DNA of 34,180 nucleotides from NCBI GenBank assembly GCA_019873685.1, contig JAIOAT010000041.1, forward strand, positions 1-34,180. Direction: 5' to 3'. Shown piece by piece: positions 1 through 34,180 of the stretch. Position numbers and translations under genes: made by a program. The DNA comes from Chloroflexota bacterium. GTDB lineage: Bacteria > Chloroflexota > Anaerolineae > Aggregatilineales > Ch27. The number at the start of each line of letters is the position of its first letter. Position 1 is the stretch's first letter. The notes beneath the pieces are model-generated. The model was given only the letters and a program-made list of their open reading frames with translations. It had not been told where the DNA came from and ran no database searches.

Positions 1-448
1 GATGTAGTTCGGCAAATACGCGCCTCAACTCTGGCGTAATAAACGTGGTCTCCCGGCCCGGCCCTGGCGTTGCACAACCCTCCTGAACACCACCAAAGTC
101 AGTATCGAAGCGAATACTGAAGTGATTATTTTTCAGGTAGGAGCGCATCCGCTTGGGAATGTGGACGGCATCCAGCGGCATGATGGCTCGTGGGTCCGGG
201 CTATGCCAGCGCATCGGACCTGAATGCATAGGCGAAGGGAAACATCCCAGCATGTAACCCTGAATCACTGTCTCCGGTGTGAGGGGGCGGGCTTCCAGCA
301 GCGTTGTGATCACATCAGTATGGCCCCCTGGCGCAAAACGCAGGGCACGGAAAATAGATCGATAAATGTGCTGGCGAACTGTTCGTTCTGTGCTGCGCAC
401 CAGGTGACGTGCTTGTCTTGGAATCAAGGCCTTGATCAGCTTTTTCAT
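1..448 (-). CDS. aat: Leucyl/phenylalanyl-tRNA--protein transferase, 3' end cut by window edge
   Basis: Translating the minus strand from an ATG at 448 gives 149 residues that run off the window edge. Aat transfers Leu or Phe from tRNA to N-terminal Lys/Arg of proteins, marking them for ClpS/ClpAP degradation. Family blocks are in order: GYMLGCFPSP (about 64-73, equivalent of the AYxxGIFPW block), RWHSPDPRAI (80-89, the WxSPxPR block), FDTDFGGVQEGCA (114-126), then TTFITPEL and FAELH. An N-terminal extension of about 40 basic residues precedes the core. AAGAGG lies about 8 nt before the ATG. A TACAAT on the minus strand (483-488) could be its -10 element, without a good -35. The gene is divergent from tsaE. 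The family call is firm; the acyl-acceptor half of the protein is not visible. Confidence 0.85.
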   Translation of the reverse strand, partial: MKKLIKALIPRQARHLVRSTERTVRQHIYRSIFRALRFAPGGHTDVITTLLEARPLTPETVIQGYMLGCFPSPMHSGPMRWHSPDPRAIMPLDAVHIPKRMRSYLKNNHFSIRFDTDFGGVQEGCATPGPGRETTFITPELRRVFAELH

Positions 449-522
449 GCTGGGTAACCTCTTGCTGGCGTGGAATGCCATCATTGTAGTCGCAATTGGC
501 AGCCTTCACCACGATCCTACCC

Positions 523-551
523 CTGTCCGGCGGAGCAGGAGTCGGTATAAT
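523..551 (+). promoter_or_regulatory. Probable tsaE-tsaB-rimI promoter
   Basis: A perfect TATAAT stands at 546-551. The best -35 at a 17 bp spacing is CTGTCC (523-528), which is weak. Transcription would start near 558, so the tsaE start must lie downstream of that, which supports the ATG at 589 over upstream alternatives. Confidence 0.45.
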
Positions 552-588
552 GTTGCCCGGACGTCCACTGCTGGCGTCATCCGAACTG

Positions 589-1107
589 ATGCGGGGTAGC
601 GCTGTTGTGCCGATTCTGAAACCCGGAACACTCGAATTCATCAGCCATAACGCCGAGCAAACCATCCGCCTGGGCCAGCGCCTGGGGGAGATGCTCCGGC
701 CAGGAGACATCCTGTGCCTCTATGGCGCGCTGGGGGCGGGCAAGACTGCTTTCGCGCGCGGGGTGGGGCGCGGCTGGGGCGCGATCCCCGGCGTGACCAG
801 CCCGACTTTCGTCCTGGTGCATGAGCACACCCGCCAGGCCGACGATCTCCGTCTGATCCATGTGGACGCCTACCGTCTGGCCGGGCCAGAGGATGCGTTG
901 ACATTCGGGCTGGACGAACTGCTGGCCGACCGCCACCCGGTGCTGATCGAATGGCCGGAGCGCGTGGCGGAACTGCTCCCGGCTGAACGGCTCAATATTA
1001 CCTTCAATTTCTTGGATTCCGAGCGCCGCCAGATCTTCTTTGAGGCGCTGGGCAAGTCCTATGAAGACCTGCTGGAAGCTTTCCGCCGCCGCACCTTCGG
1101 GGCGTAG
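589..1107 (+). CDS. tsaE: tRNA threonylcarbamoyladenosine biosynthesis ATPase TsaE
   Basis: TsaE is the P-loop ATPase that works with TsaB and TsaD to build N6-threonylcarbamoyladenosine (t6A) at position 37 of ANN-decoding tRNAs. From the ATG at 589 the protein has 172 residues, close to the usual 150-160. The Walker A motif GALGAGKT is at residues 46-53, followed by the family blocks TSPTFVLVHEH, HVDAYRL and the LIEWPERV motif. The frame stays open upstream to 496 and there is an ATG at 550, but the family homology begins around GTLEFISHN, and a TATAAT at 546-551 makes upstream starts unlikely. No strong ribosome-binding site supports any one start, so the exact N-terminus is uncertain. tsaB follows after 29 bp. 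Confidence 0.9.
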   Translation: MRGSAVVPILKPGTLEFISHNAEQTIRLGQRLGEMLRPGDILCLYGALGAGKTAFARGVGRGWGAIPGVTSPTFVLVHEHTRQADDLRLIHVDAYRLAGPEDALTFGLDELLADRHPVLIEWPERVAELLPAERLNITFNFLDSERRQIFFEALGKSYEDLLEAFRRRTFGA

Positions 1108-1136
1108 GCGGTGCGCAAGAAATGAGATGATCGACC

Positions 1137-1817
1137 ATGCTACTGGCCATTGACACCGCCACACGGGTGATCAGCCTGGCGCTGCACGACGGCGAACGTG
1201 TGCTGGCCGAAACGTCCTGGGAGACCGCCAACCATCACACCGTGGAACTGGCCCCCGCAGTGCAGGAGATGCTGGGCCGCGCCGGGCTAACCCCTGCCCG
1301 GCTCAAAGCAGTTGCCGTGGCGCTCGGCCCTGGCTCGTTCACCGGCCTGCGGATCGGGCTGGGGCTGGCCAAAGGGCTGGCCGCGGCCTGCCAGATTCCG
1401 CTGATCGGCGTTCCTACGCTGGAGATTCTGGCCGCTGCACAACCCCGCTTTGACGGTGAGTTGATCGCTGTCCTGGCCGCCGGGCGGGGGCGCATCTGCG
1501 CCCAGCGCTTCGGCTGGACGGTGAACGCCTGGGAGCCGCTGGAAGAACCGGCCATTATGGACTGGGAGACGCTGCTCGGTCAGCTTGGCCAGACCCCGGC
1601 GCTGCTCAGCGGCGAGGTCAGCGCCGCGGCTATCCAAAAGGTAGTTGCTGCGGCGGCAAGCGGGCAGGCGTTGACGCTGGCCCCGGCGGCGGCGCGTCTG
1701 CGGCGGGCTGCGTACCTGGCCGATCGAGCCTGGCAACGGTTGTGGCGTAACGAGACCGACAATCCCGATACGCTTGTGCCCATCTACCTGCACCAGCCCG
1801 GAGTGCCCCACCCGTGA
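1137..1817 (+). CDS. tsaB: tRNA threonylcarbamoyladenosine biosynthesis protein TsaB
   Basis: TsaB is the non-catalytic ASKHA-fold partner that heterodimerises with TsaD and recruits TsaE in t6A synthesis. The 226-residue product starts MLLAIDTATR, the phosphate-1 block of the family, and carries the diagnostic GPGSFTGLRIG block at about 64-74. The length is normal (about 220-230). Its stop overlaps the GTG start of rimI in a GTGA junction at 1814-1817, so the two are translationally coupled. The order tsaE-tsaB-rimI is a widely conserved arrangement. Confidence 0.93.
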   Translation: MLLAIDTATRVISLALHDGERVLAETSWETANHHTVELAPAVQEMLGRAGLTPARLKAVAVALGPGSFTGLRIGLGLAKGLAAACQIPLIGVPTLEILAAAQPRFDGELIAVLAAGRGRICAQRFGWTVNAWEPLEEPAIMDWETLLGQLGQTPALLSGEVSAAAIQKVVAAAASGQALTLAPAAARLRRAAYLADRAWQRLWRNETDNPDTLVPIYLHQPGVPHP

Positions 1818-2500
1818 ATCATACACCCCGTTATGTCCTGCGCCGGATGCGCTACGAGGACATCCCGCAGGTGGTGGTCATCGACCGGCAGTCCTTCCCC
1901 ATGCCCTGGTCGGCCAGCGTGTACCGCTACGAGATCGGGCAGAACAGTTACAGCACAATGGTGGTGGTTTGCCGCTATGAGCCATCCCAGGCCGACCGCG
2001 AGCCGACCGGCCTGACCCGCCTGCTGGATCGGCTGATGGGCCGCAACCATGAGTCCCCTCACCGCATTGTCCTGGGTTACGGCGGCTTCTGGCTCAACCA
2101 GGGGGAAGCGCATATCAGCACAATTGCCTCTCACCCGGCCTACCGCCGCCAGGGGCTGGGCGAACTGCTGCTGGCCGGGATGATCCGGCGCAGCCTGAAT
2201 CTGGACGCGAGCCGGATTTCGCTGGAAGTGCGCGTCAGTAATGCAGCGGCCATCAGCCTGTACCGCAAGTACGGCTTCGTGCAGGTTGGCGTCAAGCCGC
2301 ACTACTACCGTGATAACATGGAAGACGCGCTGGATATGCGGGTCGACCCGATCGATGGCCGCTACCGGGCCTTCGTGGCGGAGCGCTGGGAGGCTCTGGC
2401 GGCCCGCCTGGCTTTTCTGGATGCCTTCACCAGCGATGACCGGGCGACGGGCAAGATCGGGCCGCTGGACAGTCGCCTGAGCGGGCGGAATCGCGCATAA
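1814..2500 (+). CDS. rimI: Ribosomal-protein-alanine N-acetyltransferase RimI
   Basis: RimI is a GNAT-family enzyme that acetylates the N-terminal alanine of ribosomal protein S18 and in some bacteria other proteins. The acetyl-CoA-binding loop RRQGLGELLL is present (R-x-x-G-x-G), followed by the family blocks LEVRVSNAAAISLYRKYGF and YYRDNMEDALDM. At 228 residues it is longer than the usual 150-160. The extra length comes from an insertion of about 30 residues before the GYGGFWL strand (around the RLLDRLMGRNHES segment) and a C-terminal tail of about 50. The GTG start overlaps the tsaB stop, which fixes it. Placement behind tsaB supports RimI over another GNAT. Confidence 0.88.
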   Translation: MNHTPRYVLRRMRYEDIPQVVVIDRQSFPMPWSASVYRYEIGQNSYSTMVVVCRYEPSQADREPTGLTRLLDRLMGRNHESPHRIVLGYGGFWLNQGEAHISTIASHPAYRRQGLGELLLAGMIRRSLNLDASRISLEVRVSNAAAISLYRKYGFVQVGVKPHYYRDNMEDALDMRVDPIDGRYRAFVAERWEALAARLAFLDAFTSDDRATGKIGPLDSRLSGRNRA

Positions 2501-2555
2501 TCGATGCCAGCCGCGGCCTTCGATGGCAGGCCGGGAAATTTCCTGAGGGGTGCAT

Positions 2556-3188
2556 ATGGACGCTCAGAGCAAACAGGAAAAACAGGCGCAACTTGCCGCC
2601 ATTGCCAGAGAGATCGCAGCGTGCAGGAAGTGTGCCCTGTGTCACAGCCGCAGCCGGACCGTCCCCGGCGCGGGGCCGGCGGACGCTAAGATCATGTTCA
2701 TCGGGGAGGCGCCGGGCTTTCATGAAGATCAGCAGGGCCTGCCCTTTGTCGGGCGCAGCGGGCAATACCTCAACCACCTGCTGGCTACGGTCGGGCTGCG
2801 CCGTGAAGATGTCTTCATCGCCAATGTGGTCAAGTGCCGCCCGCCGGAAAACCGCGATCCCCTGCCGGAAGAGCTGGCCGCCTGCCAGGACTATCTGGAT
2901 CGCCAGATAGCCGTGATCAACCCGGAGGTGATCATCACGCTGGGGCGCTTCAGCATGGCCCGCTACTTCCCCGGAGCGCGCATCACGCAGATTCACGGCC
3001 AGGGCCGCCGCAAAGACGGCCGCCTGTACTTCCCTATGTACCATCCCGCTGCTGCCCTGCGCAACCCGGCCATGCAGCCAGAGATGGAAGCGGACATCAA
3101 GCGGGTGATCGCCCTGATGAACACCGCCGCGGCCACCGATGACGACGAGGAGAACGACCAGCCGCCCGTGCAACTCCGGCTGTTCTAA
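2556..3188 (+). CDS. Family 4 (Fe-S) uracil-DNA glycosylase
   Basis: The enzyme removes uracil from DNA in base-excision repair. The 210-residue product carries the family 4 active-site motif GEAPGFHEDQQG followed by PFVGRSGQ, a YHPAAALR motif equivalent to the HPS/HPA block, and the cysteines of a 4Fe-4S cluster: C23 and C26 (CRKC, with C29 next to them), a Cys in VVKCRPP and one in ELAACQDYL. A GTG at 2550 is in frame, but GAGGGG at 2545-2550 is ideally spaced for the ATG at 2556, which was chosen. The acidic C-terminus ends in PPVQLRLF. It lies 55 bp after rimI and may be in the same transcript. Confidence 0.9.
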   Translation: MDAQSKQEKQAQLAAIAREIAACRKCALCHSRSRTVPGAGPADAKIMFIGEAPGFHEDQQGLPFVGRSGQYLNHLLATVGLRREDVFIANVVKCRPPENRDPLPEELAACQDYLDRQIAVINPEVIITLGRFSMARYFPGARITQIHGQGRRKDGRLYFPMYHPAAALRNPAMQPEMEADIKRVIALMNTAAATDDDEENDQPPVQLRLF

Positions 3189-3224
3189 GCGTGGGGAAAG
3201 CTCAGGCGGCGCAAGGGGGGGAAT

Positions 3225-4541
3225 GTGGGAACACAGGTAGAGGCTCCAGCGGCGCTGGCAACTGGTGAGGAGTTGCCGCTGGCAGTGCAACGGCGCAGCA
3301 TGGTCGGCTTCATCGCCGACTATGTGCTGTTTGCCATGGCGCTGGCGATTCTCAACCCCGGCGTGTTGCCCCCGGACTTCGTCACCCAGCTGGGCGGCAG
3401 CCCGGTGCTGGCCGGGTTAGCCGGTCTGATCTTCCGCGCCTTCTGGCTGGTCCCCCAGATGTTCTTCGCGGCGTGGATCAACCGCATGCCACACAAGAAG
3501 CGTTACATCATCCTGCCGGCCATTCCTGGCCGCACACTCCTCCTGGTGGCCGCCGGACTGATGGTAGCCGTTGGGCCGGATCACCCCGATGTGTTGATTG
3601 TGCTGTTGCTGAGCGGCCTGGCAACGCTGGGCTTCTGCGATGGCATGTCGGCGGTGGCCTGGATGGATGTGCTCGGTAGCAGCCTGAGTGTCTCCCAGCG
3701 GAGCTGGATGATCAGCCTGTCGCAGGCGCTGGGCGGCGCCATGGTCGCGGTACTGGTGACGCCGCTGGTGCGCCAAGTGCTGGGGCCAACGGGGCCGCTT
3801 TTCCCCGCCAACTACGCCCTGCTGCTGGCAATCTCGTCGGTGCTGCTGGTGCTGGGCATCTCCGCTTATGTGCTGGTGCGGGAGGGTCATTCCCCGCCCC
3901 CGGCGGACTCGCCGTCGCTGCGGCAATACCGTGCCTTTGTGTGGCGCAGCCTGCGGCAGGATCACGGCTTCCGGCGCTACCTGCTGACGCGGTTTGTCTT
4001 CGACCTGGGCAACGCCGGTCTGCCGTTTTACATCGTTTTCGCGACCAGGGTGCTGGGACAGGCCAGCGCCGTCGCCCTGAGCGATCAGATTCTGCTGACG
4101 ACGATAACCGGCATCGCCGCAGCGTTCCTGCTGGGCCGGGTCAACCTACGTTATGGCCCGCGCCGGGTGATGATCCTGGCCGGGGTCGCCGCTATGAGCG
4201 GGCCGCTGCTGGTGCTCAGCGCCCGGCTCCTGGGGCCAACCGGCCTTCATCTGGCCTGGATCACTGTTGCGGTAATTAACACGGCCTTCGTGCCGGGCTT
4301 CCTCAACTGGGTGGTCGAGTACGCGCCGGAAGGCTACCGACCGATCTACAGCGGCCTGGCCAACACCCTGGGCATGGTGGCCCTGGCGGCACCGCTGATC
4401 GGTGGCGTGATTGTGCAGACGCTTTCATACGAAGCGCTTTTTGCAGCGGCGAGCGCGCTGGGCGTTCTGGCAGTCGTGTTGATCCTGCGCCTGCCGGATC
4501 CGCGCCAGTCCCGTCAGGCGGTCGTCAGGGAAGCAGTGTAG
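3225..4541 (+). CDS. Major facilitator superfamily transporter
   Basis: The 438-residue protein has about ten to twelve hydrophobic segments spread along its length, with short basic cytoplasmic loops such as RMPHKKRY after the second segment, as in the MFS. The N-terminal half begins FIADYVLFAMALAILNPG. The C-terminal half starts after a hydrophilic linker near SLRQYRAFVWRSLRQDHGFRRY. The GTG start at 3225 has AAGGGGGG a few bases upstream. The substrate cannot be read from the sequence. The gene follows the glycosylase after 36 bp and precedes a separate promoter for the next gene, so it probably ends the first transcription unit. Confidence 0.8.
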   Translation: MGTQVEAPAALATGEELPLAVQRRSMVGFIADYVLFAMALAILNPGVLPPDFVTQLGGSPVLAGLAGLIFRAFWLVPQMFFAAWINRMPHKKRYIILPAIPGRTLLLVAAGLMVAVGPDHPDVLIVLLLSGLATLGFCDGMSAVAWMDVLGSSLSVSQRSWMISLSQALGGAMVAVLVTPLVRQVLGPTGPLFPANYALLLAISSVLLVLGISAYVLVREGHSPPPADSPSLRQYRAFVWRSLRQDHGFRRYLLTRFVFDLGNAGLPFYIVFATRVLGQASAVALSDQILLTTITGIAAAFLLGRVNLRYGPRRVMILAGVAAMSGPLLVLSARLLGPTGLHLAWITVAVINTAFVPGFLNWVVEYAPEGYRPIYSGLANTLGMVALAAPLIGGVIVQTLSYEALFAAASALGVLAVVLILRLPDPRQSRQAVVREAV

Positions 4542-4549
4542 CACCGCCG

Positions 4550-4579
4550 TTGAAGCGACTTTGACCGGCGCGGTATACT
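4550..4579 (+). promoter_or_regulatory. Probable promoter of the WecA-like operon
   Basis: TTGAAG (4550-4555) and TATACT (4574-4579) are separated by 18 bp. The start codon of the next gene is at 4643, leaving a leader of about 55 nt. The promoter lies just after the MFS stop codon. Confidence 0.55.
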
Positions 4580-4642
4580 GGCCGCCGCGGGGCGGGGAGG
4601 ATGCATGATGCTCCCCGCGCGTGATGAGAAGGATACAGACTT

Positions 4643-5656
4643 ATGCAATTCGTCCCGATCATGGTGGCTGGCTTTGTGGGGGCGCTGCTGCTGACGCCGC
4701 TGGCGCGGCGGCTCGCCTGGCGCTTCAACGTCATCGATCAGCCCAGCGGGCGCAAGGTGCATACCACGGCCACACCGCTGCTGGGCGGGCTGGCGATCTA
4801 CGCGGGGATGATCCTGGCGCTGCTGTTCTTCAGCCCGCGCGCCTACCAGGTGGAGACGCTGGCCATCGGCGCGGGCGCGTCATGGATGGCTCTGATCGGC
4901 CTGATCGATGACCGGCAGGGCATGGGCTTCCGCACCAAGTTGCTGGCGCAGGTGGTGGCCGCGCTGGTCGTGATCCTGGCCGGGATTCGCATCACCCTGT
5001 TCCGCGTTCCCGTCATCGACTCCGCCCTGACGCTGATCTGGATTGTGGCCCTGACCAACGCCCTGAACTTTCTGGACAACATGGATGGCCTGGCCGCCGG
5101 GCTGACCGGGATCGCGGCGGCCTTTTTCTTTATCCTGTCGGCAGGCGAGGGACAGGGGCTGGTCTCCAGTCTGGCGGCGGCGATCACCGGGGCAGCGCTG
5201 GGCTTCCTGATCTTCAACTTCAACCCGGCCAGTATCTTCATGGGTGACATGGGCAGCCAGGTGCTGGGATTCGTGCTGGCCATCCTGGCGATCAAGCTGC
5301 GCTTTAGCACCCCGCCCAGCATCGCCACCTGGTCAGTGCCGGTGCTGGTGCTGGGACTGCCGATCTTCGATATCACGCTGGTCGTCTTCACCCGCCTGCG
5401 GGAGGGGCGTTCCCCGGCCCAGGCGGGTAAAGATCACACCTCGCACCGGCTGGTGCAGATGGGCCTGACCACCCGCCGCGCCGTGCTGATCCTGTATGGC
5501 GTCTGTTTGCTCCTGGGGATCGACGCCATCCTCGTCAGCCGTTCGACGCCGGAGACGGCGCTGATCCTGGTCGGCGTGACGCTGATCCTGGCGCTGGCGG
5601 CGTTCATCAGGCTGGAAACGTTCCGGATTCGACAGCGGAGGGCGGGCAAGCTATGA
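4643..5656 (+). CDS. MraY/WecA-family undecaprenyl-phosphate phosphosugar transferase
   Basis: This integral membrane glycosyltransferase (GT4 family) transfers a sugar-1-phosphate from a UDP-sugar to undecaprenyl phosphate, starting a cell-wall or exopolysaccharide repeat unit. The 337-residue protein has about ten membrane segments. It carries the family motifs LIGLIDDRQGMGFRTKLLAQ (catalytic Asp pair), ALNFLDNMDGLAAG, NFNPASIFMGDMGSQ and the C-terminal DHTSHRL loop. The RSPAQAGKDHTSHRL region resembles WecA/TagO rather than MraY, but the exact sugar cannot be decided. AGAAGGA lies upstream of the ATG. The stop overlaps the next start as ATGA, so the epimerase is translationally coupled. 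Confidence 0.88.
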   Translation: MQFVPIMVAGFVGALLLTPLARRLAWRFNVIDQPSGRKVHTTATPLLGGLAIYAGMILALLFFSPRAYQVETLAIGAGASWMALIGLIDDRQGMGFRTKLLAQVVAALVVILAGIRITLFRVPVIDSALTLIWIVALTNALNFLDNMDGLAAGLTGIAAAFFFILSAGEGQGLVSSLAAAITGAALGFLIFNFNPASIFMGDMGSQVLGFVLAILAIKLRFSTPPSIATWSVPVLVLGLPIFDITLVVFTRLREGRSPAQAGKDHTSHRLVQMGLTTRRAVLILYGVCLLLGIDAILVSRSTPETALILVGVTLILALAAFIRLETFRIRQRRAGKL

Positions 5657-6591
5657 ACGCGACGTACCTGGTGACAGGCGGAGCAGGGTTCATCGGATCG
5701 CATCTCGTCGAGGCGCTGGTCGCCGCCGGGCAGACCGTCCGGGTGATCGACAACTTTGCCACTGGCCGCCCGGAAAACCTGGCCCCCTTCCGGGAGCGGA
5801 TCACGTTCTACGAGATCGACATCACCGATCGTCCGGCGCTGGACGAGCCGTTCCGCGGGGTCGATTACGTCCTGCATCAGGCGGCGATCCCGTCCGTGCC
5901 GCGCAGCGTCGATGACCCGCTGGGCACCCATGACGCCAATGTCACCGGCACGATTAATGTGCTGGACGCGGCGCGGCAGGCGGGGGTCCGCCGCGTGGTT
6001 TACGCCGCGTCATCGTCTGCCTACGGCGAGATCGCGGGAGAGTACAAACGGGAGGATATGCCTCCCCAGCCGCTTTCCCCGTACGCCGCGGCCAAGCTGG
6101 CCGGGGAATACTACTGCCAGGCCTTCTACCACGTCTACGGGCTGGAGACGGTCGCCCTGCGCTACTTCAATGTGTTTGGCCCGCGCCAGGACCCCACCAG
6201 CCAGTACGCGGCGGTCATCCCGCTGTTCATCACGGCCATGCTGCAGGGCCGCCAGCCGACGATCTTCGGCGACGGCCTGCAGAGCCGCGACTTCACCTAT
6301 GTGGCTAATGTGGTGCATGGCAACCTGCTGGCCTGCACTGCTCCGGATGCCGCCGGGCAGGTGATCAACCTGGCCTGTGGGGAGAGCATCTCCCTGCTGG
6401 AACTGGTTGACGCGATCAACGAAATCCTGGGGACGGCCATCCGCCCACGTCACGCCGCCCCGCGCCCCGGCGATATCAAGCATTCGCGGGCGGATATCTC
6501 CCGCGCCCGCCAGCTGCTGGGCTATGCGCCGCAGGTCTCCTTCCAGGACGGCCTGGCCCGAACGGTGGACTTCTTCCGCGCTGGCGGCTAG
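5653..6591 (+). CDS. NAD-dependent sugar-nucleotide epimerase/dehydratase (extended SDR)
   Basis: The 312-residue protein has the N-terminal NAD-binding motif TGGAGFIGSH (about 8-17), the DNFATG segment, VDYVLHQAA, the SSSAYGE block with catalytic Ser, and the YAAAKLAGE catalytic YxxxK pair. This is the GalE/WbpP-like group that epimerises UDP-glucose or UDP-GlcNAc and their relatives. The VPRSVDDP block is typical of UDP-hexose(NAc) 4-epimerases. Coupling to the WecA-like transferase suggests it supplies the sugar nucleotide used by that enzyme (inference). GGAGGG lies about 10 nt before the ATG. Substrate specificity is open. Confidence 0.87.
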   Translation: MNATYLVTGGAGFIGSHLVEALVAAGQTVRVIDNFATGRPENLAPFRERITFYEIDITDRPALDEPFRGVDYVLHQAAIPSVPRSVDDPLGTHDANVTGTINVLDAARQAGVRRVVYAASSSAYGEIAGEYKREDMPPQPLSPYAAAKLAGEYYCQAFYHVYGLETVALRYFNVFGPRQDPTSQYAAVIPLFITAMLQGRQPTIFGDGLQSRDFTYVANVVHGNLLACTAPDAAGQVINLACGESISLLELVDAINEILGTAIRPRHAAPRPGDIKHSRADISRARQLLGYAPQVSFQDGLARTVDFFRAGG

Positions 6592-6602
6592 AGGCACCGG
6601 CA

Positions 6603-7484
6603 ATGAGCGGTCCCGCGCTGACCTTTTCCAGCGGCTCGCTGTACCTCTACAGCCTGGATCGCTGCTTTGCGCTGGCGGCAACGCATGGTTTCGATGGCGT
6701 CGAAGTGCTGATCGACGAACGCTACGACACGCGCCAGCCGGAAAACCTGCAGCGGCTGATGGACACCTACGGTCTGCCGGTGCGCAGCCTGCACGCGCCG
6801 TTCGTCGGCCACGCGCTCCCTGGCTGGCCGGCGGACCCAGTCGAGTCCGTCCGGCAGACTGTGCACCTGGCGGAGGCGATTGGCGCGGCACACGTGGTCA
6901 TCCATCTGCCCGATCGCGTGGGCTACATCATGGTGATTGGCGGCGGACGGCAGGTCTTGCTGCCCTGGTTCCCGGCCAGCCGACCGCTCCGGGACTGGAT
7001 CGCCAGCGGCGGGCTGTCCCGCTTTCAGGCAGAAACGGATGTCCGCATTTGCGTGGAAAACCTGCCAGCCAAAAGTCCCACCCTGCAGCGCCTGCTGCCC
7101 GGCTTCGATCAGCGCCGCCTGACGTGGTGGAACACACTGGAGGACTGGCCGCGTGTGCATCCGTACCTGACGCTGGATACCACGCACTGGGCCACGCATG
7201 GCGTAGCTCCGCTGGAAGCCTACCGCGCCGCTGACGGGCGCGTCCGCCACATCCATCTGAGCAATTACCGCGCCGGTGCGCAGCACCTGCCGCCGCAGGC
7301 AGGCGATCTGGACCTTGCCGGATTCCTGGCCCACCTGGCCGTGACGGGCTTTGACGGCCAGATCGTGCTGGAGCTGAACCCGAAGACTCTGGAAGCCAGC
7401 GATCCTGCCCGCACCGCAGCGCTACTGGCCCGGGCGGCGGCCTTCTGCCGGGCGGCGCTGGCCGGGGAACCGACGCCCCAGTGA
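6603..7484 (+). CDS. Xylose-isomerase-like TIM-barrel protein (AP endonuclease 2 superfamily)
   Basis: The 293-residue protein follows the TIM-barrel pattern of the superfamily that includes sugar isomerases and endonuclease IV. Strand ends carry likely metal ligands: SLHAPF (about residue 60), HVVIHLPD, CVENLP, LTLDTTHWATHG, VRHIHLSN and the C-terminal IVLELNP. Members are sugar-phosphate isomerases, epimerases or nucleases. Nothing here separates these; the operon with an epimerase favours a sugar role (inference). GAGG precedes the ATG, which lies 11 bp after the epimerase stop. The gene converges on rluD. Confidence 0.75.
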   Translation: MSGPALTFSSGSLYLYSLDRCFALAATHGFDGVEVLIDERYDTRQPENLQRLMDTYGLPVRSLHAPFVGHALPGWPADPVESVRQTVHLAEAIGAAHVVIHLPDRVGYIMVIGGGRQVLLPWFPASRPLRDWIASGGLSRFQAETDVRICVENLPAKSPTLQRLLPGFDQRRLTWWNTLEDWPRVHPYLTLDTTHWATHGVAPLEAYRAADGRVRHIHLSNYRAGAQHLPPQAGDLDLAGFLAHLAVTGFDGQIVLELNPKTLEASDPARTAALLARAAAFCRAALAGEPTPQ

Positions 7485-7535
7485 GCGCTTCCCCGGCAGG
7501 GATGATGCTGCGGAGCAATGGTCGGACGATCCGCG

Positions 7536-8468
7536 CTAGCGCGGGAGCCTGTCCAGGATATCCTGCAGGCTGGCGGGCAGCGGGGCGTGGAAGGTCAGCG
7601 GCTGGCCGGTAGAGGGTGAGCGGACGGTCATCTCCGCTGCGTGCAGAAAGTGCCGTTCGAGCTTGATCCGCTGTTTGCGGTAGCCATAGACGGTATCGCC
7701 AACTACCGGATGGCCGATGAAAGCCAGGTGAACGCGAATCTGGTGCGTCCGTCCGGTATGGATGTGCACTTCCAGCAGGGCGTGCTCGGCGTAATACTGC
7801 AGTACCCGGAACTCGGTCACAGCCTCGCGGCCGCCACGGACGGCGGCCATGCGCTTGCGCTGCTGCGGGTCGCGCCCGATTGGCGCTTCGATCCGCCCGC
7901 TGGCGCTATCCGGCAGCCCCTCCACCAGCGCCAGATATTTCTTCTCGATGGTGCGCGTCGCAAACTGCTCCGCCAGGGCGCGGTGGGCGCGGGGCGTGCG
8001 GGCGATCACAATCACGCCGGAGGTATCTTTGTCCAGGCGGTGGACGATCCCGGCCCGGTGCTCATCGCCAACCTCACGCAACTCCGGCCAGCGGTACAAC
8101 ACCGCGTTAACCAGCGTGCCGGATTCGTGGCCATGCGCGGGATGGACAACCATGCCCGCTGGCTTGTTGATCGCGATCAGATCGGCGTCCTCGTAGAGCA
8201 CGTCAAGCGGGATCGGTTCCGGCAGCACGTCGCTGGTCACCGCCGGAGGCAGGACAATAGCGACCCGTTCGCCGCCTTCGATGCGGTAAGCGGGTTTGCT
8301 TGGTGCGCCGTCCACGGTCACCCGGCCCTCTTTGATCAGGGCTTGGATGCGCGTGCGGGAAAGATCGGGTACCTGCCCAGCGATCAGGCGGTCGAGTCGT
8401 TCGCCGATGGCTTCCGCCACGAATTCGTAATCCGGTTCTTCGCCTTCAATGAAGTCGCCCAGCGTCAT
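7536..8468 (-). CDS. rluD: RluD-family 23S rRNA pseudouridine synthase
   Basis: RluA/RluD-family enzymes convert uridines in the large-subunit rRNA to pseudouridine. The 310-residue protein has an N-terminal S4 RNA-binding domain (about 20-75, GERLDRLIAGQ to SRTRIQALIKEGRV), followed by the synthase domain with NKPAGMVVHPAHGH, the catalytic HRLDKDTSG block (Asp146) and HIHTGRTHQIRVHLA near the C-terminal third. The ATG at 8468 has AAGGGAG upstream. The frame is open further upstream to 8513, but the added residues do not look like the family. In Chloroflexota and Firmicutes such genes are commonly just called RluD-like, so the exact target uridine is not certain. Confidence 0.88.
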   Translation of the reverse strand: MTLGDFIEGEEPDYEFVAEAIGERLDRLIAGQVPDLSRTRIQALIKEGRVTVDGAPSKPAYRIEGGERVAIVLPPAVTSDVLPEPIPLDVLYEDADLIAINKPAGMVVHPAHGHESGTLVNAVLYRWPELREVGDEHRAGIVHRLDKDTSGVIVIARTPRAHRALAEQFATRTIEKKYLALVEGLPDSASGRIEAPIGRDPQQRKRMAAVRGGREAVTEFRVLQYYAEHALLEVHIHTGRTHQIRVHLAFIGHPVVGDTVYGYRKQRIKLERHFLHAAEMTVRSPSTGQPLTFHAPLPASLQDILDRLPR

Positions 8469-8545
8469 ACGCGCTCCCTTACAGCTTCGGGTGGCCTGGC
8501 GGATCAAGAGCAAATGGTTCGGCCCCCCACCCGGTTACCCACCAC

Positions 8546-9379
8546 TCACCCTTTGACACTTTCCAGATAGGCCAGCGGGACGGTCAGCCGCAATTCCCCT
8601 TCGCGGGCGGCCAGGCGGTTGAGCGCCGCTTCCAGCCGCCGCAGGATCGCCACAGCCTCCCCCGGCGGCAGGAACTCCCGCCAGCCCTCCAGAAAGGCCA
8701 TACGGATGAAACTATGGCGCAGCAGGGCGCTGCCATCCACATAACGCAGGCTGAACGTCTGCTCGTACACATCGGTCACGCGCAGCCCCGCTTCTTCCAG
8801 CAGGGCGCAGGCGGCAGCGACCGTCGTGCGGCCCGCGATATGCGCCTCCAGGGCGGGCAACAGATCGGCGCGTCCGGCTTCCTGCAGCACATCAGCGTAC
8901 ACCGTGTAGAACTCGCTCATATGCCCGCGCAGGTTGGTGGTCAGGGCCAGCCGCCCGCCGGGCCGTAGGACACGGGCGCATTCCCGCAATACGCTGTGTG
9001 CGTCGGCGAAGTTGTTGATCCCCAGATTGGAAACGATCAGATCGAACGATCCAGCGGCAAAGGGCATGGCTGCGCCATCCCCGCCGATCAGCGCCACCTG
9101 CTTGATACCCAGCGCGACCTGCTTAAAGCGGGCACGCCACAGGCCGTTCAGCCAGGTATCCAGGCCGCAGGCGCGGCAATCCGGCCCCAGGCGCTGGGCC
9201 AGGTCCAGCAGCGGGAAGCCCGCGCCGCAGGCCAGATCAAGCACAGTCAGGCCGGGGGCCAGCGGGACGTGCTCCAGCAGCACCTGCCCGAAAATAGCCG
9301 ACCACAGCGGCGCTTCATCGAAAACGGTCATCAGGGCCGGATCATTCCAGTCAAAGACGGCGGCGAATTCGTCGGTCAT
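8546..9379 (-). CDS. Class I SAM-dependent methyltransferase
   Basis: The 277-residue protein has motif I VLDLACGAGFPLLDLA (about 46-61), an acidic motif after AACGLD-like residues, MPFAAGSFDLIVSNLGINN and LRECARVLRPGGRLALTT (the methyltransferase 11 / UbiE-like core). The C-terminal half has no recognisable specificity. The ATG at 9379 was chosen because GGAG lies nearby and homology starts there; the frame extends upstream to 9598 into intergenic sequence. A TACAAT -10-like hexamer lies on the minus strand at 9423-9428. The 215 bp up to the next gene hold that hexamer and GC-rich sequence only. Confidence 0.8.
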   Translation of the reverse strand: MTDEFAAVFDWNDPALMTVFDEAPLWSAIFGQVLLEHVPLAPGLTVLDLACGAGFPLLDLAQRLGPDCRACGLDTWLNGLWRARFKQVALGIKQVALIGGDGAAMPFAAGSFDLIVSNLGINNFADAHSVLRECARVLRPGGRLALTTNLRGHMSEFYTVYADVLQEAGRADLLPALEAHIAGRTTVAAACALLEEAGLRVTDVYEQTFSLRYVDGSALLRHSFIRMAFLEGWREFLPPGEAVAILRRLEAALNRLAAREGELRLTVPLAYLESVKG

Positions 9380-9594
9380 GGCGCGCTCCGGAGGCGCAGG
9401 CTGGCGGGTCACCCGGAGGGGTATTGTAGCCCTTCCGGAGGGGGGCGGCCAGGAAACAAAGGGGCAGGTGGCCAGCTGGTCGGGTGTGCCGACTGTCCAT
9501 TGCCTGCTCCCGACCTCCCTTTGCCTGCACCCGCCAGAACAAATGCGCCGGGGGTAGCCCGGCGCAGGCGCAACAGACAGGCTGTGGCAGGCGG

Positions 9595-10836
9595 TCAATC
9601 CAGGTCAACGTATTCCAGTTCCATTGAGACCGGCTCGGTTGGTGTTGGCTCCGGGCGGCTTTCGATGGGGCGAGCGGGCGCGCCTGAAGCCGGGCCAATC
9701 GTGCGCGTGGTGCTGGCCCGGCTGGATGGGCCGTTGAAAGCGTCCGGGCGGGCAGTGCGCGGAGAAGCAGCGTTCTCTGAACGGTTGGCTGTCCAGCGTG
9801 GCCGATCACCTGCCGTCGACCCGCTGCTCGTCAGCGGCCCGCTGCTGGTCAGCGGCCCGCTGCCTGTCAGCGACCCGCTGCTCGCCAGTGACCCGCCGCT
9901 GGCAGGCAGATCGGCGGGAGCGGGTTGAGCAGCTTCCATGCGCGGCGCAGCCGGGCTGGCGGATGGCATGGAGAGCGGTTCGCTGCTCCGCGCGACCGGC
10001 TCCGCAGCCTGACCGACCGGAGAGCCGCTGGTGGCGGGCCGGTTGATTGTGCCGCCGACGCTCGCGGTGGCGTGGTTGCCGCCATACGCGCCGCCTCCTA
10101 CACCGCTGCCGAAGAAGCTGCGCTGGGCCTCATAGTGGCGGCGCGGGCCGGAGTCGTTGTAGGCGGAAGCGCCCAGGGCCGTGCTCCGTTCCGGCAGGCT
10201 GCGGGCTGTCCCGCCGGGCATCGCGCGCGGTTCCGCCGGGCTGAAGCTCGTCCGGCTCCCACCGCCAAGTGGCCGCGCCGGGCTGTCGACCATTCGCCCG
10301 GCGAGGTGAGAGGTGCTGAACAGGTGATCCCCGGCGAAGGCGAACGTGCCGATGATCAGGACGCGGGTCAGCCAGGTCAGGCCAGCGATGAACGGCGGGC
10401 CATAGGCCAGCATATCGGCGCGGCTGAACAGCTCGTTGCCCAGGCGCGGGTTGGCGGAGAAGGCCGTAACGACCGCCCACCAGGTCATGACGGCGTTCAT
10501 CCCGGCGCCCAGCAACCAGGCCCCGGTCAACAGCCAGACTTCCTTTGGCTCCTTACGCCCGGTCTCCGGCGTGAATAGCCGCGCCAGTCCAGCGAAATCA
10601 ATGGCGCAAAAGGCCACGGCCAGGATGCGCGCCCAGGTGGCGATCCCCAGCGCGTCATGTTCACCCAGCAGGGATGCCAGGGCGTATTCGGTCGTGGCAA
10701 AGTTGAACACCTCAAAGGCGATCAGCGCAGCCAGCAGGATCAGCCCAAGCCACAGGCCGCGCGCGGTGACCTGCCGCCGCCAGTGACGGAAACGCTCCGC
10801 CAGCGCAAAGTTGAGTTCGAAGGTCGTTGTCGCCAC
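9595..10836 (-). CDS. Membrane protein with long Ser/Pro/Gly-rich tail
   Basis: I do not recognise a family. The 413-residue protein has four predicted membrane segments in its first 175 residues (about 27-47, 65-86, 102-123 and 147-170), then a low-complexity hydrophilic tail of about 240 residues rich in Ser, Gly, Pro and Ala. The tail contains imperfect six-residue repeats of the SGPLTS type, encoded by an 18 bp tandem repeat. Translation starts at a GTG with AAGGAGG about 8 nt upstream, a very good ribosome-binding site. The promoter has near-consensus -35 and -10 elements and two LexA-like boxes, so the gene is a candidate for damage-inducible expression (inference). Known SOS-induced membrane proteins include cell-division inhibitors, but there is no homology to support that role here. 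Confidence 0.7.
   Translation of the reverse strand: MATTTFELNFALAERFRHWRRQVTARGLWLGLILLAALIAFEVFNFATTEYALASLLGEHDALGIATWARILAVAFCAIDFAGLARLFTPETGRKEPKEVWLLTGAWLLGAGMNAVMTWWAVVTAFSANPRLGNELFSRADMLAYGPPFIAGLTWLTRVLIIGTFAFAGDHLFSTSHLAGRMVDSPARPLGGGSRTSFSPAEPRAMPGGTARSLPERSTALGASAYNDSGPRRHYEAQRSFFGSGVGGGAYGGNHATASVGGTINRPATSGSPVGQAAEPVARSSEPLSMPSASPAAPRMEAAQPAPADLPASGGSLASSGSLTGSGPLTSSGPLTSSGSTAGDRPRWTANRSENAASPRTARPDAFNGPSSRASTTRTIGPASGAPARPIESRPEPTPTEPVSMELEYVDLD
9824..9895. repeat. 18 bp imperfect tandem repeat, four copies, in a coding region
   Basis: Four consecutive 18 bp units (9824, 9842, 9860 and 9878) share the pattern CTGCTSGTCAGCGGCCCG with one to four differences. They lie in the tail of the membrane protein and encode repeats such as SGPLTS on the minus strand. 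Copy number changes by whole units would keep the frame. Confidence 0.85.
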
Positions 10837-10853
10837 AGCCCCGTCCTCCTTGT

Positions 10854-10895
10854 GAACACATGTTCTGATTCATGATAGCATCAGAACATACGTTC
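10854..10895. promoter_or_regulatory. Pair of LexA-like operators (GAAC-N4-GTTC)
   Basis: Two exact GAAC-N4-GTTC boxes, GAACACATGTTC (10854-10865) and GAACATACGTTC (10884-10895), start 30 bp apart. Between them lies a perfect 9 bp inverted repeat, TGTTCTGAT/ATCAGAACA (10861-10869 and 10880-10888), centred on the -10 element of the membrane-protein promoter. The pattern equals the LexA/DinR box of Firmicutes and Actinobacteria. Whether the LexA of this organism uses it is unknown. Confidence 0.6.
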
Positions 10896-10900
10896 GTCAA
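10872..10900 (-). promoter_or_regulatory. Promoter of the membrane-protein gene
   Basis: On the minus strand TTGACG (10900-10895) and TATCAT (10877-10872) are separated by exactly 17 bp. One LexA-like box fills the start of the spacer and the other lies just downstream of the -10 element. The GTG start is at 10836. Confidence 0.75.
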
Positions 10901-10977
10901 CAGGGATTCGGCGGCATCAGGTCGGGCGATCTTGCCCGCCCGCAGCAGCGCAGAGGAGGGCCACTAGCGCGGCGCGA

Positions 10978-11505
10978 TCAGCGCGGTGCGATCTGAGAGG
11001 GTTCGTCTTCAAGCGGGGGGGCAGGCGGCTGCGGATCATTGGCGCGGCGTTCCACCCACCACAGCGCGCCCAGCAACAGACACACGCCGATAACAATGGA
11101 GGCGTCCGCCACGTTGAAAACCGGCCAGAATTTGAAGTCAAAGAAATCGACCACGTACCCCAGGCGCAGGCGGTCGATCAGGTTGCCGCTTGCCCCGCCC
11201 AGCTGGAGGCCCAGCGCCAGGCGGATCAGCCAGCCCTGGTCAGGCATCTGACGGTAAAAGTACAGGATCATCCCTACGACGACAAAAGCCACCAGGGCAA
11301 AAAACAGCCCGCCATCCGGCAGGATGCCGAAGGCCGCCCCCGTATTCTGTACATACGTGAAGGTGAAGTACGGGCGCAGCGCCTCCACCGGCGCCCACTG
11401 CTCGTACAGGCTGAGGTTAGCGACGACAAGCGCTTTGCTGGTCTGATCAAGGGCGATCACAGCCAGGGCAACCCCGATCAGAAACAGCCATCTGGTGAGG
11501 CGCAT
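10978..11505 (-). CDS. lspA: Signal peptidase II (lipoprotein signal peptidase)
   Basis: LspA is the membrane aspartyl protease that cleaves prolipoprotein signal peptides after lipidation. The 175-residue protein has four membrane segments, the ALDQTSK block near the N-terminus, NTGAAFGI (54-61), GGASGNLIDRLRLGYVVDFFDF with catalytic Asp120, and FNVADASIVIG with catalytic Asp134. A proline-rich cytoplasmic tail follows. The ATG at 11505 has AAGGAAG upstream. It lies 26 bp after the zinc-finger gene and probably shares its transcript. At least three lipoproteins encoded in this window would be its substrates. Confidence 0.93.
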   Translation of the reverse strand: MRLTRWLFLIGVALAVIALDQTSKALVVANLSLYEQWAPVEALRPYFTFTYVQNTGAAFGILPDGGLFFALVAFVVVGMILYFYRQMPDQGWLIRLALGLQLGGASGNLIDRLRLGYVVDFFDFKFWPVFNVADASIVIGVCLLLGALWWVERRANDPQPPAPPLEDEPSQIAPR

Positions 11506-11531
11506 GACGGCTTCCTTTGTTGTGGCGGCGG

Positions 11532-11882
11532 CTAGCGCCGGAGGTATTCGCGCGCCTCGGCGCAGGCCATGCACAGCGGCGTATACGGGATCGCTTCCAG
11601 GCGAGCCAGGTCGATCTCCTGCCCGCAGTTGTCACAGCGGCCATAGGTGCCCGCCTCGAACTTGGCCAGGGCGTCCTCCACCAGTTGCAGGCGCTTCTCG
11701 CTGCTGGTGCGAATGGCCAGGTCCTTGGCCTGGTCAAAGGCCTGGGTGGCGTCGTCGGCCTGGTGGTTGGTGTACCCGGTGCCATCCAGAGCCAGGGTAT
11801 CCTTCAGGCTCTCCACGTTCTCCAGCAGATCGGCGCGCAGGGCTTCCAGGACAGGCTTCAGTTCTTCGGGGGACCGGATCAT
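11532..11882 (-). CDS. DksA/TraR-type C4 zinc-finger protein
   Basis: The 116-residue protein has a helical N-terminal region and a complete C4 zinc finger, CDNCGQEID followed after 17 residues by CMAC, with the family spacing and the ARLEAIPYTPLC segment. DksA/TraR proteins enter the RNA polymerase secondary channel with ppGpp; short versions such as this (like the Bacillus YteA/YocK group) are less well understood. The frame is open to 12050, but the ATG at 11882 has GGAGAGGGG upstream and matches where homology starts. It heads the operon with lspA. Confidence 0.87.
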   Translation of the reverse strand: MIRSPEELKPVLEALRADLLENVESLKDTLALDGTGYTNHQADDATQAFDQAKDLAIRTSSEKRLQLVEDALAKFEAGTYGRCDNCGQEIDLARLEAIPYTPLCMACAEAREYLRR

Positions 11883-11967
11883 CAACCCCTCTCCTTGTTG
11901 CGATGTCAGCGCGATGCACTGCAAGGACGGCAGGGCGCTCCCCGCCGCAACGGTTTGTTGCGGTGCG

Positions 11968-11995
11968 ATTTTACCGCCCGCCGGGGAGAGCGCAA
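11968..11995 (-). promoter_or_regulatory. Probable promoter of the dksA-like/lspA operon
   Basis: On the minus strand TTGCGC (11995-11990) and TAAAAT (11973-11968) have a 16 bp spacer. The leader would begin with the perfect stem CCGCAAC/GTTGCGG (11963-11945). Confidence 0.45.
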
Positions 11996-12008
11996 ACTGC
12001 GCTTTTTT
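11989..12008 (+). terminator. Intrinsic-terminator-like hairpin without an obvious upstream gene
   Basis: AGCGCA and TGCGCT form a 6 bp stem with a 3 nt loop, followed directly by a run of six T (12003-12008). It reads on the plus strand, where no gene lies upstream for several kilobases. It could protect mgtE from read-through or end a short antisense RNA. Confidence 0.4.
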
Positions 12009-12201
12009 GGCGGTTGACACATCGGACATCCCGGAGGAAAATCGTAGCATCGCATCGCTGTTAGAGGATGTGTCTGGATGGACGAAGGACCTGCCACGTC
12101 CGGTCTGGATGCTGGACCCAGACGCGGCGCAACAGACGATAACTTCATAACCAGGCCCCTGGCAGGCCGTCCCTCCGCCCGCGCTTAAACCTCCTCATCT
12201 A

Positions 12202-12261
12202 GCGGCTCCGGGATGTCTCCAGGGGCAAGTGAACATCCCTGGAGGTGTGACATGGAGCCGC
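12202..12261 (+). promoter_or_regulatory. Long RNA hairpin enclosing the mgtE ribosome-binding site and start codon
   Basis: Three stacked stems fold over the initiation region: GCGGCTCC/GGAGCCGC (12202-12209 with 12254-12261), ATGTC/GACAT (12213-12217 with 12249-12253) and TCCAGGG/CCCTGGA (12218-12224 with 12237-12243). The apical loop is 12 nt (12225-12236). That is 20 perfect pairs in 60 nt, with GGG bulged on one side and GGTGT on the other. The GGAGG Shine-Dalgarno (12241-12245) and the ATG (12252-12254) are inside the structure. Confidence 0.6.
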
Positions 12262-13601
12262 GAATCCTTGATTCCGTTCTCGATCAGGTTCGCCGCGCCC
12301 TGGAACAGGACGATGTGACCGGCGCCGTCAACATCATTGAGGCGCTGCGTCCTTCCGACCAGGCCGAGGTCTTTGCCGAGCTGGACGACGCGACCCAGAT
12401 CGCGCTCCTGCCGCGGCTGGACCCGGACGATTCGGCGGATATCCTGGAAAAGCTGGACGACGAAGAAGTCGCCGAACTGGCCACGGCGCTGCCCAGCGAG
12501 GCGTTGATCCGTATCGTCGACGAGATGGAGCCGGACGAGGCCGCCGACCTGCTGGGCGACATCCCTCAGGATAAGGCCCAGCGTGTGCTGGCCGGGCTGG
12601 AAGACCCGGAGGAAATCCATCCCCTGCTGCTGCACCCGGATGACAGCGCCGGCGGCCTGATGACCTCGGAATTCCTGGCCCTGCGCCGGCGGATGACCGC
12701 TGCCGAGGCCCTGGAGGCGCTGCGCGTCTGGAAGCCGGAGGCGGAGACGATCTACTACATGTTCGTGGTCGATGCAGTTGGACGCCTGTGCGGAGTCGTC
12801 GACCTGCGCCAGCTGGTGATGGCCGATCCAGGGACCCCCCTTGCTGACATCATGGACCCTGATGTGATCTCAGTCACGGTCGGGGCCGATCAGGAGGAGT
12901 GCGCCCGCCTGATGTCGCACTACGACCTGTTGGCCCTGCCCGTGATTGACCATGACCGTCGCCTGCTGGGCGTGGTCACGATCGATGATGTGGTTGATGT
13001 ACTGGAAGACGAGGCCACCGAGGACATCCAGCGGCTGGGCGGTTCGCAGCCGCTGGGGCGCTCCTACCTGGAAAGCAGCGTCTGGCTGGTCATGCGCAAG
13101 CGCATTGGCTGGCTGCTGCTGCTCTTCCTGACGGAAAGCCTGACTGGCACGGTGCTACGCCACTTCGAACAGGAACTGGAAGCAGCGGTGGCGCTGGCGT
13201 TCTTCGTCCCGCTGCTGATCGGCACCGGCGGCAATGCCGGTTCCCAGACTACCAGCACGATCATCCGCGCTCTGGCGGTAGGCGATATTGAACTGAAAGA
13301 TGCGCTCAAGTCGCTGTGGCACGAGCTGCGCGTCGGCCTGCTGCTGGGCCTGGGCATGGCCACGGCAGCCTACCTGAGGGCGCTGAGCTGGAACTCCACA
13401 CCCGATCTGGCGGCGACTGTCGCTCTGGCTATCATGACGATCGTGATCTGGGCTAACGCGCTGGGGGCGGTCCTGCCGCTGCTGGCAACGCGCCTGCGCA
13501 TCGATCCGACCGTGGTCTCCGGCCCGGTCATGAGCACCCTGGTTGACGCTACCGGCCTGTTCATTTACTTCACCATCGCCCGGTTGCTGATGGGCCTGTG
13601 A
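12252..13601 (+). CDS. mgtE: Magnesium transporter MgtE
   Basis: MgtE is a homodimeric Mg2+ channel gated by cytoplasmic Mg2+ binding. The 449-residue protein has an N-terminal helical MgtE_N superhelix (about 20-125, with repeated LDPDDSADILEKLDDEEVA-type turns), two CBS domains (about 135-255, rich in Asp/Glu), a plug helix and a C-terminal five-helix membrane domain with the pore block GTGGNAGSQTTS. Length is typical. The ATG at 12252 has a perfect GGAGGT five bases upstream. An in-frame ATG at 12213 lacks a ribosome-binding site. The initiation region lies inside a long hairpin, which points to translational control. Confidence 0.94.
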   Translation: MEPRILDSVLDQVRRALEQDDVTGAVNIIEALRPSDQAEVFAELDDATQIALLPRLDPDDSADILEKLDDEEVAELATALPSEALIRIVDEMEPDEAADLLGDIPQDKAQRVLAGLEDPEEIHPLLLHPDDSAGGLMTSEFLALRRRMTAAEALEALRVWKPEAETIYYMFVVDAVGRLCGVVDLRQLVMADPGTPLADIMDPDVISVTVGADQEECARLMSHYDLLALPVIDHDRRLLGVVTIDDVVDVLEDEATEDIQRLGGSQPLGRSYLESSVWLVMRKRIGWLLLLFLTESLTGTVLRHFEQELEAAVALAFFVPLLIGTGGNAGSQTTSTIIRALAVGDIELKDALKSLWHELRVGLLLGLGMATAAYLRALSWNSTPDLAATVALAIMTIVIWANALGAVLPLLATRLRIDPTVVSGPVMSTLVDATGLFIYFTIARLLMGL

Positions 13602-13638
13602 CCCGGTCACGATCGCCTGAGCGGCGGGAGAACTACTG

Positions 13639-15369
13639 ATGTTGAGTCTTTTCTCCGGGATCTTCAAAGTTCAACAACCCACCGAGCGCGGCTTTGGCTG
13701 GGCCGATGTCATCGTGCTGGCGATCGTAATCAGCCTGATCTACGCAGGCGTCCGGCTGGCAATCGACACTCCCGACCAGATCGCGGGGCCGACAATCTCC
13801 CTGGCTCCGGAGGCGCTGCCCTACTACGCCATCCGCTCGGTAGGACGGATGGCGGCGGCTTATGCGCTCTCGCTGATCTTTGCGCTGGTGTACGGGCGCG
13901 TCGCCGCCTACCACCATCGAGCCGAGCAAATCCTGATGCCGCTGCTGGATGTCCTGCAAAGCGTGCCCATTCTATCCTTCCTGCCGGTGGTATTGCTCAG
14001 CCTGAGCGCTGTGCTGCCGCAGGCCGCTGCCGCTGAACTGGCCTCGATCGTCCTGATCTTTACCAGCCAGGCCTGGAACCTGGTGTTCGTCTGGTATCAG
14101 TCGCTGACCACCATCCCGAACGAACTGAACGAAGCTTCAACCACCTTCCGCTTTGGCACCTGGCTGCGCTTTAGAACGCTGGAATTACCCTTTGCAGCGA
14201 TCGGCCTGCTGTGGAACAGCATGATGAGCTGGGCGGGCGGCTGGTTCTTCCTGATGGCCGCGGAAATCTTCACCGTTGGCGAGAAGGACTTCCGGCTGCC
14301 GGGGCTGGGAGCTTACCTGCAGGAAGCGGCCAACCAGCAGGACTACCGCGCCATCGCCTGGGGTGTCGCGACCCTGCTGCTGGTGATCATTCTGCTGGAT
14401 CAACTGGTCTGGCGCCCCCTGCTGGCCTGGGCCGACCGCTTCAAGCTGGAGATGGTGGAAAGCGACAACCCGCCAACCTCGTGGTTCTACAACTTGCTGC
14501 AATCGACGCGGATTACCACCTGGCTGGGGCAGCGCGTCTACCGCCCGATCAGCGAGGCGCTGGATATGGCGCTGGGGCGCTTTGGCCAGCCGGCCACAAA
14601 CCCGGAGGCAACTGTCCGCCAGCGACGACCCTGGCCCGCCTATTTGCTGGCGCTGGCCCTGGGCCTGGCGGTGGTCTATGGCCTGGAACAGGCCGGGGAG
14701 CTACTGGCGCAGGTTCCTGCCAGCCAGTGGATGGAGATTGCTCTGGGGGTAGCAACCACCCTGGCGCGGGTCCTGATCGCGCTCGGCATCGCCCTGGCGT
14801 GGACGATCCCCGTCGGCGTGCTGATCGGCACCAAGCCACGTGCAGCGGCGGTACTGCAACCAATCGTCCAGATCGCGGCGTCCGTGCCCGCTACGGCGCT
14901 GTTCCCGGTGCTGTTGCTCTTCCTGCTCCAGCAGCCGGGTGGGCTGAACATCGCCGCTGTTATGCTGATGCTTATGGGCACTCAGTGGTACCTGCTATTC
15001 AATATTATCGCCGGGGCCACAGCCATCCCGCAGGACCTCAAGTTCACCACCACCTTGCTGGGGCTGCATCGCCTGGAGCGCTGGCGCACACTGATCCTGC
15101 CCGCGTTGTTCCCGTATATCATCACCGGGGCGATCACAGCCAGCGGCGGGGCGTGGAACGCCAGCATTGTGGCGGAGCACTTCCACTTCGGTGGGGAGAC
15201 CCACCACGTCACCGGCATCGGCGCGTTGATTGCCGCTGCTACCGCCAGCGGCGACTTCCCCCTTCTGCTGGCAGCGACTCTGAGCATGATCCTGGTTGTC
15301 GTGTTGATCAATCGCCTGTTCTGGCGTCGGCTCTATCGCCGCGCTGAAGAGCAGTTCCGAATGGAGTAA
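13639..15369 (+). CDS. Fused double ABC transporter permease, NitT/TauT type
   Basis: The 576-residue protein contains two permease domains in one chain. The first is about 70-275, with the EAA-loop-like segment NELNEASTTFRFGTWLRFRTLELP. The second is about 330-565, with PQDLKFTTTLLGLHRLERWRTLILPALFPY. Each domain has about six membrane segments. A polar linker (about 275-325) separates them. This organisation is that of inner-membrane components for nitrate, sulfonate, taurine or related importers, in which two identical permeases usually dimerise; here both are fused. GGGAG precedes the ATG. The ATPase starts three bases after the stop. No substrate-binding protein lies in the window. Confidence 0.87.
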   Translation: MLSLFSGIFKVQQPTERGFGWADVIVLAIVISLIYAGVRLAIDTPDQIAGPTISLAPEALPYYAIRSVGRMAAAYALSLIFALVYGRVAAYHHRAEQILMPLLDVLQSVPILSFLPVVLLSLSAVLPQAAAAELASIVLIFTSQAWNLVFVWYQSLTTIPNELNEASTTFRFGTWLRFRTLELPFAAIGLLWNSMMSWAGGWFFLMAAEIFTVGEKDFRLPGLGAYLQEAANQQDYRAIAWGVATLLLVIILLDQLVWRPLLAWADRFKLEMVESDNPPTSWFYNLLQSTRITTWLGQRVYRPISEALDMALGRFGQPATNPEATVRQRRPWPAYLLALALGLAVVYGLEQAGELLAQVPASQWMEIALGVATTLARVLIALGIALAWTIPVGVLIGTKPRAAAVLQPIVQIAASVPATALFPVLLLFLLQQPGGLNIAAVMLMLMGTQWYLLFNIIAGATAIPQDLKFTTTLLGLHRLERWRTLILPALFPYIITGAITASGGAWNASIVAEHFHFGGETHHVTGIGALIAAATASGDFPLLLAATLSMILVVVLINRLFWRRLYRRAEEQFRME

Positions 15370-15372
15370 GCC

Positions 15373-16677
15373 ATGAAGAACGCACACCTGCTGGAACTCA
15401 GGGGAGTCACCCAGAAGTATGGCCGGGGCGAACGGCGCTTTACCGCGGTCGAAAAGGTCAATCTGACCATCGATGAGGGCGAGTTTGTGGCTCTGCTCGG
15501 CCCCTCAGGGTGCGGCAAGAGCACCCTGCTGCGCATCATCACCGGCCTGAATCAGCCCACCGAAGGTCTGGTGATCTACCGCGGCCAGCCGTTGACCGGC
15601 GTCAACCCGCACGCGACAATCGTCTTCCAGACCTTCGCCCTGTTCCCCTGGCTGACCGTCCAGCAGAATGTCGAGGTAGCCCTCAAAGCGCGGGGGATGC
15701 CCGCGCAGCTGCGCACAGTGCGGGCGATCGAATTGCTGGATCTGGTCGGTCTGGATGGCTTCGAAACTGCCTTCCCGCGCGAGCTTTCCGGCGGGATGCG
15801 GCAGAAGGTCGGCTTTGCGCGGGCGATGGCCGTGGAGCCGGAACTGCTGTGCCTGGATGAAGCTTTCTCCGCACTGGATGTGCTCAGCGCCGAATCCCTG
15901 CGCGGCGAATTGCTGGAGTTGTGGACCAGCGGATCCATCCCGACCAAAGCGATCCTGATGGTCACCCATAATATTGAAGAAGCCGTACTGATGGCCGACC
16001 GGGTGGTGGTGATGGACAAACAGCCAGGCCGCGTCATCGCCGACCAGAAGATCACGCTGCCCCATCCCCGCCAGCGCAAGTCGCCCCAGTTCCTGGAACT
16101 GCTCGATCGGGTCTACGCGCAGCTGGCCGGGCAAACCCAGCCGGAGTACATCGAGCTGGGCAGCGCGCCGGGCGAAGCCGGGCGCACCCGCGCCCTGCCG
16201 GATGTGTCGGTGAGCGAGCTGGCCGGGCTGCTGGAATTCCTGGACGAGATGCCCGGCAACCGTACCGACGTGTACCGGCTGGAACAGGAACTGAACCTGG
16301 GCACGGATCCGGTGCTCGCGCTGACCGAGGCCGCCGAACTGCTGGGCTTTGCCACCATCGCCAAAGGCGATATTGCCCTGACGCCACTGGGCGAAACCTT
16401 TGCCGAAGCCAGCATCCTGGCCCGCAAGGAAATCCTGGCCACGCGCATCCGTCGTTTGCCCATGTTCAGGTGGCTGCTGGCCATGCTGGACGCCGCCGAT
16501 AAGGGGCAGCTTGACCGTGACGTTGTCCGGTTGGCGCTGGAACTGGAATTCTCGCCGGAGGAAGCCGCCCGTCAGGTTGACCTGGCGATTCAGTGGGGCC
16601 GTTACGCCGAACTGCTGGCCTACGACGACAACACCGAGACGATCTTCCGCGAACCCGCGGAGGTTGCCGCTGGCTAA
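15373..16677 (+). CDS. ABC transporter ATPase with C-terminal AAA-associated domain
   Basis: The 434-residue protein has a standard NitT/TauT-type ATPase domain: Walker A GPSGCGKST (43-51), Q-loop FQTFALFPW (about 85-93), signature LSGGMRQ (138-144), Walker B LLCLDEAF (158-165) and H-loop His199. The C-terminal part (about 265-425) matches the AAA-associated winged-helix-like domain (AAA_assoc_C) known from ATPases paired with fused permeases of this type. It would energise the permease encoded directly upstream. The substrate is unknown. Confidence 0.9.
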   Translation: MKNAHLLELRGVTQKYGRGERRFTAVEKVNLTIDEGEFVALLGPSGCGKSTLLRIITGLNQPTEGLVIYRGQPLTGVNPHATIVFQTFALFPWLTVQQNVEVALKARGMPAQLRTVRAIELLDLVGLDGFETAFPRELSGGMRQKVGFARAMAVEPELLCLDEAFSALDVLSAESLRGELLELWTSGSIPTKAILMVTHNIEEAVLMADRVVVMDKQPGRVIADQKITLPHPRQRKSPQFLELLDRVYAQLAGQTQPEYIELGSAPGEAGRTRALPDVSVSELAGLLEFLDEMPGNRTDVYRLEQELNLGTDPVLALTEAAELLGFATIAKGDIALTPLGETFAEASILARKEILATRIRRLPMFRWLLAMLDAADKGQLDRDVVRLALELEFSPEEAARQVDLAIQWGRYAELLAYDDNTETIFREPAEVAAG

Positions 16678-16688
16678 ACCTTCTGCTA

Positions 16689-16717
16689 TTGCGAAAAGGG
16701 GGAGAACTGGCGATAAT
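16689..16717 (+). promoter_or_regulatory. Probable promoter of the recombinase-like gene
   Basis: TTGCGA (16689-16694) and GATAAT (16712-16717) are 17 bp apart. A sequence one mismatch from the LexA-like box, GTACATTTGTTC (16725-16736), lies at the expected transcription start. Confidence 0.45.
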
Positions 16718-16758
16718 CAGCATGGTACATTTGTTCGCTTGCCGGAGGAACAATCCCC

Positions 16759-17706
16759 ATGACTGCCCGCCAGCTCCCCCTCCTGCCCACCTCAGACGGG
16801 CTGAATCCGCCCCTGACGCGGGAAAGCCCGTTGCACGAGGCCGTCACGCCCTTCCAGCAGTACCTGCGCCGCCAGGGCAAGACCCGCAACACCATCATCG
16901 CCTTCACCTCTGACCTCAACCTGCTTATGGAGTTCGCCGGGCGGGAGGCGCCGCTCAAGTCCCTGACGACCGATACGCTTAACCGCTTCCTGCACTGGAT
17001 CGAATACGGGCGCGGCATTCCCTGTAGCCAGAAGAGCTACGCCCGTCGGGTGACCACGCTCAAGGTGTTCTTCGGTTACCTGTACACCGTCGAGGTGCTC
17101 AACGCCAATCCGGCGGCGGCGCTTGTGCAGCGCTCCGGGAGCGCCCCGCTGCCGCATGTCCTGACCCCAGCCCAGATCGACGCTGTGCTGGAGGTCACCG
17201 GACGCCAGCGCTTTGCGGAAAAACCCGACGCCCGGCCTGATCTGCTCGTCCGCCTGCTGCTGGATACCGGCCTCAAGAAGGGTGAGGTGATGGCCCTCAC
17301 CCCCGCCGACATTGACCGGACGACTACCCCACCGATCGTCAAAGTGCGTCACGACTCACCGCGCAATCGCTACCGTGAGCGTGACATCCCGCTTGATCCG
17401 GAATGGCCGTCCCTGCTGGACGAGTACCTGGGACAGTACACGCCGAAGGAAGTCATCTTCGATTGCACCGCGCGCAACCTGGAATACGTGCTCAAGGACA
17501 TCGGCATCGCGGCGGGGATCACGGACTTTCTGCTGTCGTTTGTGGTGCTGCGCTGGACGAGCGCCCTGCAGGACTTGCGGCGCGGCATGGACCCCGACCT
17601 GCTGCGGGAAAAGCAGGGCCTCAGCCGCATCAGCTGGTACGAGACGTACGCCAAGCTTCAGGCGCTGCTGGCCCGACAGGCCAACCTGGACGCCGCGCCG
17701 GGGTAG
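16759..17706 (+). CDS. Tyrosine-recombinase-like protein with degenerate active site
   Basis: The 315-residue protein has the layout of XerC/D-type integrases: an N-terminal SAM-like core-binding domain (about 28-115, FQQYLRRQGKTRNTIIAF, KSYARRVTTLKVFFGYL) and a C-terminal catalytic domain (about 133-305). Arg265 and the likely nucleophile Tyr297 are kept. By alignment with XerD, the first catalytic Arg (TGLR) is Lys173 in LLLDTGLKKGEV, the His of HxLR is Val262 in FVVLRW, and the His of LGH is Leu288. The protein may bind DNA without recombining it. GGAGGA precedes the ATG. No attachment sites or mobile-element genes were seen nearby, so it is not clearly a phage or ICE integrase. Confidence 0.75.
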   Translation: MTARQLPLLPTSDGLNPPLTRESPLHEAVTPFQQYLRRQGKTRNTIIAFTSDLNLLMEFAGREAPLKSLTTDTLNRFLHWIEYGRGIPCSQKSYARRVTTLKVFFGYLYTVEVLNANPAAALVQRSGSAPLPHVLTPAQIDAVLEVTGRQRFAEKPDARPDLLVRLLLDTGLKKGEVMALTPADIDRTTTPPIVKVRHDSPRNRYRERDIPLDPEWPSLLDEYLGQYTPKEVIFDCTARNLEYVLKDIGIAAGITDFLLSFVVLRWTSALQDLRRGMDPDLLREKQGLSRISWYETYAKLQALLARQANLDAAPG

Positions 17707-17795
17707 CCCGCCCCGGCGCGCCCCTCCGCCGCCATCAACCCACCTGACGCTTGACACATGTCCCCTGGCCTCCCGGCCTGTGACGCGTCCGCCAG

Positions 17796-17824
17796 TTGCC
17801 CCTCTAGAACATTTGTGCTATTCT
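17796..17824 (+). promoter_or_regulatory. Possible promoter of the DUF3795 gene
   Basis: TTGCCC (17796-17801) and TATTCT (17819-17824) have a 17 bp spacer. GAACATTTGTGC (17807-17818), one mismatch from the LexA-like box, fills that spacer. A second -10-like hexamer, TATAGT, is at 17826-17831. Confidence 0.4.
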
Positions 17825-17863
17825 ATATAGTGATCGTCCGTCCGATTCTGCGGAGAAAAAGCG

Positions 17864-18223
17864 ATGATTGACGCAATGGAGGCTTACTGCGGACGGGATT
17901 GTTCCGCGTGCCCGGCCTATGCGGCCACACAGGCTGGAGATGAAATGCGCCTGCAAGCGCTGGCTCAGGACTGGTACGGGGAAGCTGAGGCCGCCCTGAC
18001 CCGCTGCGAGGGCTGCCAGGCAGCCAGCAACAGGCAACTCAACCGCTGGTGCCGTTCATGCCCGGTGCGCGCCTGCGCCCGCATGATGGGCATCCAGAGC
18101 TGCGCGCTCTGCATCGACTACCCGGATTGCCGCCACCTCCGGGCCGTGTTCGCCCGTGCGCCGGAGGCCAGGATCCGCCTGGAGGCGCTCCGGGCTATGC
18201 TGCGCTCAGAGCATACGGGGTAG
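17864..18223 (+). CDS. DUF3795 cysteine-rich protein
   Basis: The 119-residue protein has the DUF3795 pattern of paired cysteines: YCGRDCSACPAY near the N-terminus, RCEGCQA in the middle, WCRSCPVRACA, and SCALCIDYPDC near the C-terminus. This suggests a metal- or Fe-S-binding small protein; the function of the family is unknown. The ATG at 17864 has GGAG upstream; an ATG at 17876 is an alternative. The stop codon is the beginning of a palindromic repeat that could act as a terminator. Confidence 0.8.
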   Translation: MIDAMEAYCGRDCSACPAYAATQAGDEMRLQALAQDWYGEAEAALTRCEGCQAASNRQLNRWCRSCPVRACARMMGIQSCALCIDYPDCRHLRAVFARAPEARIRLEALRAMLRSEHTG

Positions 18224-18243
18224 GGGCGCAGCATACTGCGCCT
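18222..18243. repeat. Palindromic intergenic repeat, copy 1
   Basis: GGCGCAG (18225-18231) and CTGCGCC (18236-18242) form a 7 bp stem with loop CATA. The element starts inside the stop codon of the DUF3795 gene and closely resembles the copy at 22909-22932. A TATAAT follows three bases later. Confidence 0.65.
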
Positions 18244-18245
18244 GG

Positions 18246-18251
18246 TATAAT
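18246..18251 (+). promoter_or_regulatory. -10 element before the methyltransferase gene
   Basis: A perfect TATAAT in the context GGTATAATCAGGGC, like the TATAAT before tsaE. No clear -35 is visible at 16-18 bp. The ATG of the next gene is at 18338. Confidence 0.4.
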
Positions 18252-18337
18252 CAGGGCCGGGCGGGTTATCGGTCCCGTATCCTGTTACCGGTTCTCCGCG
18301 GCGGCGTGATTACCGACGCCGGGCGCAAGGGAATGCT

Positions 18338-19231
18338 ATGACTGCCGAATCTCCTGAGGCACGGCGTGACTCTGTTCGCCGCGCCTATGCCACCGACGAA
18401 AAGCTGGAAGTGCGCCGCCGCACGCATGAGCAGTATACCGTGCCCCGGATCGACTTCGCGCAGTGGGTGCTGGATTGCATTGCCTGGCGCGGCGATGAGC
18501 GCGTGCTCGACCTGGGGGCGGGTACGGGGAGCTATTTTGCTCCCGTCCGCGCGCGCATCCCGGCGGGGCAGCTGGTCGCCGGCGATCTGTCGCTGGGCAT
18601 GATCCGCCGCCAGCAGGCCGACATTGCTTCTCGCGGGGCGCTGCTGGTCAACCTGGATGCGCAGGCGTTGCCTTTTCCGGCGGCGAGCTTTGATGTGGTG
18701 CTGGCCAATCACGTGCTCTACCATCTGCCTGACCCTGAGGTCGCTCTGAGCGAGATCCAGCGCGTGCTGAAGCCGGAGGGGCAGCTCCTGGCGGCGACCA
18801 ATAGCACGCACAATATGCCGGAGCTTGGCACGCTCTGCCGCCGCGCCCTGCTGCTCCTGACGGATTTCAGCAGCGATGCGGGTGTACTGGCGGGCGCGCC
18901 GGACAACTTCTCGCTGGAAAACGGCCAGCGAATCTTGAGCCGTCATTTCTATGCAGTGGCCCGCTATGACCTGCCATCGACGCTGGTGTTTCCTGAACCG
19001 GAGCCGGTGCTGGCTTACCTGGAGAGCATGCGCGACCTGCAGGAGCCGTCATTGCCGGAGGGTATTGCCTGGGACGATTTCATGGGCGTGATGCGTGAGC
19101 AGGTCACCCGCCTGATCGCCCATACGGGTAAGATGATCGTCCACAAGCTGTCCGGCGCACTGGTAGCAACGCAGGAAGGCGGCTTCATTGCCGAGTACGT
19201 CCACCTGCTGCGGGCCGGAAATCCGGTGTAA
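18338..19231 (+). CDS. Class I SAM-dependent methyltransferase
   Basis: The 297-residue protein has motif I VLDLGAGTGSYF (about 56-67), the acidic loop VAGDLSLGMI, LPFPAASFDVVLANHVLYHL (motif II region) and IQRVLKPEGQLLAATNS, as in the methyltransferase 11/25 groups. The C-terminal third (FYAVARYDLPS, VLAYLESMRDLQEPSLPEG) resembles small-molecule methyltransferases but does not fix a substrate. AAGGGA precedes the ATG. It is the first gene after a TATAAT at 18246 and is followed by the SDR-like gene. Confidence 0.82.
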   Translation: MTAESPEARRDSVRRAYATDEKLEVRRRTHEQYTVPRIDFAQWVLDCIAWRGDERVLDLGAGTGSYFAPVRARIPAGQLVAGDLSLGMIRRQQADIASRGALLVNLDAQALPFPAASFDVVLANHVLYHLPDPEVALSEIQRVLKPEGQLLAATNSTHNMPELGTLCRRALLLLTDFSSDAGVLAGAPDNFSLENGQRILSRHFYAVARYDLPSTLVFPEPEPVLAYLESMRDLQEPSLPEGIAWDDFMGVMREQVTRLIAHTGKMIVHKLSGALVATQEGGFIAEYVHLLRAGNPV

Positions 19232-19282
19232 GGGGCGGATTTGCGGAGGAGCGCGGACAATCAGACGATGTAGAGAGCGACT

Positions 19283-20065
19283 ATGCGCATGCTGGGGTTG
19301 TTGATCGGCGCTGTACTGGGCTGGCGGGCGCTTCGGCTTGCCGCCCGCCAGGCCGTTGTACCATTGCGGGGCCGTGCGGTGATCATCAGCGGCGCGGACA
19401 CCGCCCTCCGGCGGGCCATGGCCGCGGCTTTCGCTGCCAGCGGGGCGCGGGTGCTGGTCGCGGAACCGGACGCGCCGCCGGAACAGGTGGTGCGGGAGGC
19501 GCTGGCGCGCTTCCGGAGGCTGGATGTGCTGGTCAATATTGCCGGACGCGGCCCCGGTGGGCTGGCAGTTGACGTGAATGCAGCGGCGCTGCGAGCGACG
19601 GCGGAGGCTGGCCTTTACCGCACCGCCCGCCTGACGCAGGAAAGCCTGCCCGTGCTGATCCGCCAGGGGCGCGGGCACATTGTCAACGTAGGCAGCGTGG
19701 CGGGCAGCTTCCCCGTGCCGGGGCTGGCTATCGCCAGCGGGCTGGGCGCGGGGATGGCCGTTTACACCGACGCTCTGCGCCGCGAGGTGGATGATCGCGG
19801 TGTTCGTGTCTCGCTGGTGCTGGCGGGGGAGGATGGCGCGCCCGGCAATCTGGCTGACCCCGCGCCGGAGGCCGTGGCCAGGGCTGCTGTCGAGGCGGTG
19901 CGCTACGGGCGACGGACGGTTGTCGCCGGTGGCGGGGCGAGGGAGGCGCGGCTGGCGGCGGCGCAGTGGCTGGAGCGGCTGGCCCCGGGGTTGGCTGACC
20001 TGTACTGGCGCTGGACGCTCACGCCGGAGGTCATCGCCCGGCTGGATGACCGGCTAAGGGGCTGA
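19283..20065 (+). CDS. SDR-like protein lacking cofactor and catalytic motifs
   Basis: The 260-residue protein shows a short-chain dehydrogenase fold: SGADTALRRAMAAAF at the cofactor position (about 36-50), DVLVNIAGRG (81-90), IVNVGSVAG with Ser138, and TDALRREV. However, the TGxxxGxG motif has lost its glycines. At the catalytic YxxxK position the aligned residues are Ala151 and Gly155. A hydrophobic segment at the N-terminus (about 3-14) may anchor it in the membrane. It is probably not a functional oxidoreductase. The ATG at 19283 has only a weak AGAG upstream and an ATG two codons later is possible. The last 12 bp overlap the convergent lipoprotein gene. Confidence 0.72.
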   Translation: MRMLGLLIGAVLGWRALRLAARQAVVPLRGRAVIISGADTALRRAMAAAFAASGARVLVAEPDAPPEQVVREALARFRRLDVLVNIAGRGPGGLAVDVNAAALRATAEAGLYRTARLTQESLPVLIRQGRGHIVNVGSVAGSFPVPGLAIASGLGAGMAVYTDALRREVDDRGVRVSLVLAGEDGAPGNLADPAPEAVARAAVEAVRYGRRTVVAGGGAREARLAAAQWLERLAPGLADLYWRWTLTPEVIARLDDRLRG

Positions 20066-20917
20066 TCGGGTGGGCGGCGGCGGTTCGCCCACGATGACGA
20101 TCCTGAAGCCGCGCGAAGGCCCCCACGCATTGGGCGTATGCCGGGCGCGATAGGTGGCCCGCAGGCGATCCGCCGATTCTCCCCAGGCCCCGCCGCGCAG
20201 GACGCGGAGCTGGCCCTCCCCCGGCCCTTTCGGGTCAATTTCACCATCGTCATAATCCACATAGGATCGGGCGCCGAACCAGTCGCTTGTCCATTCCCAG
20301 ACGTTGCCGCCCATGTCCAGCGCACCGACCCACGAGGCCCCTGCCGGGCGCTGATTGGGGCCAACGGCCTGGGTCTGCCCGGCGCAGTCGGCGTAGTTGA
20401 CCCGCCCGCAGTCCGGCTCGGCGAAGCCCCAGGGGTAAGGATAGCCCTGCGGCCCACGGGCGGCGTATTCCCACTGGGCTTCGGTTGGCAGCGTACCGCC
20501 ACGCCAGGCCGCATAGGCTGCCGCCTGCTCCCAGGTCACGTTGACTACCGGATGATCAGCCAGGGCGGGATTATCGAACAGGGCCGGATCGGCGGGCAGG
20601 GTGCAGGCTTCGGCTTCCACACAGGCTGCGTACTGGGCGTTGGTGACTTCGGTCTGGCCGATCCAGAAGGCGGTCAGACAGACCCGCCGCGCCGGGGATT
20701 CTTCGGTGGGGCCATCATTGCGACCCATGACGAAGCACCCCGCTGGCACCCGGACCATCGGCAGGCCAGCGAAGTCGGCATATTGCGGCGCCCAGTCAGC
20801 ATTGCGCGTCCCGGCGGCGATGAACGTTGGCGCCTGCTGGCAACTCGCCAGGGTGATCAGCAGAAGCAGCCCGACTCCGCGTAGCGCGCCTAGCCGGAAT
20901 CTCTGTATAGCCTGCAT
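20054..20917 (-). CDS. Formylglycine-generating-enzyme-like (SUMF1) lipoprotein
   Basis: The 287-residue protein starts with a lipoprotein signal peptide (lipobox LAS-Cys26) and then carries an FGE-sulfatase domain: VPAGCFVMGRNDG, WIGQTEVTNAQYAAC, HPVVNVTWEQAAAYAAW, LPTEAQWEYAARG, DMGGNVWEWTSDW, RVLRGGAW and a C-terminal GFRIV. The copper-binding cysteine pair of true formylglycine-generating enzymes, expected near ATYRARHTP, is absent, so it is likely a non-catalytic binding or structural member. GGAGGGG lies upstream of the ATG. Acidic DYDDGEIDPKG probably corresponds to a calcium site (inference). TACAAT on the minus strand at 20961-20966 could be the -10. Confidence 0.86.
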   Translation of the reverse strand: MQAIQRFRLGALRGVGLLLLITLASCQQAPTFIAAGTRNADWAPQYADFAGLPMVRVPAGCFVMGRNDGPTEESPARRVCLTAFWIGQTEVTNAQYAACVEAEACTLPADPALFDNPALADHPVVNVTWEQAAAYAAWRGGTLPTEAQWEYAARGPQGYPYPWGFAEPDCGRVNYADCAGQTQAVGPNQRPAGASWVGALDMGGNVWEWTSDWFGARSYVDYDDGEIDPKGPGEGQLRVLRGGAWGESADRLRATYRARHTPNAWGPSRGFRIVIVGEPPPPTRSAP

Positions 20918-21054
20918 CGCGCCCCTCCTGCATAGGGTTGACCTCTATTTTCTAGCAGGCATTGTAGTGGCGAAACGCTTCCGGCAACAAGTCGCCGCGC
21001 GGCAATACTCCGCTTTGGCACCAGTACGGGAGTCGCGCCGAAACCATCCGGCGG

Positions 21055-21060
21055 TACAAT
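21055..21060 (+). promoter_or_regulatory. -10-like element before the ferredoxin gene
   Basis: TACAAT in the context GGTACAATACGG, 47 bp before the ATG at 21107. No convincing -35 was found. Confidence 0.3.
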
Positions 21061-21106
21061 ACGGAACAAGTTATCACTCCAGCTGCTCACCCAGGGAGGA
21101 CGGGCC

Positions 21107-22057
21107 ATGCTGCAGGTGGCGGGTTACGCCGCGATCGTCATTGTTGCCGCTGTGGTTGCGCTGTGGCTGTTCGGGGAGCGGGGCCGCCTGTTGCGCCCCT
21201 CCACGCGGGCGTACCTGCAGGCCCTCGGCGGCTGGCGGCGGATCTTTAGCAAGCGGTTCTGGGAAGGCTACGCCTATATGCGCTGGTCGGAGCAGTACAT
21301 CAACTGGTCGCGGCGCTGGCTCTTCCCCCGTGTGCGGGATGCCGGGCCAGCGAATCCGCTGTGGGCGACAGTCTACCACGGCAAGGTCATACCGGTTGAG
21401 GCCGCCAAAGCGTTGATCAGCGTCGAGCAGCCCGTCCCGTTGCAGCCGCTGGAGCAGATCGTCCCCTACACCACGGCGCGGGATATCGTCCTCAGCGGCC
21501 CGCCGGAGGTTGCCGTCTACGAGTGCCCATGCCGCGCCGGGGTGGAGAATCCCTGCCAGCCGACGCAGGTATGTATGGTGGTCGGCCAGCCGTTTGTCGA
21601 CTTCGTCCTGGAGCACAACCCGGCCAGCAGCCGCCGGATCACGACCGCCGAGGCGCTGGCCCTGCTGGATGCCGAGCACGCCCGCGGTCACATCCATGCT
21701 GCCTACTTCAAAGATGTCATGCTGGAACGCTTCTATGCCATCTGCAATTGCTGCTCGTGCTGCTGCGGCGGCATCCAGGCCATGCGCGAGCGCGGCGTGC
21801 CGATGGTCATCCCCTCCGGCTATGTCGCCCGCGTCAACACCGAAGCCTGCCTGGGCTGTGGCATCTGTGAGGCCAGCTGCCCCTTCGACGCCATCGTCGT
21901 CAACGCCCATGCCGAAGTCAACTGGTCCGCGTGCATGGGTTGCGGCGTTTGCGAAGGGAAGTGCCCGGAAGGCGCGATCGCGCTTGTCCTGGATGCGGGC
22001 AAGGGCCAGCCGCTGGACGTTCGCCGCCTGCGCCGGGAGGCCGGGCAATCCGCATGA
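21107..22057 (+). CDS. Membrane-anchored 2x[4Fe-4S] ferredoxin-like protein
   Basis: The 316-residue protein has an N-terminal membrane segment (about 4-21), a central cysteine-rich region, and a C-terminal bacterial ferredoxin domain with two CxxCxxCxxxCP motifs (C248, C251, C254, C258 and C276, C279, C282, C286). The central part has C140, C142, C150 and C156, then a very dense cluster CNCCSCCC (213-220). The cysteine pattern points to several Fe-S clusters; the function is unknown. AGGGAGG precedes the ATG. The arginase-family gene follows after 42 bp. Confidence 0.8.
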   Translation: MLQVAGYAAIVIVAAVVALWLFGERGRLLRPSTRAYLQALGGWRRIFSKRFWEGYAYMRWSEQYINWSRRWLFPRVRDAGPANPLWATVYHGKVIPVEAAKALISVEQPVPLQPLEQIVPYTTARDIVLSGPPEVAVYECPCRAGVENPCQPTQVCMVVGQPFVDFVLEHNPASSRRITTAEALALLDAEHARGHIHAAYFKDVMLERFYAICNCCSCCCGGIQAMRERGVPMVIPSGYVARVNTEACLGCGICEASCPFDAIVVNAHAEVNWSACMGCGVCEGKCPEGAIALVLDAGKGQPLDVRRLRREAGQSA

Positions 22058-22099
22058 GGCCAGATAGTTGTCATCGTTGCTAGCAAAGGAGTAACCACT

Positions 22100-22903
22100 A
22101 TGGCCGACTATGTCTGCATCGGGGTACCGCATTTTATCGGCAAGCTGGTAGCGGGTCGTACGGAAGTCGACCAGGTCAAAGCCAGCGGGTTCGCGGCGGA
22201 AATCGGCGCGCCCTGGGTGGATGTGACTCCGGATTTCAGCCCTGACCTCGATCCGGTTGCCGCTGTCAACCGCGCTCTGGCGGAGGCGGTCAGCGCCCAT
22301 GCCGGGCGCATACCGTTGATCTTCGCCGCTGACTGTGTCAGTTGCCTGGGAGCGATGAAGGGCCTGGAGCGTCACACGCCGGCGATCGTCTGGTTCGACG
22401 CACACGGCGACTTCAATACGCCGCAGACTACGCCGAGCGGCTTCCTGGGCGGGATGCCGCTGGCCATGCTGGTGGGGCGCGGCGATCTGCAGCTGCTGCA
22501 GGCGCTCGATCTGCAGCCTGTCGCCGAGCAGGACGTCATCCTGACCGACGCACGTGATCTTGACCCGCTGGAGAGCATTGCCCTGCGTGGCAGCCGGGTC
22601 AGGCATCTGCTGAAGGTCAGGGAGCTGCTGACGGCTCCCCTGCCGGTGAGGCCGCTGTATGTGCATCTGGATACGGATGTGATTGATCCGGCGGAGATGC
22701 CCGGCCTGGGTTATCCGGCTCCGGCTGGCCCGTCAGCGGAGACGGTGGAGGCGGCGCTGCGCCGGGTGGCCCGCGACGGCCAGCCGGTCGGAATCCTGTT
22801 CAGCCTGTGGAACGCGACGCTGACCGATGATCCGCGCCCGCTGGCGACGACCCTGCGCCTGGCGCGGGCCTTTGTGGACGAGGTCGATCGCCGGGCGGGG
22901 TAG
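22100..22903 (+). CDS. Arginase/agmatinase (ureohydrolase) family protein
   Basis: The 267-residue protein has the ureohydrolase metal-site blocks WFDAHGDFNT (Asp100, His102, Asp104) and HLDTDVIDP (Asp191, Asp193). The first canonical block, GGDHS, is AADCVS here: Asp78 is kept but the Mn-binding His is Cys79. Enzymes of this family hydrolyse arginine, agmatine, formiminoglutamate or guanidine-type substrates. The altered first block means the substrate and even activity are open. AAAGGAG lies upstream of the ATG. The stop TAG opens a palindromic repeat. Confidence 0.8.
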   Translation: MADYVCIGVPHFIGKLVAGRTEVDQVKASGFAAEIGAPWVDVTPDFSPDLDPVAAVNRALAEAVSAHAGRIPLIFAADCVSCLGAMKGLERHTPAIVWFDAHGDFNTPQTTPSGFLGGMPLAMLVGRGDLQLLQALDLQPVAEQDVILTDARDLDPLESIALRGSRVRHLLKVRELLTAPLPVRPLYVHLDTDVIDPAEMPGLGYPAPAGPSAETVEAALRRVARDGQPVGILFSLWNATLTDDPRPLATTLRLARAFVDEVDRRAG

Positions 22904-22939
22904 GGCCTAGGGGCGCAGCATGCTGCGCCCCTGTCCTAC
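22900..22939. repeat. Palindromic intergenic repeat, copy 2; likely bidirectional terminator
   Basis: A perfect 24 nt palindrome (22909-22932, arms AGGGGCGCAGCA and TGCTGCGCCCCT) is flanked by an outer pair GTAGG/CCTAC (22900-22904 and 22935-22939). It lies between two convergent genes. The core is shared with the element at 18222-18243. Confidence 0.7.
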
Positions 22940-22948
22940 CTTCTGCAC

Positions 22949-23512
22949 TTAACTGCCCAGCGCGGCGCTGATCTGGGCGCTGAGATCAGCCACCGGTACG
23001 TACATCAGACCGCCGTTTTCCGCTGCGCCATAGTCGCGGATCCAGGCGATCTTGCCTTCAGCGTCCACCAGGATAAAGGTATGGCCCGGTTCGCCGGTGC
23101 GGACGGCCCACTGCAACACGTTGTAAGCTTCTGACACGCGGTGATCGGCGTCCACCAGCAGCGGCACATCGGTGATGCCCAGTTCCGCTGCGCCGGCGGC
23201 CTGCTCTTCCGCGCTGTCAAAGGCGATGCTCAGGACGGCCACTCCCAGGGATTGAAACGCTGCATCGTTTTGCAGGTCCACGACCTGCTGCATGCAGGGC
23301 GGTCAGCCGATGGCCATATGGAAAAACAACAGGACAGGCTGGCCCCGGTAATCGGCCAGCGCAATCTGCCGCCCGTCGGCGGCGGGCAGCGTAAAGTCAG
23401 GCGCCGCTGCGCCGACGGCGATTCCCTCAGGCGTTGAGGCGCAACTCGCCAGGAGGATGCCCATCAGGATGCTGAACGCGGCGACCAGCCGCGCCCGGAG
23501 AGGAATGCTCAA
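22949..23512 (-). CDS. Redoxin-domain lipoprotein, probable selenoprotein (in-frame TGA at 23305-23303)
   Basis: Read through one TGA, the minus strand encodes 187 residues of an AhpC/TSA/thioredoxin-like redoxin. Domains: lipoprotein signal with lipobox LLAS-Cys24, then APDFTLPAADGRQIAL, PVLLFFHMAIG, the TGA at residue 70, PPCMQQVVDLQ, a long C-terminal half with VPLLVDADHRVSEAYNV and HTFILVDAEGKIAWI. The TGA replaces the first Cys of a CPPC-type redox motif (Cys73 is the second), which is the usual place for selenocysteine in such enzymes. Homology continues in the same frame on both sides. A SECIS-like hairpin follows. The TTG start at 23512 has TGGAGGAG upstream. An ATG at 23293 would give only a truncated C-terminal half. 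The alternative is a nonsense mutation or a sequencing error in a TGC codon. Confidence 0.75.
23260..23305 (-). promoter_or_regulatory. Candidate bacterial SECIS element with its UGA codon
   Basis: Downstream of the UGA (23305-23303) the RNA forms GCAGGUC/GACCUGC (23288-23282 with 23278-23272), a 7 bp perfect stem with loop GUG. A lower stem CUGCAU/AUGCAG (23297-23292 with 23265-23260) closes it over an internal loop. The apical loop starts 21 nt after the UGA and begins with G, which fits the published bacterial SECIS rules (loop about 16-37 nt from UGA, G in its first two positions). Confidence 0.6.
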
Positions 23513-23551
23513 GGTCGTCTCCTCCACAACAGAATCGGATAGATAAGGGCG

Positions 23552-23579
23552 TTTATACCGCAATATCGTCGGCTGACAA
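23552..23579 (-). promoter_or_regulatory. Probable promoter of the redoxin gene
   Basis: On the minus strand TTGTCA (23579-23574) and TATAAA (23557-23552) are separated by 16 bp. The TTG start codon is at 23512. Confidence 0.55.
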
Positions 23580-23711
23580 AATCGGGGTAAGGTCATGGGG
23601 AATGGGGCGTGGGCAGTGGACAGTCGGGAAAAGGTCTTCCTGCCTCCTGGCTTCTTGGCCTCCTGGCCTCCCGGCCTCCTGCCTTTCTGGCCTGCCGCCG
23701 GGGAGCGCAGG

Positions 23712-23740
23712 TTGCGTTTGCCCGTCCCCGATTCTATAAT
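23712..23740 (+). promoter_or_regulatory. Probable promoter of the bifunctional nuclease gene
   Basis: TTGCGT (23712-23717) and a perfect TATAAT (23735-23740) have a 17 bp spacer. The leader to the ATG at 23864 would be about 115 nt. Confidence 0.6.
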
Positions 23741-23863
23741 CCGCGGCATACAGCTATCGCCATCCAACAGAAATGCCCCCTCGTGTGGAGATGCCGGCGA
23801 TCCGCAAGAATGCCCAAGATCACCGGCCGGTGGGGTAGAGTCCCGGGCTAAGAGGGTTGAACT

Positions 23864-24400
23864 ATGGTTGAAGTTGTCATTGATAGCATCCGTGTCAGCT
23901 TGATGTCCCAGCACCGGGTTGTGGTTCTCAAGGACACCACCGGCGAACGCTACCTGACCATTTTCATTGGCCCGTGCGAGGCAGACGCCATCACCATCCA
24001 TCTGCAGTCGTTGCAGGGCGGCAGCCGCATTGCCCGCCCGATGACCCATGACTTGCTCAAGACGGTCATGGAAACGCTGGGCGGTCAGCTCAAGCACATC
24101 GTCATCAACGATCTGCGCGAAGAGGTGTACTACGCTGAGTTGCATGTGGAGGTCGACGGCACCGAGTTGCGCATTGACAGCCGCCCCAGCGACGCGATCG
24201 CCCTGGCTGTCCGGGCCGAGGTGCCGATCTACGTCTCGGAGAGCGTGATGGAGCGCGCCGCCAGCACCCCTGACGAGGAGATTCCGGAGACGGAAGAAAA
24301 GGCTGAACCGCCTCATCAGGAGGAGCGCGGCGATGATGACCTGGATATCTTCGCCGACTTTGTGGACACGCTTGACCTCGACGATCTGGATGAGGATTGA
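23864..24400 (+). CDS. Bifunctional nuclease family protein (DUF151)
   Basis: The 178-residue protein matches the DUF151/bifunctional nuclease family: VVVLKDTTGERYLTIFIGPCEADAI (about 20-44), RPMTHDLLKTVMETLG, VYYAELHVEVDG and the signature SRPSDAIALAVRAEVPIYV. Proteins of this family are reported to have DNase and RNase activity in plants; their bacterial role is little known. The C-terminal 45 residues are very acidic (DLDDLDED end). GAGGG precedes the ATG. The gene lies upstream of dnaB but a terminator-like hairpin separates them. Confidence 0.87.
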   Translation: MVEVVIDSIRVSLMSQHRVVVLKDTTGERYLTIFIGPCEADAITIHLQSLQGGSRIARPMTHDLLKTVMETLGGQLKHIVINDLREEVYYAELHVEVDGTELRIDSRPSDAIALAVRAEVPIYVSESVMERAASTPDEEIPETEEKAEPPHQEERGDDDLDIFADFVDTLDLDDLDED

Positions 24401-24477
24401 TCTGGCGGTTGGCCGGGCGGCGGCGCGGATGGCCACGAATCGCCGCTGCCGGCCCCGGACCTCGCACTAGCATCTGC

Positions 24478-24525
24478 ACGGGGCATTCGCCGCAGCGCCT
24501 GCTACAGGGAGAAGGCCCCGTTTTT
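24478..24525 (+). terminator. Terminator or attenuator between the nuclease gene and dnaB
   Basis: ACGGGGC (24478-24484) and GCCCCGT (24515-24521) form a 7 bp stem, followed by T5 (24521-24525). The 30 nt loop holds a smaller stem GCAG/CTGC (24492-24495 with 24499-24502). It ends 29 bp before the dnaB ATG. Confidence 0.4.
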
Positions 24526-24554
24526 GCCCGCTCGCTGGGACCACAGGATTATCT

Positions 24555-26438
24555 ATGACTGACCGGGATGCTGCTTACCCACCTGCTGCAGCCGATTCTT
24601 CCGCCGACTCTGCGGCGTTGCGGGCCTTCCGCGACGCCGACGCGCTTGATCTGGCCCCTCACAGCGTTGAGGCGGAGGAGGCCGTCCTCGGCTCAATCCT
24701 GATGAATCCGGAAGCCCTGCACGAGGTCCGCACCTTCCTCACGCCGGAGGACTTCTTCATCCTCCGCCATGGCTGGATCTATGAGGCGATGCTGCGGCTG
24801 AGCGACCGCGACGACGCGATTGACGTGCGCACGCTGGCGGAAGAATTGCGCGCCCTGGGCCGCCTGGAAGATGTTGGCGGGGAAGCCTACCTGAACTACC
24901 TGCCGACGACCATGCCGACCGCCCTGCACGCCGAGGTCTACGGTCACATCGTCGAGCGCGCTGCGATTCGTCGCCGCCTGCTGAGCGCCGCCGGAGAGAT
25001 CGCTAACCTGGCTCAGGATACCGAGCGCGACATCAACGAGGTCATCGACCAGTCGGAATCGGCGCTGTTCACCGTCACCGAGCGGCGGCTGCGCCAGGAA
25101 CTGGTACCCATGCAGGTGGCGATCAGCCAGTACTTCGACCGCATCGAGCACCTGCGCGAAAGCGAAACTGAGTCCCTGGGGGTCCCCACTGGCTTCTACG
25201 ACCTGGATAAGCTGCTGGGCGGGCTGCAGAAAAGCGACCTGATCATTGTGGCGGGGCGGCCCGGTATGGGCAAGACATCCTTCCTGCTGACGCTGGCCCT
25301 CAACGCCGCCCGGCAGGGTTCGGCGCGGGTGGCCATCTTCAGCATGGAGATGAGCAACGAGCAGCTCGTCCAGCGCATGATCGCTACGGAAACGGGCATC
25401 AGCTCTCAGGACCTGCGCCTGGGCAAGATCGGTGACGCGGAGTGGGCGCGTTTCGTCGAGGCGACCGGCAACATGAGCGCCCTGCGCATCTACCTGGACG
25501 ATTCGCCCGCCCTCAGCGCCATGCAGCTGCGCACCAAGTGCCGCCGCCTCTACCGCGAGCACGGCCTCGACCTGATCATCGTCGATTACCTGCAACTGAT
25601 GAACGCCGGGCGCTCCCTGGGCCGCGACACCAACCGCGTGCAGGAGATCACCTATATCAGCCGCGCCCTCAAGGAACTGGCCCGCGAATTGAACGTCCCG
25701 CTACTGTCGGCGGCGCAGCTCAGCCGCGCGGTGGAACAGCGGCAGGACAAGCGTCCCCAGCTCTCCGACCTGCGTGAATCGGGTTGCCTGAGCGGGGAAA
25801 CGCCGGTGATCCTGGCCGCCAGCGGTGAGGTCGTCCCGATCGCGGCGCTGGCGGGACGCTCCGGGGTTGCTGTGCTGGCCCTCAACGAGGCGACGATGGC
25901 CCTGGAGCCGGCGACCGTTAGCCGGGCCTTTTGCACCGGCGTCAAGCCGGTCTACCGGCTGACCACCGGGCAGGGGCGCAATATCCGGGCGACGGCCAAC
26001 CATCGCTTCCGCACGCCAGCGGGCTGGCAGCGGCTGGATGCGCTGCGCGTGGGGGAGCGGCTGGCTGTGCCGGTGCGGGAGGCCGCGCCTGTACTGGCGG
26101 GCGCGGCGCCGGTCTGCGCCGATGTAGCCTGGGACGTGATCAGCGCCATTGAGCCGGACGGCCAGGCCGAGGTCTTTGACCTGACTGTACCCGGCCACCA
26201 TAGCTTTGTCGCCGGGGACTTCATCGTCCACAACTCGATCGAGCAGGATGCCGATATCGTCATGTTCATCTACCGCGACGAGGTTTATCATGAAGATACC
26301 GAGCATCCCGGCGAAGCGGATGTGATCGTTGCCAAGCACCGCAACGGCCCGACCGGGACGATCACCCTGCTGTTCCGTAAGGAGCTGACCAAGTTCGTGA
26401 ATATCCGCAAGCAGAACGTCAACCTGAAGGATATTTAA
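24555..26438 (+). CDS. dnaB: Replicative DNA helicase DnaB with a mini-intein
   Basis: DnaB is the hexameric replicative helicase that unwinds DNA ahead of the fork. The 627-residue precursor has the N-terminal DnaB domain (about 35-140, PHSVEAEEAVLGSILMN), the RecA-like motor with Walker A GRPGMGKTS (234-242), Walker B region LDLIIVDYLQL (about 338-348), and the C-terminal motifs GSIEQDADIVMFIYRDE and VIVAKHRNGPTG. A 150-residue intein (Cys411-Asn560) interrupts the DLRESG/SIEQDAD motif. After splicing the helicase has 477 residues, normal for the family. The N-terminus has a 30-residue acidic, Ala-rich extension. The DnaD-domain gene starts 23 bp downstream. Confidence 0.95.
   Translation: MTDRDAAYPPAAADSSADSAALRAFRDADALDLAPHSVEAEEAVLGSILMNPEALHEVRTFLTPEDFFILRHGWIYEAMLRLSDRDDAIDVRTLAEELRALGRLEDVGGEAYLNYLPTTMPTALHAEVYGHIVERAAIRRRLLSAAGEIANLAQDTERDINEVIDQSESALFTVTERRLRQELVPMQVAISQYFDRIEHLRESETESLGVPTGFYDLDKLLGGLQKSDLIIVAGRPGMGKTSFLLTLALNAARQGSARVAIFSMEMSNEQLVQRMIATETGISSQDLRLGKIGDAEWARFVEATGNMSALRIYLDDSPALSAMQLRTKCRRLYREHGLDLIIVDYLQLMNAGRSLGRDTNRVQEITYISRALKELARELNVPLLSAAQLSRAVEQRQDKRPQLSDLRESGCLSGETPVILAASGEVVPIAALAGRSGVAVLALNEATMALEPATVSRAFCTGVKPVYRLTTGQGRNIRATANHRFRTPAGWQRLDALRVGERLAVPVREAAPVLAGAAPVCADVAWDVISAIEPDGQAEVFDLTVPGHHSFVAGDFIVHNSIEQDADIVMFIYRDEVYHEDTEHPGEADVIVAKHRNGPTGTITLLFRKELTKFVNIRKQNVNLKDI
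25785..26234 (+). other. Natural mini-intein in DnaB (150 residues)
   Basis: The insertion starts with Cys (CLSGETPVIL, block A), has a block B with RATANHRFRTP (Thr70 and His73 in intein numbering), block F VFDLTVPGHHSFVAG and ends FIVHN (block G) before the +1 Ser of SIEQDAD. All residues for class 1 splicing (Cys1, block B TxxH, His149-Asn150, Ser+1) are present. There is no room for a homing endonuclease domain. The insertion site, RESG/SIEQ, is the one used by the Synechocystis DnaB intein. Confidence 0.93.
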
Positions 26439-26461
26439 CCCTGGACGGCCCCGAAGACGCC

Positions 26462-27172
26462 ATGACCACCGAGAAGTTCACCGGCTTCCCGCCCGGCAAG
26501 ACCCGCCTGATTCGGCTCCCGGCGGCTTTCTTCACCGACCTGCTTCCCAAGATCGACACCGCCGCCGAACTGAAGCTGATCCTGTTTTGCTTCTGGGCGC
26601 TGGAGCAACGCGAGGGGCGCTACCGCTATCTGCGCCGCGCCGATTTCGAAGTCCCGGAGGTCCCGGCCCCGCTGGACGACCCGGAGATGCTGGCTCTGGC
26701 CCTGGCCCGCGCCATCAAGCGCGAAGTGCTGCTGACGGCTATTGTCGAAGGCGCCAGCGGCCCGGAGACGATCTACTTCCTGAACACAGCCAACGGGCGG
26801 GCCGCCATGAAACTGATCGCCGCCGGTCACTGGCGGCCCGGCGACGCCGACCGCCCGCTGGAATTGCTGCCGGAGCCGCCCAGCATCTACGCGCTGTACG
26901 AAGCCAACATCGGCCTGCTGACCCCGCTGATCGCCGATGAGCTGCGTGACGCCGAACAGACCTTCCCCGCCGAATGGATCGCCGAGGCGATGCGCATTGC
27001 CGTCGCCCGCAACGCCCGCAACTGGCGCTATATCCGTGCGATCCTGGAACGGTGGCAGAAAGAGGGCAAAGATGACGGATCAGGAACGGGGGCCACGGCC
27101 CCTCGCGGAGATTCTGAAGCAAGCCGTAAGCGGTTTGTCTCCGGCAAATACGCCGACATCATCGAAAGCTGA
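26462..27172 (+). CDS. DnaD-domain replication protein
   Basis: The 236-residue protein starts with a winged-helix-like region (FPPGKTRLIRLPAAFFTDLLPKI, then AELKLILFCFWALEQREGRYRYL). Its C-terminal third has the DnaD domain (IGLLTPLIADELRDAEQTFPAEWIAEAM, NARNWRYIRAILERWQKEG with the conserved Trp and ILxxW). DnaD proteins take part in helicase loading at the origin or in primosome restart. The last 101 bp overlap the next gene in another frame. The C-terminal RKRFVSGKYADIIES resembles the usual end of such proteins, so the overlap is probably real. No strong ribosome-binding site is visible; translation may be coupled to dnaB. Confidence 0.82.
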   Translation: MTTEKFTGFPPGKTRLIRLPAAFFTDLLPKIDTAAELKLILFCFWALEQREGRYRYLRRADFEVPEVPAPLDDPEMLALALARAIKREVLLTAIVEGASGPETIYFLNTANGRAAMKLIAAGHWRPGDADRPLELLPEPPSIYALYEANIGLLTPLIADELRDAEQTFPAEWIAEAMRIAVARNARNWRYIRAILERWQKEGKDDGSGTGATAPRGDSEASRKRFVSGKYADIIES

Positions 27173-28526
27173 CGCCAGTGACCAGCTCTCGCTGGGGCTG
27201 GACGTCGACGATCCGGCGGCCTGCCCGTTGTGTGGTGGCTACGGCGTGATCAGCTACGATGTCCCGATCGGCGATCCCCGCTTCGGCAAGGCTTATCCCT
27301 GTCCGCGCTGCGGGGAGCAGACCCGGCTGGAACAGCGGCGGAGTCAGTTGCGGCGCCTGAGTAACCTGGACGCCTATACTGACAAAACCTTTGGCAGCTT
27401 CCTGGTTGATTTGCCCGGTCTGACGCCGGAACAGGCCGGCAGCCTGCGGGCAGCCCTGGACGTTTGCCAGCGCTTCGCCGCCGAGCCGCAGGGCTGGCTG
27501 TTGCTGCAGGGCGGCTATGGCTGTGGCAAGACGCACCTGGCCGCCGCCGTCGCCAACCGGTGCGTCGATTCCGGAGTTGCCACCCTGTTCATGACCACGC
27601 CCGACCTGCTTGACCACCTGCGCAGCACCTTCGGGCCTTCCAGTGAGATTGAGTATGACGAGCTATTCGCGCGGGTCTGTAACATCCCGCTGCTCGTCCT
27701 GGATGATCTGGGCAGCGAAAGCCCCACCCCCTGGGCGCTGGAGAAGCTCTACCAGATCATCAACCACCGCTACAGCTACCGGCTGCCGACGGTCATCACC
27801 ACCAACATCGATCTGGAACAGATCGAGCCGCGCATCCGCAGCCGGCTGGTCGACCAGGAATTGACGCGCAGTATCAAGATTCAGGCGCCGGATTACCGCC
27901 GTGCGGACAAGGCTGAGGCGGAAAGCAGCCTGAGCAACCTGCTGCTGTACAGCGACATGCGCTTCGATACCTGGGACCCGCGCCCGGAATTGCCCAAGAA
28001 GGATCATGAGAATCTGCGCCGGGCCTACGAGTGGGCGCGCCGTTACGCGGAGAATCCGCAGGGCTGGCTGGTCCTGACCGGCACGTATGGTTGCGGCAAG
28101 ACGCACCTGGCCGCCGCCATCGCCAACCACCGCCAGTCGAACGGCGAAAGTGTGGTCTTCGTCACCGTGCCGGATCTGCTTGATCATCTGCGGGCGACCT
28201 TTAGCCCCAGCAGCACGGTCAGCTATGACCGGCTGTTCCAGGATGTGCGCAATGCTGGCCTGCTCGTCCTGGACGATCTGGGGGTGGAGAATGCTTCCCC
28301 CTGGGCGCGGGAGAAGCTCTTCCAGATCATCGATTACCGCTACCGGGCGCGGCTGGCAACGGTGATCACCATGTCTCGCCCGCTGGACGAGATCGATGAG
28401 CGCCTGGCCAGCCGCATCGGCGATCCCTCCCGCGGGGTGGTCTTTGCCATCACCGCCACCAGCTACCGGGGCCGCAAACCGGCGGGCGGCGGTCGCAGCG
28501 GCCGGGGTCGCGCCAGCGCCAGCTGA
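27072..28526 (+). CDS. DnaC/DnaI-like helicase loader with two tandem AAA+ domains
   Basis: The 484-residue protein has a short N-terminal tail, a zinc-finger-like motif (CPLC at 51-54, CPRC at 77-80), then two DnaC/IstB-type AAA+ domains. Domain 1 (about 100-275) has Walker A GGYGCGKTH (147-155), Walker B LLVLDDLG (207-214) and RSRLVD. Domain 2 (about 290-465) has Walker A GTYGCGKTH (337-345), Walker B LLVLDDLG (397-404) and LASRIGD. Matching motifs are 190 residues apart, so the domain was duplicated. Known DnaC and DnaI loaders have one AAA+ domain. The ATG at 27072 has AGAGGG upstream and overlaps the DnaD-domain gene by 101 bp. A Gly/Arg/Ser-rich C-terminal tail follows. It would load DnaB encoded just upstream (inference). 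Confidence 0.85.
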   Translation: MTDQERGPRPLAEILKQAVSGLSPANTPTSSKADASDQLSLGLDVDDPAACPLCGGYGVISYDVPIGDPRFGKAYPCPRCGEQTRLEQRRSQLRRLSNLDAYTDKTFGSFLVDLPGLTPEQAGSLRAALDVCQRFAAEPQGWLLLQGGYGCGKTHLAAAVANRCVDSGVATLFMTTPDLLDHLRSTFGPSSEIEYDELFARVCNIPLLVLDDLGSESPTPWALEKLYQIINHRYSYRLPTVITTNIDLEQIEPRIRSRLVDQELTRSIKIQAPDYRRADKAEAESSLSNLLLYSDMRFDTWDPRPELPKKDHENLRRAYEWARRYAENPQGWLVLTGTYGCGKTHLAAAIANHRQSNGESVVFVTVPDLLDHLRATFSPSSTVSYDRLFQDVRNAGLLVLDDLGVENASPWAREKLFQIIDYRYRARLATVITMSRPLDEIDERLASRIGDPSRGVVFAITATSYRGRKPAGGGRSGRGRASAS

Positions 28527-28534
28527 GGTCAAGC

Positions 28535-30058
28535 ATGATTCCCCTGCGCCGTTTGTGGCCGGTGGTGGCCTTGCTGCTGGCCCTGTGGGGGACACGGATC
28601 GCCGCGCTGGAGGCGCTGCCCCTGCACAACGATGAGGGCCTGCACCTGACCCGGGCTATCGCCGTGTGGGACGGCCACCCCTTCTGGGACATCACCGACG
28701 GCAAGATCGTCAACCACTGGCTGATCGCCCTGTTCTATCCGCAACACGCGCCGGTTTTTGCCGCGCGGATCGCTACCGTGCTGGTCGCCCTGCCGGGGCT
28801 GGCCGCCGCGTATGCGCTGGCCCGCCGCCTGGCTGGGGAAAGCGGCGGGCTACTGGCGGGGGCGTGGTGGCTGTTGACGCCGCACCTGTTCTTCTATGAA
28901 CGGCTGGCGCAGAGCGATGTGCAGGCCGGGGCGCTGGCGCTGGTTGCGCTGTGGGGCGCGTACCGCCTGAACGTGACCAGGCGTCCCCGCGATGCCGTCC
29001 TGACCGGGCTGGCGCTGGCCGCCGCCGGGCTGTTCAAGATCAGCGCCGCACCATTTGCCCTGTCGGTCGCCATCGTCATCCTGCTGGGGGAGCGTTTGCC
29101 GCTGCGCCGGCGAATCAGCAGCCTGCTGATTATTGCTGCTATCGGGGCGGCCTGTCTGGCTGTTCCCCTGCTGTATCTGGTCTTGCGGCGCGGGGCGGGA
29201 TTCGGCGTCGCGCTCGGCTGGGTGGGCGGGTCCGGAGCACTCTTCAGCGGCGCGGGGGCGAACCTGGCCGCGCTCGCCGCACTGGTCGCCGGGGAAAAGG
29301 CCGTGATCGCCGGGCCGCTTGCCGCGATCGGCTGGGCTGGCCTGCTGGCTGTCCGGGCGGGGAGGCGTCGCCGCGCTGCGCTGCTGCTGGCGGCGGGCCT
29401 GTTGCCGCTGGCGGCCATCCTGCTGCTGGCCCGGATGGTGGAAGCGCGTCACTTCGGCGTGGTTGTCCCGACGGCGCTGGCGCAGGCCGGGGCGGGCTGG
29501 GGGGCGCTGCTGGGCCGCCTGCCGGTGCGGGTTGCGGGCCTGCGCTGGGTCGCTGGTGCACTGCTGATCGGCCTGCTTGCCGCCAGTTTCGTCCCGTTTG
29601 CGGCAACTGCTTACCGCGATGCGGGGAGTTTGCCGCTGCCGCCAGCGATGGCCCGCCAGTACCTGACCGATCACAGCGCCGGGTTTGGCCTGCGGGAGGC
29701 GGTGCAGGCCCTGCCGCAGACGGTTGGCGCGCCCGACGCGCCGATCATCGCCGCCATGTTCGGTGATAGCTGTCGCCGGGCCAACTTCTATGCTGCGCCG
29801 GGCTACGCCCTGCAATGCCCGGATTATCCTGGCACCGCGGCGGTGCAGGCGGCACTGGCGGCAGGCGGGCCGGTTTACGTGCTGGAAGACGCCCTCCTGC
29901 CCGGCTTCAATCCGCTGGAACTGGGCGGCGGCCTGATGCTGGTAGCCCGCTACACCCGTCCCGGCGAACCGGCGGATGGCGGCTCGGTCATCCTCTGGCG
30001 GCTGGATGACGAGGTGATCCCCTCGCCGATCTGCCTCCCCTGTGAGATGCCCCGCTGA
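28535..30058 (+). CDS. GT39-type (PMT/ArnT-like) membrane glycosyltransferase
   Basis: The 507-residue protein has an N-terminal membrane helix followed by the catalytic acidic motif HNDEGLHLTRAI in the first periplasmic loop, as in polyprenyl-phosphate-dependent mannosyltransferases and ArnT. About ten hydrophobic segments follow (for example LAAAYALARRLAGE, LALVALWGAYRL, SVAIVILLGERL, LLIGLLAASFVPFA). The C-terminal 130 residues are hydrophilic and carry several cysteines. Such enzymes transfer sugars from lipid carriers onto cell-surface acceptors; donor and acceptor are unknown. The ATG is 8 bp after the helicase-loader stop. The gene converges on a lipoprotein gene. Confidence 0.78.
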   Translation: MIPLRRLWPVVALLLALWGTRIAALEALPLHNDEGLHLTRAIAVWDGHPFWDITDGKIVNHWLIALFYPQHAPVFAARIATVLVALPGLAAAYALARRLAGESGGLLAGAWWLLTPHLFFYERLAQSDVQAGALALVALWGAYRLNVTRRPRDAVLTGLALAAAGLFKISAAPFALSVAIVILLGERLPLRRRISSLLIIAAIGAACLAVPLLYLVLRRGAGFGVALGWVGGSGALFSGAGANLAALAALVAGEKAVIAGPLAAIGWAGLLAVRAGRRRRAALLLAAGLLPLAAILLLARMVEARHFGVVVPTALAQAGAGWGALLGRLPVRVAGLRWVAGALLIGLLAASFVPFAATAYRDAGSLPLPPAMARQYLTDHSAGFGLREAVQALPQTVGAPDAPIIAAMFGDSCRRANFYAAPGYALQCPDYPGTAAVQAALAAGGPVYVLEDALLPGFNPLELGGGLMLVARYTRPGEPADGGSVILWRLDDEVIPSPICLPCEMPR

Positions 30059-30068
30059 GCGTGCCCGG

Positions 30069-30959
30069 CTACAAACCTTCAGCGGCCTCCACCAGCGCGG
30101 CCAGTAACGCTTCGGCGTCTTCCTGGCTGAGTGACGGCCGTCCCAGAGCCTGGTCAAGCGCCGGGATGATCAGCAACTGGATCAGGGCGTCATCCGTCAG
30201 TACCAGGTAGCGCGTGGTTGTGGCAACCGCACCGGCGGGCGCGGGCGTTTCCCCGGCAGCGGGCGTGACACTCAGGTCGATGACTGGCTCGGCGATGGTG
30301 GCGCGGATGGCGCGCCGCCCCAGCGCCAGCGGTGCGATCGTCACCGTCGCCTGTTCGGAGATATCGCCCTGGCGCAGGTAGGCTTCCTCGGCGATGCAGT
30401 CGCTGTAGTAGTCCAGCAGGTCGCCAACCATGGCCGTGACCAGGATCAGTGCCTCGGCTTCACCGCGCCGATAGCGCAGGCTGCCCAGCGGCAGGGCGTC
30501 AGCGGAAAACGTCCCGGCCAGCGGGTCCGTTTCGTTGACCAGCGTCCAGCCGCCGATCTCCCGCGCTGTGGTTCGCAGGTGAGCCAGATAGACCTCGTGC
30601 TCCGCGCTGAGCGCGACCCTGTCCAGCGCGTTCAGCCGGGCTTCCAGCGCTGCCGCGCTGCAGGGGAAGGGCGTTGCCCTGCTCGCGCTGTCGGGTGAGA
30701 GTGCATCCGGCGTCGGGGTAGCGGGCGGCGGCTCGTCTGATCGCCCGGCTTCTTCAACCGGCGTCGGGGTGAAGAACTGCTCCCCGGTTCGGGCGGCAGG
30801 CAGCGGCGACGCGGTCGGCGGCGCTGGCGTCGCCGATTCCTCTGGCAGCGGAGTCACGGTCGGCAGCCGGGCTACAGTCGGGATGACCGGCGGCTGCTGG
30901 CTGGCGCATCCAGCCAGCAACAGGCCGCTGACCAGCAGGAGGCGGATCATGCGCCTCAT
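30069..30959 (-). CDS. Predicted lipoprotein, unknown function
   Basis: No family was recognised. The 296-residue protein starts MRRMIRLLL, has a lipobox LLAG-Cys18 and then a Thr/Pro/Ala-rich linker (about 25-90) that would tether a folded domain to the membrane. The folded part (about 100-296) is mostly polar with RLNALDRVALSAEHEVYLAHL, LIVTAMVGDLLDYYSD and YLVLTDDALIQLLI segments. GGGAGA precedes the ATG at 30959. The frame is open far upstream to 31496, but that part is antisense to the next gene and not coding. Confidence 0.75.
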   Translation of the reverse strand: MRRMIRLLLVSGLLLAGCASQQPPVIPTVARLPTVTPLPEESATPAPPTASPLPAARTGEQFFTPTPVEEAGRSDEPPPATPTPDALSPDSASRATPFPCSAAALEARLNALDRVALSAEHEVYLAHLRTTAREIGGWTLVNETDPLAGTFSADALPLGSLRYRRGEAEALILVTAMVGDLLDYYSDCIAEEAYLRQGDISEQATVTIAPLALGRRAIRATIAEPVIDLSVTPAAGETPAPAGAVATTTRYLVLTDDALIQLLIIPALDQALGRPSLSQEDAEALLAALVEAAEGL

Positions 30960-31125
30960 AGCGATTCTCCCTGGTAAAGGCCGTGCGGCGGGCGACGCCA
31001 GCCGCAGCTGGCGGAAAATACCTTCATCGTACACACCCTGCCGCGCTGCGCAACTTTCCTTGCGGAGCAGCGTAAAACACTCCAGACAGAGGTTCACATC
31101 CTGACAGAAAGTAGGTAGCTCACCT

Positions 31126-31575
31126 ATGGACAACGGACGACTCACCAAAGAACGCGCTGACCAGATCGCTGGCGGCGTCTTCCTGATCGGTCTTGCCATC
31201 CTCTTCACTACCAGCATCGGCTTCTGGCCGGGCATCCTGTTTGTGATTGGAGCCAGCAGCCTGGCGCGGGGCATGGCCGAGGGCCGGGAGTGGTACAGCG
31301 TGCAGGGCGCGCTGTGGATGATCGGTCTGGGTCTGTTCTTTGCGGTGGGGTTCAGCCTGCCGCTGCTGCTGATCGTGATCGGCCTGAGCATGTTGTTTGG
31401 CTGGCGCTTCCGCCCGCCGTTCATCGAAGGGCATGACGAGGACGAAGCGGCGGCTGATCTGCGGCTGAGCGAGGAAAAGCCCAAGCGCAAGCTCAAGCGC
31501 GCCGAAGGACTGGCCTACTACGAAGAAGAGATGTCTTCCGACGATGCCGCTGACGAGGATGAGGAGACGCGCTGA
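31126..31575 (+). CDS. Small membrane protein, LiaF/LiaI-like N-terminus
   Basis: The 149-residue protein has four short hydrophobic segments in its first 90 residues (ADQIAGGVFLIGLAILF, GFWPGILFVIGASSL, ALWMIGLGLFFAVGF, LPLLLIVIGLSMLFGW), the pattern of the LiaI-LiaF-like membrane region. A highly charged cytoplasmic tail rich in Glu, Asp and Lys follows. Function is unknown; members of this group occur in envelope-stress systems. A short inverted repeat, TAGGT/ACCTA (31112-31116 and 31122-31126), pairs the ribosome-binding site with the start codon region. The gene is divergent from the lipoprotein gene. Confidence 0.65.
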   Translation: MDNGRLTKERADQIAGGVFLIGLAILFTTSIGFWPGILFVIGASSLARGMAEGREWYSVQGALWMIGLGLFFAVGFSLPLLLIVIGLSMLFGWRFRPPFIEGHDEDEAAADLRLSEEKPKRKLKRAEGLAYYEEEMSSDDAADEDEETR

Positions 31576-31678
31576 AGCGCCCGAGCCGGTCACCCCTATG
31601 GAGCTTTCTCACTGGCAAAGGGGCCATGGCCGGGCGCAGGCCTGTTCTCTCTCCCGATGGCGGGGGAGCGCGCCGTTG

Positions 31679-31707
31679 TTGACATGACCCGCTAAAATGG
31701 GTATGCT
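31679..31707 (+). promoter_or_regulatory. Promoter of the bactofilin gene
   Basis: A perfect TTGACA (31679-31684), 17 bp spacer and TATGCT (31702-31707). The leader to the ATG at 31744 is about 30 nt. Confidence 0.7.
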
Positions 31708-31743
31708 GCCCGGCGATAAGGTGTGTTGGCAGGAGAAGAAGCC

Positions 31744-32433
31744 ATGTCGTTTTTTGGTGGACGCAGGCAACAGGAAGACAGCGAAAGCAAATCCGCGACA
31801 CCCAGCAAACCCGCCGCCCCGCCGCCCCGCCAGCCCATCGGCTTCGAGACTGTCCTGGGGTCGAGCACCCGGATCAGCGGCGACTTCACCGGCTCTGGCA
31901 ATGCCCGCTTTGACGGCGTCCTGGAAGGCTCGCTGGAGATCGATGGCAACATCCTGATTGGCGAGACGGCCAAGATCACCGCGGATATTCACGCCCGCAA
32001 CATCTCCATCGCGGGGGCGGTGCGTGGCAACGTGCACGGCAACAAGGTGCAGATTCTGCGCACTGGCCGCGTCTGGGGTGATATCCATGCCGCCGCGATC
32101 ACGACAGAAGAAGGCGCTTTCATCGATGGCAAGATCAGCATGATCGGCCACGAAGCAACCATGCAGCGCCTGGAAGCGCCGGAGACTCCACCCCTGCCGG
32201 AGCCAGCCATGGCGCTGGAGGAGCCGGACTTTATGGCGGAGGTTGACGCCGAGCGCGAACGCGAGGCCGCTGCTGCCGGCGCGACTGAAGAAGAGGAAAC
32301 GCCTACCCTGATCCTGGGCGAGGCGGAAGCTGCAGCTGAAGCTGCAGCTGAAGCTGTGGAAGAACCGGCTGAAGAACAGGAAGAAGGCCGCCGGGAAGAC
32401 CTGCCGGTTGACGATGAGGGGGCCGTTGGCTGA
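31744..32433 (+). CDS. Bactofilin-type polymer-forming cytoskeletal protein
   Basis: Bactofilins form stable beta-helical filaments that scaffold cell-shape and envelope enzymes. The 229-residue protein has a short disordered N-terminus, then the DUF583 beta-helix core (about 32-135): GFETVLGSSTRISGDFTGSGNARFDGVLEG, NILIGETAKITADIHARNISIAGAVRGNV, RTGRVWGDIHAAAITTEEGAFIDGKI. The C-terminal 90 residues are acidic and Ala-rich. The frame begins at a GTG at 31723, but the ATG at 31744 has AGGAGA at a good distance and fits the family (start MSFFGG). A terminator follows. Confidence 0.88.
   Translation: MSFFGGRRQQEDSESKSATPSKPAAPPPRQPIGFETVLGSSTRISGDFTGSGNARFDGVLEGSLEIDGNILIGETAKITADIHARNISIAGAVRGNVHGNKVQILRTGRVWGDIHAAAITTEEGAFIDGKISMIGHEATMQRLEAPETPPLPEPAMALEEPDFMAEVDAEREREAAAAGATEEEETPTLILGEAEAAAEAAAEAVEEPAEEQEEGRREDLPVDDEGAVG
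32329..32361. repeat. 12 bp tandem repeat in the bactofilin tail
   Basis: Two exact copies of GCTGCAGCTGAA (32329-32340 and 32341-32352) and a partial third encode AAEAAAEA. Confidence 0.8.
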
Positions 32434-32455
32434 GCCAGCCGCCCGTCATCCCGCG

Positions 32456-33820
32456 CTACTCTGGCCTCCAGCCGTCCTGGCTGGAGGCTTTTGATTCGCG
32501 CCGGGCCGTCGCCAGCCGGGTCAGGGCGTAGCCGCTGAACAGGAAAACCGCCGGGTCTGCAGGCATCCGGTAGCGGGTGGAGGGGTGGAAGATCAGGTAG
32601 GCGATCGTGATCGCCAGCAGCACGGCGATCAGCGGCCCGATCACCTCCCGCCTTCGCGCCGCCAGCGCCAGCCCGGCGATTCCCAGCAGGAGCAGGGGGG
32701 TGTAGTAGAGGACATGCACCGTTCGCGCCAGCTGAAAGGCTGGCGTCTCATACAGGTATACGGCCTCGTCCACAAAGGCGGCCTCGCTGGTCGCTTCCAG
32801 CGGCGGGACGCTATAGGGCGTGATCTGGGGGTTCCACAGCGTCAGCAGCTTCTGGCCGAAGTGTCGCGGCCAGGCCGCCGGATTCTCCCGCAGCCAGCGC
32901 AGGGCCTGCTCGCGGTGCCAGGCTGCCTGTTCCAGTTCGTTCAGCCCTTCCGGCATCCCTTCCAGGCCCAGCCACTGCACATCCCAGCCCCGGGCCAGGT
33001 AGTCGGCGGCCAGCGGATTGTTGCCCTGGTGCAGGTTGCTGCCGTCGTTGGTGCTGATCAGCACCAGTTGCCCGTGCAGGCGGGTATTGCGGATGACCCA
33101 GGGGGCGACCACGGCGGCCAGCGTCAGCGCGGCAACGCCGCCAATCAGCAGCGCCCGCCGCAGGCCAAGCCGCCGCCACCACCATACCCCCAGCAGCGGC
33201 AGCATCAGCACCACCAGCGTCTTGGTCAGCGCGGCCAGCCCGTAGACGACGCCGATCCACAGCGGCCAGCGCAGGCGTGTCCATACCCCCGCCGCGGTGG
33301 TATCTTCCGCCGCGCGGTAAGCGCCGTAGACTCCCGCCAGCAGCAACAGGGTGAATAGCGCCGTGTCGTTGGTGCTCAGGTCCTGAAAGAGCATGTACGG
33401 GTAGAAGGCGGTAAAGGCCGTCCCCAGCAGCGCGGAGAGCGCTCCCCGGCGCGGGAAGGCCCGCCGCCCGATGGCGTAGACCAGCGCAATTGTCGCCAGG
33501 TCAAGCGGAATCTGGGCCAGCGCTACAGCGACCGCGCTGCGACCCAGGGTGCTGTAGATGGCGACCAGCGTGAACACGTACAGCGGCGGCAGGTCGGAAT
33601 CCGCCGGGCGGTCATCAAAGCGGGTGTAGCCGTGCCCGCTGAGGACGTTGACAGCGTAAGCATCATAACCGCTGGTCTGCAGGGATAGCGTATGGCCGAA
33701 GAGGACTACAAAGGCCAGCCGGGCCAGCAACGCACCGGCCAGGATGATCGCCAGCCAGCGCCGGGCAGACCAGCCGCCAGCGCGATCGCGCAGCCAGCGA
33801 AGGAGGCCAGGGCGGTTCAT
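32456..33820 (-). CDS. GT39-type (PMT/ArnT-like) membrane glycosyltransferase
   Basis: The 454-residue protein has a basic N-terminus, a first membrane helix (LAIILAGALLARLAFVVLF), then an acidic extracellular loop (SGYDAYAVNVLSGHGYTRFDD) that matches the catalytic loop region of the family, and about ten further hydrophobic segments. A soluble region around DGSNLHQGNNPLAADYLARGWD may hold substrate contacts. The C-terminus ends SSQDGWRPE, encoded over the bactofilin terminator. The ATG at 33820 overlaps the stop of the upstream gene (ATGA, 33820-33817), so the two are coupled; AGGA lies before the ATG. Substrate is unknown. Confidence 0.8.
   Translation of the reverse strand: MNRPGLLRWLRDRAGGWSARRWLAIILAGALLARLAFVVLFGHTLSLQTSGYDAYAVNVLSGHGYTRFDDRPADSDLPPLYVFTLVAIYSTLGRSAVAVALAQIPLDLATIALVYAIGRRAFPRRGALSALLGTAFTAFYPYMLFQDLSTNDTALFTLLLLAGVYGAYRAAEDTTAAGVWTRLRWPLWIGVVYGLAALTKTLVVLMLPLLGVWWWRRLGLRRALLIGGVAALTLAAVVAPWVIRNTRLHGQLVLISTNDGSNLHQGNNPLAADYLARGWDVQWLGLEGMPEGLNELEQAAWHREQALRWLRENPAAWPRHFGQKLLTLWNPQITPYSVPPLEATSEAAFVDEAVYLYETPAFQLARTVHVLYYTPLLLLGIAGLALAARRREVIGPLIAVLLAITIAYLIFHPSTRYRMPADPAVFLFSGYALTRLATARRESKASSQDGWRPE
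32464..32492 (+). terminator. Intrinsic terminator after the bactofilin gene
   Basis: GCCTCCAGCC (32464-32473) and GGCTGGAGGC (32479-32488) form a perfect 10 bp stem with a 5 nt loop, followed by T4 (32489-32492). It lies 30 bp after the bactofilin stop and inside the 3' end of the convergent glycosyltransferase gene. Confidence 0.75.
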
Positions 33821-34180
33821 CGATCCTGCCCGTTTCCCGGCGGCGGCCCGGTCAGAGCGAAGAGCACCACGCCCAGCGAGGCAATCAGGAAGCCGCCGAT
33901 CAGACCCAGCGCCTGCCAGTAGCCCAGGAACGGGCCGTCGGTGATCTGCGGTGGATGCGAGCCGAAGCCGAGCAGGTCGCCCAGCGCAGCGATGGCGGAG
34001 AACAACAGGCCGGTGGCGCTCAGGCGCACCGCGATCTTCTGGGCCAGGTTGTGCCTGACGCCGGGGTAAAACGCGCCCTGGACATACAGCAGTGCGCCGA
34101 CGATCAGCAGGATGAAACCGGTCAGGATCGCCACGATCTGCAACACGCCAATGCCGGGAGTGGCGTCCAGCCCGCTTACG
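33817..34180 (-). CDS. Small multi-pass membrane protein, 5' end beyond the window
   Basis: The frame stays open to the window edge, so 120 residues are visible and the true start is probably outside; a GTG at 34146 is a less likely start because the preceding residues (GLDATPGIG) look like protein. Three hydrophobic segments are visible (QIVAILTGFILLIVGALLYV, LLFSAIAALGDLLGF, GLIGGFLIASLGVVLFAL). No family was recognised. It is translationally coupled to the glycosyltransferase. Confidence 0.6.
   Translation of the reverse strand, partial: VSGLDATPGIGVLQIVAILTGFILLIVGALLYVQGAFYPGVRHNLAQKIAVRLSATGLLFSAIAALGDLLGFGSHPPQITDGPFLGYWQALGLIGGFLIASLGVVLFALTGPPPGNGQDR

Follow-up and report, generated by a model that had tools for sequence, protein, structure and literature searches.

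A conserved leader with an acidic upstream ORF precedes mgtE in Anaerolineae and probably acts as a translational attenuator

In a genome of the class Anaerolineae (Chloroflexota), the translation start of mgtE is enclosed in a long RNA hairpin, which raises the question of what this structure does and whether it acts alone. The gene is carried by contig JAIOAT010000041.1 of assembly GCA_019873685.1, in a window, i.e., the whole stretch of DNA that was analysed, of 34,180 nucleotides. It occupies positions 12252 to 13601 of the + strand and encodes a protein of 449 amino acids with the Pfam domains MgtE_N, CBS and MgtE. An earlier note had seen the Shine-Dalgarno sequence (SD) and the start codon of mgtE inside a hairpin of 20 bp and had proposed a compact Mg2+- or temperature-sensitive translational switch. 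Our analysis supports a translational switch at mgtE but not a compact one: the hairpin is the OFF half and the 3' end of a conserved control region of about 200 nt, which also contains an acidic upstream ORF (uORF) and a decoy sequence, both conserved and both located outside positions 12202 to 12261. We read the whole as a leader-peptide translational attenuator of mgtE, with Mg2+ and intrinsic ribosome destabilisation (IRD) as the sensor, and give this reading a probability of roughly 0.7.

Positions 12202 to 12261 fold as a single hairpin of -34.1 kcal/mol (z-score -4.35). The mean of 200 dinucleotide shuffles is -21.0 kcal/mol and none of them is as stable, which bears out the claim that the pairing exceeds chance. 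The hairpin comprises 22 bp in two runs, an outer one of 9 bp (12202-12210:12253-12261) and an inner one of 13 bp (12213-12225:12236-12248). The initial description of three perfect stems holds only in part. Pairing exists, but it includes some G-U pairs, and two of the stems that can be read by eye, GGGATGT (12210-12216):ACATCCC (12233-12239) and CTCCAGGG (12217-12224):CCCTGGAG (12237-12244), overlap and are mutually incompatible. The SD of mgtE, GGAGG (12241 to 12245, hereafter region 4), is wholly paired within the hairpin, and the T and the G of the ATG at 12252 sit in its outer stem. Across 44 related leaders, 95% of the cells of this hairpin (3:4) are paired and the G-A-G of the SD is invariant; the SD-sequestering hairpin is almost certainly conserved.

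About 400 Anaerolineae genomes supplied mgtE homologues, whose upstream regions we read. The same leader stands ahead of mgtE in many families of the class, its parts coming in the order promoter, uORF starting with [AGT]TG-GAC/AAC-GA, hairpin inside the uORF, CTGCCAACCGAATAnnTAGCCCCCGG..GGCAG, CCTCCGGGG...CCGGAGGTG, and mgtE start. Of 56 leaders, 36 have a promoter matching at least 9 of 12 positions in the 130 nt that precede the uORF, where shuffling leads one to expect 3.5. An SD-like tetramer stands ahead of the uORF start in 36 of the 56. Most of the covariance-model matches (41 of 49) directly precede mgtE. Two matches from one genus (L156 in genome G115 and L157 in G178) are located upstream of a gene for a CorA-type Mg2+ transporter; in L156, the one case measurable, corA has its own SD and begins about 210 nt downstream, the SD hairpin lying about 200 nt before it, and the output of the leader may differ there. 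Three copies of the leader that no intact mgtE follows (L153, L155 and L158) look like degenerate remnants, and the weak matches L159 to L161 (E above 1e-4), which stand before unrelated genes, look like false positives. A phylum-wide scan returned one match outside the class, in another Chloroflexota class and again before mgtE. A second mgtE copy (L162, G337:C1:3738550-3740300) has the leader and one in-frame TGA.

This leader is matched at the gathering threshold by no Rfam family (release 15 as searched), and the sole match of a permissive scan is to a chance-level lncRNA model. The M-box (RF00380) likewise leads mgtE-type genes, but its covariance model has no match in the window, where neither sequence nor structure resembles it, in line with the first impression that the hairpin is unlike the M-box. 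M-boxes, searched for with B. subtilis as a positive control, are present in 27 of the 396 genomes that were also scanned for this leader and never in the same genome as it, for about 3 co-occurrences expected.

In the window, all the parts of the leader lie on the + strand. A sigma-70-type promoter, TTGACA-17-GAAAAT (12014 to 12042, 10/12 match), has its -10 element ending 35 nt upstream of the start of the uORF, and transcription is expected to begin at about 12049. A possible SD, AGAGGA (12063 to 12068), is found 9 nt before the ATG of the uORF. The latter has 36 codons (12078 to 12188; MDEGPATSGLDAGPRRGATDDNFITRPLAGRPSARA, beginning MDEGPATSGLDAGPRRG) and homologues in 56 leaders and in 10 independent covariance-model matches. 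Inside the uORF, folding predicts hairpin H1 (12102 to 12123), formed by GTCTGG/CCAGAC or GGTCTGG/CTGGACC, and the corresponding helix of our alignment (columns 66-71:74-79) covaries. Region 2, the decoy or anti-anti-SD (12155 to 12173), is identified by the duplex test, by covariation of 2:3 and by cross-species permutation. Folding, duplex tests and covariation define region 3, the anti-SD arm (12210 to 12226), which is common to the ON pairing with the decoy and to the OFF pairing with the SD. The 2:3 pairing of the window consists of 12155-12162:12219-12226, 12164-12167:12215-12218 and 12169-12173:12210-12214. Three further observations concern the surroundings. The promoter spacer and the 5' arm of the hairpin share a perfect 12-nt inverted repeat (12025-12036 / 12206-12217), kept in a leader of the same genus (L003) and puzzling because its first copy should be upstream of the transcript. 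Upstream of the mgtE promoter, a gene that carries a dksA/traR zinc finger runs in the divergent direction (11532 to 11882, - strand). Genes for an ABC transporter permease and ATPase (13639 to 16677, same strand) follow mgtE after 38 nt and may share its transcript.

What is conserved in the uORF is its charge pattern, acidic at the N-terminus and basic in the tail. Among 59 leader peptides, Asp and Glu make up 24% of residues 2-11 against 2.6% later, and the mean net charge is -1.7 in residues 2-11 and then +1.9. An acidic residue is found within amino acids 2-4 in 56 of the 59, for a background of 13%. At least two acidic residues occur in amino acids 2-10 in 86% of the leaders, compared with 8% of 8,527 background short ORFs; the uORF starts of the 56 leaders were first chosen by eye, a bias lessened by the 10 independent model matches, 9 of which have the same property. 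The pN/pS ratio over the first codons is 0.70 in frame, a modest value, and about 1.0 in the other frames or further on. The end of the uORF is also positioned: of 44 leaders, 33 have the stop, in one or the other of two reading frames, within 12 alignment columns at the decoy (6% by shuffling), and 41 have it inside the wider decoy region. The genus of the window departs from this, its stop coming after the decoy and 13 nt ahead of the hairpin.

Covariation was evaluated on an alignment of 44 leaders (A1) that was built without structural guidance. The helices H1, 1:2 and 3:4 display 61 double-change cells against 33 in shuffled controls. Of their cells, 77% are paired, against 36-46% when the partners are slid, and none of the slid versions approaches the pairing or the covariation score actually observed. 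The compensatory changes that the earlier note had proposed to look for in related genomes are thus seen, and the pairing is kept. The helix 2:3, between decoy and anti-SD arm, covaries too: an anti-SD CCGGGG goes with a decoy CCCCGG, CCAGAGG with CCTCTGG (L042), and CCGTGAG with CTCACGG (L010). Mean duplex z-scores against shuffled sequence over the 44 leaders are -2.5 for 2:3, -1.95 for 1:2 and -3.45 for 3:4. This duplex-shuffle test is a cleaner control than the permutation of decoys across species, in which each leader's own decoy pairs better than those of other species with a z-score of -7.9 to which base composition may contribute. The 1:2 helix is clear in most families and weak in the genus of the window. 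It is this comparison of aligned sequences that establishes the hairpin, the decoy and the uORF, together with their covariation. Two mutually exclusive structures, 2:3 and 3:4, are found at the SD of a Mg2+ transporter gene, and it is from them that we infer the control itself.

How could the choice between the two structures be made? At equilibrium, the OFF hairpin is favored in the full leader of most species whatever the ribosome position, so that equilibrium folding does not act as a switch and the ON state would have to be kinetic. For this reason, co-transcriptional folding was computed. Before the SD is made, the expected number of 2:3 pairs averages 7.7 if no ribosome is present, 7.9 if one sits at codon 6 and 8.1 if it is about seven codons short of the stop; once the ribosome is at the stop, the number drops to 1.2. 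Thus, completion of the uORF is predicted to favor OFF, and early loss or delay of the ribosome to favor ON. For the window, the prediction is that 2:3 forms as long as the growing transcript ends between 12225 and 12255, and the SD has a computed accessibility of 0.45-0.6 for the majority of early positions of the ribosome, against 0.1-0.2 when it is near the stop.

In the switch that we propose, region 3 would partner either the decoy (region 2) or the SD (region 4). A ribosome completing the uORF would pass or sit on the decoy, 3:4 would form and the mgtE SD would be hidden (OFF). Should ribosomes instead fall off or be held up within the first codons, the decoy would capture region 3 ahead of transcription of the SD, leaving mgtE open to translation (ON). 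The signal for early loss would most likely be IRD, in which acidic residues after the start loosen ribosomes at low Mg2+, so that mgtE would be turned on when Mg2+ is short. The weakest point of this model is the families with a strong 1:2 helix. In these, drop-off at an early stage would by itself allow 1:2 to form, and it is not obvious that it would result in ON; the model would require a ribosome to be held in the uORF.

The coupling of the attenuator to the uORF is very probable. We infer the sensor, Mg2+ and IRD, by analogy, and Mg2+ is probably sensed through ribosome destabilisation. It can also be imagined that the same attenuator answers another signal, pausing or drop-off in the uORF reporting EF-P/ABC-F activity, an amino acid, a tRNA or a general stress on translation. 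Indeed, the architecture suits any event that keeps ribosomes from the uORF stop, and residues 2-11 contain 21% Ser and 12% Pro. This reading is rather unlikely in our view: acidic charge is the strongest conserved feature, the uORFs contain no run of regulatory codons for a single amino acid as an amino-acid attenuator would, and the genes served, mgtE and corA, are those of Mg2+ transporters of two unrelated families, which supports Mg2+ as the signal.

The conserved covarying helices, together with a conserved loop of the AACCGAATA type, would also suit a riboswitch binding Mg2+ or another ligand, the uORF being incidental. Yet the stop of the uORF, in either of two frames, is part of this loop, the constraint on the N-terminal codons is frame-specific, and the leader has neither a visible compact aptamer core nor an Rfam match, all of which make a riboswitch improbable. 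A static repressive hairpin or an RNA thermometer, for its part, would account for a very strong hairpin across the SD and the start codon, but would act without any upstream partner. Here, a conserved decoy is found upstream, at a fixed place after the conserved uORF, and the anti-SD arm covaries with it. We reject the plain thermometer or stand-alone hairpin as highly improbable, because it leaves the decoy, the uORF and the position of its stop unexplained. Finally, a start of mgtE at ATG 12213, raised along with the hairpin and making the palindrome coding, can be dismissed: the frame is open from there, but the 13 additional codons are absent in relatives, whose mgtE start codon aligns with 12252 with an SD in front, so that the region is leader.

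By mechanism, the proposed attenuator is closest to mgtQ of Salmonella, which acts on mgtB, the gene of a P-type ATPase. Both have acidic codons right after the uORF start, a 2:3 pairing that frees the SD of the transporter gene, and an action on translation. The mgtQ-mgtB leader has an uORF of 8 amino acids with Asp2 and Glu5 and forms stem-loops 1:2 and 3:4 versus 2:3 (PMC8092293); it stands between genes, before mgtB, whereas the Anaerolineae leader belongs to the 5' leader of its own gene, that of the channel MgtE, and its uORF, usually 20-36 codons long, has a basic tail. In mgtL-mgtA of E. coli and Salmonella, the acidic nascent chain of the EPDP leader peptide destabilises ribosomes at low Mg2+ and mgtA is turned on (PMC11282234). 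Our uORFs are similar to mgtL in their early acidic (often Pro) residues and subsequent basic tail, and in that completion is predicted to give OFF and abortion ON. On the contrary, mgtL acts via Rho-dependent transcription termination, while the visible output of the Anaerolineae leader is SD sequestration. Asp or Glu near the start of a short uORF, as in mgtQ and mgtL, is precisely what the Anaerolineae leaders present; the relation is likely convergent, these peptides being too short and too diverged for a homology test. Two other Mg2+-related leaders can be compared. The 'mgtE motif' SRC-65-1 is a riboswitch candidate with a covarying structure, reported, as far as its description goes, only from Thioalkalivibrio (PMC11109978). 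Set side by side by description, it resembles our leader in having the mgtE SD and AUG at the base of a large stem, and differs from it in that the description gives no uORF. In M. tuberculosis, a conserved small uORF accompanies an M-box in a Mg2+-linked leader (PMC12810186) and is under M-box control, whereas the Anaerolineae leader has no M-box. As far as we found, similar logic is known from Salmonella, where mgtQ and mgtL attest to such a mechanism, with no case for Chloroflexota or for the MgtE family.

Unrelated acidic small uORFs, e.g., MDAGDSTGTTRGRRRRASIARF and MENGGRSSGRDSGDIGEPPEPLWVWSSLYR, are also observed before mgtE in Bacillota (L231, L235, L236, L228, L237, L217, L219 and L241). 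Their hosts are several members of the Oscillospiraceae and Lachnospiraceae; SD-like sites accompany them, no regulatory family of Rfam matches, and the first codons of three Oscillospiraceae uORFs are nearly identical. It is conceivable, on slightly less than even odds, that Mg2+ transporters are widely governed by acidic leader peptides whose effect on ribosome stability reports Mg2+, and that such control has evolved repeatedly, in Proteobacteria (mgtL, mgtQ), in Chloroflexota (mgtE, perhaps corA) and probably in Bacillota.

The Anaerolineae leader, absent from Rfam release 15 as searched, is a candidate class for this database. If our reading is true, Mg2+ would be sensed by the ribosome itself in a phylum distant from the enterics, on behalf of a very widespread family of Mg2+ channels, and the choice between 2:3 and 3:4 would follow the logic of Salmonella mgtQ. 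Destabilisation by the nascent chain would then be a general and convergent principle of Mg2+ sensing.
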